The notes under the pieces were generated by a model. It was not told where the DNA came from, did no database searches, and was given only the letters and a program-made list of their open reading frames with translations. Below, piece after piece: positions 1-56,134 of a stretch of 56,134 nucleotides of DNA. The position numbers and the translations under genes are program-made. How positions within the stretch are numbered: position 1 is the first letter of the stretch; each line of letters begins with the position of its first letter. Source of the DNA: Stutzerimonas stutzeri (lineage in GTDB: Bacteria; Pseudomonadota; Gammaproteobacteria; Pseudomonadales; Pseudomonadaceae); the NCBI RefSeq assembly GCF_024448985.1, contig NZ_JAMOII010000023.1, positions 1 to 56,134 of the forward strand, read 5' to 3'.

Positions 1-77
1 GGAGTGAAGTTTGGTGTTCCAAATAAGCGACGAGGAACGCCGCATCGCGCAAAAACAGGCCCGGCCCTTCGGGTTGC

Positions 78-166
78 GCGCCAAATGGCACCAGGCGGCG
101 TTGCGGGACTTGGCAAGGGAACGACCATTACCTGCGTCCCGCGTCTTGCCTGGTGCCATTTGGCGC
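78..166. repeat. Large nested palindrome upstream of sdaA
   Basis: Two perfect 19-bp arms face each other at 78-96 and 148-166 (left arm GCGCCAAATGGCACCAGGC). A second nested stem, GCGGGAC at 103-109 with GTCCCGC at 136-142, lies inside. Just outside, TTGC and GCAA continue the pairing after a one-base slip. The structure ends 76 bases before the sdaA start. It could be a REP/MITE-type element or a leader structure for sdaA; the sequence does not decide. The weak reading frames through it look like by-products of the repeat. Confidence 0.7.
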
Positions 167-242
167 AGCAACGCGGCTCGCGACGAAACGTCAACAGACC
201 CTAATCACCGGGGCTGCCATTTTTCTTCAGCGAGCGTCGCCC

Positions 243-1619
<1,377 letters not shown>

Positions 1620-1835
1620 AACACACGGCGCGCGCAGCCTCATTACCAGCCAAGCGGCAAACCCATCCGCGCCTTATCGCGGCCATCTGGTTTCCTTGGA
1701 AGAAATCGCCCTGGCGAAGCTTTATCATCCCCGCTGGCGGTTCGTCGGCGTCAAAGGACTCATCTCGCCACGAAGCTGTCCCTATCACAGCAAGACACCC
1801 CCTGCCGTCAATGGATCGATCTAGCCGAGGAACCG

Positions 1836-4800
1836 ATGAGTAACCCCAATGAGCCATCGACCCCGAAGAACCTGAGCGTGGCTCGCAGTACCCTTGATTT
1901 TCCCGTCATAGGTATAGGCGCCTCGGCCGGCGGCCTCAAGGCACTCATGAGTTTCTTCGAGCATATGCCCAGCGAGTGCGGCATGGCGTTCGTCGTGATC
2001 ATGCATCTCTCGCCCAAGCATGAGAGCAATGCGGACAACATCTTGCAGAACAAGACTCGCATGCCGGTTCTGCAGGTGAAGCAGCCGGTGCCCATCGAGC
2101 GCAACCGGATCTACGTCATCCCGCCAGCCCTCGATCTCTCGATGAACGATGGCTACCTGCGGCTGATCAAGCCTGTACGTGAACGCGGCGTGCAGGTAGC
2201 CATCGATCTGTTCTTCCGCGCCCTGGCCGACGTCCATCACACCCACGCCATCGGCATCGTACTGTCCGGCACGGGCTCGGACGGTTCCGTCGGCCTGTCC
2301 CGAATCAAGGAACAGGGCGGCGTAACCATGGCGCAGTCGCCGGAGGATGCTGAATACGATTCCATGCCGCGCAGCGCCATCGCGACCGGCATGGTCGACA
2401 TCGTGCTGCCGGTGGTGGATATGCCTCAGCGGCTGGTGGAGCTGAGCCGCAACATGCAGACGATGGAGCAGCCTATCGAGTCCCCGGCCGCGTCCGAACA
2501 ATCGCCATCCCGGGCGCCGACCCGAGCCAACGAATCGGCCCTGCGCGACATCCTTGGCCTGCTTCGCAGCCGCACGGGCCATGATTTCCGCCACTACAAG
2601 CAAGCCACCGTGTTGCGGCGGATCGAGCGCCGCATGCAGGTCAACGCGGTACATGACATGGCCGGCTATGCCCAGCTGCTAAACGAGCAGCCAGATGAAA
2701 CCCCAGCGCTACTGGCCGATATGCTGATCGGGGTAACCAATTTTTTCCGTGATCGCGAGGCCTTCGAAGCGCTGGAGCGTGACATCATCCCGCAGCTGTT
2801 CGAGGAGAAGACCTTGCTCGGCGAGGGCGATGCCCTACGCATCTGGTCTGCCGCCTGCTCTACCGGCGAAGAGGCTTACTCGTTGGGCATCCTCTTTACC
2901 GAGTACGCCGAACGCAACAACTTGAAGGCCGATGTACAAGTCTTCGCAACCGACATCGACGATCAGGCGCTGGAAATCGGCCGCGCCAGTGTCTATCCCG
3001 AAGCGATCATCACAGACGTGCCGCCTACTCGGCTGCAGCAGTACTTTACCAAGGAGCAAAACCGGTACCGTCTGCGTAAGGAGCTGCGCGAGCGAATCCT
3101 TTTCGCTCGGCACAATATCCTGCGCGACCCGCCCTTCTCGCGGCTCGACCTGATTTCATGCCGCAACCTACTGATCTACCTCGACCGGGATATCCAGAGC
3201 GAAGTGCTGCGCATGTTCCATTTTGCGCTCAACCCCGGCGGTTACTTGTTTCTCGGCAGCTCCGAGACGGCTGAAGCCTGCTCGCACCTTTTCACTCCGG
3301 TGGACAAGAAGAATCGGATCAACCGGGCTCGGGAAATCGGCAATCAGCGGCGCATGCCGATGCCCTCGTTACAGAACTTTTCCGCCGACCCGCCCGCACG
3401 CAGCTCCGGCACGGCGCCCGTCCGACGCAGCAAGTTTTCTTTCGCCGACGTGCATCAACGAGCATTGGAGCAGTACGCGCCGCCTAGCGTGATCGTCAAT
3501 CAAGAGACGGAAATCGTCCACATGTCCGCCCGCGCCGGTAATTTTCTGCGCTATGTCGGGGGAGAACCTTCGCTCGTCCTGACCACTCTGGTGCATCCTG
3601 AGCTGCGCCTGGAGCTGCGTACCGCACTGTATCAAGCTGCACATACCGGCAAGAGCGTCGAAGCCAGACGCGTCAGCCTGAAGCGCGAAGACCGCAATAC
3701 CTACGTCAATATGGTGGTGCGTCCGTTCCGAGACGACGAAGCGGGCAACGACTATATGCTGGTGCTGTTCGATGAGGTCGAAGAGAGCATCGACGAAGGT
3801 TCTGAAACGTCCGAAGGGGACGTCAAAAACACTGTGCTGACGCAACTTGAGTCCGAGCTACAGCAGACCAAGGAGCAGTTGCAACTAACCATGGAGCACT
3901 CGGAAACCTCCACCGAGGAATTGCGTGCCTCCAACGAAGAACTGCAGGCCATCAATGAAGAGTTGCGCTCGGCCACCGAGGAACTGGAAACCAGCAAGGA
4001 AGAGCTGCAGTCGATCAACGAAGAACTGATCACGGTCAACGCCGAACTCAAAAGCAAGGTCGATGAAACCGGTAAGGTCAACGATGACCTGCAGAACCTG
4101 ATTTCTTCCACCGATATCGCCACGCTGTTCGTCGACCGCCACATGCGCATTAAATGGTTCACCCCGCGCGCGCAGGATATTTTCAACGTGATCGACAACG
4201 ATGCCGGGCGCTCACTGCTCGACATCACGCACCGCCTCGACTATCCGACGCTCTACAAGGACGCTTCCAAGGCCTTCGGCGAGCTGCATCTGGTCGAGCG
4301 CGAAGTCACTAGCCGGGACCACAAGTGGTACATGGCGCGCTTCCTGCCGTACCGCACCACCGACGATCGCATCCAGGGTGCGGTCTTGACGTTCATCGAC
4401 ATCACCGCCCGGCGCACCGCCGAAGAACGCGTGCGAGCCGGCGAAGCCCATATGAAACTGCTAGCACAGAGCATGCGCGGCTACGCCATCATCACCATGG
4501 ACCTGCAAGGCAATGTCACCGCCTGGAACCGTGGCGCAGAATCCATTTTCGGCTACAGCGAACAGGAAGTGATCGGCCAGTGCATCGACTTCATCTACAC
4601 CGCAGCGGACCGCGAAGTAGGCGTACCTGAGGGCGAGCGCAAGCGCGCGCTGGAGCAAGGCCAGGCGACCGACGAGCGCTGGCACCTGCGCAAGGATGGC
4701 TCGCAGTTCTTTTGTAGCGGCCTGGTCAACCCGCTGGTCGATACGGCTGGCAATGTGACGGGCTTCGCCAAGATCGCCCGCGACCTCACCGAGCAGCAGC

Positions 4801-5960
4801 GGATCAACAGCCTGCGCACCAGCGAACTGGAAAGCATCCAGGCCGCCAGCTTGCAGAAGGATGAATTCTTCGCCGTGCTTTCCCACGAGCTTAAGCATCC
4901 ACTCAACCTAATTCAGCTCAACACCGACCTCATCGCCCGCTCGCAGGTCGTCAAGAACACACTCAGCCTATCCAAGGCCACACGCTCGATTCAAAGCGCG
5001 GTGCGCAGCCAGTCGCGAATCATTGATGATCTGATGGACGTCTCGCGTATTCGCACCGGCAAACTCAAGCTGCACTTCATCACGCTGCACTATCAGGAAT
5101 TGTTAAAAGGCATCGAATCGGTCTTCTTGCCGCTTACAGAGAGCGAGGCCGTGACGTTCGACAGATCCCTGCCTGCGGAACCGCTGTTTATCCATGCCGA
5201 CCCGACGCGTCTCGAGCAGATCATCTGGAACTTGTTGAACAATGCCTGGAAGTTCACCAAGGGTGGCGATTGCATCAGCCTGCAGCTTGAGCGCGATGGT
5301 GATATGGCGCGTCTGGATGTGATCGACACCGGCGTGGGAATCTCCAAAGAGTTTCTGCCCAAGGTGTTCGACATGTTCGGCCAGGCCGAGATGCAACACG
5401 CACAGCGCTCCAAGCATGGACTGGGAATCGGGCTGGCGCTGGTCAGACAGCTGGTCGAAGCCCACAACGGGCGTATCGAAGCCTTCTCGGAAGGCATCGG
5501 CCGCGGCGCGCGCTTCAGCGTCTGGCTGCCAGTGCATCTGCAGACCGAACTGACACTCAGCGAGCTAACCGCCGCCGGCGAGGCCGGTGGGCTGGCGGGT
5601 ATCAAGATTCTGCTGGTGGATGACTCGCCCGACATCCTCGATACCATGCGCGAGCTGCTGGAAAGCGAAGGCGCGAACGTCACTACCGCAGACGGCGGCG
5701 CGCAGGGTATCGAACTGGCCGAGGTCACGCGCTTCGACATCATCATCTCAGATGTCGGCATGCCGGGCATCGACGGCCACAAGATGATGAACGAGATACG
5801 CCACGGCGACACCAACGCCACCACCCCAAGCATCGCTCTGACCGGTTACGGCACCCTGCGCGACGTGGAGAAAGCCAAGGCCGCGGGCTTTACCCAGCAC
5901 CTGCGCAAACCGATCGACCTGCAGGCGTTGATCGATGCGGTGAATCAAGCGGTGCGTTGA
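1836..5960 (+). CDS. CheB-CheR-PAS-histidine kinase-receiver hybrid protein
   Basis: A 1374-residue cytoplasmic signalling protein. Order: CheB methylesterase (about 25-200) with a complete catalytic triad S30 (GASAGG), H57 and D149; CheR methyltransferase (about 230-500) with the SAM motif WSAACSTGEEAYS and SCRNLLIYLD; a regular Glu-rich coiled coil (about 670-745) built on EEL repeats; two PAS domains (about 755-860 and 870-990); HisKA with H1017 (SHELKHP); HATPase with N, G1 and G2 boxes (about 1120-1230); and a C-terminal receiver with D1306, T1336 and K1358. The CheB part has no receiver of its own, so it is not a standard chemotaxis CheB. No che genes lie nearby, so its partners are elsewhere or it acts alone. 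The ATG follows CCGAGG at good spacing. The domain assignment is secure; the stimulus and output are unknown. Confidence 0.93.
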   Translation: MSNPNEPSTPKNLSVARSTLDFPVIGIGASAGGLKALMSFFEHMPSECGMAFVVIMHLSPKHESNADNILQNKTRMPVLQVKQPVPIERNRIYVIPPALDLSMNDGYLRLIKPVRERGVQVAIDLFFRALADVHHTHAIGIVLSGTGSDGSVGLSRIKEQGGVTMAQSPEDAEYDSMPRSAIATGMVDIVLPVVDMPQRLVELSRNMQTMEQPIESPAASEQSPSRAPTRANESALRDILGLLRSRTGHDFRHYKQATVLRRIERRMQVNAVHDMAGYAQLLNEQPDETPALLADMLIGVTNFFRDREAFEALERDIIPQLFEEKTLLGEGDALRIWSAACSTGEEAYSLGILFTEYAERNNLKADVQVFATDIDDQALEIGRASVYPEAIITDVPPTRLQQYFTKEQNRYRLRKELRERILFARHNILRDPPFSRLDLISCRNLLIYLDRDIQSEVLRMFHFALNPGGYLFLGSSETAEACSHLFTPVDKKNRINRAREIGNQRRMPMPSLQNFSADPPARSSGTAPVRRSKFSFADVHQRALEQYAPPSVIVNQETEIVHMSARAGNFLRYVGGEPSLVLTTLVHPELRLELRTALYQAAHTGKSVEARRVSLKREDRNTYVNMVVRPFRDDEAGNDYMLVLFDEVEESIDEGSETSEGDVKNTVLTQLESELQQTKEQLQLTMEHSETSTEELRASNEELQAINEELRSATEELETSKEELQSINEELITVNAELKSKVDETGKVNDDLQNLISSTDIATLFVDRHMRIKWFTPRAQDIFNVIDNDAGRSLLDITHRLDYPTLYKDASKAFGELHLVEREVTSRDHKWYMARFLPYRTTDDRIQGAVLTFIDITARRTAEERVRAGEAHMKLLAQSMRGYAIITMDLQGNVTAWNRGAESIFGYSEQEVIGQCIDFIYTAADREVGVPEGERKRALEQGQATDERWHLRKDGSQFFCSGLVNPLVDTAGNVTGFAKIARDLTEQQRINSLRTSELESIQAASLQKDEFFAVLSHELKHPLNLIQLNTDLIARSQVVKNTLSLSKATRSIQSAVRSQSRIIDDLMDVSRIRTGKLKLHFITLHYQELLKGIESVFLPLTESEAVTFDRSLPAEPLFIHADPTRLEQIIWNLLNNAWKFTKGGDCISLQLERDGDMARLDVIDTGVGISKEFLPKVFDMFGQAEMQHAQRSKHGLGIGLALVRQLVEAHNGRIEAFSEGIGRGARFSVWLPVHLQTELTLSELTAAGEAGGLAGIKILLVDDSPDILDTMRELLESEGANVTTADGGAQGIELAEVTRFDIIISDVGMPGIDGHKMMNEIRHGDTNATTPSIALTGYGTLRDVEKAKAAGFTQHLRKPIDLQALIDAVNQAVR

Positions 5961-5966
5961 GGCAGG

Positions 5967-6075
5967 TATGTGTTGACGTTCGCTTTTCGTAGGAGCGAGC
6001 TTGCTAGCGAACAGGGATGTCACCGCAAAAGGGTGCAGCGCCATCCCGCCGATTCGCCAGCAAGCTGGCTCCTAC
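5967..6075. repeat. REPIN, GTAGGAGC family, direct copy 1
   Basis: An inverted pair: the GTAGGAGCGAGCTTGCT head begins at 5989 and the complementary AGCAAGCTGGCTCCTAC ends at 6075. The first 22 bases are unique-looking flank that is shared with copy 2. The unit lies just downstream of the CheBR hybrid gene, between two convergent genes. Confidence 0.85.
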
Positions 6076-6191
6076 AGTTGCGCTGCGCCCAGCCACCTTT
6101 GTGTAAACGAGATACCGAGTGTTCCGGCGCCTGCGCGGTCCCGCCGGAAATCCCATACAGCGAAGCCGAAAACCGTGTCCACGGCCACGTC

Positions 6192-6300
6192 TATGTGTTG
6201 ACGTTCGCTTTTCGTAGGAGCGAGCTTGCTCGCGAACAGGGACGTCACCGCAAAAGGGTGCAGCGCCATCCCACCGATTCGCCAGCAAGCTGGCTCCTAT
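6192..6300. repeat. REPIN, GTAGGAGC family, direct copy 2
   Basis: The same 109-bp length as the unit at 5967-6075 with only about four substitutions and no indels, including the shared non-palindromic flank. The spacer 6076-6191 is unrelated. A partial third head (GAGCGAGCTTGCTC) follows at 6305-6318, so REP material continues almost to the end of phhR. Confidence 0.85.
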
Positions 6301-6363
6301 AAGAGAGCGAGCTTGCTCAACAGGTTTGCAACCAGGAAATCGCGTCTGGAAGCGAAGCCCGAC

Positions 6364-7920
6364 TCAGCCATCCTTGCCAATCCCGTACTCGCGCAGCTTG
6401 TTGGCGATGGTGGTATGGGAAACACCCAGACGCTTGCCTAACAGACGGCTACTGGGATGCTGCGCGTACAGGCTCTCCAGCACGGTTTTCTCGAAGCGGC
6501 CAACAATGCTGGACAGGTCGCCGTCCAGGGAAAAATCACCCAGCGGCTGAGGCGCCCCGTAATCCGGCAGGCGGATGTGCTCTGGCTTGATCACCCCGCC
6601 CTCGCAAAGTGAAACCGCCTGAAACAACGTGTTCTCTAATTGCCGCACATTACCCGGCCAGTGATAGCCAGCCAGCCGCTCCAGCGCTTGCGGTGACAGA
6701 CTCGGCAGCGCGCAGCCGATCTGCCGGCTGGCCTGATCGAGAAAGTGCAGCGCCAACGGTTCCAGTCCATCCAGGCATTCGCGCAGCGGTGGGATGTGCA
6801 GCGACAGCACGTTGAGCCGGTGATACAGATCCTGCCGGAACTCGCCTTTTGCACAAAGCTCGGACAAATCCAACTGCGTGGCACAGACCACCCGCACATC
6901 GAGATACACCTCCTCGTCGCTGCCCACCCGACGAAAACAGCCGTCCTGGAGAAAACGCACAAGCTTGGCCTGCAATCGCGTACTCATCTCACCGACGCCA
7001 TCGAGGAACAGCGTGCCACCGGAGGTCAGCTCCAGCAGACCGAGTTTCCCCTCCGGGCGCGCACCTTCAAATGCGCCGGGCCCGTAACCGAACAACTCGG
7101 TTTCAGCCATGGATTCAGGCAGGCCGGCACAATTGAGCGCCATGAACGGCGATTGCCCGCGTGGGCTGGAGAGGTGACAGGCGCGCGCCAACAGTTCCTT
7201 GCCGGTGCCCGTCTCGCCCTCGATCAGCAGCGGCGCATCCAGCGGTGCCATGCGCCTGGCCTCACGGACCACCGCGGCCATTACTTTCGAGCTCTGGAAA
7301 ATACTATCGAAGCCGCGCAGCTCCTGCTTGCGCACGTTGTAGATGCGCTCGCCGACGCGATCGGCGCGGTGCAGGGTCAGCACCGCACCGGCCAGCGCTT
7401 CGCTGTCATCGTGCTCCGATTGCAGCGGCGCGATGTCGGCAAGAAAGATGTCGCCCTTGATGGTCACCCGCAGCCCATTGATGCGCGCTTTGTTCGCCCG
7501 CACCAGCTCCGGCAGGTCGAAATCCTCGGCGTAGCGCGACAGGCTCATGCCCGGTACTTCGTCCACCCGTACGCCGAGCAGCTGCGCCGCGGCGCGGTTC
7601 GCCGCGACGATGGCGCCGGCCATATCGATGGAAAGCACCGGAAACTCCAGCGCTCCGAGAAGCGCATTCAGCTCCAGCGAATGCCGCTCGCTGGGCATCA
7701 GCCCGACCTTGCGCACCTCGAACACGCCCTGCAGCGCCTCGATCTTCGGCCGCAGCGCTTGCAGCTGAAGATTCATCAGATTGGGGCAATGCAGGTAAAC
7801 GGCATTGCCATGCTCGCCGCCCACCTCGCCGCGCGCAACGTTGATGCCGTAGTCGACCAGCAGTTCGAGCATGTCGCGCAAGATGCCGATGCGGTTCTGG
7901 CAGAGAATCCTGATTCGCAT
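6364..7920 (-). CDS. phhR: TyrR-family regulator of aromatic amino acid catabolism PhhR
   Basis: 518 residues, matching the length known for Pseudomonas PhhR. An ACT domain (about 1-75) for effector binding is followed by a PAS domain (about 85-190), an AAA+ sigma-54-type ATPase domain (about 205-430) with Walker A GETGTGKE at 235-242, and a C-terminal TyrR-type helix-turn-helix (about 486-515, LGKRLGVSHTTIANKL). The sigma-54 contact motif reads GAFEGA at 282-287 instead of GAFTGA, a TyrR/PhhR trait. The frame is open 20 codons further upstream, but the ATG at 7920 gives the family start MRIRILCQN and has AGGGA in front. It is divergent from phhABC, which it is expected to activate in response to Phe or Tyr. 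Confidence 0.93.
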   Translation of the reverse strand: MRIRILCQNRIGILRDMLELLVDYGINVARGEVGGEHGNAVYLHCPNLMNLQLQALRPKIEALQGVFEVRKVGLMPSERHSLELNALLGALEFPVLSIDMAGAIVAANRAAAQLLGVRVDEVPGMSLSRYAEDFDLPELVRANKARINGLRVTIKGDIFLADIAPLQSEHDDSEALAGAVLTLHRADRVGERIYNVRKQELRGFDSIFQSSKVMAAVVREARRMAPLDAPLLIEGETGTGKELLARACHLSSPRGQSPFMALNCAGLPESMAETELFGYGPGAFEGARPEGKLGLLELTSGGTLFLDGVGEMSTRLQAKLVRFLQDGCFRRVGSDEEVYLDVRVVCATQLDLSELCAKGEFRQDLYHRLNVLSLHIPPLRECLDGLEPLALHFLDQASRQIGCALPSLSPQALERLAGYHWPGNVRQLENTLFQAVSLCEGGVIKPEHIRLPDYGAPQPLGDFSLDGDLSSIVGRFEKTVLESLYAQHPSSRLLGKRLGVSHTTIANKLREYGIGKDG

Positions 7921-8036
7921 GAAGCCTGTCCCTTTCGTTTCGGCCGCAACTTTTTGCTGCCCACCCTTGATTTCCGTCAAGAATATTTGACAACGCTATC
8001 GAGCAGCAAGGCGATGGATTCGTTTATCGACAGATG

Positions 8037-8054
8037 CGTAAGCCATTCTTTACG
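8037..8054. promoter_or_regulatory. Candidate TyrR/PhhR operator
   Basis: CGTAAG-N6-TTTACG matches the TyrR-box pattern TGTAAA-N6-TTTACA, including the G-N14-C pair (G8038, C8053). It sits in the phhR-phhA divergent region, about 120 bases from each start. This is a sequence match only. I could not find a convincing -24/-12 sigma-54 promoter beside it. Confidence 0.5.
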
Positions 8055-8174
8055 AAATGAGCGATATTTCCGGCCAGCGACGCGGCTGACGCACTTCCAT
8101 ACGCCGCGCCACCGCTATCAGATGAGGCATCCATAACAAAAAGACTCAGGCGGCCACCCCGCTCAGGAGGTCAG

Positions 8175-8960
8175 ATGAAAACCACGAAGTACGTTGCCCG
8201 AGAACCGGACGCCAACGGCTACATCCACTACCCGGACGCCGAACATGCCGTCTGGCAGACCCTGATCGAACGCCAGCTGAAGCTCCTCGGCGGGCGCGCC
8301 TGTCAGGAATACCTGGATGGCATCGAGCAGCTCGCCCTGCCCCACGACCGCATTCCGCAGCTGGACGAAATCAACCGCGTCCTGCAGGCGACCACTGGTT
8401 GGCAAGTAGCACGCGTGCCGGCGCTGATCCCCTTTCAGACCTTTTTCGAACTGCTAGCGAGCAAGCGCTTCCCCGTCGCGACCTTCATCCGCACGCCGGA
8501 AGAACTCGACTACCTGCAGGAACCGGACATCTTCCATGAGATCTTCGGCCACTGCCCGCTGCTGACCAACCCCTGGTTCGCCGAATTCACCCACACGTAT
8601 GGCCAGCTCGGCCTCAAGGCCAGCAAGGAAGAGCGTGTCTACCTGGCGCGGCTGTACTGGATGACCATCGAGTTCGGCCTGGTTGAAACGCCAGCTGGCC
8701 AGCGCATCTACGGTGGCGGCATCCTGTCCTCGCCGAAGGAGACGCTCTACAGCCTCTCGAACGAACCCGAGCATCAGGTGTTCGACGTGGTCGAAGCCAT
8801 GCGTACGCCCTATCGCATCGACATCCTGCAGCCGGTGTACTTCGTCCTGCCGGAGCTGAAACGACTGTTCGACGTCGCCCACGAAGACATCATGGAACAC
8901 GTGCGCACCGCCATGCAGCTGGGCCTGCACCAGCCGAAGTTTCCGCCGAAGGCGGCGTAA
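8175..8960 (+). CDS. phhA: Phenylalanine 4-hydroxylase
   Basis: Non-haem iron, tetrahydropterin-dependent monooxygenase converting L-Phe to L-Tyr. The 261-residue length is that of the bacterial single-domain enzyme. The iron ligands H121 and H126 (FHEIFGHCP) and E166 (WMTIEFGL) are all present. The start is fixed by a strong AGGAGG eight bases upstream. It is the first gene of phhABC. A GTAG-type REPIN separates it from phhB and could tune the message between the two. Confidence 0.96.
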   Translation: MKTTKYVAREPDANGYIHYPDAEHAVWQTLIERQLKLLGGRACQEYLDGIEQLALPHDRIPQLDEINRVLQATTGWQVARVPALIPFQTFFELLASKRFPVATFIRTPEELDYLQEPDIFHEIFGHCPLLTNPWFAEFTHTYGQLGLKASKEERVYLARLYWMTIEFGLVETPAGQRIYGGGILSSPKETLYSLSNEPEHQVFDVVEAMRTPYRIDILQPVYFVLPELKRLFDVAHEDIMEHVRTAMQLGLHQPKFPPKAA

Positions 8961-8996
8961 GGACGGTCCGGGCGACGCTCCGCTTCAGCGTATTTT

Positions 8997-9067
8997 GTAG
9001 GGTGGGCTTCAGCCCACCGCGCCGCATGTTTGCGCATTCAACATCGGTGGGCTAAAGCCCACCCTAC
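8997..9067. repeat. REPIN, GTAGGGTGGGC family, between phhA and phhB
   Basis: Starts GTAGGGTGGGCTTCAGCCCA and ends with the inverted copy ...GGGCTAAAGCCCACCCTAC, with an asymmetric centre. Each half is itself a hairpin. It is intra-operonic, so it would be present in the phhABC transcript. Confidence 0.85.
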
Positions 9068-9133
9068 GGCCAGTCTCGCCTCGCCCACGACTGACCACCG
9101 ACCCGCAATCACCTATCACCACAAGGACCCATC

Positions 9134-9490
9134 ATGACCAACCTCACCCAAGCCCACTGCGAAGCCTGCCGCGCTGACGCACCGAAGGTTTCCGATGACG
9201 AACTGGCCGAACTGATCAAGCAGATTCCGGATTGGAACATTGAATCCCGCGACGGCCACATGGAGCTGGAGAAAGTCTTCGCGTTCAAGAACTTCAAGCA
9301 CGCCCTGGCCTTCACCAATGCCGTTGGCGAGATCGCCGAGGCGGAGGGGCATCACCCTGGCCTGCTCACCGAATGGGGCAAGGTCACCGTCACCTGGTGG
9401 AGCCATTCGATCAAAGGCCTGCACCGCAACGACTTCATCATGGCCGCTCGCACCGATGAGGTCGCCAAAACCGCTGAGGGCCGCAAGTGA
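9134..9490 (+). CDS. phhB: 4a-hydroxytetrahydrobiopterin (pterin-4a-carbinolamine) dehydratase
   Basis: Recycles the 4a-hydroxypterin made by PhhA. The 118-residue protein is the PCD/DCoH fold. The diagnostic stretch EGHHPGL, followed by [11 protein letters not shown], carries the paired active-site histidines of the family. AAGGA precedes the ATG. The stop overlaps the phhC GTG start by four bases (GTGA), so phhB and phhC are translationally coupled. Confidence 0.96.
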
Positions 9491-10683
9491 AACATTTCAG
9501 CGACGTGGCACGGGTCCCTGGCGATCCGATCCTCGGGCTGCTCGATGCCTATCGCGCCGACCCGAACCCGGCCAAGCTCGACCTGGGCGTCGGCGTCTAC
9601 AAGGACGCGCTGGGCCTGACACCGATCCCAAAGGCGGTGAAGCTGGCCGAACAACGGTTGATCGAAAGCGAAAAGACCAAAAGTTACATCGGCGGGCATG
9701 GCGATCCGCTGTTCGGCGAACAGCTCATGCAGTTGGTGCTCGGTGAAGCCTCGCCAGCGCTAGTCGACAACCGCGCCGGCTGTACCCAGACGCCCGGCGG
9801 TACCGGCGCGCTGCGGCTGGTGGGCGACTTCATCGCCAAATGCCTGCCGGGCCGCAGCCTCTGGCTCAGCGACCCGACCTGGCCGATCCATGAAACCCTG
9901 TTCGCCGCCGCACGGCTGAAGGTCGAGCACTATCCCTACGTCAACGGACAGAACCAGCTCGACGTACCAGCCATGCTCGCCGCACTGGATCGGATTCCCC
10001 ACGGGGACGTGGTACTGCTGCACGCCTGCTGCCACAACCCCACCGGCTATGACCTGAGCCAGGACGACTGGCGTCAGGTACTGGAAATCGTCCGCAAGCG
10101 CGAGCTGCTGCCGCTGTTCGACTTCGCCTACCAGGGTTTCGGCGACGGGCTGGACGAGGACGCCTGGGCGGTACGGCTGTTCGTCGACGCCTTGCCAGAA
10201 GTATTGATCACCAGCTCATGCTCGAAGAACTTCGGCCTGTATCGCGAACGCACCGGCGCGCTGATCGTGGTTGCCGCCAGCGGCGAATCGCTGATCGACG
10301 TGCGCAGCCAGTTCGCCTCGGTGGCGCGCAACCTCTGGTCGACGCCACCGTCCCATGGCGCCGCCGTGGTGGCGACGATTCTGGCAAACCCAGAATTGCG
10401 CCAGCTTTGGCAGCAGGAAGTTGCCGCCAAGCGCGAACGCATCGCTGGCTTGCGTCAGGGGCTCGTGGAGGCACTCGCACCGCATGGTCTGGCCGACCGC
10501 TTCGCGCACATTGCGCAGCAACGCGGGATGTTTTCTTACACGGGCCTGACAGCCGAGCAAGTCCTGCGCCTGCGTCGCGAAGACGCTGTGTACCTGGTGG
10601 AAAGTGGTCGAGCGAATATCGCCGGGCTGGATGCTGCAAGGCTCGACCAGCTTGCGGCGGCCATTGCGCGCGTGATGGCCTGA
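9487..10683 (+). CDS. phhC: Aromatic-amino-acid aminotransferase
   Basis: PLP-dependent class I aminotransferase of 398 residues, expected to turn tyrosine (and Phe) into 4-hydroxyphenylpyruvate, the substrate of the hpd product encoded further along. The PLP lysine is K247 in [15 protein letters not shown]. The substrate motif [10 protein letters not shown] and the N-terminal [13 protein letters not shown] also match the AspC/TyrB/PhhC group. It starts at GTG 9487, overlapping phhB by four bases. It is the last gene of the phh operon; a hairpin at 10709-10732 probably ends the transcript. Confidence 0.93.
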
Positions 10684-10708
10684 TCAGCGCCCATTGGTCG
10701 AAGCATTC

Positions 10709-10732
10709 AGGGCCGGCTGCTACAGCGGCCCT
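10709..10732 (+). terminator. Candidate terminator after phhC
   Basis: AGGGCCG pairs with CGGCCCT, and GCTG with CAGC around a CTA loop, with one bulged base. A pyrimidine-rich tail (CGTCTCTCT) follows. The hairpin begins about 25 bases after the phhC stop. Confidence 0.55.
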
Positions 10733-11303
10733 CGTCTCTCTAGTGAAAGCCGCCCCGCCTGCTTGCCTCAAGCGAGGACACCGTTGGCGCGAAAGGCTGA
10801 TCTGTTGGCCCGCTCTCATCTTGCTCGCCGATAAAGGCGGCGATTCCAGCATAGTCTCTGCCTCGCATGGTCCGATGCTGTCAAAAACCAATGGATAACG
10901 TTTAGCGCAGGTATCGGGTCGACGTCGCGAAGGGCTGATCGAAAAATCGGTCAACCAAGCTTCGCGTGCCCACTGGGCGAACAAGTTCGCCCTACTTAGG
11001 CCTGCACCGCAGCCACAACTCATCGATGACCCGACAATCTGTAGGGCCGGGATTATCCGCCAACCAACTTAGAACTGGCGATCTCAATTGCGAATACTCG
11101 CGTTCCTATGTCGTTCGGACCGATCGGAACTTGCCATCCGAAAGCCGTGTCGCAGCATTTAGCCATCACACCCTGACCAGCCTGCACTACCATGTCAGTC
11201 AACTGCTCCGAACCAGCGCACCCGCTGGACGACGAACGGGCTCCAGCTCGAGCCTGGATGGCCGCTATTTTCCACGTCAGGTAATTTTCGAACGAGTTCG
11301 CCA
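10733..11303. other. 570-base gap without a supported gene
   Basis: No frame here looks like a protein. It holds two short GTAG-type palindromes: GGGCGAACAAGTTCGCCCTA at 10975-10994, and a GTAGGGCCGG head at 11041 facing away from it. The last 100 bases presumably hold the promoter of the EAL gene. Confidence 0.6.
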
Positions 11304-12128
11304 ATGATCCAAAGCAATACCACTGGTAACCCTGCGCCGAACCAGTACGCCTGCCATTCAGCCGGCGAGCACGGGGCCTGCCCCAGCTGCGCCAGTGGCG
11401 AGCGGCTGGGTTTTCGCTTCAGCTACGCCTATCAACCAATCGTCGATACGGCCCGCCGCGAGATCTTCGCTCATGAAGCGCTGGTTCGCGGCACTCAAGG
11501 CGAACCAGCGCCAAGCGTGCTGTCGCAGGTGACGGAGGAAAACCGCTTCCGCTTCGACCAGGCTTGCCGGGTCAAGGCAATCAAAACAGCTGCCAAGCTC
11601 GATATGCAGAGCCGGCTGTCGATTAACTTCATGCCCAACGCCATCTACCGCCCTGAGCTGTGCATTCGCTCGACGCTGGAAGCGGCCCGCGCACATAACT
11701 TCCCCGTTGAGCGCATCATCTTCGAAACGGTCGAAGGCGAGCGCATCAGCGATGCCAAATGGCTGGCTGAAGTATTGGGTGAATACAAACGCATCGGCTT
11801 TCTCACCGCGATCGATGATTTTGGAGCCGGATTTGCCGGGCTCAACCTGCTGGCCGACTTCCAGCCCGACCTGATCAAACTGGACATGGACCTGGTCCGA
11901 GGCATCGACCAGAGCCATGCGCGCCAGGCCATCGTCCGTGGCACGGTAGGTATCTGCACCGAGCTGGGCATCAAGGTGATCGCCGAAGGCGTGGAAACCT
12001 CAGATGAATGCAGCGCCCTGCACGACCTCGGCATCAGCCTGATGCAGGGCTACCTGTTCAGCAAACCGCTGTTCGAAACCTGTAGCCACGTCGATTCGCT
12101 GTCCTGGCCGAGCGGAGCGCCAAACTGA
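11304..12128 (+). CDS. EAL-domain protein, probable cyclic-di-GMP phosphodiesterase
   Basis: 274 residues: a short Cys-containing N-terminus (C17, C26, C29 in HGACPSC) and one EAL domain (about 38-262). The catalytic set looks intact: E58 (EAL), N108, E141, D171-D172 (DDFGAG), K192, E228 (AEGVET) and Q248. It therefore probably hydrolyses c-di-GMP. No GGDEF, membrane segment or classical sensor domain is present. The N-terminal cysteines could bind metal or sense redox, but that is a guess. The start at 11304 has only a weak ribosome site. It is convergent with the DJ-1/PfpI gene, with seven bases between them. Confidence 0.9.
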   Translation: MIQSNTTGNPAPNQYACHSAGEHGACPSCASGERLGFRFSYAYQPIVDTARREIFAHEALVRGTQGEPAPSVLSQVTEENRFRFDQACRVKAIKTAAKLDMQSRLSINFMPNAIYRPELCIRSTLEAARAHNFPVERIIFETVEGERISDAKWLAEVLGEYKRIGFLTAIDDFGAGFAGLNLLADFQPDLIKLDMDLVRGIDQSHARQAIVRGTVGICTELGIKVIAEGVETSDECSALHDLGISLMQGYLFSKPLFETCSHVDSLSWPSGAPN

Positions 12129-12135
12129 GTCAGTC

Positions 12136-12819
12136 TTAACCGGCCTTCAGCAGCTTGAGCAATTCCCGCGCGGCCTCTTCCGAGGACGCCGGGTTCTGGC
12201 CTGTGACGAGCAGGCCATCGACCCGCACATAGGACGCCCAGTCCGGCCCTTTGCTGTAGTCGCCGCCGATTTCCTTGAGTTTGTCTTCCAGCAGGAAAGG
12301 CACCACCTCGGTGAGCTGTACACCTTCTTCCTCGCTGTTGGTAAAGCCGGTCACGCGTTTGCCCTTGACCAGATACTCGCCGTCCTCGCCGCGCACTTGA
12401 ACCAGCGCTGCCGGCGCATGGCAGACCGCGCCCACCGGCTTTCTCGCCTTGATGAAGGATTCGATCAGGGCGATGGATGTCGCGTTGCTAGTCAGGTCCC
12501 ACAGCGGACCGTGACCGCCGGGATAGAACACCGCATCGAAGTCTGCAGCCGACACGTTGTCCAGCTTCTGGGTATTAGCCAGCAGCGTCTTGGCGTCGGC
12601 ATCGTTCTTGAAGCGCTGGGTCAGCTCGGTCTGGGCGTCTGGCGCGTCACTTTTCGGATCCAGCGGAGGCTGCCCGCCCTTGGGTGAGGCCAGCGTGATC
12701 TGGGCGCCAGCGTCTTTGAATACGTAGTAAGGCGCGGCGAATTCTTCGAGCCAGAAGCCGGTGGGCTTGCCGGTGTCGCCTAGCTTGTCGTGGGATGTGA
12801 GCACAATGAGGATTTTCAT
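12136..12819 (-). CDS. DJ-1/PfpI superfamily protein (Hsp31-like)
   Basis: 227-residue type-1 glutamine-amidotransferase-like protein. The nucleophile elbow is AVCHAPAAL (C133, H134), and the conserved acidic residue lies in WLEEFAAP (E25/E26). The N-terminus KILIVLTSHDKLGDTGKPTG is typical of the Hsp31/YDR533c-like subgroup, whose members act as glyoxalase III or protein/nucleotide deglycases; which applies here is unknown. The frame is open 14 codons upstream, but the ATG at 12819 has AGGAG at good spacing and begins at the fold's first strand. Confidence 0.88.
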   Translation of the reverse strand: MKILIVLTSHDKLGDTGKPTGFWLEEFAAPYYVFKDAGAQITLASPKGGQPPLDPKSDAPDAQTELTQRFKNDADAKTLLANTQKLDNVSAADFDAVFYPGGHGPLWDLTSNATSIALIESFIKARKPVGAVCHAPAALVQVRGEDGEYLVKGKRVTGFTNSEEEGVQLTEVVPFLLEDKLKEIGGDYSKGPDWASYVRVDGLLVTGQNPASSEEAARELLKLLKAG

Positions 12820-12944
12820 GGGGTCTCCTATGGTCTGGCGGCCCGGCGATTGCAGGTCCATGGTTTATCTCGACCATGGGGGATGGGAATGGGTCAATTG
12901 CGGTGATCGCTGCCACGCCTAATGCCTCGTCGCTTCTGCTTTTC

Positions 12945-12966
12945 GTAGGAGCGAGCTTGCTCGCGA
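12945..12966 (+). repeat. REP, GTAGGAGC family (left of an inverted pair)
   Basis: GTAGGAGCGAGCTTGCTCGC plus GA. Its inverted partner is at 13341-13361. Together they bracket the bipartite element at 13003-13281. Confidence 0.8.
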
Positions 12967-13002
12967 TCAGACGTTGTCGGCACAACTAGAGGTTAAAGAC
13001 CT

Positions 13003-13281
13003 CGCGCTTATAGTGGCCCATACCTCAGGTTTCGCCCTGCTTGGCGAGTCCCTTTTGGCAAATACCCCAAAAGGAACCAAAAGGTCTTGCCCCTCCATCC
13101 GGGTCTCGCTGCGCTCGACTTCCCTTATTCCATCACTGCTTCGAGGGCCGGCGTACAAGGGCCCCTGGAACGTCACCGGAGCGAGGGGCCCCAGGCAAAG
13201 CCTGGGCCGGATGCAGGGGCAAGCGTTTTTGCTTACTTTTTTGGCAATTGAAAAAAGTGAGTCGCCCAGCAGGGCGAAACC
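13003..13281. repeat. Bipartite inverted repeat element, copy 1
   Basis: Two inward-facing arms. The left arm begins GGTTTCGCCCTGCTTGGCGA at 13028 and holds an 8-bp stem CCTTTTGG/CCAAAAGG (13051-13058, 13067-13074) with an 8-nt loop. The right arm, read on the minus strand from 13281, begins GGTTTCGCCCTGCTGGGCGA and holds the stem ACTTTTTT/AAAAAAGT (plus strand 13235-13242, 13251-13258) with an 8-nt loop. Both arms then reach CTTGCCCCT and CATCCGG. A related element lies at 41764-42410; shared flank on the left suggests the unit starts near 13003. Frames read through it are not believable genes. Confidence 0.85.
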
Positions 13282-13340
13282 AATGCCTCAGCCAGCTCGT
13301 AAAAAGGGATCACTCAGCGAACACAAAGCACAAAGCGCTT

Positions 13341-13361
13341 CGCGAGCAAGCTCGCTCCTAC
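13341..13361 (-). repeat. REP, GTAGGAGC family (right of an inverted pair)
   Basis: CGCGAGCAAGCTCGCTCCTA plus C is the reverse complement of the REP at 12945. In an ordinary REPIN the two heads lie about 60-110 bases apart; here they are about 375 bases apart, with another element between. Confidence 0.8.
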
Positions 13362-13391
13362 ATTAAAGCGGAGGGCGCTACCGGGCACAAA

Positions 13392-13413
13392 AAAGGGCGC
13401 CGAAGCGCCCTTT
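13392..13413 (-). terminator. Rho-independent terminator of the dCache chemoreceptor gene
   Basis: A 9-bp stem AAAGGGCGC/GCGCCCTTT with a four-base loop that reads TTCG on the minus strand, followed there by a run of Ts. It starts 17 bases after the stop codon. Confidence 0.85.
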
Positions 13414-13429
13414 CCAATCAAACAACCAA

Positions 13430-15319
13430 TCAGATCCTGAAGCTCCCCACCAACTGCTTCAACCGCGCAGTCTGCTGCTCCAGATCACCACAAGCCCGCA
13501 GCGTCGAATGCAGATTCTCCACCCCTTCCTGATTCAGCGTATTGATCTCGGTAATGTCCATGTTCAGCGACTCGATCACCGAGGTCTGCTCTTCGGTGGC
13601 GGTGGCTACCGACTGGTTCATCGCATCGATCTCACCGATGCTCTGGGTCACGCTGCCGAGCCGCTCGCCGGCCTGGTTGGCGATATCCACGCTGGCCTCG
13701 CTCTGGCGCTGACTTTCGGTCATGGTGCTCACCGAATCACGTGCGCCGACCTGCAGCTTCTCGATCATGCCGTGGATTTCCTGCGCCGAAGCCTGGGTGC
13801 GATGCGCCAGGCTGCGCACCTCGTCGGCTACCACCGCGAAACCACGCCCAGCTTCACCGGCACGGGCGGCTTCGATCGCCGCATTCAGGGCAAGCAGGTT
13901 GGTCTGTTCGGAGATGCCCTTGATCACGTCGAGGATCTGGCCGATGCCCACGGTCTGTGTATTCAACGCCTCGATCTGTGCACAGGAGGCGCTGATGTTG
14001 TTCGACAGCTGCTTCATCGCCTGGATGTTCTGGTCGACCACCTTGCGGCCATCTTCGGCCTGATGGCTGGCACCGCTGGCCTGCTGCGAAGCATCCGCTG
14101 CGTTGCGGGCAATCTCTTGAGCCGCGGCGCCGAGCTGGTTGATCGCGGCCGCCACACTGTTGGTGCGACTGGCCTGTTCATCGGAATTGACCATCGACGA
14201 GTTGGAAGCAGCGAGCACGCGATGTGCCACTTCATTGACCTGCTCAGTCGCCGAAGACACTTCGCGAATCGAGCCGTGGATACGCTCGACGAAGCGGTTG
14301 AAGGCCATCGCCAATTCACCGAACTCGTCCTGCGACTGCACGGTGAGGCGGCGGGTCAGATCGCCCTCGCCTTCGGCGATGTTAGCCATGGCCCGGCCCA
14401 TGTCAGTGAGCGGACGCATCAGTACCCGAATCAGCATGCCCAGCAGCAGCATGATGAATACGACGGCAATCACGGCTGCAACGAAGGCCGAAGCACGGAA
14501 GCTGGACAGCGCGGCATAGGCTTTGTCCTTGTCCACCGAGATGCCTACGTACCAAGTGACCGATGGCAGACCAGGAACCGGACTGAAGCTAACGATGCGT
14601 GCTTGGCCATCTAGCTCTGCCTCAGTGAAGCCGCTCGTCAGCGACGGAGTATTCCTCGGATAGAGGTCCGCCAGCGTCTTCATGACCTTGGTCCGGTCCG
14701 GATGGACCAGCACCTTGCCGTCGCCGCTGACCAGAAACGCATAGCCCATGTCATCAAAATTCAGCGCGTTGATGATATCCACCAGCACCCTCAGGCTGAG
14801 GTCGCCGCCGACCACACCCAGGTTTTCGCTACCGCGTTTAGCTGGGGTTGTTGCGGAAATGACCAGATCACCCGTGGCGGTATCCACATAGGGCTCGGTC
14901 AGGGTCGTGCTCCCGGCATTGATGGCGGCCTTGTACCGTGGCCGTTGCCGCGGATCGAAGTCGGCGGGCAGCCCGATTTGCGGGTGAACGATAAATTCTC
15001 CGTTGCTCCGCCCCAAGTAGGTGAAGGCAAAAGTCGAACTGAGCGCCGGCTGCTTGACCAGTGCCTCGACGGCGCTACCAGCGCTGTCGCGGCCGATGGT
15101 CTGCGCAGTACTTTCCAGCAACACCAGACGCCCGGAGAGCCAGTTATGGATGTTGTGCGCGGTCACATCGCCCATCTCGTTCAGGTAGCTCTCGAGCTTG
15201 GCCTGTATGGCGTTGCGCTGCAGATAATCGTTGAAGAGAGTGAACAAGGCGAAGGTGGCAATCACGACAAGTGATGCGGCCAACAAGATTTTGTGGCTGA
15301 ACTTTAGACGACTGGGCAT
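13430..15319 (-). CDS. Methyl-accepting chemotaxis protein, dCache type
   Basis: 629 residues: TM1 (about 9-30), periplasmic double-Cache domain (about 35-275), TM2 (about 278-302), HAMP (about 303-360) and a cytoplasmic signalling domain with the standard hairpin [20 protein letters not shown]. No CheR-docking pentapeptide is seen at the C-terminus. The amino-acid-binding dCache signature is only partly kept: [11 protein letters not shown] where amino-acid sensors usually have RxRxWY, then EPYVD and GGD. The tryptophan position is Arg, so the ligand may differ. It lies next to an NSS transporter and the aromatic catabolic genes, so sensing a related compound is plausible but unproven. Confidence 0.93.
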
Positions 15320-15490
15320 GGGCGCGTGTCCGAGGATTGATCTTGGTCAATGCGAAATGCCCTTTTCTGGCCGAGCGTCCTTGCGCTAAACGGCGTATCG
15401 GCTCGGTTCGAACGACCTTGAGGTTACCGCTGCACAGCTGGAATGCTGCAAGCCCCTGACGCCCCTGTTGCCTTACTCGGCCTGCAATGC

Positions 15491-15524
15491 AAAAACGGCA
15501 CTTCCGTTTCGCGGAAGTGCCGTT
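15491..15524 (-). terminator. Rho-independent terminator downstream of the first NSS transporter
   Basis: A 13-bp perfect stem AACGGCACTTCCG/CGGAAGTGCCGTT with a five-base loop. On the minus strand it is followed by TTTTT. It lies about 115 bases past the transporter stop, with a REPIN between. The 15320-15490 stretch beyond it should hold the chemoreceptor promoter. Confidence 0.85.
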
Positions 15525-15567
15525 CAGTCGGGCAACTATCGATCAGACGTTACGCTGACCGATTGTC

Positions 15568-15624
15568 GTAGGGCCGAATTTATTCGGCTAATGCCTCACC
15601 TCGCCAAGGCCGAACAAGCCCTAC
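15568..15624. repeat. REPIN, GTAGGGCCGAA family
   Basis: 57 bp: head GTAGGGCCGAATTTATTCGG and inverted tail AAGGCCGAACAAGCCCTAC. It matches the element at 49040-49095 in length and in both ends. Confidence 0.85.
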
Positions 15625-15637
15625 AGACACCACTCGG

Positions 15638-17101
15638 TCAGGCCCTGCGTGCAAGCGCCGGCAACACCCGCGGCCGCAAACCTTCGCCAAGAATGGTCAG
15701 CACCCCGATGGCACCCACGATCCAGTACCAGCGCACCAGCGGGTCGAAGCCCAGCCAACCGAGGGCATGCAGGAATACCATCAGGATCAGTACCGGGCAG
15801 ACGTAGCGCACCATGAACAGCCACAGCGCGTAGCCCAACGGTGGCAGGTCCAACTCGTCGCGCATGATGTCGCTACGCAGCGCGTAGCCGGCAAAGACCA
15901 CGATGAAAATCCCGCCCAGCGGCATCATCCAGCGGGAGGTCAGGTAGTCCAGCCAGTCGAAGAAGTTCTTGCCCAGCGGCGTCCAGCCCGACAGTAGGTT
16001 GAACGAAAGCATCGCCAGCAGGCTGATCACCAGCAAGACGGCGCCGGACGCGATGGCCGCTTTGAGGCGGCTGATGCCATGTTTTTCGTTGAGGTAGGCG
16101 ACAGTGGCCTCGATCATCGAAATGGCCGAAGTCAGCGCGGCGAGGGAAACCATGGCGAAGAACAGCACGCCGAAGGCGGTGCCGAACGGCATCTGCTGGA
16201 AGGCCAGCGGCAGACTCATGAAGATCAGCCCCGGTCCGGCGGTAGGGTCCATGCCGTTGGCGAAGATGATCGGGAAAATAGCCAGGCCCGCCAGCAGTGC
16301 CACGCAGGTATCGATGATGGCAACCGTGAAAGTCGTACGGGCAATGGACTTGTCATCGGGCAGATAGGAGCCGTAAGTGAGGATCGCGCCGGACGCCAGG
16401 CTAAGCGTGAAGAAGGCGTGACCGAGGGCGGCCAGCAAGGCCTCGCCAGAAATTTTCGAGGTGTCGAAGCTGAACAGGAAAGCGAAGCCCTGATCGAAGC
16501 CGCCGCTGGTGAAGGCGTAGCCGACCAGAATCAGCAACATCACCGCAAGCCCCGGCATCATCCAGCGCACCGCATTCTCGATGCCCTTTTGCACGCCTTT
16601 GGCGACGATCCACAGTGTCAACAGCGCCACCAGCAGGCTCCAGCCGCCCAGCTGCCAGGGGTTGGCGTTGTGCGCCTCGAATACCTGCGCCATACCGTCG
16701 ACTGAGGTGGCAGCCAGGGAGCCATCAAGCATCTTCAGGGTATAGGCGAACGCCCAGCCCGCGACCACCACATAGAAGCAAAGGATCAAGAAGCCGGCCG
16801 CCATGGCCATGCCGCCGACGCCCTTCCACAATGGATTGCTGCCGTTTTCACGGGCTGCGTGGCCAATCGCATCGATGGGGCTGCCGCGGCCACGCCGGCC
16901 GATGGCGACCTCGGTCATCATCACCGGAATGCCGATAGCCAGGATGCACGCCAGGTACATCAACACGAAGGCGCCACCACCGTATTCGCCAGTGATGTAA
17001 GGGAATTTCCAGATGTTGCCGAGGCCGACTGCCGAGCCGGTCGCAGCGAGAATGAAGCCCCAGCGGGACAGCCAGAGGTTCTTGGGTTTTTCACGGGTCA
17101 T
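15638..17101 (-). CDS. Sodium-dependent transporter, NSS (LeuT/SNF) family
   Basis: 487-residue inner-membrane carrier with about 12 hydrophobic segments. TM1 carries the family signature for sodium and substrate binding, TGSAVGLGNIWKFPY. NSS proteins import amino acids or related compounds with Na+. The open frame extends 67 codons upstream, but the ATG at 17101 has AGGTGG in front and is the usual NSS start (MTREKPKNLWLSRWG). It lies 79 bases downstream of maiA, so substrate uptake for aromatic amino-acid catabolism is likely; the exact substrate cannot be read from sequence. An A-rich leader at 17110-17124 suggests Crc control. Confidence 0.92.
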   Translation of the reverse strand: MTREKPKNLWLSRWGFILAATGSAVGLGNIWKFPYITGEYGGGAFVLMYLACILAIGIPVMMTEVAIGRRGRGSPIDAIGHAARENGSNPLWKGVGGMAMAAGFLILCFYVVVAGWAFAYTLKMLDGSLAATSVDGMAQVFEAHNANPWQLGGWSLLVALLTLWIVAKGVQKGIENAVRWMMPGLAVMLLILVGYAFTSGGFDQGFAFLFSFDTSKISGEALLAALGHAFFTLSLASGAILTYGSYLPDDKSIARTTFTVAIIDTCVALLAGLAIFPIIFANGMDPTAGPGLIFMSLPLAFQQMPFGTAFGVLFFAMVSLAALTSAISMIEATVAYLNEKHGISRLKAAIASGAVLLVISLLAMLSFNLLSGWTPLGKNFFDWLDYLTSRWMMPLGGIFIVVFAGYALRSDIMRDELDLPPLGYALWLFMVRYVCPVLILMVFLHALGWLGFDPLVRWYWIVGAIGVLTILGEGLRPRVLPALARRA

Positions 17102-17109
17102 GCGCCACC

Positions 17110-17124
17110 TGTTTGTTTTTATCT
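17110..17124 (-). promoter_or_regulatory. Candidate Crc/Hfq (CA) motif in the NSS transporter leader
   Basis: On the minus strand AGATAAAAACAAACA lies directly before the AGGTGG ribosome site. It resembles the A-rich AAnAAnAA targets bound by Hfq with Crc in pseudomonads. Confidence 0.45.
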
Positions 17125-17180
17125 GTGACGAAATCGAACCCGCCACGCTCGTAGCGCGACGGAGTGAGGGCGGATAAACC

Positions 17181-17861
17181 TTATTGAGCGTCGGGCTGCA
17201 CCTCCGGAGCTGCTTTGGCAAAGGCTTCGAGGGTTTCGCAGCGCTCGACCATCTCGAGGATGCGCGGGTACGCAGTGAGGTCACAGGCAAAACGGCGCGC
17301 ATTGTATACCTGCGGAATCAGGCATGCCTCCAGGTAACCCGGCCGCTTGCCCAATGACAGCCTGCCCTCGAACGGGGCCAGCCCCTGCTCGACGCTCATC
17401 AGCCCAGTGGTGATCCAATGACGAACCCACTCGTTCTTGACCTCGTCGTCCACGCCCAGCGTGCCACTCAGGTACTGCAGCACGCGTGTGTTGTTCAGCG
17501 GGTGCACATCGCAAGCGATATGCAACGCCAGCGAACGCACCCGCGCGCGATCGGCGGGATCGTCCGGCAGTAGCGGCGGAAGCGGGAAGATTTCTTCCAG
17601 GTATTCGAAGATCGCCAGCGACTGGCCGATGCGCTCGTCTCCATCGACCAGCAACGGAACCAGGCCTTGTGGGTTGAGGGCCCGGTAGTCAGCTGAATGC
17701 TGCTGGCCGCCATCCTTGACCAGATGCACCGGCAGATTCTCGAACGCCAGCCCCTTGAGATTCAGAGCGATGCGCACTCGATAGGCCGCGCTGGAGCGCC
17801 AGTAGCCGTAGAGCTTCAGCGTAGGGTCACCGACTGTTTGATTCGTCTCGTTGCTATTCAT
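17181..17861 (-). CDS. maiA: Maleylacetoacetate isomerase
   Basis: 226-residue zeta-class glutathione S-transferase that isomerises maleylacetoacetate to fumarylacetoacetate, the step after homogentisate ring cleavage in Phe/Tyr breakdown. The N-terminal thioredoxin-like domain has the glutathione-site motif YGYWRSSAAYRVRIALNLKG and later NPQGLVPLL; the C-terminal part is the all-helical GST domain. The start at 17861 has CCAGGAG upstream. It lies downstream of hpd in the same direction, separated by REP material. Homogentisate dioxygenase and fumarylacetoacetase, its usual neighbours, are not in the window. Confidence 0.92.
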   Translation of the reverse strand: MNSNETNQTVGDPTLKLYGYWRSSAAYRVRIALNLKGLAFENLPVHLVKDGGQQHSADYRALNPQGLVPLLVDGDERIGQSLAIFEYLEEIFPLPPLLPDDPADRARVRSLALHIACDVHPLNNTRVLQYLSGTLGVDDEVKNEWVRHWITTGLMSVEQGLAPFEGRLSLGKRPGYLEACLIPQVYNARRFACDLTAYPRILEMVERCETLEAFAKAAPEVQPDAQ

Positions 17862-17927
17862 GGCACTCCTGGATTGTGGCTGCCTGGTCAGAGTCGTCGG
17901 GTGGGCCGGGCGTCGTTCGCTTTCGCC

Positions 17928-18063
17928 GTAGGGTGGGTTTCAGCCCACCATTCAGCTAAATAATTGAAGGGAGGCCCATTCGGCATCGGTGGGCTAAAGC
18001 CCCTACGTAATGCCGCTTCCGCATTGGTGGGCTGAAGCGGAGCTCCGCCCGGCCCGCCCTACA
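17928..18063. repeat. REPIN cluster, GTAGGGTGGGC family, between hpd and maiA
   Basis: Head GTAGGGTGGGTTTCAGCCCA at 17928, inverted tail GGTGGGCTAAAGCCCCTAC ending near 18005, then a second partial inverted copy (GGTGGGCTGAAGCGGAGCTC ... CGCCCTAC) to 18063. Almost the whole 216-base hpd-maiA gap is REP-derived. Confidence 0.8.
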
Positions 18064-18077
18064 ACGTTCCGACCGCT

Positions 18078-19175
18078 TTACTCGCCTCCGATCACGCCGC
18101 GGCGAACCTGGTCTTCCTCGATGGATTCGAACAGCGCCTTGAAGTTGCCTTCGCCGAAGCCCTGATTGCCCTTGCGCTGGATGATCTCGAAGAAGATCGG
18201 GCCGATCACCGTGTTGGTGAAGATCTGCAGCAGGATGCCGTCATCACCCGACGTACCGACGCCCGGAGCGCCATCAATCAACAGGTTCAGCTCGCGCAGC
18301 ACCTCGGTGGGCTCGCCATGTCCGGTGACGCGGGTGTCGACTTTCTCGTAATAGGTATCCGGAGTGGCCATGAAATCCACACCATTGGCGCGTAGTTGGC
18401 GCACGGTGGCGTAGATGTCGTCGGTGGATAGCGCGATGTGCTGGATGCCCTCGCCGTGGTACTCGCGGATGAATTCCTCGATCTGCGACTTGTCGTCCGC
18501 CGACTCGTTGATCGGGATGCGGATCTTGCCGCACGGCGCAGTCATTGCACGGGAGAATAGGCCGGTGAGTTTGCCTTCGATGTCGAAGTAGCGAATCTCG
18601 CGGAAATTGGCGATGCGCTCGTAGAACCCGGACCAGACGTCCATCTGCCCACGCATGACGTTGTGGGTCAGGTGATCGATGCACATCAGCCCGACGGCGT
18701 TGTCGTTTGGCGCGCGGCCTTCGATGTACTCGAAGTCAACGTCGTAGATCGACTTGTCACCGTAACGGTCGACGAGATACAGCAGCGAACCGCCGATACC
18801 TTCGACACAAGGGATGTTCAGCTCGCCGAAGTTGGCGTGGCTGCCCACCAGCTTGGCGCCCTGGGATTCGACATAAGCGGCCGCCTGGGCGGCGTTCTTC
18901 ACCCGGAACGCCATGGCGCAGGCACTCGGCCCGTGCTTTTCGGCGAACTCGCGTACATGGCCGCTGGGGCTGCCGTTGAGCACGATATTGATGTCGTTCT
19001 GCTGGAACAGCCAAACCTGTTTGGAACGGTGCTTGGCGGTTTCGGTGAAGCCCATCTGGTTGAACAGCTGACGCAGCTGCTCGATGCCCTCGGCATTCGG
19101 CGCGGTGAACTCGACGAACTCGAAGCCGTCGGTGCCGATGGGGTTGTGCTGCTCGATCTTGGTCACGGCGTTCAT
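18078..19175 (-). CDS. hpd: 4-hydroxyphenylpyruvate dioxygenase
   Basis: Fe(II) enzyme that turns 4-hydroxyphenylpyruvate into homogentisate. The 365-residue protein has two VOC domains. The iron ligands are H168 (IDHLTHN), H246 (GIQHIAL) and E330 (GPIFFEIIQRKG), and the C-terminal helix FGEGNFKALFESIE is conserved. It starts at 19175 with AGGAGG upstream and an AAnAAnAAn-type leader (19185-19198). It supplies the step after PhhC in the tyrosine pathway. Confidence 0.97.
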   Translation of the reverse strand: MNAVTKIEQHNPIGTDGFEFVEFTAPNAEGIEQLRQLFNQMGFTETAKHRSKQVWLFQQNDINIVLNGSPSGHVREFAEKHGPSACAMAFRVKNAAQAAAYVESQGAKLVGSHANFGELNIPCVEGIGGSLLYLVDRYGDKSIYDVDFEYIEGRAPNDNAVGLMCIDHLTHNVMRGQMDVWSGFYERIANFREIRYFDIEGKLTGLFSRAMTAPCGKIRIPINESADDKSQIEEFIREYHGEGIQHIALSTDDIYATVRQLRANGVDFMATPDTYYEKVDTRVTGHGEPTEVLRELNLLIDGAPGVGTSGDDGILLQIFTNTVIGPIFFEIIQRKGNQGFGEGNFKALFESIEEDQVRRGVIGGE

Positions 19176-19184
19176 GTCGCCTCC

Positions 19185-19198
19185 TGTTTCTTATTATT
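19185..19198 (-). promoter_or_regulatory. Candidate Crc/Hfq (CA) motif in the hpd leader
   Basis: Minus-strand AATAATAAGAAACA, four consecutive AAn-type triplets, ends beside the AGGAGG of hpd. Confidence 0.5.
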
Positions 19199-19423
19199 CG
19201 GGGCCACTGCAAGGCTTGGCTGCGCCCATCACAAACCAGAGGGAGAAGCTCCACAAGCCCGCATTCAGCGCCATGCGCAGCTTTGCGAGGGCCGCGCTGG
19301 AAGCTTTTCTTTACAACCCGACGGAAGGCCCCGGGGACGAGCTTGCAAGTGTTTATCCGTAACGAAAAGCTGACAGCCGGGCTGACAGCCACCGTATTTT
19401 CTGAGTTGGCTCCGGCTGGGCTG

Positions 19424-19521
19424 GCGGGCTGAAGCCCACCCTACTGTCATCGGTAGAGCGGGCTTCAGCCCACCGATGGGCCGCCCGATCCCCAGCTCGT
19501 AGGGTGGGCTTTAGCCCACCG
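19424..19521. repeat. Three clustered REPs, GTAGGGTGGGC family
   Basis: An inverted head (GGCGGGCTGAAGCCCACCCT, from 19424), a degenerate GTAGAGCGGGCTTCAGCCCA at 19453 and a clean GTAGGGTGGGCTTTAGCCCA at 19499. The remainder of the 394-base gap between the second NSS gene and hpd (19199-19423) shows no gene and presumably carries the hpd promoter. Confidence 0.8.
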
Positions 19522-19569
19522 AGGCCTGCGCAAGGCGCTGCCCTGCCATGCGACAAACGTCAATGGCCG

Positions 19570-20979
19570 CTAGATCAGCCCGCTGAGGTTAAGGAATACC
19601 AACACGATCGCCAGCGGCGTGCCAAAGCGCAGTAGCAGCCACCAAGCGCGGAACAGCCCGGCCTGCCGAATGCCGATGGCCTCGCGCACCGTCTGCTCTT
19701 TGAGCACCCAGCCAGTGAACAGCACCGTGCCGAGCCCGCCCAATGGCATCAGCCAGTTAGTGGTCAGGTAGTCGAGGCTGTCAAAGAAGGTCTTGCCGAA
19801 CAGCTGGTAGTCCGCCCACAAGTTGAAAGAGAACACGCTGCCCAGGCTGAGCAACCAGAGCACGGCACCGCTGACCAGCACCGCCTTGAGACGGCTCATG
19901 CGCAAGCGCTCAGTCATCCAGGCGATGCTGGGCTCGCTCAGGGAGATGGCGGAGGTCAGTGCGGCGATCACGAGCATGATGAAGAACAGCCCACCGACTA
20001 CCTGGCCCAGCGGCATCTGGCCGAAGGCAATCGGCAAGGTCACGAAGATCAGCCCCGGCCCCGCGCCTGGCTCCAGGCCATTACCGAACACCAGCGGGAA
20101 GATTGCCATTCCGGCCAGCAGCGCAACGACGGTATCGGCCAGCGCTACCAGCACGGACGTCTTGGCAATCGAGGTGCCTTCCGGCAGGTAAGAGCCATAG
20201 ACCATCATCGCCCCAGCCCCGAGGCTGAGGGTGAAGAAGGCATGGCCCAGCGCGACCAGCACGCTGGTGGCTGTCAGCTCGGAAAAGTCCGGTACGAAGA
20301 GGAATTTCAATGCCTGCATGAACTCGCCGGTCACCGCCGCATAGCCAACCAGCCCCAGCAACAGCACGAACAGACCGGGCATGAGAAAGCGCAGCGAGCG
20401 CTCCAATCCGCCGCGTACACCGAACCCGACGATCAGCATGGTCGCCGCCAGTACCAGCGTGCCGCAGATGGCCAACCGCATTGGGCTGGCCAACAAGGCG
20501 CCGAACACCTCGCCGCTGGCCTCGCCCGCCACGCCGTTGAATGCGCCGCTAAGCGTGGTAGGTACGTACGACAGCGCCCAGCCAGCCACCACCAGATAGA
20601 AACTCAGGATGAGGAAGCCTGTAAGCCCACCAATCCATCCCGCGGCGCGCCAGCGTGTGCTGGCACCGGCCTCACGAGCCAGGCGCGCAACCGCGCCATC
20701 CGGATTTTGCCGACCACGGCGACCAATCATCACTTCAGCCATCAGCAGTGGAATACCGATCAGCAAGATGCAGCCGAGATACACCAGCACGAAGGCGCCA
20801 CCGCCGTTCTCGCCGGTGATGTAGGGAAATTTCCAGATATTGCCGAGGCCGACGGCCGAGCCGGTGGCCGCAAGGAAGAACACCCAGCGCGAGGACCAGA
20901 GCCCACGCGCCGCGCTTTGCTGAGTACGAACGGAGGTGCCACCGAGAGAACCGGCGGCAATGCTGCTTTTGTCAGTCAT
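19570..20979 (-). CDS. Second sodium-dependent transporter, NSS family
   Basis: 469-residue paralogue of the carrier at 15638-17101. It again carries TGSAVGLGNIWKFPY in TM1 and about 12 membrane segments, but with a different N-terminus (MTDKSSIAAGSLGG). The ATG at 20979 has AGGA upstream and an A-rich CAAAAACAACAAG leader. It lies downstream of leucine dehydrogenase and upstream of hpd. It may import branched-chain or aromatic amino acids for those enzymes; the substrate is not determined. Confidence 0.92.
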   Translation of the reverse strand: MTDKSSIAAGSLGGTSVRTQQSAARGLWSSRWVFFLAATGSAVGLGNIWKFPYITGENGGGAFVLVYLGCILLIGIPLLMAEVMIGRRGRQNPDGAVARLAREAGASTRWRAAGWIGGLTGFLILSFYLVVAGWALSYVPTTLSGAFNGVAGEASGEVFGALLASPMRLAICGTLVLAATMLIVGFGVRGGLERSLRFLMPGLFVLLLGLVGYAAVTGEFMQALKFLFVPDFSELTATSVLVALGHAFFTLSLGAGAMMVYGSYLPEGTSIAKTSVLVALADTVVALLAGMAIFPLVFGNGLEPGAGPGLIFVTLPIAFGQMPLGQVVGGLFFIMLVIAALTSAISLSEPSIAWMTERLRMSRLKAVLVSGAVLWLLSLGSVFSFNLWADYQLFGKTFFDSLDYLTTNWLMPLGGLGTVLFTGWVLKEQTVREAIGIRQAGLFRAWWLLLRFGTPLAIVLVFLNLSGLI

Positions 20980-20991
20980 TGCGGATTCCTG

Positions 20992-21004
20992 CTTGTTGTT
21001 TTTG
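20992..21004 (-). promoter_or_regulatory. Candidate Crc/Hfq (CA) motif in the second NSS leader
   Basis: Minus-strand CAAAAACAACAAG immediately 5' of the AGGA ribosome site, containing an AACAACAA core typical of published Crc/Hfq targets. Confidence 0.5.
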
Positions 21005-21166
21005 TCAGGCTGCTTTCATTTGTGATGCACACCGGAACCGTTACAGCGAGGCGCTTCGCGCGCTATGGCAAACAACGCCATGAACTAACTGGCCGTGCTC
21101 GGCTGCGTTTCGCTGAATGGTTCCGTTCATGGCTCGGCAGTACGGCACGGGCTGCCGAAACGAAAC

Positions 21167-21185
21167 GGGCGGCACTGGGCCGCCC
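21167..21185 (-). terminator. Rho-independent terminator of leucine dehydrogenase
   Basis: A 7-bp GC stem GGGCGGC/GCCGCCC with a five-base loop, followed on the minus strand by GTTTCGTTTC. It starts 10 bases after the stop and separates the dehydrogenase transcript from the NSS gene. Confidence 0.65.
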
Positions 21186-21195
21186 TTTCTACTGG

Positions 21196-22281
21196 CTACG
21201 CGTGTAGTCGCTGCGGCTGCACGGCGGCGGTGCCGGTCAGGCGCTCGCGCGCCAGCCGATCGGCAATGATCGAGGTGGGCTCGCCACTGACAGCGGCACG
21301 CTCGAAGATTTCTCGCAGCGTGTCGGCGATGCCTTTCACGTGCGCATCGGTCTGGGCTGCGCTGCCGCCAATGCGTTGGTAATAGACGTCAATGATGCCG
21401 CCAGCATTGATGGCATAGTCCGGCGCATAGAGGTGGTTGCGACGCTGCAGCTCGACGCCAATCTCAGGGCTCGCCAGCTGGTTGTTGGCCGCCCCGGCGA
21501 TCACCGGCGCACGCAGGCTCTGCAGCGTTTCAGCATTGAGGACACCGCCCATGGCGCATGGCGCGAATACGTCCACGTCGAGCCCGTAGATGTCGTGCGG
21601 TCGAACTGCGTTGGCACCCAGTTCCTCCATCGCTCGCTGCACGTTGGCATCAAAGATGTCGCAGACCCACAGCTCGGCACCGGCCTCTTTGAGATGACGA
21701 GCCAGCCCGAGGCCGACATGCCCGACACCCTGTATTGCCACTTTGAGCCCGGTCAGGTCGTCGCGACCAAGGCGTTGGCGCACTGCTTCGCGCAGGCCGA
21801 CGTATACGCCAAGCGCAGTGGACGGTGACGGGTCGCCGCTGGCGATGCTGCCGTCGAGCAGAGTGCGCGGTGTCGCGCCGATGACGTGGCGGGTGCGCTG
21901 GGCGAATGCTTGCATTTCCGGCTCACCGGTGCCCGAATCCGCCGCCGTGATATAGCGGCCGCCCAGGCTGTCGACGAAATCGCCCATGGCGTGCAGCAGT
22001 GCCGGGCTCTTGCCGGTATGTGGATCGCCGATGATCACCGCCTTGCCACCGCCGAGCTTGAGCCCGGCCAACGAGGACTTGAGCGTCATACCGCGCGAAA
22101 GGCGCAGCACATCCCGCAAAGCATCGTCATCACTGGCGTAGGGGAACATACGGCAGCCGCCCAGAGCCGGGCCGAGCGTGGTGTCGTGGACGGCGATGAT
22201 GGCGCGCAGACCCGATGCCTTGTCATGGCAGAACACTACCTGTTCGTGGTGATCGAAATCGGGATGGGTGAACACGGACAT
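21196..22281 (-). CDS. Leucine dehydrogenase (Glu/Leu/Phe/Val dehydrogenase family)
   Basis: NAD-dependent oxidative deamination of branched-chain amino acids to 2-oxo acids. 361 residues. The glycine-rich active-site segment [17 protein letters not shown] places the two lysines at K68 and K80, as in Bacillus leucine dehydrogenase; the Rossmann motif is IQGVGHVG (about 185-192). The [11 protein letters not shown] form favours leucine over phenylalanine dehydrogenase, although in this neighbourhood an aromatic substrate cannot be excluded. It starts at 22281 with AGAGGA and a strong A-rich leader. The 2-oxo acid product is the kind of substrate used by the IOR encoded upstream. Confidence 0.9.
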
Positions 22282-22292
22282 TGCGGATTCCT

Positions 22293-22308
22293 CTGTTGTT
22301 GTTCTGTT
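22293..22308 (-). promoter_or_regulatory. Candidate Crc/Hfq (CA) motif in the leucine dehydrogenase leader
   Basis: Minus-strand AACAGAACAACAACAG directly 5' of the AGAGGA ribosome site; the best AAnAAnAA match in the window. Confidence 0.55.
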
Positions 22309-22397
22309 CAGGCGCCTGCAGTCCAGGCCCCTTCGAATGTTCTGTCTGCATACGCGCTTGCGTTTGCAGGCCGGGCGACGGCCGTGGGTCCAGAAAC

Positions 22398-22519
22398 CGG
22401 TGGGCTGAAGCCCACCCTACGGCCGCGCCGCTCGGACTGCTGTTGTAGGGTGGGCTTTAGCCCCCCAATGCGCGAAGCCCCGGCGGGCTAAAGCGGAACG
22501 CCGCGCGCCCGCCCGACTC
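22398..22519. repeat. REP pair, GTAGGGTGGGC family
   Basis: An inverted head ending CCCACCCTAC at 22420, then a head GTAGGGTGGGCTTTAGCCCC at 22444 with a degenerate inverted tail (CGGCGGGCTAAAGCGGAACG ...) running to about 22519. Confidence 0.75.
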
Positions 22520-22533
22520 CGTAGCGCTACGCG

Positions 22534-22588
22534 TCAAGCCGCCGGCTCGAACAGCCGTACGGTCTGCACCTCGTCGCCGCGGTTCAGC
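22534..22588 (-). repeat. Duplicated 3' end of the IOR gene
   Basis: 55 bases matching 22701-22755 (the last 18 codons of the IOR gene with its stop) at 54 of 55 positions. It sits 112 bases downstream of the true end. The copy stops exactly where a REPIN (22592-22671) begins. It has no start codon of its own and is a gene fragment. Confidence 0.9.
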
Positions 22589-22591
22589 CCG

Positions 22592-22671
22592 GTAGGGTGG
22601 GCTTCAGCCCACCACGTTGCTCGGAGATTCCGCTGGCGGATTGAAGCGGAACGCTGCCCGACCCACCCTAC
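22592..22671. repeat. REPIN, GTAGGGTGGGC family, between the IOR end and its duplicate
   Basis: 80 bp: head GTAGGGTGGGCTTCAGCCCA and inverted tail GCCCGACCCACCCTAC. Confidence 0.8.
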
Positions 22672-22700
22672 AAATCTCGCGAAGCGCTTTCGAACCGAAC

Positions 22701-25700
22701 TCAAGCCGCTGGCTCGAACAGCCGTACGGTCTGCACCTCGTCGCCGCGGTTCAGCTGCTCCTTGAGCACCTTCTCCTGCTGGCGAGCCTTGGCGATGGAG
22801 CGCTCCTTCACCGGGCCATAACCGCGAATCTGCTCCGGTAACGCGGCGATCGCCACGGCGGTGCGGTAGTTGCTCGGCTTGAGTTGCGCCAGCAGCGCAT
22901 CGAGGTTGCGTTCGTACTCGCTGATGAGCTCGCGCTCGACACGCCGGTCATGGCCGTAGCCGAACACGTCCAGTGGCGTCCCGCGCAGGAACTTCAACTT
23001 CGCCAGCACGCCGAAGGCGTTCAGCACCCAAGGACCGAGTTCACGCTTGCGTGGCTCGCCTGTGGTGCTGTCGCGCTTGGCCAGCCAGGCCGGCGCCAGA
23101 TGGAACTGCAACTTGTAGTCGCCCTCGAACTGCGCCTCGAGCTGCTGGCGGAAATCCGGCTCGCTGTACAGCCGCGCCACTTCGTATTCATCCTTGTAGG
23201 CGAGCAGCTTGAAGTAGTAGCGCGCCACGGCCTTAGACAGAGCCAGGTCATCAGCGGTATCCACCGCACGCACGCGCTCGACAATGGTGCGATAGCGTTT
23301 GGCATAGGCCGCGTTCTGATATTGGGTGAGAAAGTCCACTCGCCAATCGACGATCTCTTGCAGGGTTTGGCAGCGCGGCTCAGCCATTTCTACGGGACGC
23401 GCCAGCTTCTCGACCGCCTCGCGCTCCAGCACCGCACGGCGGCCCCAGCGGAACGCCTGCTGATTCAGTTCTGCGGCAACGCCGTTGATGCTGATGGCTT
23501 TCTCAATGGCTTCGGAAGACAGCGGCAACAACCCTTGCTGATAGGCAAAGCCGAGCAGGAACAGGTTGGTGGCGATGCTATCGCCCAACAGTCGAGTGGC
23601 CAGATGCGTCGCGTCAATGAAGTGGGTCTTGTCGGCGCCCACTGCATCCATCAACGCTTCGCGCATGGCTTTGCCAGGCACCTGAGCATCCGGGTTGCGG
23701 GTGAATTCAGCTGTGGCCGACTCGTGACTGTTGATCACTGCATGGCTGATTCGATCATTGAGGCGGGTCAGCGAATCATCACCGGCCGCCACGATGAGGT
23801 CGCAGCCCAGCAGAAGATCAGTTTCACCCGCGGCGATGCGCACGGCGTAGATGTCGTCCTGCTTGGCGGCGATGCGAATGTGTGTCACCACAGGGCCGAA
23901 TTTCTGTGCGAGCCCGGCCTGGTCGAGCACGGTGCAGCCCTTGCCCTCCAGGTGCGCAGCCATGCCCAGCAGTGCGCCAAGCGTCGTAACGCCGCTGCCG
24001 CCAACTCCTGGAATCAACACATTCCATGGGCGTTCTAGCGTCGGCCGCTGCGGTTCTGGCAGTTGATCACCCGCAATGCCGCCGGCCATCGCCTCGGGCT
24101 TGCGCAGCCCGCCGCCGTGCACGGTGACGAAGCTCGGGCAGAAGCCTTCGACACAGGAGAAATCCTTGTTGCAGGCGTTCTGGTCGATCTCGCGCTTGCG
24201 CCCCAGTTCGGTTTCCAGCGGCATGACCGCCAAGCAGTTGGACTTCTCGCCACAATCGCCACAACCCTCACACACGGCAGGATTGATAAATGCACGCTTG
24301 GCCGGGTCTTCCAGCTTGCCGCGCTTGCGCCGACGGCGCTTCTCGGTGGCGCAGGTCTGGTCATAGATGATCACCGAGACACCCTTGAACTCGCGCAGCT
24401 CTCGCTGGATGGCGTCCAGGTCGCGGCGGTGGTGAAAGCTGGTGATAGGCGCGAAGGTGTCGCGGGTCGGGTATTTGTCCGGCTCGTCGCTAACCAGCGC
24501 GATGCGCTTCACGCCCTCGTCAGCGACCTGCCGGCTGAGCTGATCGACGCGCAGTTCACCATCGATGGGCTGGCCGCCGGTCATGGCCACCGCATCGTTG
24601 TAGAGGATCTTGAAGGTAATGTTCACACCGGCTGCCACCGCAGCACGTACCGCCAGGCTGCCGGAATGGAAATAGGTGCCATCGCCCAGGTTCTGGAACA
24701 TGTGCGGCGTGTCGGTGAACGGCGCCTGGCCGATCCAGTTGACGCCCTCACCGCCCATTTGGGTAAAGGTCTCGGTGCGCCGGTCCATCCACTGCACCAT
24801 GTAATGGCAACCGATGCCGGCCGAGGCGCGGCTGCCTTCCGGTACTTTGGTCGAGCTGTTGTGCGGGCAGCCGGAGCAGTAATGAGGCGTACGCACAGTG
24901 TCGTAGCTACGGGCGGCCAGGGCTTTTTCCTTGGCCGACAGGAATGCCAGCCGCGCCTGGATGCTGTCGCTGGTATAGATCGGCGCGAGGCGTTTGGCGA
25001 TCACCCGGGCGATCATCGCCGGGGTCAACTCACTGAGGTTCGGCAACAATGAATTGCCCTGCTCGTCGAACTCGCCAACCACCCGTGGCCGCTTGTCCAG
25101 CGGCCAGTTGTAGAGTTGCCCGGTGAGCTGGTCTTCGAGGATGCTGCGCTTTTCCTCGACCACTAGAATCTCGTCCAGGCCTTGGGCGAATTCGTGCACC
25201 GAGACCGGTTCAAGCGGCCAACTCATACCGACCTTGAGCACTCGCAGGCCAACCGAGGCGCACAGCGCTTCGTCCAGGCCGAGGTCATCCAGCGCCTGAC
25301 GTACGTCGAGGTAGCTCTTACCGGTGGTGATGATGCCCAGACGCGGGTTCGGTGAGTCGAGCATGACCTGATTTAGGTTGTTGGCCCGGGCGAAGGCGCG
25401 TGCGGCGTAGATCTTGTAAAGATTAAGGCGTTTTTCCTGAGCCAGTGGCGGGTCCGGCCAGCGGATGTGCACGCCATCTTCAGGCAGTTCGAAATCATCG
25501 GGGATGCGCGTCTTTACGCGTAGCGGATCAACTTCCACCACGGCGGACGAGTCGACGTTTTCAGCAATGGTCTTCAGTGCCACCCAGCAACCGGAGTAGC
25601 GCGACAGCTCCCATCCGATGATGCCGTAATCGAGAATTTCCTGGACGTTGGCCGGGTTCAGCACGGGAATCGAGGCGGCGATGAAGGCGTGCTCGCTCTG

Positions 25701-26171
25701 ATGCGGCAAGGTCGAAGACTTACAGCCATGGTCATCACCGGCCAGTAACAGCACGCCGCCTTTTGGCGATACCCCTGCCGCATTGGCATGTTTGAACACA
25801 TCTCCGGCGCGATCAACACCCGGCCCCTTGCCGTACCACATGGCGAAAACGCCGTCGTATTTGGCTCCGGGAAACAGGTTGGTCTGTTGGCTACCCCAGA
25901 CCGCCGTCGCCGCCAGTTCCTCGTTGAGGCCCGGCTGGAAATGGATGGCGTGCTGCTTCAGGTAATCGCGGGCTTCCCAGAGGCTTTTGTCCAGCATGCC
26001 CAGCGGCGAGCCGCGGTAGCCGGAAATGAAACAGCCGGTGTTCAGGTTCTGAGCCTGATCGCGCTGATGCTGAAGCATGGGCAGGCGGGTGAGCGCCTGG
26101 GTGCCGGTGAGGTACAGATGCCCGGTTGCGAGCCGGTACTTGTCATCAAGGCGGATCTCGGCCAATGACAT
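22701..26171 (-). CDS. Fused indolepyruvate-type ferredoxin oxidoreductase (2-keto acid:acceptor)
   Basis: 1156-residue fusion of the IorA-like thiamine-diphosphate and IorB-like gamma parts, expected to convert aryl- or branched-chain 2-keto acids plus CoA to acyl-CoA, CO2 and reduced ferredoxin. N-terminal pyrimidine-binding part begins YLTGTQALTRLPML; CSGCPHN is near 435; the ThDP-binding GDGTYFHSG is near 494; a Cys cluster CEGCGDCGEKSNC (about 633-650) with nearby CNKDFSC and GFCPSF suits Fe-S binding; the gamma domain begins GVGGSGVTTLG near 720. The start at 26171 has AGGAGCG. It is divergent from an Lrp-type regulator. Of interest because it would give an acyl-CoA route for keto acids made by leucine dehydrogenase or PhhC. 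Confidence 0.9.
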   Translation of the reverse strand: MSLAEIRLDDKYRLATGHLYLTGTQALTRLPMLQHQRDQAQNLNTGCFISGYRGSPLGMLDKSLWEARDYLKQHAIHFQPGLNEELAATAVWGSQQTNLFPGAKYDGVFAMWYGKGPGVDRAGDVFKHANAAGVSPKGGVLLLAGDDHGCKSSTLPHQSEHAFIAASIPVLNPANVQEILDYGIIGWELSRYSGCWVALKTIAENVDSSAVVEVDPLRVKTRIPDDFELPEDGVHIRWPDPPLAQEKRLNLYKIYAARAFARANNLNQVMLDSPNPRLGIITTGKSYLDVRQALDDLGLDEALCASVGLRVLKVGMSWPLEPVSVHEFAQGLDEILVVEEKRSILEDQLTGQLYNWPLDKRPRVVGEFDEQGNSLLPNLSELTPAMIARVIAKRLAPIYTSDSIQARLAFLSAKEKALAARSYDTVRTPHYCSGCPHNSSTKVPEGSRASAGIGCHYMVQWMDRRTETFTQMGGEGVNWIGQAPFTDTPHMFQNLGDGTYFHSGSLAVRAAVAAGVNITFKILYNDAVAMTGGQPIDGELRVDQLSRQVADEGVKRIALVSDEPDKYPTRDTFAPITSFHHRRDLDAIQRELREFKGVSVIIYDQTCATEKRRRRKRGKLEDPAKRAFINPAVCEGCGDCGEKSNCLAVMPLETELGRKREIDQNACNKDFSCVEGFCPSFVTVHGGGLRKPEAMAGGIAGDQLPEPQRPTLERPWNVLIPGVGGSGVTTLGALLGMAAHLEGKGCTVLDQAGLAQKFGPVVTHIRIAAKQDDIYAVRIAAGETDLLLGCDLIVAAGDDSLTRLNDRISHAVINSHESATAEFTRNPDAQVPGKAMREALMDAVGADKTHFIDATHLATRLLGDSIATNLFLLGFAYQQGLLPLSSEAIEKAISINGVAAELNQQAFRWGRRAVLEREAVEKLARPVEMAEPRCQTLQEIVDWRVDFLTQYQNAAYAKRYRTIVERVRAVDTADDLALSKAVARYYFKLLAYKDEYEVARLYSEPDFRQQLEAQFEGDYKLQFHLAPAWLAKRDSTTGEPRKRELGPWVLNAFGVLAKLKFLRGTPLDVFGYGHDRRVERELISEYERNLDALLAQLKPSNYRTAVAIAALPEQIRGYGPVKERSIAKARQQEKVLKEQLNRGDEVQTVRLFEPAA

Positions 26172-26181
26172 GTGGCGCTCC

Positions 26182-26195
26182 TGTTTGTTTTTATC
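26182..26195 (-). promoter_or_regulatory. Candidate Crc/Hfq (CA) motif in the IOR leader
   Basis: Minus-strand GATAAAAACAAACA runs into the AGGAGCG ribosome site. The same string is found before the first NSS transporter, although the genes are unrelated. Confidence 0.45.
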
Positions 26196-26384
26196 GGAGT
26201 CTGGATAGCGTCTTGAGCTATCCGCCTAACAGTCGTGGGCGGCCGCACGGTAAGCCGTCCCACGCCAGCGACCGGCAGGGGATCACCCCACCGTTGCGCG
26301 TTGGATAAGAGTTTGGCCGTGACGAAGAGAGATTTTATTTCTACTTTTGCGGTGTAAGCGCTGTTGCGTGCATGATCCATCCAC

Positions 26385-26408
26385 TAACAACAACAAAAAG
26401 AGAACAAC
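26385..26408 (+). promoter_or_regulatory. A-rich CA-motif leader of the Lrp-type regulator
   Basis: TAACAACAACAAAAAGAGAA followed by CAAC ends two bases before the ATG at 26410. It contains AACAACAACAA and an AAGAGA ribosome site. If it is a Crc/Hfq target, the regulator itself is repressed together with its neighbours. Confidence 0.5.
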
Positions 26409-26409
26409 C

Positions 26410-26877
26410 ATGCAGACCCCGCTGAGCAGCATCGACCGTAAGATCTTGCTGCTGCTGCAACATAACGCCGACTTGTCTGCTGCAGAGATCGCGGAAAAGG
26501 TGGAGCTATCGCAATCCCCCTGCTGGCGCCGCATCAACCGCATGCAGGAGGAAGGGCTGATCGAACGCAAGGTCGCCTTGCTCAACCCCAAGAAACTCGG
26601 GTTGAACATGACAGTGTTCGTCAACATCAAGCTGTCCGCCCATGGCCGCAGCAACCTCGACGAATTCGAGCGCGCCGTAGTGGGCTATCCCGAAGTGCTG
26701 GAGTGCCACACCATGGCCGGCGAGTCGGACTATTTGCTCAAGGTGGTGGCCAAGGACATCGACAGTTACGAGCGATTTCTACGCGATCACCTGCTGCAAC
26801 GCCCCCACGTGCAGGAAGCCCATTCGCACATCGCGATGAGTGAAGTGAAACGCACCACCGAGCTGCCGCTGGACTAG
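26410..26877 (+). CDS. Lrp/AsnC family transcriptional regulator
   Basis: 155 residues: N-terminal winged helix-turn-helix (about 5-60; AAEIAEKVELSQSPCWRRIN) and C-terminal RAM/ligand domain (about 70-145). The start is taken at ATG 26410, which gives the family beginning (SSIDRKILLLLQHNADLS), not at the in-frame ATG 21 codons upstream. It is divergent from the IOR gene across 238 bases, the usual position of an amino-acid-responsive activator, so it likely controls the IOR/leucine dehydrogenase/NSS set. It ends in CTAG (26874-26877), which is also the stop of phnN on the other strand. Confidence 0.93.
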   Translation: MQTPLSSIDRKILLLLQHNADLSAAEIAEKVELSQSPCWRRINRMQEEGLIERKVALLNPKKLGLNMTVFVNIKLSAHGRSNLDEFERAVVGYPEVLECHTMAGESDYLLKVVAKDIDSYERFLRDHLLQRPHVQEAHSHIAMSEVKRTTELPLD

Positions 26878-27434
26878 GGCCTGGCGACAGGCGCCTGGTT
26901 GATCAGCTGGAGCAGACGCTGAACGGTCTGCTCCAGCGGCCCGGAATTGTCCAACAGCAACGCCTCGCCCTGCTCCGCTGCCCAAAACTGCTCGTTTCGC
27001 GCCAGCCGTGCTTCGATTTCCTCAAGCGACTCGCGCCCCCGCGCCAGCAGTCGCTGGCGCAGTACCGGCAGCGCCACCGTGAGCAATACTGGCAGCAGCT
27101 CCGGATAACGTTGGTGGGCCTCAGCCAGATAGGCTCGCGAGCCGTTGACCAGCACATCCTGGCCCGCTGCCAGCCAATCGTCGATTTCACGGGAAATGCC
27201 GTAGCTCAGGCCGTTGGCGCGCCAGTGCAGGGCGAAGGCGCCGGTCGCTTGCAGCTGCTCAAACTTCATGTCCGTCACCGCCAGGGCATCCTCCCCTACC
27301 GCCTCGGCGGAGCGGGTGATGGTGCGCCGCGCGATTCGGCACCCGCGTGCCTGCAACGGCTCACTAGCCGCCTGCAGCAGGCTGTCCTTGCCCGAGCCGG
27401 AAGGTCCCATCAGATAGATCAATCGCCCATTCAT
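26874..27434 (-). CDS. phnN: Ribose 1,5-bisphosphate phosphokinase PhnN
   Basis: 186-residue guanylate-kinase-like ATPase that makes PRPP from ribose 1,5-bisphosphate. P-loop at the N-terminus: LIYLMGPSGSGKDSLL. The length equals that of E. coli PhnN. The frame is open 36 codons further upstream, but the ATG at 27434 has AAGGTGG and starts at the P-loop strand. No other phn (C-P lyase) genes are nearby, so it may serve PRPP salvage alone here. It overlaps the Lrp-type gene tail to tail by four bases. Confidence 0.88.
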   Translation of the reverse strand: MNGRLIYLMGPSGSGKDSLLQAASEPLQARGCRIARRTITRSAEAVGEDALAVTDMKFEQLQATGAFALHWRANGLSYGISREIDDWLAAGQDVLVNGSRAYLAEAHQRYPELLPVLLTVALPVLRQRLLARGRESLEEIEARLARNEQFWAAEQGEALLLDNSGPLEQTVQRLLQLINQAPVARP

Positions 27435-27610
27435 CGACCACCTTCTACGTTGTCGTTCACCTGTTGCTCGCCAACAGGACGGCGAATTGTAAAGGCTGGA
27501 GTACCTGTCCAGCATGCAGCGGCCGGCCGGATGAGCCGCCACGATGCCGCCGAAAGTCGAGCCGCCGCCCCTGTTTCGTTCATCATCAGCGGCGTCTAGC
27601 TAACCGACGG

Positions 27611-28027
27611 TCATTCTGCCAATGGAATTCCACCCACCCGATCGCCGACGCCTGCGCCGTGCTGACGAAACCAGCCCTGATTGACCTCCAGTGCATACCG
27701 CGCCGGTTTTTCCGAACAGCGGATCGCCGTACTCAGAGGCTCCAGGTCGATGACATCGACGATGCGCCCCTGCTCGTCCATGAAGGCAGCCGAGAGCGGT
27801 AGCGGCGTGTTTTTCATCCACAGGCAATGACGGCGAAAATCATCGAAGCGAAACAGCATGCCGCGGTCGGCTGGCAGCTCGGTGCGTTCCATCAGCCCGC
27901 GGGCACGTTCGTTTGGTGAACGTGCGTACTCAGCCTGCAGCCGCGCATCGCCCACGCTCAGATCGAGCAGAGGTTCGGCGCTCACGAACGAGGGCAGCAG
28001 GATCAGCGGCAGCCAGGCGGCGCGCAT
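27611..28027 (-). CDS. DUF192 secreted protein
   Basis: 138 residues with a signal peptide (RAAWLPLILLPSFVSA, cleavage before EP) and one DUF192 domain (about 25-135) with the family landmarks RSPNERARGLMERTELP, GMLFRF and WMKNTPLPL. Function unknown. The ATG at 28027 is chosen because GGAG lies eight bases upstream and the signal peptide begins there; an ATG eight codons earlier also exists. It lies 35 bases downstream of the antiporter gene and is probably co-transcribed with it. Confidence 0.88.
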   Translation of the reverse strand: MRAAWLPLILLPSFVSAEPLLDLSVGDARLQAEYARSPNERARGLMERTELPADRGMLFRFDDFRRHCLWMKNTPLPLSAAFMDEQGRIVDVIDLEPLSTAIRCSEKPARYALEVNQGWFRQHGAGVGDRVGGIPLAE

Positions 28028-28062
28028 ATGAATGACTCCAGACATGTCCATGATTGCGTCGC

Positions 28063-29334
28063 TCAGTGCTCGTCCGCCGTAGCGGGCTGCGTGCCATGCA
28101 GTGAACGCACCAGCGGCCCAACCGTCAGGCCTTGAAAAAGGATTGAGACCAGCACGACGATGTAGGTGAGACTCAGCAGCAGATCACGCTCCTCTCCTTG
28201 CGGCAACGACAGCGCCAGTGCGACCGAGACGCCACCGCGCAGCCCGCCCCACGACAGGATGCGTATGGTACCTCGCGTAATCTGCCGGTCACTGATGCCA
28301 CGCAATTTTCGCAGCGTGACAATCATCGGCGCCACGGTCAGCACGCGTGACAGCAGCACCGCACCGCCTAGCAGCATCGCTGCCACCATGTGCAGCCAGC
28401 CGAACGGCAGGATCAGCAGCTCTAGACCAATGAGCGCGAACAGCAGCGCATTGAGGATTTCGTCGATCAGCTCCCAGAAACCGTCGACGTAACGCCGCGT
28501 GCTGTCGCTCATTGCCTTCTTGCGGCCCTGGTTACCGATGATCAGGCCGGCCACAGCCATCACGATAGGCGCCGACACGTGCAGATGGGTCGCCAGCGCC
28601 GAGCCGCCGAACACCAGCGCCAGGGTCAGCATCACCGATGGCTGATGCTCATCGACTTTGCTCAACAAATAGAACACGCCGAAGCCCAGCACGATACCGA
28701 GCACGATGCCGCCTACCGCCTCCTTGGCGAACAACAGGCCGAAGTCGGCAAGGCTCGGCGTCTGGCCAAGGCTCAAGACACCCAGCAGGATGCTGAACAG
28801 CACCACGGCAGTGCCATCGTTGAACAGCGATTCGCCAACGATGGTGGTTTGCAGCGGTTTCGGCGCGCCGCTGGTTTTGAGAATACCCATCGCCGCGATC
28901 GGGTCGGTCGGCGAAATTAGCGCACCGAACAACAGGCAATAGATGAAACCGATATGCCAGCCGAACAGTTCGAAAATATTGAATGCGAGCCAAGCTACCA
29001 CCAAGGTGGAAATCAGCACGCCACCAGTTGCCAAAATGCCGATGGGCCATTTGTAGCTGCGCAGGTCGTCAAGGTTGACGTGCAAGGCGCCGGCGAACAG
29101 CAGCGCGGGGAGGAACCAAGTCATCAACACCGTGGAAAAGTCGATGCGACTGACGATTTGCTGCATCTCGGTTTCGAGCACCGGGTATCCCAGCGCCGAG
29201 CACCCGAGCGCGATCATCGACAGCACCAACGCCGTCAGCATCACCCCAATCGTCGGCGGTAGCTTGATGAAGCGGTAGTTGATGTAGGTGAAGAAGGTGG
29301 TCAGCGCTAGGAACGCCGCCGCGAGGTCGAGCAT
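28063..29334 (-). CDS. Na+(K+)/H+ antiporter, CPA1 family
   Basis: 423-residue inner-membrane cation:proton antiporter with about 12 hydrophobic segments. Key motifs: ALISPTDPIAAMGILK and VGESLFNDGTAVVLF (acidic ion-binding core), and GGLRGGVSVALALSLP in the second half. It is of the NhaP/short type, without a large C-terminal cytoplasmic domain. The ATG at 29334 has GGAG upstream; an ATG four codons earlier (29346) is an alternative with no clear ribosome site. Confidence 0.92.
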   Translation of the reverse strand: MLDLAAAFLALTTFFTYINYRFIKLPPTIGVMLTALVLSMIALGCSALGYPVLETEMQQIVSRIDFSTVLMTWFLPALLFAGALHVNLDDLRSYKWPIGILATGGVLISTLVVAWLAFNIFELFGWHIGFIYCLLFGALISPTDPIAAMGILKTSGAPKPLQTTIVGESLFNDGTAVVLFSILLGVLSLGQTPSLADFGLLFAKEAVGGIVLGIVLGFGVFYLLSKVDEHQPSVMLTLALVFGGSALATHLHVSAPIVMAVAGLIIGNQGRKKAMSDSTRRYVDGFWELIDEILNALLFALIGLELLILPFGWLHMVAAMLLGGAVLLSRVLTVAPMIVTLRKLRGISDRQITRGTIRILSWGGLRGGVSVALALSLPQGEERDLLLSLTYIVVLVSILFQGLTVGPLVRSLHGTQPATADEH

Positions 29335-29395
29335 CGGGAACTCCATTCAGATCGTTAGCAGGCTATTTTATCGATTCGCCGCCTAGATGTTGCGA

Positions 29396-30184
29396 TCACT
29401 CGTCTGCGTCTTCCAAGGCAGGCTGCTTGACCTGCTGCATATCGTCGACGGCGCCGTAGCGCTTTTGGCAGCGTTCGCAATAAAAGCTGCGGCGTTTGCT
29501 GCGGCCTAGCGCTTTGGCCTTTACGAATGGAATCTTGCAGCGCGGGCAGGTGGTTTTGGTGTGGGCCAACCAGTGCTTCTTGAGTGTCCCTTCGCGTTTC
29601 CACTGGAGGAAATCGAAGCTGTAGGTCCGGACCTCTCGCGCCAACTCGCGCAACTTGGGCGCCGGCAGATCGCCAATCAGCGACAGCGGGTGAATGCGGG
29701 TACGAAACAGCACCTCGTTCTTGATGATATTGCCGGAGCCGGAAAACAGGGTTTGGTCCAGCAACGCATCGCAAGCCAGCAGCCGCGGTCGTACGCGCAG
29801 TTTCTTCAGCGCGGCGCGACTGTCCCAGGCGTCACTCATCACATCGGCCGTCCAGTCGTAAGCCTCATCCAACGGGCCTTCGATGAATTGCACCGAGCAG
29901 CCGTAGAAATTCAGCTCGCCGTTGGCAAAGCCCAGGCTCAGGCGCGGCGCGGACTCCTTGCGCTCGTTGATGCGATAGCTGCCGAACAGCAGCAGATGGA
30001 TGCGCAGCGATACGTCGTCCAGCTCGATCAGGAAGTGCTTGCCCCAACTGCGAAAGGAACGCACCGACTGACCGACCAACCGTGATTTGTCGAGTTTGCT
30101 ATTACCCTCCGCGCGCTCGATGGTCTTGCCCGTGAACGCGGCAACTTCTTCGCGAAGGATGACGATGGATGGACCTTCAGGCAT
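29396..30184 (-). CDS. Endonuclease VIII-like DNA glycosylase/AP lyase (Fpg/Nei family)
   Basis: Removes oxidised bases from DNA. 262 residues. The catalytic N-terminus is MPEGPSI (P2 nucleophile, E3 after the initiator Met), a conserved Lys lies in SWGKHFLIEL, the H2TH region contains LLDQTLFSGSGNIIKNE, and the C-terminal zinc finger is CPRC ... CERC (about 215-244). GNIIKNEVLF rather than the Fpg form places it in the Nei-like branch. Stands alone. Confidence 0.92.
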   Translation of the reverse strand: MPEGPSIVILREEVAAFTGKTIERAEGNSKLDKSRLVGQSVRSFRSWGKHFLIELDDVSLRIHLLLFGSYRINERKESAPRLSLGFANGELNFYGCSVQFIEGPLDEAYDWTADVMSDAWDSRAALKKLRVRPRLLACDALLDQTLFSGSGNIIKNEVLFRTRIHPLSLIGDLPAPKLRELAREVRTYSFDFLQWKREGTLKKHWLAHTKTTCPRCKIPFVKAKALGRSKRRSFYCERCQKRYGAVDDMQQVKQPALEDADE

Positions 30185-30383
30185 GGCGGCTTTACTTCGG
30201 TTCGTAGACAGGAATATCGACTGGGACCCGCCAAGAAGGTGCCGTTAGGCAACCAAGTCCTGTAGAAGCAGGATGCCAGGTGCTTGTAGGGCACCCGGCA
30301 CCTCGATGGTGAAGTTGATTGCCAGCAAGCTGGCGATCCAAGAGACGTCGGGCGCAACTGATGCGTCAGAAGAAACCTATCCG

Positions 30384-31265
30384 CTACCAATCAAGCTGCA
30401 GGCGACTCTCGAACCGGCGTAGCTCGCCTGTCAGCGGATCGCGGAACGCCAGCCCGCGCGCCAAGAGCTTGAGCGGCTTCGAATAGTCGTCCTGCTCACG
30501 CCGGCCGCGCTCGATCAATTCGGGATAAAAGGGATCGTTACAGATGCCGGCACCCAGCGTGGCCATCTGCAAACGCAATTGATGCTTACGACCCGTGACC
30601 GGATAGAGCGCATAACGCCAAAGCTCGCCACGACGATCGAGCACTTCGATGCGCGTCTCGCTGTTGGGCTCGCCCTCGCCGCGCTTCATCAGGAAGAACG
30701 GCTCGCCATCGATCATGTGCAACCGCTCTAAACGCGGAAATTCCAGTTCAGGCAGCGCCGGGCAGATCGCTTCATAACGCTTGTCGATACGTCGCTCCCG
30801 GAACAGTGCCTGATAACGCCCCCGACTCGCTGGATTGGTTGAAAACAGTACCAACCCGGCCGTCAGTCGATCGATGCGATGGATCGGCACCAGATCGGGA
30901 TTTCCCACACGCTTGCTCAGGCGCGCCAGCAGGGTTTCGTTGACGTATTCACCGGCCGGCATTACGGGCAAGAAGTGCGGCTTGTCGGCGACCAGCAGGT
31001 GATCGTCCTGATGCAGCACTTCTTCCTTGAAAGGGATCGGCTTCTCGTCCGGCACCTCACGGAAGTAATAAACCTTCAACCCGACCTGATACGGATGATC
31101 GAGCGCCAGTGGCTGCCCGTCCGCACCCAGGACGCGGCTACGGGCGAAACGATCAAGCCAGGTGGCCCGGTCGATCGTATGAAAATGCGCGCACAGACAG
31201 TCGAGCACAGTGGTCCAGTTACCTTGCGGGAGATGCAGGGTGCTGCGGGCGTTGGGAGCGGGCAT
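30384..31265 (-). CDS. RluA-family pseudouridine synthase
   Basis: 293 residues. The catalytic aspartate is in HRIDRLTAGLVLFS (motif II), with TGRKHQLRLQMA in the C-terminal part. The N-terminal region (about 15-70) may be a reduced RNA-binding domain. The ATG at 31265 starts PAPNARSTLHLPQGNW; the open frame runs 53 codons further but into the promoter region of the divergent DUF899 gene. The target RNA is not evident. The 199-base gap to the Nei-like gene shows nothing recognisable. Confidence 0.9.
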   Translation of the reverse strand: MPAPNARSTLHLPQGNWTTVLDCLCAHFHTIDRATWLDRFARSRVLGADGQPLALDHPYQVGLKVYYFREVPDEKPIPFKEEVLHQDDHLLVADKPHFLPVMPAGEYVNETLLARLSKRVGNPDLVPIHRIDRLTAGLVLFSTNPASRGRYQALFRERRIDKRYEAICPALPELEFPRLERLHMIDGEPFFLMKRGEGEPNSETRIEVLDRRGELWRYALYPVTGRKHQLRLQMATLGAGICNDPFYPELIERGRREQDDYSKPLKLLARGLAFRDPLTGELRRFESRLQLDW

Positions 31266-31438
31266 GGCGGCGATGCTGGAGGAAACGGCCGTCGATGATA
31301 CCCGACTGAACAGGCTGCGCCTCAGCGGCAACTTTTCTATTCGACTCGTGCCCGGTGTCGATTTGCGCGAGGGCCAATCGACCATCTCATGAACGCATCG
31401 GAATCCTCGATGCGCGCCGCGCAACCGGAGGCCTCACG

Positions 31439-32233
31439 ATGCAAAACCATCCGATCGTTTCCCGCCAGCAATGGCTGGCCGCCCATACCGAGCATCTTCT
31501 CAAGGAAAAGCAGGTGACCCGTCAACGCGACGCCCTCGCCGCCGCCCGTCGCGAGTTGCCCTGGACACTCGTGGATAAGGATTACCGGTTTCAGGACGCA
31601 CAGGGTCCGGTGCGGCTGGACGATCTGTTCGATGGACGCAGCCAACTGATCATCAAGCACTTCATGTTCGGCCACGACTGGCAGGAAGGCTGTGTGGGTT
31701 GCTCGTTCGAGATGGATCACCTGCAGGGCACCCTGGTGCACCTGGCCAATCACGACGTGAGTGTCGTCGCCGTGTCGCGCGCGCCCTTTGCGACCCTCGA
31801 CGCGTTTCGTCAGCGTATGGGATGGCCGGTCCGCTGGGTGTCGTCTGCCGGCAGTGATTTCAACCGCGACTTCCACGTCTCGTTCGATCCTGAAGACATT
31901 GTCGACGGAAAGGTATTCCACAACTTCACGTGGGAGCCGTTCGTCTGCGAGGAGCTATCGGGATTCAGCGTGTTCTATCGCGACGAAGATGGTCGCATCT
32001 TCCACACCTTTTCAGCGTACGGGCGCGGAGCGGAGGAGTTGCTGGGCAGCTATGTGCTGCTCGACATGACGCCCAATGGCCGCAACGAGAACGGCCCGCA
32101 GCACAATATGACTGATTGGGTTCGTCATCACGACCGCTACGGCAGCGGCGACACCGTCGATATCACCGGGCGTGCCAGACCAGGCGATGCCACCGCTTCT
32201 GCCGACTGTTGCCATCAGGCCGACCCTCAGTAA
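31439..32233 (+). CDS. DUF899 thioredoxin-like protein
   Basis: 264 residues with the DUF899 fold, a thioredoxin-like protein of unknown role. The family hallmark HDWQEGCVGCSFEMD gives a CxxC at C85-C88. It ends ADCCHQADPQ with another Cys pair. The start is ATG 31439 behind CCGGAGG, not the in-frame ATG 28 codons upstream. It is divergent from the RluA-like gene. Confidence 0.9.
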   Translation: MQNHPIVSRQQWLAAHTEHLLKEKQVTRQRDALAAARRELPWTLVDKDYRFQDAQGPVRLDDLFDGRSQLIIKHFMFGHDWQEGCVGCSFEMDHLQGTLVHLANHDVSVVAVSRAPFATLDAFRQRMGWPVRWVSSAGSDFNRDFHVSFDPEDIVDGKVFHNFTWEPFVCEELSGFSVFYRDEDGRIFHTFSAYGRGAEELLGSYVLLDMTPNGRNENGPQHNMTDWVRHHDRYGSGDTVDITGRARPGDATASADCCHQADPQ

Positions 32234-32246
32234 ATCAGCAACGTGG

Positions 32247-32321
32247 GTAGGGCGGTGCTCCGCTTTCAGTTCGCAAAAACGGCGCTTCGGAACGATACCG
32301 GTGGGCTGAAGCCCACCCTAC
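32247..32321. repeat. REPIN, GTAGGGTGGGC family
   Basis: Degenerate head GTAGGGCGGTGCTCCGCTTT and a clean inverted tail GGTGGGCTGAAGCCCACCCT plus AC. It lies between the DUF899 and PoxB-like genes. Confidence 0.75.
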
Positions 32322-32433
32322 GACGGGTAGCCGGCGAACCCTGCCGCGATCGCCCGGTCCAGACTAGAACACTCAGCACCGAGGTCCCGCTCCGGTTGCC
32401 TGAGCACTTCGAGTCCAGACAAGGCGAGCCCCC

Positions 32434-34227
32434 ATGGCAATGACAGTTGGCGACTACCTGATCGAACGTCTCTACCAATGGGGCGTTCGGCGCGTCTACG
32501 GCTATCCGGGCGATGGCATCAACGGCGTGTTCGGCGCGCTCAACCGCGCCAACGAAAAGATTCGCTTCATCCAGGCGCGGCACGAGGAAATGGCCGCCTT
32601 CATGGCCTCGGCTGACGCCAAGTTCGACGGCGGTCTCGGGGTTTGCATCGCCACGTCCGGCCCCGGCGCGACACACTTGCTGACCGGACTCTACGACGCG
32701 CGCATGGATCACATGCCGGTGTTGGCCATTACCGGTCAGCAGGCACGCACGGCAATGGGCGCGCACTACCAGCAGGAAATCGATCTGGCGTCGATGTTCA
32801 AGGATGTCGCTGGCGCATTCGTGCAGCAGGCCAGCGCACCCGCTCAAGTTCGGCATCTGATCGACCGGGCGATTCGCACAGCGGTAGGTCAGCGCACGGT
32901 CACTGCGATCATTCTGCCCAACGACCTGCAGGAAATGGAGTACAGCGAGCCGCCGCGCGCCCACGGCGCAGTGCATTCCGGTATCGGCTACACGCGGCCC
33001 AAAGTGGTGCCCTACGAGGCGGATCTGCAGCGAGCCGCCGAGGTGCTCAACGCCGGAGAAAAGGTGGCGATTCTCGTCGGTGCCGGCGCGCTGAATGCCA
33101 CCGATGAAGTCATCGCCGTAGCGGAAAAGCTCGGGGCCGGCGTTGCCAAGGCGCTGCTGGGCAAAGCGGCAGTGCCGGACGACCTGCCCTGGGTCACCGG
33201 CTCCATCGGCCTGCTTGGCACTGAGCCGAGCTACAAGCTGATGACTGAGTGCGACACCTTGCTGATGATCGGCTCGGGCTTTCCCTATTCCGAATTTCTA
33301 CCCGAAGAAGGCCAGGCGCGTGGCGTGCAGATCGACCTCAAGGCCGACATGCTCAGCACCCGCTACCCCATGGAGGTGAATTTGCAGGGCGATTCGGCGG
33401 AAACCCTGCGCGCACTGTTGCCGCTGTTACAGCAAAAGACCGAGCGCTCATGGCGAGGCGAGATCGAAAAATGGCGTGCCGACTGGGACGACACCCTGGA
33501 AAAACGCGCCTTGGTCACGGCCGACCCGATCAATCCGCAGCGAGTGGCGTTCGAGCTTTCGCCGCGCCTGCCGGACGCGGCCATCGTCACCAGCGACTCG
33601 GGCTCCTGTGCCAACTGGTATGCCCGTGATATCAAGCTGCGGCGCGGCATGATGGGTTCGTTATCCGGCGGGCTGGCGTCAATGGGCGCGGCGGTGCCCT
33701 ACGCCATCGCGGCCAAGTTCTGTCATCCGGAACGCTCGGTGATCGCCATGGTAGGCGACGGTGCGATGCAGATGAACAACATGGCCGAGTTGATCACCGT
33801 CGCCAAATACTGGAAGGAATGGCGGAACCCGCAATGGATCTGCTGTGTGTTCAACAACGAAGACCTGAACCAGGTGACCTGGGAACAGCGCGCGATGGAA
33901 GGCGACCCGAAGTTCGAAGCTTCGCAGAACATCCCCAACGTGCCCTATCACCGCTTCGCCGAATCCATTGGCCTGAGGGGCATCTACGTCGACCGCGAAG
34001 ACCAGGTCGCCGCCGCCTGGGATGAAGCCTTCGCCGCTGATAGGCCGGTGCTGATCGAGTTCAAGACCGACCCCGACGTGCCGCCGCTACCTCCGCACAT
34101 CAAGCTGGAGCAGGCGAAGAAGTTCGCCACTACGCTGCTGCGCGGCGACCCGAACCAGGGCGGCATCATCAAGCAGTCGGTCAAACAGGTACTCAGCAAG
34201 GTAATGCCAAAGCAAGATAAGGACTGA
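32434..34227 (+). CDS. Thiamine-diphosphate enzyme, PoxB (pyruvate oxidase)-like
   Basis: 597-residue three-domain ThDP/FAD family protein. The cofactor-activating Glu is in QARHEEMAAF (about E51), and the ThDP/Mg motif runs from GDGAMQMNN (about 441) to VFNNEDLN. The middle FAD-type domain and the C-terminal IKLEQAK string resemble E. coli PoxB, which makes acetate and CO2 from pyruvate with quinone as acceptor. The C-terminus (GDPNQGGIIKQSVKQVLSKV...) does not resemble PoxB's lipid-binding tail, so membrane activation is doubtful. Related enzymes use other 2-keto acids, so the substrate stays open. ATG 32434 is used; a second ATG lies two codons on. Confidence 0.85.
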   Translation: MAMTVGDYLIERLYQWGVRRVYGYPGDGINGVFGALNRANEKIRFIQARHEEMAAFMASADAKFDGGLGVCIATSGPGATHLLTGLYDARMDHMPVLAITGQQARTAMGAHYQQEIDLASMFKDVAGAFVQQASAPAQVRHLIDRAIRTAVGQRTVTAIILPNDLQEMEYSEPPRAHGAVHSGIGYTRPKVVPYEADLQRAAEVLNAGEKVAILVGAGALNATDEVIAVAEKLGAGVAKALLGKAAVPDDLPWVTGSIGLLGTEPSYKLMTECDTLLMIGSGFPYSEFLPEEGQARGVQIDLKADMLSTRYPMEVNLQGDSAETLRALLPLLQQKTERSWRGEIEKWRADWDDTLEKRALVTADPINPQRVAFELSPRLPDAAIVTSDSGSCANWYARDIKLRRGMMGSLSGGLASMGAAVPYAIAAKFCHPERSVIAMVGDGAMQMNNMAELITVAKYWKEWRNPQWICCVFNNEDLNQVTWEQRAMEGDPKFEASQNIPNVPYHRFAESIGLRGIYVDREDQVAAAWDEAFAADRPVLIEFKTDPDVPPLPPHIKLEQAKKFATTLLRGDPNQGGIIKQSVKQVLSKVMPKQDKD

Positions 34228-34325
34228 GCCTGCGCCGCAAGCCGCACCCCTGCGCTGCGATCAGTCTTGCAAGCTTCGGCTTACCGTTCGGCAGGTAAGG
34301 CTCAAGAGAACGTCGTCCTAGCCGA

Positions 34326-34381
34326 AAGCCCCCTGTTCACTGCCGTCTCATTGCGGCAGACCACATAGGTTCAAGGGGCTT
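34326..34381 (+). promoter_or_regulatory. Leader hairpin that pairs the chemoreceptor ribosome site
   Basis: AAGCCCC (34326-34332) pairs with GGGGCTT (34375-34381), two bases before the ATG at 34384. Inside, CTGCCG (34340-34345) pairs with CGGCAG (34354-34359). The only Shine-Dalgarno-like stretch, AAGGGG (34373-34378), lies mostly within the outer stem. This could limit translation or form a thermosensor; no test of function is possible here. Confidence 0.45.
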
Positions 34382-34383
34382 GC

Positions 34384-36000
34384 ATGACCATCAAACTTCG
34401 CCTGATCGCACTAGTGTCGATCGCCTTGCTGTCACTGTTCGCCGTAGGCGCGCTGGGGCTGATCCAGCTGCGAACGCTCGACGAATCAGTCGCGCACATC
34501 ACTCGCCATGAAGTACCGCGCCTGGTGGATGCGAAAACCTTTGCCGGTCGCTACCAGGAACTGCGCGGCATCATTTTCCGCCACATTGCCGATCCCGATT
34601 CCGCGCGCAAGCGAATGCTCGACGAGCAGCTACAAAGCAAGGGGCGTGAGCTGGACGAGGATCTGGCTCGGGCTATCGCCGACGCCCGCTCGGAGGAGGC
34701 CAAACGCGCACTGGAAGAATTCCGCAAGACGGTCAACGCCTACCTGATCGTCGGCGAGACGGCGCTGGCCCGCTCGCGGCAGAACCAGACCGAAGCCGCG
34801 ATGGAACTGGCCTCCAGCCCGTTCATCGAGGATGCCGCCATTCTAACCGGGCAATTGGCGGATCAGCTGTCCGACGATGCCACGACCGCCCTGAACAACA
34901 CGCAGCAAGCGTCCGCCGAGGCCTATCGCACATCTTTCCGACTTCTGCTGGGCATCGTACTGGCGGCGCTGGTGGTGATGATGGGCTTCGGTCTTACCCT
35001 GGGCCGCTCGATCATGTCGCCCTTGCAGGCGATGCGACGGACTGTCATGACCATCGGCGAAACGCTCGACCTCACCCGTCGTGTCGGATCCCGTTCGAAC
35101 GATGAGATCGGCCAGACCGTACAGGCCTTCGACACCATGATCGAAGCCCTGCAGCGCAGCTTCAATGATCTGGCCAGGAACGCCGAGGATGTTGGCCGTG
35201 CCGCCGGCGTGCTACGGGTCAACGCCAACGAATTCTCGGGCAGCTCCGTCGCCCAGGCCGACGCGGCAACGCAGATGGCCGCCGGCGTCGAGGAAATGAC
35301 CGTCAGCATCGACCACGTGGCCGAGCGCGCAGAGGACGCCGCCAAGCTCTCGACCGAGGCGGGCAACCGTGCCGCCGAAGGCGTCGCGGTAGTACAAAGC
35401 ACCATCGACGACCTGGGCATGATTGCCGAAGAAGTGAACGGCACCGCCGAGAGCGTGCACAACCTGCAGCAAGAAACTACGCGCATCTCCACCGTCACCG
35501 GGGTGATCGGCGATGTTGCCGCGCAGACCAACCTGCTGGCGCTCAACGCGGCGATCGAAGCCGCGCGCGCCGGGGAGCAGGGCCGCGGCTTCGCCGTGGT
35601 AGCCGATGAAGTACGCAAATTGGCAGCCCGCACCGCCGAATCCGCCGCAGAGATCACCGGTATCGTCGCTGCCATCGAACAAGGCGCTAACGATGTGGTG
35701 AAGCGCATGCAGCAGGCCGTACATACGGTCCAGCAGAGCGCCAGCCGGGCGGAGGAAACCGGCGTTGCGGTACAGGCGATCCGTACCGCCTCGAATCAAA
35801 CCGTGGAGCTGGCAGCCGAGATTTCATACGCCATTCGCGAACAAAGCGCAGCCAGCAACCTGATCGCCGTACAGGTGGAAAAGATCGCCTCGATGAGCGA
35901 GACCAACACGGGCACCGCCAACCAGACCTCCAGCCAGGCCGATGACCTGCACGGACTGGCTGAGCGAATGCTGACCGACATTTCCCGTTACCGTTACTGA
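34384..36000 (+). CDS. Methyl-accepting chemotaxis protein, four-helix-bundle type
   Basis: 538 residues: TM1 (about 7-29), periplasmic 4HB_MCP-type helical domain (about 30-187), TM2 (about 188-210), HAMP (about 211-265) and a signalling domain with the conserved tip [21 protein letters not shown]. The C-terminus (ISRYRY) has no CheR-tethering pentapeptide. Only 14 bases separate it from the MalE-like binding protein gene, so the two are very likely one transcript. A receptor of this kind could read the loaded binding protein, as Tar reads maltose-binding protein in E. coli. That link is an inference from gene order. Confidence 0.92.
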
Positions 36001-36014
36001 GGCAGGGGCCGACC

Positions 36015-37283
36015 ATGCATTTGAAATCAATCACAGTCCTGTTGCCGCTGTTGCTCGTCTGCCTGAACGCCTCGGCGGCCGAGCCAGGCAAGCTCCTCAT
36101 CTGGATCAACGCTGACAAAGGCCACGGCGGTCTGCAACAGGTCGCGAACCGTTTCACCGAGGCGACCGGTATCCCGGCTAAGGTGGAGCACCCTGATGAT
36201 CTCGCAAAGAAATTCGAAGAGGCCGCCCATAACGGCAGCGGACCGGACATCATCCTCTGGCCGCAGGACCGTCTCGGCGACTTCATCGCCAAGGGTCTGG
36301 TCGTCCCTGTCGAGCCGCCACAGGCGCTGCGCGAAGCGCTGGTTTCCGTAGGCTGGGATGCCTTTACGGTTAGCGGACGGACCTGGGGTTATCCGGTCGG
36401 CGCCGAAGCCATCATGTTGCTCTACAACAAGGCGCTGATACCCGCCCCGCCGTCCTCATTCGAAGAAATCGAGGCGCTGGATAGCGAGCTCGGCAAGCGC
36501 GGCATCGATGCCATCGGCTGGGATTACACCAATGCCTACTTCAGCTGGCCGCTCTTGGCGGCCAATGGCGGCTATGTGTTCAAGCGCCAGCCCGACGGCA
36601 GCTACGACACGGGGGACATCGGCATCGATAACGCGGGCGCTGTGGCGGGTGGTCGCCTGTTGCGCCGCTTCATCGACAGCGGCGTACTGCCGCAGGGTGG
36701 AATGCCCGGTGACGCCGCGCAGCAGGCGATGCACGCCGGCAAACAGGCCATGTGGATAACCGGGGCCTGGTCATGGGAAGGATTGCGCCGGGCCGGTGTG
36801 GACTTCGGTGTGGCGCCGTTGCCGACCATCGAGGGGCAGCCTGCTCGCCCCTTCGTCGGCGTCATGGGCGCGATGATCGCTGCGCAGAGCCCAAACGGCG
36901 CAACAGCCAAGCAATTCATCGAAGGCTATCTGCTGGACAGCGAAGGGCTGCGCACGGTGAACGCCGACAAACCCATCGGCGTACCGCTGAACAAGCGGTT
37001 GTTCTGGGATATGGTCACGGATGAGCACCTTCGGATATCGATGGATGGCGTCACCTTCGGACGTCCGATGCCTTCAGCACCGCAAATGAGTCTGTTCTGG
37101 GAAGCCGCCAACGCCGCGCTGCTGGATATCGCACAAGGCGCCGATGAAGCCACAGCGCTAGGTAATGCGGCACGGCAGATGCGGGGTGTAGAAATCTTGG
37201 CCGAGCCCTCCACTTCGTCGGTCATGGAGCCTGACGAAGCGGTTTCCGAAGACGCGCCGGATACTGATGAGGAGGCGCTGTAA
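36015..37283 (+). CDS. MalE-like periplasmic solute-binding protein
   Basis: 422 residues with a signal peptide (about 1-21, ending ASA before AEP). The mature start KLLIWINADKGHGGLQQV and the following VEHPDDLAKKF...GPDIILWPQDRLG closely follow the maltose/maltodextrin-binding protein pattern. It ends in an unusual acidic tail (about the last 25 residues, rich in Asp and Glu) beyond the normal end of the fold. No malF, malG or malK is nearby; instead it directly follows a chemoreceptor gene. It may therefore act mainly in chemotaxis, or serve a permease encoded elsewhere. The sugar specificity is not certain. Confidence 0.88.
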   Translation: MHLKSITVLLPLLLVCLNASAAEPGKLLIWINADKGHGGLQQVANRFTEATGIPAKVEHPDDLAKKFEEAAHNGSGPDIILWPQDRLGDFIAKGLVVPVEPPQALREALVSVGWDAFTVSGRTWGYPVGAEAIMLLYNKALIPAPPSSFEEIEALDSELGKRGIDAIGWDYTNAYFSWPLLAANGGYVFKRQPDGSYDTGDIGIDNAGAVAGGRLLRRFIDSGVLPQGGMPGDAAQQAMHAGKQAMWITGAWSWEGLRRAGVDFGVAPLPTIEGQPARPFVGVMGAMIAAQSPNGATAKQFIEGYLLDSEGLRTVNADKPIGVPLNKRLFWDMVTDEHLRISMDGVTFGRPMPSAPQMSLFWEAANAALLDIAQGADEATALGNAARQMRGVEILAEPSTSSVMEPDEAVSEDAPDTDEEAL

Positions 37284-37313
37284 CCCGACCGCTTGCGATC
37301 TTATGGATAAATC

Positions 37314-37341
37314 GGCCCGCCTCCAGTCGCTGTGGCGGGCC
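37314..37341. terminator. Hairpin between convergent genes, possible bidirectional terminator
   Basis: An 8-bp stem GGCCCGCC/GGCGGGCC with a 12-base loop between the MalE-like gene and the first PepSY gene. On the minus strand it is followed by GATTTATCC; there is no T-run on the plus strand. Confidence 0.5.
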
Positions 37342-37348
37342 GCTGCGA

Positions 37349-37615
37349 TCAGTCTTCCTTGTCGTGGGTGATTTCCCCGGTCCTGCCGTCCATCTTGAAC
37401 TCCCAGGTCTTGCCATCGGCCTTGGTGCCTTCGCCTTCCCAGGAATTGTCATCCGCATCGATCGAATGAAGCGTGGTATAGCCGGCGGCCTTGGCTTTTT
37501 CCACGGCCTGTTCGAGCGTGATCCAATCAGCGCCCGGCTTGTCCGCCAGGGCGATTCCGCTGGCGCCTCCGAGAATGGCGATGGCAAGAGCTGCGGTCAG
37601 TTTCTTGTGATACAT
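37349..37615 (-). CDS. Small exported PepSY-domain protein (1)
   Basis: 88 residues: a signal peptide (about 1-24, ending ALA before DKPG) and a single PepSY domain (WITLEQAVEKAKAAGY ... WEFKMDGRTGEITHDKED). Stand-alone PepSY proteins are periplasmic and often accompany two-component systems that respond to cations; their biochemical role is not settled. It faces away from the two-component operon but shares the block with two more PepSY proteins and a CusF-like protein. Confidence 0.88.
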   Translation of the reverse strand: MYHKKLTAALAIAILGGASGIALADKPGADWITLEQAVEKAKAAGYTTLHSIDADDNSWEGEGTKADGKTWEFKMDGRTGEITHDKED

Positions 37616-37662
37616 GAGCGTGATCCTCGCGATGATTCATCGATGCGAGCCGCAACCAAACT

Positions 37663-37688
37663 GTGTGAAAGCTACTGCGCTTTCACAC
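37663..37688. promoter_or_regulatory. Perfect 10-bp inverted repeat upstream of the first PepSY gene
   Basis: GTGTGAAAGC-N6-GCTTTCACAC, about 50 bases before the PepSY start. There is no T-run, so an operator is more likely than a terminator. The binding protein is unknown; the linked response regulator is one candidate. Confidence 0.45.
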
Positions 37689-37776
37689 GGCTTGTAACGC
37701 GGCCCCTGTTGAATACGAGGTCTGCAGTCGGCAAAGGGTTCCTTACAACCCGTCTGCCATGGGTAACGAGACTGTG

Positions 37777-38136
37777 TCAGCGCTTGTCGATGGAGACAAT
37801 CGCCGCCTCGTCGCCCTCGCTCTGAAAGCCGATCCGGACCGCATCGCCCACGGCCAGACCCTCAAGTTGTTCCGGTCTGACTTGAAACGCCATAGTCGAA
37901 GCCGGCCACTTCAGCGCCGGGACCGGGCCGTGGGCGATGGTCACCACGCCTCGCTCGCGATCCATGGCCTCGATCGAGCCGGTGGCGCGTATGACCGGTT
38001 CGGAGACCATTTCGGTGGCGGGCCCGGCGTCAATATCCGGCGATGGGGCCGGCGTTGCGGGCTTGAGCAGATCTTCGGCCAGCGCAGGCTGGGCAAGCAG
38101 CGCCAGACTTAGCGTGACGCAATGAAGCGCTTTCAT
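37777..38136 (-). CDS. CusF-like periplasmic copper-binding domain protein
   Basis: 119 residues: a signal peptide (about 1-20, ALA before EDL), a Pro-rich linker and a CusF-type OB fold (about 48-119). In CusF, Cu(I) is held by H36, W44, M47 and M49. Here the matching segment HGPVPALKWPASTMAF gives H69, W77, S80 and M82, so one methionine ligand is replaced by serine. Copper binding may be weaker or the protein may have another role. The ATG at 38136 has GGGAGG upstream; the longer open frame is an artefact. It is divergent from the PepSY/two-component operon. Confidence 0.82.
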   Translation of the reverse strand: MKALHCVTLSLALLAQPALAEDLLKPATPAPSPDIDAGPATEMVSEPVIRATGSIEAMDRERGVVTIAHGPVPALKWPASTMAFQVRPEQLEGLAVGDAVRIGFQSEGDEAAIVSIDKR

Positions 38137-38293
38137 GACAGACCTCCCGATACAGGTGGACGTACGCGCATTGGACAATCGGGCCGCATCTATTGCTGCT
38201 GGCGAATGCTTTTTCGTCGCGCGCTCGTTCAGCTTGGCGTAAGCCGCGGCTCGTAACCTGTGAATCGTCGAAACCCACACAGGAAAACGAAAC

Positions 38294-38602
38294 ATGAAAA
38301 CACTGACTACGCTGATCACTGCCGCCACCCTCGCCTTCGGCGCTAACCTTGCAATGGCCCGCGACCTCGGCCCGGACGAAGCGCTCAAACTACGCGACGC
38401 CGGCACCATCCAGTCGTTCGAGAAGCTCAACGAAGCCGCACTGGCCAAGCACCCGGGCGCCACCGTCGAGGAAACCGAGCTGGAAGAAGAGTACGGTCGC
38501 CACATCTATCAGGTTGAATTGCGCGACGACAAAGGTGTGCAATGGGACATGGAACTCGACGCCAAGACCGGCGAAGTGCTCAAGGACCATCAGGACGACT
38601 AA
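38294..38602 (+). CDS. Small exported PepSY-domain protein (2)
   Basis: 102 residues with a signal peptide (about 1-22, ending AMA before RDL) and one PepSY domain containing LGPDEALKLRDAG and EEEYGRHIYQVELRDDKG. It is the first gene of a four-gene run in which stops and starts touch: its TAA overlaps the next ATG by one base. A GGAAAA sequence precedes the ATG. With the following protein it probably forms the periplasmic part of the signalling unit. Confidence 0.9.
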   Translation: MKTLTTLITAATLAFGANLAMARDLGPDEALKLRDAGTIQSFEKLNEAALAKHPGATVEETELEEEYGRHIYQVELRDDKGVQWDMELDAKTGEVLKDHQDD

Positions 38603-38907
38603 TGCGTGCCACCTTCTTCCTAGCGACTCCCTTGGCTCTGCTGCTCGCCGCCACCCCGGCGGCGAGTCGCGATCTCGATCAGGACGAAGCCCTGCGGCTG
38701 CGCCGCGAGGGGCTGATCATGCCGCTCGAAGCGCTCTTGCAGCGCGCCATGGAGCGCTATCCGGGAGCCCGGCTGCTGGAAGCCGAGCTGGAGGAAGATG
38801 ACGGCATCTACGTTTATGAAATCGAATTGCTGACCACCAACGGCATCGCTCGCGAGTTGGAAATCGACGCGCGCGATGGCCGTCTGATCAAGGATGAAGA
38901 GGACTGA
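38602..38907 (+). CDS. Small exported PepSY-domain protein (3)
   Basis: 101 residues, a diverged duplicate of the preceding protein: signal peptide (about 1-22), then [13 protein letters not shown] and [18 protein letters not shown] in the same places. Both sides are coupled: TAATG with the upstream gene and TGATG with the response regulator. The start at 38602, not an in-frame ATG 20 codons earlier, is required by the signal peptide. Confidence 0.9.
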
Positions 38908-39572
38908 TGCGCCTGCTACTGGTCGAAGACAGTGTGCCACTGGCAGACGAACTGATCGCCAGCCTGACCCGCCAGGGCTATGCCATCGACTGGCTGGCCG
39001 ATGGCCGCGACGCCGATTACCAGGGCAGCAGCGAACCCTATGACTTGATCGTTCTGGACCTTGGCCTGCCCGGCAAGCCGGGGCTCGATGTATTGCGCGC
39101 CTGGCGCGCACGGGGTTTGGCGACGCCAGTGCTAATCCTCACCGCCCGCGACTCCTGGGCCGAACGCATCGAGGGGCTGAAAGCCGGCGCCGACGATTAC
39201 CTCACCAAACCCTTCCATCCCGAAGAATTGCTGCTGCGCATCCAGGCGCTATTGCGCCGCGCCCACGGCGTGGCCAATCAGCCGCTGTTACAGGTTGGCG
39301 GGCTGGCGTTGGACGAGGCGCGCCAGCGCTGCAACAAGGACGGCGAGGACATCGACCTGACCGCTGGCGAGTTCCGCCTGTTGCGCTATTTCATGCTGCA
39401 CGCCGGTCAGCTGCTGTCCAAAACCCAACTGGCCGAGCATCTCTATGACGGCGAAACCGAGCGCGACTCCAATGTCATCGAAGTGCACGTTAACCGTCTA
39501 CGCGGCAAACTCGGCCGCGAGCTGATCGAAACCCGCCGCGGACAGGGCTATCGCTTCGGCGGCACGCCTTGA
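38907..39572 (+). CDS. OmpR/PhoB-family response regulator (BqsR/CarR-like)
   Basis: 221 residues: receiver (about 1-118) with phosphoacceptor D51 and K in LTKPF, and a winged-helix DNA-binding domain (about 125-218) ending [12 protein letters not shown]. Sequence style and the preceding PepSY genes recall the P. aeruginosa BqsRS/CarRS system, which responds to Fe2+ or Ca2+; this is from memory of that family and not checked by alignment. It overlaps the kinase gene by four bases (TTGA). Confidence 0.92.
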
Positions 39573-40897
39573 AGTCGATTCAGCGCAGCCTCAGCCTCGG
39601 GCTGGTTTGCGCCCTGCTGCTGGTCGGCCTGCTGCTGGTGCAAAGCAGTCTGTGGCTGTTCGAGGCAGGTTTGCGGCGCAACCTGGCGACCGATCTGCGC
39701 GAAGAAACCGAAGGACTACTGATCGCGATGGTCCAGGGCACCGATGGCTTCAAGCTGGACTCGAGTCGGCTGAACCCACGTTATCAGCGGGCGTTTTCCG
39801 GTCACTATTTCCGCATCGAGCTGCCCGAGCGCAGCTGGCGATCGCGCTCTCTATGGGACGCCGAACCGGCCTGGCCAACGCGCAACGGCTTGGCGAGCGA
39901 CCTGGTGGGTGGCCCGCAGGAGCAGCGGCTACTGGCCTACCGCGCCGAATATCGCCGCGATGGCCAACGCATCGTCATCAGCGTCGCGCGTGACTACACG
40001 CCGATCCTCAAAAGCTTCGCTCAGGTTCGGCTTGGGGGGCTGGGGCTAATCGGCGTCGCGCTGCTGGCGCTCTTGCTGCTGCAACGCTATGCCGTGAAGC
40101 TCGCCATGCGCCCATTGGAACGTGCCCGCCAGCAGATCGCTCAACTACAGCAGGGCCAGCGCCAGCAGCTGGATATCCAGGCGCCAATCGAACTGCAGCC
40201 ACTGGTGGAGCAAATCAATCACCTGCTGGCACACACCGACGACACCCTCAAACGTTCTCGGCACGCCCTGGGCAATCTAGGTCACGCGTTGAAAACCCCG
40301 CTGGCGGTGCTCGGCAGCCTCACGCAGCGCAAGGAGCTGGCAGCCCATCCGCGACTGCAACAGGACCTGAGGGAACAACTGGCGCAGGTCCAGCAGCGCG
40401 TCTCCCGCGAGCTGGGTCGCGCCCGTCTGGCTGGCGAGGTGTTACCCGGCGCCTATTTCAATTGCAACGAAGAACTCACGCCGCTATTCGAAACGCTGAG
40501 GATGATCCACCGTCGCGATCTCAATCTGCATTGGCAAACCCATCAGGATTGCCGCCTTCCCTGGGACCGCGAGGACATGCTCGAACTGCTCGGCAATCTC
40601 TTGGACAACGCCTGCAAATTCGCCCGTTCGGAGGTGCTACTGAGCATCGATCAGACGCCGGATGGCTATCTCATTCAGATAGAAGACGACGGACCGGGAA
40701 TCCCCGCCGACCGCCGCGAAGCGGTAATGGAGCGCGGCACTCGCCTGGATGAGCGTGCCGAAGGGCATGGTCTGGGGCTTGGCATCGTGCGGGATATTCT
40801 GACGGCCTGGAACGGCCGGCTATCGCTGGAACAGAGCGATCTGGGCGGATTGCGGGCGTGCATTCATCTGCCGACGCAACAGCGTGGGCGAAGCTAA
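39569..40897 (+). CDS. Membrane sensor histidine kinase (PhoQ-like core)
   Basis: 442 residues starting at TTG 39569: TM1 (about 8-30), an extracytoplasmic loop (about 31-155) rich in acidic and basic residues, TM2 (about 156-176), HAMP-like linker, HisKA with H239 in [13 protein letters not shown], and HATPase with LLDNACKFA and the G2 box [22 protein letters not shown] is typical of PhoQ-type kinases. Partner of the preceding regulator; the small PepSY proteins are probable periplasmic accessories. Confidence 0.92.
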
Positions 40898-40932
40898 ACC
40901 GGGAGGCGAAGAACAGCGGATGGAGCGGGGAA

Positions 40933-41148
40933 TCACTGTGCGCGGGCCAGCTCGTTGCGCATGTCTTCCAGAATGGTTTCGACCAACAGGCCGTTCTGTA
41001 CCTGCCGCCCTGAGACCATTCGAATGGCTTCGGTACCGTTGATGGGATAGCCGATACGGACGACCAGATATCCATCGTCCTGCGGCTCTACTCGGGTCTT
41101 ATAGTCACGAGGGAAATGATCGGCAAGGTGGCGGGACAGGGTTTTCAT
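40933..41148 (-). CDS. Small conserved hypothetical protein
   Basis: 71 residues starting MKTLSRHLADHFPRDY with TGAGG upstream; the in-frame ATG 29 codons earlier is less likely. There is no signal peptide or membrane segment and I do not recognise a named family. Even codon use and a sensible start support a real gene. It is convergent with the kinase gene, with 35 bases between them. Confidence 0.7.
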   Translation of the reverse strand: MKTLSRHLADHFPRDYKTRVEPQDDGYLVVRIGYPINGTEAIRMVSGRQVQNGLLVETILEDMRNELARAQ

Positions 41149-41235
41149 GAATGCCTCAGGCGCTGGGTCTGACACAAAGACCCAGCAATGCACGAGGAGA
41201 TTCCGACCGCTCATCGGATGACCGTCTGTCGACAA

Positions 41236-41763
41236 GAAACTGTAACCTACACGGCCCGCCAGGTTCGGCCCCGGTCCGTCAGTATCCCAGCAGCGGCCTC
41301 TGACGATGATGCCGAGGTTGCTTGGCTGGATTGAAGCGCGACTTGAACGCGCGCACGCCGACTAGCGATCGAACCCTACGCGAGGCTGAGAGCAGAGCAG
41401 AGCAGAAGGCATCATCGCAACCGACTACGCGATGGAGACCGGCGCGCGGTGCATCGAGACGCGTGGAGTGCTGGTTCACTATGCGCTGCAGCGTTACCAG
41501 GCCAATACGGCGGCGCAGTGGATTCAGGTGCCGAACTGCAAACATTGAAGAGGTGGTTTGTATTGATGAGCCCGCCAGACAACATCGCGCTCCGTAGAGG
41601 TGAACGTGTTCGCCCGTTGCGGATTGGCTACGGACGGCGGCATGTCCTCTGTGGAGTCTGCCAATTGGCCAAGTTGCCGCTCCGTCGTTTTTTGCAGGAG
41701 CGAGGGGGGCGTCGAGCCCTTGCTCGCGAAATGGTGCCGGCGGCGCGGGTATTTTTATATGTC
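41236..41763. other. 528-base stretch with no recognisable gene
   Basis: No frame gives a known protein. A short frame ending at the TGA of 41548 (from ATG 41432, 38 codons; GVLVHYALQRYQANTAAQWI) has protein-like composition and may be a gene remnant. A GAGCA microsatellite of about three and a half units lies at 41389-41406. The stretch leads directly into the bipartite repeat element. Confidence 0.5.
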
Positions 41764-42410
41764 GCCGCGCTTACGGTGCCCCGGACCTCAGGTTTCGCCC
41801 TGCTGGGCGCCTCACTTTTTTCAAACGCCAAAAAAGTAAGCAAAAACGCTTGCCCCTGCATCCGGGTCTCGCTGCGCTCGACTTCCCTCATTCCATCCCC
41901 GTTCCGGGGGCCGGCGTACAAGGGCCATCCCTGGCCCTTTACGCCTCTCGCGGCATCCATGCCGCTCGCTCCCCTCCACGAGGATTCCATTCGGCCTTCT
42001 GAAAGGGGCGTTCGGTGTCGTCTGGTAGATCGTGCTCAGGCAAAACGACAAACTGTTTTAAGGCAAAAATGGTCAGGTAGACGTTTCAAAGTTTTAGAAG
42101 CCGCCGCTGCACCGTGGCAGGTGCAGATGGATGGGACGCAAACGACTGTTCACTCGCTCTTTTCATACGATCTATCAGACAACACCGAATCGCCCCTTTC
42201 AGGAGGCCGAGCGCAGGTGGCGCGGAAGGGGTTGAGCGGCATGGATGCCGCGAGAGCCGCGATGGGCCATGGATGGCCCTTCGCGGCGGGCCCCTGGAGC
42301 GTCACCGGAGCGAGGGAACCCCGGCGCAGCCGGGGCCGGATGCAGGGGCAAGACCTTTTGGTTCCTTTTGGGGCGACTGCCAAAAGGGACTCGCCCAGCA
42401 GGGCGAAACC
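41764..42410. repeat. Bipartite inverted repeat element, copy 2 (long form)
   Basis: Left arm from GGTTTCGCCCTGCTGGGCGC at 41791, right arm inverted and ending at 42410. The left arm carries the stem ACTTTTTT/AAAAAAGT (41814-41821, 41830-41837); the right arm carries CCTTTTGG/CCAAAAGG (plus strand 42364-42371, 42380-42387). Each has an 8-nt loop. Unlike copy 1, the arms continue inward as an imperfect inverted repeat to about 42033 and 42167 (sharing CTCGCGGCATCCATGCCGCT) around a 133-base unrelated core. Several long frames cross it; none resembles a protein family. Confidence 0.85.
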
Positions 42411-42482
42411 AATGCTCAAGCCACCGGCGGCAATGAGCAAAAACCAACCAGCCCAAAGCCACCTCAAGAAAACCCTAAACCC

Positions 42483-43715
42483 ATGCGCCTGATCCACACC
42501 TCCGACTGGCACCTCGGCCAGACCCTCCACGGCCAGGACCGCGACTACGAACACGCCCAGTTCCTCGCCTGGCTGCTCGACCAGCTCGTTGCCTACACAG
42601 CAGACGCCCTGCTCATCGCCGGCGACATCTTCGACACGGTCAACCCGCCGCTCAAGGCGCAGGAACGCCTGTACGACTTTATCGTCCGCGCCCACGAGAA
42701 GCTGCCGCAACTGGACATCGTCATGATCGCCGGTAACCACGACTCCGGCGGACGCATCGAGCTCCCCGGCCCGCTGATGAAGCGCCTCAACGCCCACGCT
42801 ATCGGCCGCATCAGTTGGGTCGCCGAAGGCCAGCTCGACCACGAACGACTACGGGTGCCACTGCACGATGCCAACGGCCAGATCGCCGCCTGGTGTCTCA
42901 CTCTGCCCTTCCTGCGCCCCGCGGAAGTCACTGGCTTCGATACTGGCGATGACTACATGGCCGGCATCCGCCATGTCCATCAACGCCTGATCGCCGCCGC
43001 CGAGGCCGCGCGCCAGCCCGGCCAGGCGCTGATCGCCATGAGCCATGCGCACATGGCCGGCGGCGCGGTGTCGGAGGAATCCGAACGCAACATCGTCATC
43101 GGCAATGCCGAAGCGCTGCCGGCCAGCCTGTTCCCCGAATCCATCGCCTATGTCGCCCTCGGCCATCTGCACAAGCCGCAGCAGGTCGCCGGCCAGGCGC
43201 GCATCCGCTATAGCGGCTCGCCGCTGCCGCTGTCCTTCGCCGAGGTGAATTATCCGCATCAGGTGCTGCTGGTCGAACTCGATGGCGATCGCCTTGAAAA
43301 CATCGAAAGCCTGCCGGTGCCGCGTGCGGTGGAGATGATCCGCATCGGTCGCGCGCCGCTGGCCGACGTGATCGCCGCGCTGGAGGCGTTGCCTCAGGTC
43401 GGCCTGTTCAGCGAGAACCTGCCCTGGCTGGAAGTCCGCGCGCTGCTCGACGAGCCTTTGCCCGACCTGCGCCAGCGCATCGAAACGGCGATCACCGGAA
43501 AGGCCTGCCGGCTGGTGCGCATCGCCAGCGAATATGCAGGCAAGCGCGGCGAGGCGGAATCTGAAGTGCTGCTCGGCCTCGACCAGATCAGCCCGCAGGA
43601 GCTGTTCGCCCGCGCCTGGGAAGTACAGTTTGGCAACCCGCCGGACGAACAAGCGCTGGACGACTTCGCCAGCCTGCTACAGACCGTGGAGTTCGGCGAA
43701 GGAGAGGACAGATGA
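42483..43715 (+). CDS. sbcD: Exonuclease subunit SbcD
   Basis: 410-residue Mre11-type nuclease subunit of the SbcCD complex, which cuts hairpins and processes double-strand ends. The phosphoesterase motifs are in order: HTSDWHLGQ, AGDIFD, AGNHDS, MSHAHM and LGHLHKPQ. The ATG at 42483 begins the family N-terminus MRLIHTSDWHLG; the upstream extension of the frame lies in the repeat element. It overlaps sbcC by ATGA. It lies about 70 bases downstream of a large inverted repeat, the type of structure this nuclease attacks. Confidence 0.97.
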   Translation: MRLIHTSDWHLGQTLHGQDRDYEHAQFLAWLLDQLVAYTADALLIAGDIFDTVNPPLKAQERLYDFIVRAHEKLPQLDIVMIAGNHDSGGRIELPGPLMKRLNAHAIGRISWVAEGQLDHERLRVPLHDANGQIAAWCLTLPFLRPAEVTGFDTGDDYMAGIRHVHQRLIAAAEAARQPGQALIAMSHAHMAGGAVSEESERNIVIGNAEALPASLFPESIAYVALGHLHKPQQVAGQARIRYSGSPLPLSFAEVNYPHQVLLVELDGDRLENIESLPVPRAVEMIRIGRAPLADVIAALEALPQVGLFSENLPWLEVRALLDEPLPDLRQRIETAITGKACRLVRIASEYAGKRGEAESEVLLGLDQISPQELFARAWEVQFGNPPDEQALDDFASLLQTVEFGEGEDR

Positions 43716-46700
43716 AAATCCTCGCCATCCGCCTGAAAAATCTCGCATCGCTCGCTGGCGAGCAGATCATCGATTTCACCGCCGAGCCGCTGGCCAGCGC
43801 CGGCCTGTTCGCAATCACCGGGCCGACCGGCGCCGGCAAGAGCACCATTCTCGATGCGCTGTGCCTGGCGCTGTTCGGCAGCACGCCGCGGCTGGACAGC
43901 GTCTCGCCGCTGAACAAGGTGCCCGACGGCGACGCCGACATCGGCGGTGGTGACGAACGCAACCTGCTGCGCCGCGGTTGCGGCAGCGGTTATGCCGAGG
44001 TGGATTTCATCGGCGTGGACGGCCACCGCTACCGTGCGCGCTGGGAGGTCAAGCGCGCCCGCGAGAAGACCGACGGCCGCCTGCAGGCCAGTAGCCAAAG
44101 CCTCACCGATCTGGACAGCGGGCAACTGCTGGCCAGCGGCAAGAAGCGCGAATTCCGTGAACTGCTCGAAGCCCGCCTGGGTTTAAACCTGGCGCAGTTC
44201 ACCCGCGCCGTACTGCTCGCCCAGAGCGAATTCGCCGCCTTCCTCAAGGCCGACGACAACGAGCGCGGCACACTGCTGGAAAAACTCACCGACACCGGTC
44301 TCTACAGCCGTCTCGGCCTGGCGGCCTTCGAAGCGTCCAAGCGCGCCCGCGAAGCGCTGGGCCAGCTGCAACAGCAGGCCGGCGGCATGCAGCCGCTGGA
44401 ACCCGAGGCACGCCAAGCGCTGGAGGACCAGCACAACCAGCAAACAACGGAACTGAAAAGCCTGCAGCAACAGCTCAAGGCACTGGACCAGCAACGTCAG
44501 TGGCTGACTGAGCTGCGGCGCCTGGAAAACGAACACAGCGTCGCGCGCGCACAGTTGCAGGAGGCCGAAGACGAGCAGGAGCGCCTCGCCGACGCTCGGC
44601 GCATCCTCGCCCTGTTCGAGCAACTGGCACCGCAGCGCCACCGTTTCATCCGCGCGAGCGAACTCCCGCCGTTGCTGGCAAAGACCGACGAGACCCTTAC
44701 CCGTCACGAGCGCGAACAGGCTGAAGTGCAGCGCCGCCTCGATGAACTGGAACAGGCCTGCCGTACCGCGACCGAGACACTTGAAGCCGCCGAACAGGCA
44801 CTCAAGTCCGCCGAACCGGCGCTCGCCCAGGCGCGGCGTGAAGAAGAACGGCTGAGCCATCTCGCTAATGACCTGCGTGAAGCACGCGAGCAAGCCGAGC
44901 AGACTGACGCAGCCACTAAGGCTGGCGAACTCAAACTCACCCAACTACGCCAGCAGCAGGAACAAGCCGCCCAGCAACTCGATGCCCTCGGCGAACAGCT
45001 CGCCCGCAGCGCCGAATTGCAACCGCTGTGCGCGGCCTGGAATGGCTACCGCCCGCGCCTGCAACAAGCCGTGCAGATCGCCGCCCGTCTGCGCCAAGGC
45101 CGCGCGGAACTGCCGGCGCTGGAAACCGCCGCCCTTGCCGCCGAAACAGCCCAGGCGACCACGCGCCAGGCACTCGATGCGTTGCAGACGCAGATCGGCG
45201 GTGAGATCAGTGAGCAACTGGCGCAGCTTACGACGCAGCTTGAGGGCTGGCGCGCAGCCGAGCGCGAGTTCGAAACCCTGCAGCGTCTCTGGTCGCGCCA
45301 GCAGCAGCTCGTCGCTCAACAAAACCACCTGCAGAACGAACAAAGCCGCCAGCAGAGCGAACTCGAGGCGCTGATTCAGGCTGGCAAGGCCGCCCGCAAC
45401 GAACGCGAAGATGCACAAAAAGCGCTGCAACTGGTGCAGGCCCTGCTGGAACGCCAGCGACTGGCCCGCAGCGCCAATGTCGAGGCCCTGCGCGCCGCGC
45501 TGGTGCCGGGCGAACCGTGCACCGTCTGTGGCAGCCTCGAACATCCCTGGCACGACGGCCAGGCGCTGCTCGCCGCTCTGGACCAGCAGGACGAGCGCGA
45601 AGCCGAGCAGGCCAACCGGCAACTTCAGGTCCAAGACGAGCGCCTGCAAGCGTTGCGTGACCAGCACATCGCCCTGACTGGCGAGACCAAACGGAACGCG
45701 CAGCGCCTTGCGGAAATCGCCGAGGAACTGGCCCTGCTGCAACCGCAACTGGCTGCCCTATCCGCCTACACCGAACTGCTGCCTCAAGCGCAAACGGATC
45801 AGCAGTCCTGGCTCGACAGCCGGCTGGCCACCCTCAAAGCTGACATCACCGCCGCCAACGCCCGTCAGCGCGAACTGCTCACCTTGCAGCAGCGCAGCGA
45901 AGCACTGCACCAGGCTTGGCAGAGCGCCCGGGAAACCTGCGTCCAGGCCACCCAGGCGCTGGAAGGGCAACGCGACGACATCGCCCGTGACGACGCACGG
46001 CTCGACGAAGAGCTGGCAGACTTTGCCCGCCTGTTGCCCACCGCCCTGCTCGAGCGTTGGCGCGAGGCGCCCGCCGATACCTTCATGCAGCTCGACGGCC
46101 AGGTCGAGGCCCGCCGGCGGCAGCTTGAGCAGCAAGTGCAGCTGACCGAACTACAACAGCAATGCCAAACCGCGCTGGAGCACGAGCAGCTGCAACAGCA
46201 CCATCGCCTCGAACGGCATCAGGCCTGCGCCACGCGTCTGGCCGAACTGCAAACTCGTGAACAAGCCTGCAGGCAGAGCCTGCGCCAAAGTCTGGGTCAA
46301 CAACCCAGCGCCCAGGCCTGGCAACAGCAACTGGAACAGGCGATCCAGAATGCTCGCCAGCGGCAGGCCGAGGCCGACCGGCAAATGAACGATGCTCGAC
46401 TCGAACTTACCCGCCTGGCCAGCGAGCAGCAGAACTGCCGCCAGCGCCGCGACGAATTGCTGGCCGAACGCCGTGCACTGGACGAAGAGCTCGCCACCTG
46501 GCGCCGCGCCCACCCCGAGCTGGACGACGCGACCCTCGCCCAGCTGCTGCATATGGAGGACGCCTTGCTCGACGAAGCACGTCAGCGCCTGCGCGATAAC
46601 AGCGAACAGCTCGCCCGCAGCCGCGAGCGCCTGGAGGGCTGCGAACAGCGAATCGCCGCACATCAACAGCAGCACACCGAGATGCTGGACGCCGAAAGCC

Positions 46701-47359
46701 TCGAGCAGCAATTCGCCACGCAACAGGCCAGCTGCGACCAGGCCGAACGCCACTGCGCCGAAACCCTCGCCGCGCTGCTCGATGACGACCGGCGGCGCAA
46801 CCAGAGCCTGGCCCTGCTCGAACAGATAGAGGCGGCCACGACCGAACACCAGCGCTGGGGTCGCATCGCCGCGCTGATCGGATCGAGCGACGGCGGCGCC
46901 TTCCGCAAGATCGCCCAGGGCTACAACCTCGACCTTCTCGTACAGCACGCCAACGTCCAGCTGCGCCAGCTGGCTCGACGCTATCGCCTCAAGCGCGGCG
47001 GCAGCCCGCTGGGGCTCTTGGTGATGGATACCGAAATGGGCGATGAGCTGCGCTCGGTGCATTCGCTCTCGGGCGGCGAGACCTTCCTCGTCTCGCTGGC
47101 ACTGGCGCTGGGCCTCGCCTCGATGGCGTCGAGCAAGCTCCGGATCGAGTCCCTGTTCATCGATGAAGGCTTCGGCAGCCTGGATCCCGAGTCGCTGCAG
47201 ATCGCCATGGACGCGCTGGATTCATTGCAGGCCCAAGGCCGCAAGGTCGCGGTGATCAGCCACGTCGCGGAAATGCACGAGCGCATTCCGGTGCAGATTC
47301 AGGTGCAGCGACAGGGCAATGGGCAGAGCGGGCTGCGCATCGTGGACGGGGCGGGCTGA
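43712..47359 (+). CDS. sbcC: Exonuclease subunit SbcC
   Basis: 1215-residue Rad50-type ATPase partner of SbcD. Walker A GPTGAGKSTILDAL lies near the N-terminus; long Gln/Glu/Arg-rich coiled-coil arms surround a central zinc hook CTVC (C603, C606); the C-terminal part has the signature LSGGETFLVSLALALG and Walker B LFIDEGFGSLDPESL. Longer than E. coli SbcC by roughly 170 residues, all in the coiled coil. The start overlaps sbcD by four bases. Confidence 0.97.
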   Translation: MKILAIRLKNLASLAGEQIIDFTAEPLASAGLFAITGPTGAGKSTILDALCLALFGSTPRLDSVSPLNKVPDGDADIGGGDERNLLRRGCGSGYAEVDFIGVDGHRYRARWEVKRAREKTDGRLQASSQSLTDLDSGQLLASGKKREFRELLEARLGLNLAQFTRAVLLAQSEFAAFLKADDNERGTLLEKLTDTGLYSRLGLAAFEASKRAREALGQLQQQAGGMQPLEPEARQALEDQHNQQTTELKSLQQQLKALDQQRQWLTELRRLENEHSVARAQLQEAEDEQERLADARRILALFEQLAPQRHRFIRASELPPLLAKTDETLTRHEREQAEVQRRLDELEQACRTATETLEAAEQALKSAEPALAQARREEERLSHLANDLREAREQAEQTDAATKAGELKLTQLRQQQEQAAQQLDALGEQLARSAELQPLCAAWNGYRPRLQQAVQIAARLRQGRAELPALETAALAAETAQATTRQALDALQTQIGGEISEQLAQLTTQLEGWRAAEREFETLQRLWSRQQQLVAQQNHLQNEQSRQQSELEALIQAGKAARNEREDAQKALQLVQALLERQRLARSANVEALRAALVPGEPCTVCGSLEHPWHDGQALLAALDQQDEREAEQANRQLQVQDERLQALRDQHIALTGETKRNAQRLAEIAEELALLQPQLAALSAYTELLPQAQTDQQSWLDSRLATLKADITAANARQRELLTLQQRSEALHQAWQSARETCVQATQALEGQRDDIARDDARLDEELADFARLLPTALLERWREAPADTFMQLDGQVEARRRQLEQQVQLTELQQQCQTALEHEQLQQHHRLERHQACATRLAELQTREQACRQSLRQSLGQQPSAQAWQQQLEQAIQNARQRQAEADRQMNDARLELTRLASEQQNCRQRRDELLAERRALDEELATWRRAHPELDDATLAQLLHMEDALLDEARQRLRDNSEQLARSRERLEGCEQRIAAHQQQHTEMLDAESLEQQFATQQASCDQAERHCAETLAALLDDDRRRNQSLALLEQIEAATTEHQRWGRIAALIGSSDGGAFRKIAQGYNLDLLVQHANVQLRQLARRYRLKRGGSPLGLLVMDTEMGDELRSVHSLSGGETFLVSLALALGLASMASSKLRIESLFIDEGFGSLDPESLQIAMDALDSLQAQGRKVAVISHVAEMHERIPVQIQVQRQGNGQSGLRIVDGAG

Positions 47360-47370
47360 GCTAAAGAAAC

Positions 47371-47393
47371 GGGATCGGCGGCGTGCCGATCCC
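47371..47393 (-). terminator. Terminator between sbcC and the cytochrome b561 gene
   Basis: A 9-bp stem GGGATCGGC/GCCGATCCC with a five-base loop. On the minus strand it is followed by GTTTCTTT, so it best serves the cytochrome gene; it may also stop sbcC transcripts. Confidence 0.65.
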
Positions 47394-47399
47394 GATCGG

Positions 47400-47933
47400 T
47401 CAACGCACCAACGGCAACATGCCCTTGAGCACGTCATCGCGGCGTATGTAGTGATGCCAGAGGGCAACGGCAGCATGGCCGAGGATCATCGCGAACAGCA
47501 CGTATTGGCCGATCATATGAACGTCCTTCGCAAAGCTACGCATATCCGATGAGAACGGTAGCGGTCCGATCTCCACCAGCCAAAACAGGTTGATCGGCTT
47601 GCTGCCGAACAGCAGCCCGGAGATTGGCATCATCAACAACAGCAATAGATAGAGAAGCCCATGCCCCACCATCGCGGCGAGCTGCTGTGGGCGGGACTGC
47701 TCGGGTTCGAGCTGTTGCGGGGAAACCTTGCGGCCGCGATAGAACAAGCGCAGCAGCGTTAACGCCAATACCAGCACTCCCAGCGACTTGTGCAGAGTAA
47801 ACACATTACCCTTGCCGCCGAGTAGCGATGCGAAATAGTCCGCGCCGTAAGGCAACGCAATGATTGCTAGCACCAGCAAGGCGCTGAACCAATGGAACAT
47901 GATCTGTATGGGGGTGAAACGTGCGGTAGTCAT
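47400..47933 (-). CDS. Cytochrome b561
   Basis: 177-residue dihaem membrane protein of the CybB type with four helices. Likely haem-ligand histidines are in MFHWFSA, FTLHKSLG, DVHMIGQ and LGHAAVALWHH. It passes electrons in the inner membrane, in some members from quinol to superoxide. The ATG at 47933 gives the family start (TTARFTPIQIMFHW); the open frame runs 78 codons further upstream but without protein character. The 310 bases to the next gene (47934-48243) hold no gene, only divergent promoter space. Confidence 0.9.
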   Translation of the reverse strand: MTTARFTPIQIMFHWFSALLVLAIIALPYGADYFASLLGGKGNVFTLHKSLGVLVLALTLLRLFYRGRKVSPQQLEPEQSRPQQLAAMVGHGLLYLLLLLMMPISGLLFGSKPINLFWLVEIGPLPFSSDMRSFAKDVHMIGQYVLFAMILGHAAVALWHHYIRRDDVLKGMLPLVR

Positions 47934-48243
47934 CCAGGCCTCGTGAACATGCCAAGCGCATCGATGTGCAACGGGGAAAAAACGCGGCGATTCTCGCTCA
48001 AATGCCGCCGAGACCCAAGCCAGAGCGGTGTCGCGATGTGACCAGAATGTTTTCGGGCTAAAGCGAACCCGCGGACGTCGCTTGTGGCCACGCCCCGAAG
48101 TTCGCACAAGAAAGGATGTAGCCAGCGCGCCGCTTGTGGCAGCACACCTACCGCGACGACAGGTCATCGCAAGCAGGGGCCAGCATACGAACCCAAGCTT
48201 TCAGCAAACTGTCGATAGACTAAACAGCACCGAATCCATCGCC

Positions 48244-49017
48244 ATGCCACTGACCCGCCTCGCCGCCGAACATCTGCGCGCCATGCAAACGCAAGGCTTC
48301 GTGCTGCTGCGCGGTATTTTGCAAACGCAGCAGATTGAAGATGTACGTGCCGCTATCGACAGCCTTGAACCGATCCACTGGGATTACCAGGGGCTGGTGG
48401 ACGACCACTACAAATGCGTGTTCAACCGCGATCCGTTCTGGCTGAACTATCTCGATCTACCGGACGTCATCGAGCTGGCCGAAGCCTGCGTCGGCGCGGA
48501 CTGCCATGTGATCGGCCAGACCGCCTGGCGCAGCCATCCGGGCTTCGTCGGTGGCGAGCTGCATGCCGATTACCTGGCGATGGAACTGCCGGAGAGCCTG
48601 CTGGCCGACCCCAGTTTCGAGCTACCGATGCAGGTATGCACGGCGCATATCTATCTCAACCGGATCGATGCTGATCTCTGCCCAACGCTGATCATTCCCG
48701 GTAGCCACCGCGCCGGCCGGTACCCACGCACGGGCGAAACCCACTGGCAGGGAAGGACGCCCGAACCGGTGCTCTGCGAAGCGGGCGACGTGCTGTTCTT
48801 TCGCAGCGATCTCTGGCACGCCGGCAGCCGCAATCGCAATCGCAATCGCACACGCGACCGCAGCCGTTATCTGGTGCAGGTGCACTATGGCCGGCGGATG
48901 GTGGCGCAGAAGTTTTCGCCCTACCTGCAATTCGCCTTCAACCCCGAGGTGCTGGCCGCCGCGACACCGCGCCAGCGACGTCTGCTGGGGGAGCATGAGG
49001 CCTCTGAATACGATTGA
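48244..49017 (+). CDS. Phytanoyl-CoA dioxygenase (PhyH) family protein
   Basis: 257-residue Fe(II)/2-oxoglutarate-dependent oxygenase fold. Iron ligands H-x-D in GELHADYLAME and a distal His in SDLWHAGSRN; an Arg for 2-oxoglutarate follows near SRYLVQVHY. Between them is NRNRNRTRDRSR, encoded by a CGCAAT hexanucleotide repeat (about 48831-48852). Substrate unknown. ATG 48244 is used; no strong ribosome site is visible, and the longer frame upstream is not family-like. Confidence 0.85.
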   Translation: MPLTRLAAEHLRAMQTQGFVLLRGILQTQQIEDVRAAIDSLEPIHWDYQGLVDDHYKCVFNRDPFWLNYLDLPDVIELAEACVGADCHVIGQTAWRSHPGFVGGELHADYLAMELPESLLADPSFELPMQVCTAHIYLNRIDADLCPTLIIPGSHRAGRYPRTGETHWQGRTPEPVLCEAGDVLFFRSDLWHAGSRNRNRNRTRDRSRYLVQVHYGRRMVAQKFSPYLQFAFNPEVLAAATPRQRRLLGEHEASEYD

Positions 49018-49039
49018 ACCGCCCTTTCGCTCGAAAGCC

Positions 49040-49095
49040 GTAGGGCCGAACTTGTTCGACCTTCTCGATCTGCGGCCGAATAAATTCGGCCCTAC
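49040..49095. repeat. REPIN, GTAGGGCCGAA family
   Basis: 56 bp: head GTAGGGCCGAACTTGTTCGA and inverted tail GCGGCCGAATAAATTCGGCC plus CTAC. It sits between the convergent PhyH-like and ankB genes. Same family as 15568-15624. Confidence 0.85.
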
Positions 49096-49123
49096 AAATT
49101 GCGCACCCTAATAAGCCTGACGG

Positions 49124-49684
49124 TCATCGTGTGCGAATCTCGCCGCGCGCCAGGCTCTCCACGCTGTTGCCAAGCGGGTCTGTAGCGTCGAGATCAGCAC
49201 CGCGTTCGCGCAAGGCGTCGAGCAGAGCCTTGCGCTGGAACAGAGCTGCGTACATCGCCGGCGTCTGGCCGGCGGCGTTGCGCTGGTCCGGGTTGCACTC
49301 GGTGGCCAGCAGACGCTTGGCGATGCGCAGCTCGCCCTTGAAGATCGCGCCCATCAGCGCGGTGTTGCCGCGCTTGTCCTCGGCGCAAGCATCGGCACCG
49401 GCGGCGAGCAGCTGCTCCACGGTGTCCGCGTGGCCGTTGTAGGCGGCGAGGATCAGGGCGGTGTAGCCCTTTTCGTCGGCGATGTTCAGGTCGAACCTCG
49501 CCTGGATGAACTCGTCGAGGATCGGGCTATCGCCGTGCCTCGCGGCGTCAAAGAAATAATCGCGCAGCTGGGCATGTACCTGTTTGGCGTCCGCCGCGAC
49601 GGGCTCGCCCTGCGCCAGTGCATATTCACCGCCCAGCCAGAGGGCAGCCAGCAGAATCAGGTTTTTCACTGCGTTTCTCTTCAT
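49124..49684 (-). CDS. ankB: Periplasmic ankyrin-repeat protein AnkB
   Basis: 186 residues: a signal peptide (about 1-25, ALA before QGE) and about four ankyrin repeats (for example KGYTALILAAYNGHADTVEQ, RGNTALMGAIFKGELRIAKR). It lies 64 bases downstream of katB in the same direction. In P. aeruginosa the ankB product supports KatB activity in the periplasm, and gene order here is the same. The order and signal peptide are seen; the function is taken from that system. Confidence 0.9.
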   Translation of the reverse strand: MKRNAVKNLILLAALWLGGEYALAQGEPVAADAKQVHAQLRDYFFDAARHGDSPILDEFIQARFDLNIADEKGYTALILAAYNGHADTVEQLLAAGADACAEDKRGNTALMGAIFKGELRIAKRLLATECNPDQRNAAGQTPAMYAALFQRKALLDALRERGADLDATDPLGNSVESLARGEIRTR

Positions 49685-49748
49685 GCAAGAAGCCCGCGGC
49701 AGACGCCACGGGTTGGGAATGGCCGGCTGCGTGGGCCGGCCGGGTGCA

Positions 49749-51293
49749 TCAGTCTTCCAGCTCGGCGGCCAGCGCCTTGACCTTCTGCAGGTCGCCCTTG
49801 GCCACCTTGGTCAGGCCTTCGCCGTACTCGGCATCAGCCTTGTAGAAGTACGACAGCAAGTGATGGCGCGCCTCCTCGTCGGTCTTGGCCAGTTCTCCAC
49901 CGAGGGTAGCGATCAGGTCCTTCTGCTCCTTGGCGGTGAAGGAACGGAACAGCTCGCCGGTCTGCTTGAAGTTCTGCGTGCGGTAGATCGGTGCCTGCTG
50001 AGTCGCGCCCGACAGGGCCAGCTGGCTGTACAGACCGCGCGGTTCTTCCTCACGGTCCATGCGACGGCTCGGCTGGTAGTTAACGCTGCCAGTGGTCTTG
50101 CCACCGTTGAGTTGGCCGTCCTGGTTGCCGTTGTTGACCGGCGCCTTGGGCTGGTTGATCGGCAGGCTCATGTGGTTGGCACCGATGCGGTACATCTGGG
50201 TATCGGCATAGGCGAACAGACGGCCCTGCAGCAGTCGATCCTCGGAGGGCTCGATGCCGGGAACCAGGTTGGACGGCGCCATGGCGACCTGCTCGGTCTC
50301 TTGGAAGACGTTGTCCGGGTTCTTGTTCAGCACCATAGTGCCGATCTTCTTCGAGGGCACCAGCGCCTCGGGCCAGGTCTTGGTGGCATCCAGCGGATCG
50401 AACTCGAACTTCGCCAATTCCTCCAGCTTGACCACCTGCAGGTACAGGTCCCACTTCGGATAGTCGCCGTTGTCGATGGCGGTGATCAGGTCGCGAGTCA
50501 TGTGGCTGTAGTCACGGCCCTGGGTTTCCTGCACCTGCTTGGGATCAAGGTTCTTGATGCCCTGCTGCGATTTCCAGGCAAACTTGACGTAGTGCACCTG
50601 GCCTTCGTCGTTGATCAGCTTGTAGGAATGCACGCTGCTGCCGTCCATGAAGCGGTAGCCGGCCGGCGTACCGTAGTTGGAGTACAGGCGGGTCAGGGTC
50701 TGGATGGATTCAGGGTGGTAGGACAGGAAGTCCATCCGCCGGCTGTCGTCGTCCAGGTTAGTGCGCGGGTCAGTCTTGAACGCGTGGACCATGTCCGGGA
50801 ACTTGATGGCGTCGCGGATGAAGAAGGTCGGGAAGTTGTTGCCGACCAGATCCCAGTTGCCATCGGCGGTGTAGAACTTGGTGGCGAAGCCGCGCGGATC
50901 GCGCAGGGTTTCCGGGGAGTGGCTGTTGTTGGTCACGGCAGAGAAGCGCACGAACACCGGAGTGGTGGCGCCCTTGTCGAAGACCTTGGCGATGGTCAGG
51001 CCGGAAATGTCGGCGGTGGCAGTAAATTCACCGTGGGCGCCGGTGCCGCGGGCATGCACGACACGCTCCGGCACGCGTTCGCGATCGAAACGCTGCAGTT
51101 TCTGCAGCAGCTGCACATCCTGCAGTAGGGTTGGGCCGTTCGGGCCGGCGGTTTGGGAGTTCTGGTTGTTGCCGACCGGCGCGCCGTTGTCGCGGGTCAA
51201 CGGAGCAGCATGGGCGGAAAGCGTCAGCAGGCTCGCGCAAAGCGCGCCCACTAGCGTGCGGGCAGGCAAGGCACCTGGCAGGTAACGATTCAT
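49749..51293 (-). CDS. katB: Catalase, exported KatB type
   Basis: 514-residue monofunctional haem catalase with a signal peptide (about 1-29, AHA before AP), as in KatB and unlike the cytoplasmic KatA. Catalytic His H80 (RVVHARGTGAHG), Asn in VGNNFPTFFIRD (152-153) and haem-ligand Tyr in RLFAYADTQMYRIG. It removes hydrogen peroxide in the periplasm. Followed by ankB. An OxyR-type site is expected upstream but I could not identify one. Confidence 0.95.
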   Translation of the reverse strand: MNRYLPGALPARTLVGALCASLLTLSAHAAPLTRDNGAPVGNNQNSQTAGPNGPTLLQDVQLLQKLQRFDRERVPERVVHARGTGAHGEFTATADISGLTIAKVFDKGATTPVFVRFSAVTNNSHSPETLRDPRGFATKFYTADGNWDLVGNNFPTFFIRDAIKFPDMVHAFKTDPRTNLDDDSRRMDFLSYHPESIQTLTRLYSNYGTPAGYRFMDGSSVHSYKLINDEGQVHYVKFAWKSQQGIKNLDPKQVQETQGRDYSHMTRDLITAIDNGDYPKWDLYLQVVKLEELAKFEFDPLDATKTWPEALVPSKKIGTMVLNKNPDNVFQETEQVAMAPSNLVPGIEPSEDRLLQGRLFAYADTQMYRIGANHMSLPINQPKAPVNNGNQDGQLNGGKTTGSVNYQPSRRMDREEEPRGLYSQLALSGATQQAPIYRTQNFKQTGELFRSFTAKEQKDLIATLGGELAKTDEEARHHLLSYFYKADAEYGEGLTKVAKGDLQKVKALAAELED

Positions 51294-51459
51294 CTAGTCG
51301 TCCTCTTCTCATTTTTGGATTGCGTCTGGGACGCGGCGAAGAGACTAGTGGCAGGCGCTGCGCAGCCGAAATTGAATAAGCGAAGCGGCGCTATAGGGAA
51401 ATTATGGTTGTTTCGCAAGCGCAGGCGGTTCAGGCTCACAACGCAAACGGCAGACAAGT

Positions 51460-52140
51460 TCAGTGCACGTCCATACCCAGTAGCTGCGCATTGGCCTGTT
51501 GCTCTTGTCTTTCGCTCAGCTGCAGCTGCGTCAGATAGGCAGCCAGTGAGTCTATTTCCGCCTCGGACAGTTTGTCGGCGATGCCGATCATCACCGAACC
51601 CGCGCGGCTTGGCTCGTGGTTACAAAAATGCGTCAGCGCGGTGCGGATGTAGTCAGCAGGCTGGCCGGCCAGGCGCGGCATGGTCTCTCGACCTTCCGCA
51701 TGTTCGCCATGGCAGCCGGTACAGGTGCGCTGGAAAAGTGTCGCACCCTGTTGGATCAGCGCCGCATCGCCTGCGCTCGCAGCAGGCACGACCTTCTGCT
51801 GACTAAAATAGATGGCGATGTTGACCCGGTCTTCAAGCGTCAGAGTCTTGGCCAGCTTCGACATTACGTAGTCGATACGCTCACCATTTGCGAACTTCTC
51901 GAACGACTGGAACAGGTAAACCGGGTTCTGCGAGGCCAGATTAGGAATGTGTGGCCGCCTGCTATTGCCGTCCTCACCGTGGCAGTAGCCGCAGAATAGG
52001 GCGCGCTCCTGACCGGCTGCATAAGCCTGCTGGCGCCGCTCGGTATCGGCCATCAGGTAGTTGAAGCGCTCCATCGCCGTCTCGTTGGAATGAGCAAATG
52101 AAGCGAAGCAGCTGAGCATTAGAACGGCGATAAAGCGCAT
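51460..52140 (-). CDS. Dihaem cytochrome c (c4-like)
   Basis: 226 residues with a signal peptide (about 1-18, AHS before NE) and two class I cytochrome c domains: C50-G-Y-C53-H54 and C140-T-G-C143-H144, with distal Met candidates in DYVMSKL and SVMIGIADKLS. The two-domain form with GEDGNS and GEHAEGRE is typical of c4-type electron carriers. It lies upstream of katB in the same direction (166 bases apart); co-transcription is possible but not shown. Confidence 0.9.
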   Translation of the reverse strand: MRFIAVLMLSCFASFAHSNETAMERFNYLMADTERRQQAYAAGQERALFCGYCHGEDGNSRRPHIPNLASQNPVYLFQSFEKFANGERIDYVMSKLAKTLTLEDRVNIAIYFSQQKVVPAASAGDAALIQQGATLFQRTCTGCHGEHAEGRETMPRLAGQPADYIRTALTHFCNHEPSRAGSVMIGIADKLSEAEIDSLAAYLTQLQLSERQEQQANAQLLGMDVH

Positions 52141-52438
52141 GCGAAAAGTCCGGCACGATTAACGGGATGACTTGAATGCCGGGACTATAAGGAGAAAAAC
52201 AGACGCGATACTGGCGCAAATCAATAAAGCACCATACTACGGGCCTAGAGCGTGAGCGCATTGAATTGCCTACAACACCAGTCGACTAAAAGAGCCTCCA
52301 GGAACTGCATCCAATGCTGCGCGCTATTGCCACATTGACCCCTCGAACAAAAACTGGAGGCAACGAAGCAAGCAATGCACACAGCCGCTTCGTATTCGAC
52401 TAAAGTAGCGCCCCTTTTCGCCAGGATGAGCCGCGCAC

Positions 52439-52921
52439 ATGCTTGATGGACATGCCGAACTGACCATGACCGTATTGATGACCCCGGACAAGGCCAACTT
52501 CTCCGGCAACGTCCATGGCGGCACGCTGCTGAAGTACCTCGACGAAGTCGCCTATGCCTGCGCGAGCCGTTACGCCGGGCAGTACGTGGTAACGCTGTCA
52601 GTGGACCAGGTCAATTTCCGCCAGCCTGTACATGTCGGCGAGCTGGTGACTTTTCTCGCCTCGGTCAACTACGTCGGTACCACTTCGATGGAAATCGGCA
52701 TCAAGGTCGTCACCGAAGACATCCGGCAAAAGACGGTTCGCCACACCAATAGCTGCTTCTTCACCATGGTCGCGGTCGGTGAGGATGGCCGTCCGGCCAG
52801 CGTTCCCCCTCTACAACCGCAAACGCCGGACCAAAAGCGCCGCTTCGCCCAGGCCCAGCAACGACGGCAAATCCGCCGCGAGCTGGAAGAGCGCTACCGT
52901 GCGATCAAGGACGATTACTGA
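52439..52921 (+). CDS. Acyl-CoA thioesterase, hotdog fold (YciA/ACOT7-like)
   Basis: 160 residues. The hotdog active-site segment ANFSGNVHGGTLLKYLDEVAY with the following CASRYAG is characteristic of acyl-CoA thioesterases in the YciA/BACH group; the C-terminal 40 residues form a charged helix (QKRRFAQAQQRRQIRRELEE). Hydrolyses acyl-CoA to free acid and CoA; chain preference unknown. Start at ATG 52439. The 298-base divergent region upstream holds no gene. Confidence 0.9.
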   Translation: MLDGHAELTMTVLMTPDKANFSGNVHGGTLLKYLDEVAYACASRYAGQYVVTLSVDQVNFRQPVHVGELVTFLASVNYVGTTSMEIGIKVVTEDIRQKTVRHTNSCFFTMVAVGEDGRPASVPPLQPQTPDQKRRFAQAQQRRQIRRELEERYRAIKDDY

Positions 52922-53077
52922 GTTAAGCTCGCCTAATAGGGCCACTCCGTCGCTACTCAATGGCGGAGTCGGCACGCTTTCAAAATCCCACCCTGGCGAA
53001 TCAGTGCTGCGTCCGCGCCTGATGGAATAAAACCTTATACACTTCGCGGCTTTTCCCTTTCCAGTAGAGGACTCGCC

Positions 53078-53419
53078 GTGAGCGCTTTACCACCCTGCCC
53101 CCAATGCAGCTCCGAATACACCTATGAAGACGGCCAGTTGCTGGTCTGTCCAGAATGCGCACACGAGTGGTCGGCCAACCCGGTGTCCGCCGCTGACGAA
53201 GACCAAAAGCTGATCAAGGATTCGGTGGGCAATCCCCTGCAGGACGGCGATACCATCACCGTCATCAAGGATCTCAAGGTCAAAGGTTCATCGCTGGTGG
53301 TGAAGGTCGGCACCAAGGTCAAGAACATCCGCCTGGTCGACGGCGATCATGATATCGACTGCAAGATCGACGGCATCGGGGCGATGAAGCTGAAGTCGGA
53401 GTTTGTTCGTAAGGTTTAG
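53078..53419 (+). CDS. yjdM: YjdM/PhnA-family zinc-ribbon protein
   Basis: 113 residues starting at GTG 53078 behind AGAGG. An N-terminal zinc ribbon CPQC ... CPEC (C8, C11, C24, C27) is followed by the conserved domain [20 protein letters not shown]. Once called alkylphosphonate-utilisation protein PhnA, but no phosphonate role is established. Stands alone. Confidence 0.93.
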
Positions 53420-53557
53420 AGCAAAGCCGAAAGCTTCGCCGCAAGGGCCGGGCCTTTTAAAATCGATGCGGTATGCACTTTGGCTTTGACCCTCGGCGCG
53501 ATGCCTTGGGCCTTACCGGCAGTTCTACGGCCCGCTACGCCGAAGCGGGCCCACAGC

Positions 53558-55471
53558 TCAAGGCGTGAGATAAGACGAGCGCGTCAGCCCCAGTCGCAGC
53601 GCATCGATGTACTGGGTACGCTCCTTGGCGCTGAGCCGGGCGCTGGAAACCTTGTCACGGTAGTAAGTCATCAGCTCTTCTGGCGACAGGTGCACGTAGC
53701 GCAGCATGTCCTCAATGGTGTCGTGGGTCTCGATGCCGGCGTGGTAATAACTCCCATCCTCGCGCTGGTAGACGTTAACCGAATCGGTATCGCCGAACAG
53801 GTTGTGCATGTCGCCGAGAATTTCCTGGTAGGCACCGACCAGAAATACGCCGAGAAAGTACTCCTCCCCCGCCTGGATCTCATGCACCGGCATACTGTTC
53901 TCGATGCTCTGCTCATCGACGTAGTGCTTGATCTTACCGTCCGAATCGCAGGTCAGGTCCTGCAGCACGGCACGGCGCACCGGCTCTTCGCTCAGACGCT
54001 GTAGCGGCACGATCGGCAGAATCTGGTCGATCGCCCAGGTATCCGGCAGGCTCTGGAACACCGAGAAGTTGCAGATATACTTGTCTGCCAGCTTGTCGTT
54101 CAGCTCGTCGAGTACAGCACGATGGGAACGCTGGCGCGCCTTCAGCTGGTTGTACAGGCGACGGCAGATAGCGAAGTAACTTTGCTCGGCCAATGCCTTC
54201 TGCGCCAACGACAGCTTGCCGGACGCATACTGCGCCGCAGCCTCGCTGATGTAGTGAGTGGCGCGCCAGTAGGTTTCGGTGACCATCTCCGGGTCGGTCG
54301 GCCCGAGCAGATCGGCCAGCGACTGGACGATATCGGGCAGTTCATCGTAGTTTTCGATGGTCGGCGCCTCATCGTTGTGGCGCTCGAAGTCGGTCACCTG
54401 CATCACCAGCACAGCGTGGTGCGCAGTCATCGCCCGGCCACTTTCGGAGAAGATATGCGGATGCGGCAGCTCCTGCCGGTCACAGAACTCCTTGAGCATG
54501 CCGACCACGGTGCCGGCGTATTCGTCGATGTCGTAGTTGATCGAGCTAGCGTTGCGCGAATGGGTGCCGTCGTAATCGACCCCCAGACCGCCGCCGACAT
54601 CGATATGGTCAACCGGCAACCCCAGCGCACGCAGCTCGGCGTAATACCGAATGGCTTCCCGGAAACCTTCGCGATAATCGGCCAGGTTGGCGATCTGCGA
54701 GCCCATGTGGAAATGTAGTAACCGCACTCCCTGCTCGACGCCTGCGACGCGGAAGCGCTCGATGACGGTCAGCAGCTGAGCGGCCGACAAACCGAACTTG
54801 GACTTTTCACCGCCAGTGTCTGCCCACTTGCTTGAGGCCAGCGAGGACAACCGCACGCGCAAACCAACCTGCGGAACGAGCTTCAGCTCGGCGGCTTCTT
54901 CGATGACCAGCCCTACTTCGGACATTTTCTCGATGACGATGAAAACGTTGTGCCCCAGCTTCTGCCCCATCAGCGCCAGGCGGATGAATTCACGATCCTT
55001 GTAGCCGTTACAGACAATGGTGCCACCCTTCGGGGCGAGCGCCAGCACAGCCATCAGCTCAGGCTTGGAGCCGGCCTCCAGACCGATGGCAACGTTCTGC
55101 GTGGCGATGATGTTTTCCACCACAGCTTCCTGCTGGTTGACCTTGATCGGATACAGAGCGGTGTATTTGCTTTGATATTCGAGGCGCTCGATGTTGGCAT
55201 CGAAGGCACCGGTCAAACGACGCACACGGTCCTGCAGAATATCGGGGAAGCGCACCAACAATGGCAGGGTCAATCCGGCATCACGCAACTGTTCGATCAG
55301 GCCGGTAAATTCGATGGGCTCCCCGCTGGGCCCCTGCGGGCGTACTTCGACATGGCCGTCGTCACTGATCGAAAAGTAACCGGCACCCCAGTGACGAATA
55401 CCGTAAACACTACGACTATCCGCTGCGGTCCATTGGCTGCCGTCATCTTTACGTGTGCGTCGTACGGGCAT
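53558..55471 (-). CDS. speA: Biosynthetic arginine decarboxylase
   Basis: 637-residue PLP enzyme (alanine-racemase-fold group) making agmatine from arginine, the first step to putrescine. The PLP lysine is in [35 protein letters not shown] and [12 protein letters not shown] are in family order. Length agrees with SpeA. The start at 55471 has GGAGG upstream (AGGAGGCTTAG). A hairpin GGCCCGCT/AGCGGGCC at 53529-53551, shortly after the stop, lies between it and convergent yjdM but has no T-run. Confidence 0.97.
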
Positions 55472-55589
55472 CTAAGCCTCCTGAGAAATGGATTACCTGC
55501 CGAGCGTAGAACACGACAGAGAGCTATCCCGATTGGACAGCCGGTGCGCCAAGAAATAAGCACAAGACATAAATAGATGGGTATCTAAC

Positions 55590-55961
55590 TCAGCCGCCGG
55601 ATTTTTTTGCCTTGAATCCGCGCTTAGACAGTTCATCCAGTAGTAACTGAACATGATCGCCCTGAATCTCGATGATCCCGTCCTTGAGCGCGCCGCCAGT
55701 GCCACAACGACGCTTGAGCGCGCTAGCGAGCTCCTTGAGCTCCGCTTCCGCAAGGAGCACGCCGGCAATAGTCGTCACGATTTTGCCGCCGCGCCCTTTG
55801 CTCTCCCGGCGCACGCGGGCGATGCCATCACCTGCAGGAATCGCCTGTTGCTGGCAGATACAGTCACCCAGCGGCTGATTGCAGTCGGGGCAATGACGCC
55901 CTGCGTCTGTGGAAAACACCAGCCCGCCAAGACCGGAAAGCGATGTGGTTTTCTTGGCCAC
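55590..55961 (-). CDS. SUI1/YciH-family translation initiation factor-like protein
   Basis: 123 residues from GTG 55961, behind AGAGG. N-terminal part has a small Cys motif (HCPDCNQPLGDCIC), then the eIF1/SUI1 fold (about 45-120) with VRRESKGRGGKIVTTIAGV and CGTGGALKDGIIEIQGDH. The start is chosen because VAKKTTSLSGLGGLVFSTDAG matches the family's beginning; an in-frame ATG 20 codons upstream lacks a ribosome site. Bacterial YciH can affect initiation fidelity, although its cellular role is unclear. It lies 118 bases upstream of speA in the same direction. Confidence 0.92.
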   Translation of the reverse strand: MAKKTTSLSGLGGLVFSTDAGRHCPDCNQPLGDCICQQQAIPAGDGIARVRRESKGRGGKIVTTIAGVLLAEAELKELASALKRRCGTGGALKDGIIEIQGDHVQLLLDELSKRGFKAKKSGG

Positions 55962-56134
55962 GCGCGAACCTCTTAAACAAAAAACGCAGCCCAACACACC
56001 GAGACCGCTAAAGTTCGTCAATTTAGCAGCAATTGCATTACTCTCGAAGAGGGATTGCTCGCGTCAAATTGCGAACAGCTTTGAGACAGTGGAATGGTTT
56101 CTCAAGCGTCACAATCCGAACAATCAGCACCTGT

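Follow-up and report, generated by a model that had tools for sequence, protein, structure and literature searches.

A dispersed inverted repeat of Stutzerimonas stutzeri with a predicted triple-helix pseudoknot beside RsmA/CsrA-like hairpins

Two copies of a dispersed inverted repeat, elements A and B, lie in the 56,134-nucleotide stretch of Stutzerimonas stutzeri DNA analysed here (the window; contig NZ_JAMOII010000023.1 of assembly GCF_024448985.1). Comparison of the copies of this repeat reveals a predicted pseudoknot with covarying stems and a third strand that covaries with it, located beside RsmA/CsrA-like hairpins on the same strand. The structure is drawn from covariation, and we infer that selection acts on it at the level of RNA. 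Our preferred reading, to which we assign a probability of about 0.5, is a dispersed non-coding element made of an inverted pair, whose halves are selected as RNA and would have a role in RsmA/CsrA binding.

According to this reading, each half of a full copy would carry, from the centre outward, ANGGAY hexaloop hairpins, the pseudoknot and a terminal GC hairpin. The pseudoknot would have the order 5'-S1, Y2 plus one nucleotide, S2 (13 bp in the c-like class), S1', a short loop and S2'-3', with Y2 placed in the major groove of S2 as T·A-T and C·G-C base triples. As the halves are inverted, a transcript crossing the element in either direction would carry one sense half. Its ANGGAY hairpins would bind RsmA/CsrA and in this way either titrate the protein or bring the transcript joined to them under Rsm/Csr control. 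The 3' side would be protected by the triple-helix pseudoknot and the terminal hairpin, and the unlike arms would reduce pairing between antisense and sense halves. More tentatively, the element may possibly be a mobile post-transcriptional module, in which an array of RsmA/CsrA-binding hairpins capped by the triple-helix pseudoknot provides a link to Csr/Rsm in either direction. A preliminary description of this DNA had proposed a non-autonomous mobile element, a protein-binding pair or a structured transcript; the last is the best supported of the three, and the protein-binding pair may form part of it through the ANGGAY loops.

The same description had located four arms in the window, two per element, and all four are there. 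Each starts with GGTTTCGCCCTGCT, continues with an 8-bp stem and an 8-nt loop, and then reaches CTTGCCCCT and CATCCGG; stem a occurs at 13051-13074 and 42364-42387 and stem b at 13235-13258 and 41814-41837, as described. The extent first given to element A (13003-13281) does contain its arms, but the element is larger, with REP hairpins on both sides (Table 1). The two 75-nt arms of element A are 80% complementary and spaced by 104 nt, and the 220-nt arms of element B (41791-42410) are 75% complementary. Both copies are weak members of the family, with an S1 of 2 bp and triples of 4-5.

Table 1. Positions of the parts of elements A and B in the window
Feature	Positions	Strand	Details
REP hairpin outside element A left arm	12945..12966	+	GTAG tag outward; 61 nt outside the arm
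Element A left arm, type a	13028..13102	minus	sense strand (centre to outside)
Terminal hairpin, element A left arm	13033..13046		CGCCCTGCTTGGCG
Predicted pseudoknot/triple core, type a, element A left arm	13050..13086	-	S1 scored 2 bp, triple about 4
S2 of element A left core	13051-13074	-	CCTTTTGG/CCAAAAGG
Third tract and S1 partner, element A left core	13075-13086	-	
Element A right arm, type b	13207..13281	plus	sense strand
Predicted pseudoknot/triple core, type b, element A right arm	13223..13261	+	S1 scored 2 bp, triple about 5; layout GCG-UUUUU-G-CUUACUUUUUU-GGC-AAUUG-AAAAAAGUGAG
Terminal hairpin, element A right arm	13263..13276		CGCCCAGCAGGGCG
Inverted REP hairpin outside element A right arm	13340..13361	-	58 nt outside the arm
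REP-like hairpin with insertion, outside element B left arm	41694..41730	+	60 nt outside the arm
Element B left arm, type b	41791..41866	minus	sense strand; S1 scored 2 bp
Terminal hairpin, element B left arm	41796-41809	-	
Core of element B left arm	41811-41849	-	
Hairpin, element B	41922..41937	-	hexaloop AGGGAT (ANGGAY); sense strand
Hairpin, element B	41950..41965	-	hexaloop ATGGAT; sense strand
Rfam RF01731 TwoAYGGAY match, element B	42229..42293	+	45.3 bits, gathering score 43
Hairpin, element B	42236..42251	+	hexaloop ATGGAT; sense strand
Hairpin, element B	42264..42279	+	hexaloop ATGGAT; sense strand
Element B right arm, type a	42336..42410	plus	sense strand; S1 scored 2 bp
Core of element B right arm	42352-42390	+	
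Terminal hairpin, element B right arm	42392-42405	+	

The order within the arm is a purine tract that closes the hairpin, then GTAACC or a variant of it, then a second purine tract. Outward from this linker, the two tracts are identical at first and then switch to being complementary. Over 221 distinct tract combinations this mirror-then-complement pattern scored 1664, whereas 200 re-pairings averaged 851 and never exceeded 939. Runs of at least 3 complementary positions stand directly in register in 91 of the 221 combinations (at most 36 by re-pairing), and S1 runs of at least 3 are found in 157 when an offset of one position is allowed (at most 38 by re-pairing). The centre-outward strand of each arm, which is complementary to the strand bearing these purine tracts, fits a putative H-type pseudoknot made of S1, Y2, S2, S1', a short loop and S2'.

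The formal count used the 67 arms, among 222 distinct ones, that form the most numerous class without gaps (stem of 9, loop of 6). S2 is paired in all cells of these arms, a full pairing that is partly built in because the arm finder selected arms with a paired S2; two-sided changes occur at 9 of its 13 pairs. S1, which was not selected for, is paired in 94.0% of cells; its two-sided changes number 42 cells, against 10.8 in shuffles and 0-12 in slides, and its covariation score is 0.414 against 0.119. Two of the five measures for S1, the number of pairs with a two-sided change (4) and of further pair types (9), did not go beyond shuffles (93 and 108 of 500). Two interleaved covarying stems, as expected of an H-type pseudoknot, are present, S2 pairing coming in part from arm selection. 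The selection on structure suggested earlier is strongly supported by S1 covariation, two-sided S2 changes and the re-pairing scores of the tracts, and the plain 8-bp hairpin with a free loop is rejected because the loop end and the downstream tract covary with the stem.

Y2 runs parallel to the purine strand R of S2, and 527 of 536 cells in the same 67 arms form T·A-T or C·G-C; shuffling Y2 among arms gave at most 442 matching triads. Among the cells that are not plain T·A, 93 of 102 agree with these triads; slid registers reach at most 27 of 161 (17%), and the most favourable antiparallel one 58 of 137. An alternative Watson-Crick pairing of the second tract, or a direct repeat, was rejected on this comparison. 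Many loci were fetched by a pattern that fixes AAA after the linker, and five Y2 columns are free of it; there, 327 of 335 cells fit, and 88 of 96 among the informative cells (other than plain T·A), with controls of at most 22 of 105 for the slid parallel and at most 58 of 125 for the antiparallel arrangement. At the level of sequence, the parallel third strand with Hoogsteen-type triads is found. Y2 does not simply copy R where the tract contains a pyrimidine: of 4 cells with T in R, 3 have G and 1 has C in Y2, and of 12 cells with C in R, Y2 has T 6 times, C 5 times and G once, two arms supplying two of these pyrimidine cells each and several cells lying at the edge beside S1. G·TA, T·CG and C·CG are the preferred triads of the pyrimidine motif.

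The strand in use is suggested by wobble pairs. A sequence profile that left the four pairs of the stem extension unconstrained retrieved 62 distinct arms; their centre-outward strand has 49 G·U cells in this extension against 4 A·C cells; 45 of the 49 sit at one pair, so they may represent one inherited state. Hexaloops such as ATGGAT, AGGGAT and AAGGAT are on this same strand. In the 90 half-elements of 45 non-redundant elements, the sense strand has 133 ANGGAY hexaloops closed by stems of 4 bp or more and the other strand has 0, with 0-1 in shuffles, and in 158 stretches of other taxa the count was 80 against 14. As no loop can read ANGGAY on both strands, the ratio of 133:0 shows the motif rather than the strand used. 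The GGA triplet by itself is only mildly enriched (864, compared with 742 in dinucleotide shuffles), and element A has no ANGGAY hairpins.

ANGGA-type hexaloops are the RsmA/CsrA motif. As in the Csr/Rsm small RNAs (CsrB, RsmX/Y/Z), multiple ANGGA loop hairpins occur on one strand of the element, element A excepted; unlike these RNAs, the element is dispersed, multicopy and inverted, and ends in a predicted triple-helix pseudoknot. We looked for a sigma-70-like promoter at element B and found none. The interiors of elements match the Rfam family TwoAYGGAY (RF01731, clan CL00106) above its gathering score, in element B and in 6 of 20 sampled loci (9 matches there). These matches are partial, covering model positions 43-115 of 168 with one segment per half, and are fragments internal to the repeat (42229-42293 in the window; L006, L037, L046, L047, L055 and L252), so part of the Rfam family may be derived from the repeat. 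A link of the TwoAYGGAY loops to CsrA is proposed in the available part of PMC4333381, and the passages on this family that we could consult do not describe it as part of an inverted repeat.

The arms in the window are no chance resemblance, since the arm recurs across the genome. The arm search gave 18 matches in this genome, 3 short ones being spurious; after inspection of the matches and addition of one further copy, there are seven two-armed and three one-armed copies. Stems are of type a (CCTTTTGG), b (ACTTTTTT and variants) or c (ACTTTTTCTTG...CAAGAAAAAGT, one c copy starting CC). The proposal that each element has one a and one b arm is right for elements A (a/b) and B (b/a) and, in all, for three of the seven pairs of this genome, but the other four are b/c; none of the seven is alike. 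Similarly, loop length is constant in the four window arms but not in the family, where the C12 copy has a longer loop through an insertion. We observed the insertion CCGGATGGCCGGCCCC or a similar one in the hairpin loop of this copy (L003) and of many arms, in other genomes too.

As a strict rule, the pairing of a with b fails in this genome, and the pairing of unlike arms stands as a tendency within the genus. Among 45 non-redundant pairs of the genus, 1 has arms at most 6 edits apart against 5.4-5.5 expected on re-pairing, and 2 have arms at most 9 edits apart against 9.3-9.6; for arms at most 3 edits apart, the observed 1 does not differ significantly from the expected 2.2-2.3. The tendency is weaker outside the genus: in broader searches, 6 of 39 pairs have arms at most 2 edits apart, three Caballeronia loci among them. 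In the loci of these searches (a few from the genus), adjacent arms at most 1100 nt apart face each other in 42 of 47 cases. One reason for unlike arms could be to limit pairing of an antisense half with a sense half; another could be that long perfect inverted repeats are removed. The best predicted fold of the whole single strand of element B is one long hairpin that zips both halves (-402 kcal/mol), a model in which long-range pairing forms despite the unlike arms; the sense half alone is predicted to fold into local hairpins.

The element is a dispersed repeat common to many Gamma- and Betaproteobacteria. All 12 genomes of the same genus in the comparison gave matches (short or weak ones only in G006, G008 and G009), and none of 6 order-mates of other families did. 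In a sample of the phylum, 18 of 398 genomes contain the exact arm pattern and none contains the reversed pattern; in a different order of the same class, the exact pattern occurs in 32 of 200 genomes. Among the matches listed by a further search are named genomes of Dyella, Xanthomonas, Caballeronia, Cupriavidus, Thiobacillus, Azotobacter and others. Short arm-like hairpins in myxobacterial assemblies (Cystobacterineae MAGs L236, L238, L243) are candidates outside the Gamma- and Betaproteobacteria. With one c-type arm as query, we obtained one partial match in 72,556 plasmid records, on a 4.9-Mb replicon, and no match in 50,697 phage records or in E. coli genomes, and carriage by plasmids or phages was rejected on these searches. 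A pattern search of 2.9 million viral contigs returned 25 stretches: 10 arm copies, 14 instances of a shared 67-nt viral stretch (L338, L344, L345, L347-L351, L354-L358, L361) and 1 other non-arm. This 67-nt stretch was discarded as an arm, since it matches only by the fixed letters of the pattern and has no arm hairpin.

Presence and absence of the element at individual sites suggest that it spreads. The search for empty sites in related strains proposed in the preliminary description did yield filled and empty alleles. At a putative MCP-like gene (from its translation), arms are present in 11 of 30 fetched loci and absent from 18, and L110 has a remnant only. This remnant is a 24-nt palindrome, GGTTTCGCCCTGCTGGGCGAAACC, perfect except for its 4-nt centre, as if the interior had been lost through slippage between the terminal hairpins. 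At the C2 site the element is present in this genome, 19 relatives with both flanks readable have no arms, and 10 were not interpretable. One C2-site locus counted as armless, L177, contains a short degenerate arm-like stretch (GGGTCACTTTCTCTTCG...), perhaps a decayed copy. The site L422-L429 has arms in 2 of 8 genomes. Upstream of a putative SbcD-like gene (from its sequence), which is the site of element B upstream of 42484 in the window, at least a partial arm occurs in 28 of the 30 fetched loci (L129-L158) and two arms in 23, with arm types and orientation swapped between species. By a simple open-frame heuristic, the genes flanking 45 elements are 28 tandem, 9 convergent and 8 divergent, and these elements show no 3'-UTR bias in neighbouring genes.

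The nearest known kind of repeat is the intrastrand-triplex repeat BoxC/PIT of E. coli and other bacteria (also TM-ECO), which shares the rule of unlike pairs: in the passages of PMC4666352 available to us, type A is joined to type B in all five inverted pairs. A DNA element of this kind, whose single-stranded arm would form an intrastrand triplex that stalls replication and causes local rearrangement, with no RNA function, is a rather unlikely explanation. The same passages describe for BoxC a Y-loop-R-spacer-R' mirror motif, an intergenic location, no association with phages, plasmids or transposons, and deletions that leave a small hairpin, which the L110 remnant resembles. Our arms have three triplex-capable tracts on one strand and inverted unlike pairs as a tendency (1 of 45 pairs within 6 edits), and their clade-wise presence and absence is as for a DNA-level element; the mirror pattern by itself is just as compatible with a purine-motif DNA triplex formed by the opposite strand. 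BoxC is, however, G/C-rich in this source, with a 3-nt spacer and a reading as purine-motif DNA triplex, whereas our element is A/T-rich and has S1, an extended S2, G·U wobbles and ANGGAY hairpins. The BoxC consensus CCCTCNCCC N3-6 GGGNGAGGG N3 GGGNGAGGG was not found in the arms, which are A/T-rich with a GTAACC-type linker. S1 covaries here, while the one E. coli BoxC pair that we examined has a mirror exception A to T and no complementary S1 run after the tracts. The excess of sense G·U over A·C in the stem extension and the exceptions in R, which suit the pyrimidine motif and include no BoxC-type A-to-T among 13 purine exceptions, also argue against a DNA triplex, which moreover leaves the ANGGAY loops unexplained.

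A selfish non-autonomous element of REPIN or MITE type, with single-stranded DNA hairpins recognized by a transposase (for example a RAYT acting on the outer REPs), is less probable still. It draws on REP hairpins that stand in fixed orientation 49-60 nt outside an arm. Of 90 flanks, 20 have such a hairpin, those on either side of element A among them, with 19 of the 20 at 55-60 nt and none in reverse orientation at 49-60 nt; a scan for the GTAG tag marked 17 of the 90 flanks, and the two inverted GTAG-tagged REPs of a REPIN are both present at element A. Two Y1_Tnp genes, of which one contains an internal TGA, occur in this genome as well, and the C2 site, filled only here among readable loci, and the alleles at L422-L429 fit movement of this kind. 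Yet 70 of the 90 flanks have no REP by the same scan, the conservation of the SbcD-like site indicates rare movement there, comparison of filled and empty sites yielded neither exact ends nor a target duplication, and the ANGGAY loops and base triples would have no explanation. As some copies lie between inverted REPs, RAYT (REP transposase) may be a mover of the RNA-selected element that we prefer. Very improbable is a bidirectional terminator or attenuator, in which transcripts from either side would meet a terminal hairpin and a T-rich stretch: although inward-facing terminator-like sites occur at both arms of element B (4 in the region against 1.4 expected), the T runs are the paired strand of S2, BoxC motifs are without terminator activity in the available text of PMC4666352, convergent genes are not over-represented, and a terminator needs neither Y2 nor S1. 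That the element is part of a protein-coding gene has a negligible probability; long open frames do span element B on both strands, but several overlapping frames are open simultaneously, element length varies widely, the two halves repeat each other in inverse orientation and substitutions respect base pairing, and a coding gene was ruled out on the multiple frames and the varying length.

To our knowledge, natural triple helices in bacterial RNA are mainly those of a few riboswitches and antitoxin RNAs. As far as the available passages go, the SAM-V riboswitch (PMC6061858) places its first loop in the major groove of stem 2 with base triples, and the type III antitoxins ToxI/CptI (PMC4627078) have the same H-type triple topology; both are likened to the arms by topology alone, and differ in that the third strand of our element covaries with the stem at 8 positions. 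The Pseudomonas repeats R178 and R200 (PMC2718517) and Ppu-1 (617 bp, PMC2267715) have a similar size and dispersion, being compared by description only, and one of them may be a relative catalogued without a mechanism in the parts of these papers available to us. In the PMC passages available to us, we found no description of the element as a triple-helix pseudoknot. Base triples backed by covariation in a common chromosomal repeat make their formation and use directly testable. If the preferred reading is true, part of the orphan Rfam family TwoAYGGAY would be explained, BoxC-type repeats would be extended to RNA, and repeats would be able to spread RsmA/CsrA binding sites through genomes. 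BoxC-like GGGAGAGGG repeats are present in an intergenic region of L174, at a site without our element, and the genus therefore contains repeats of both kinds.
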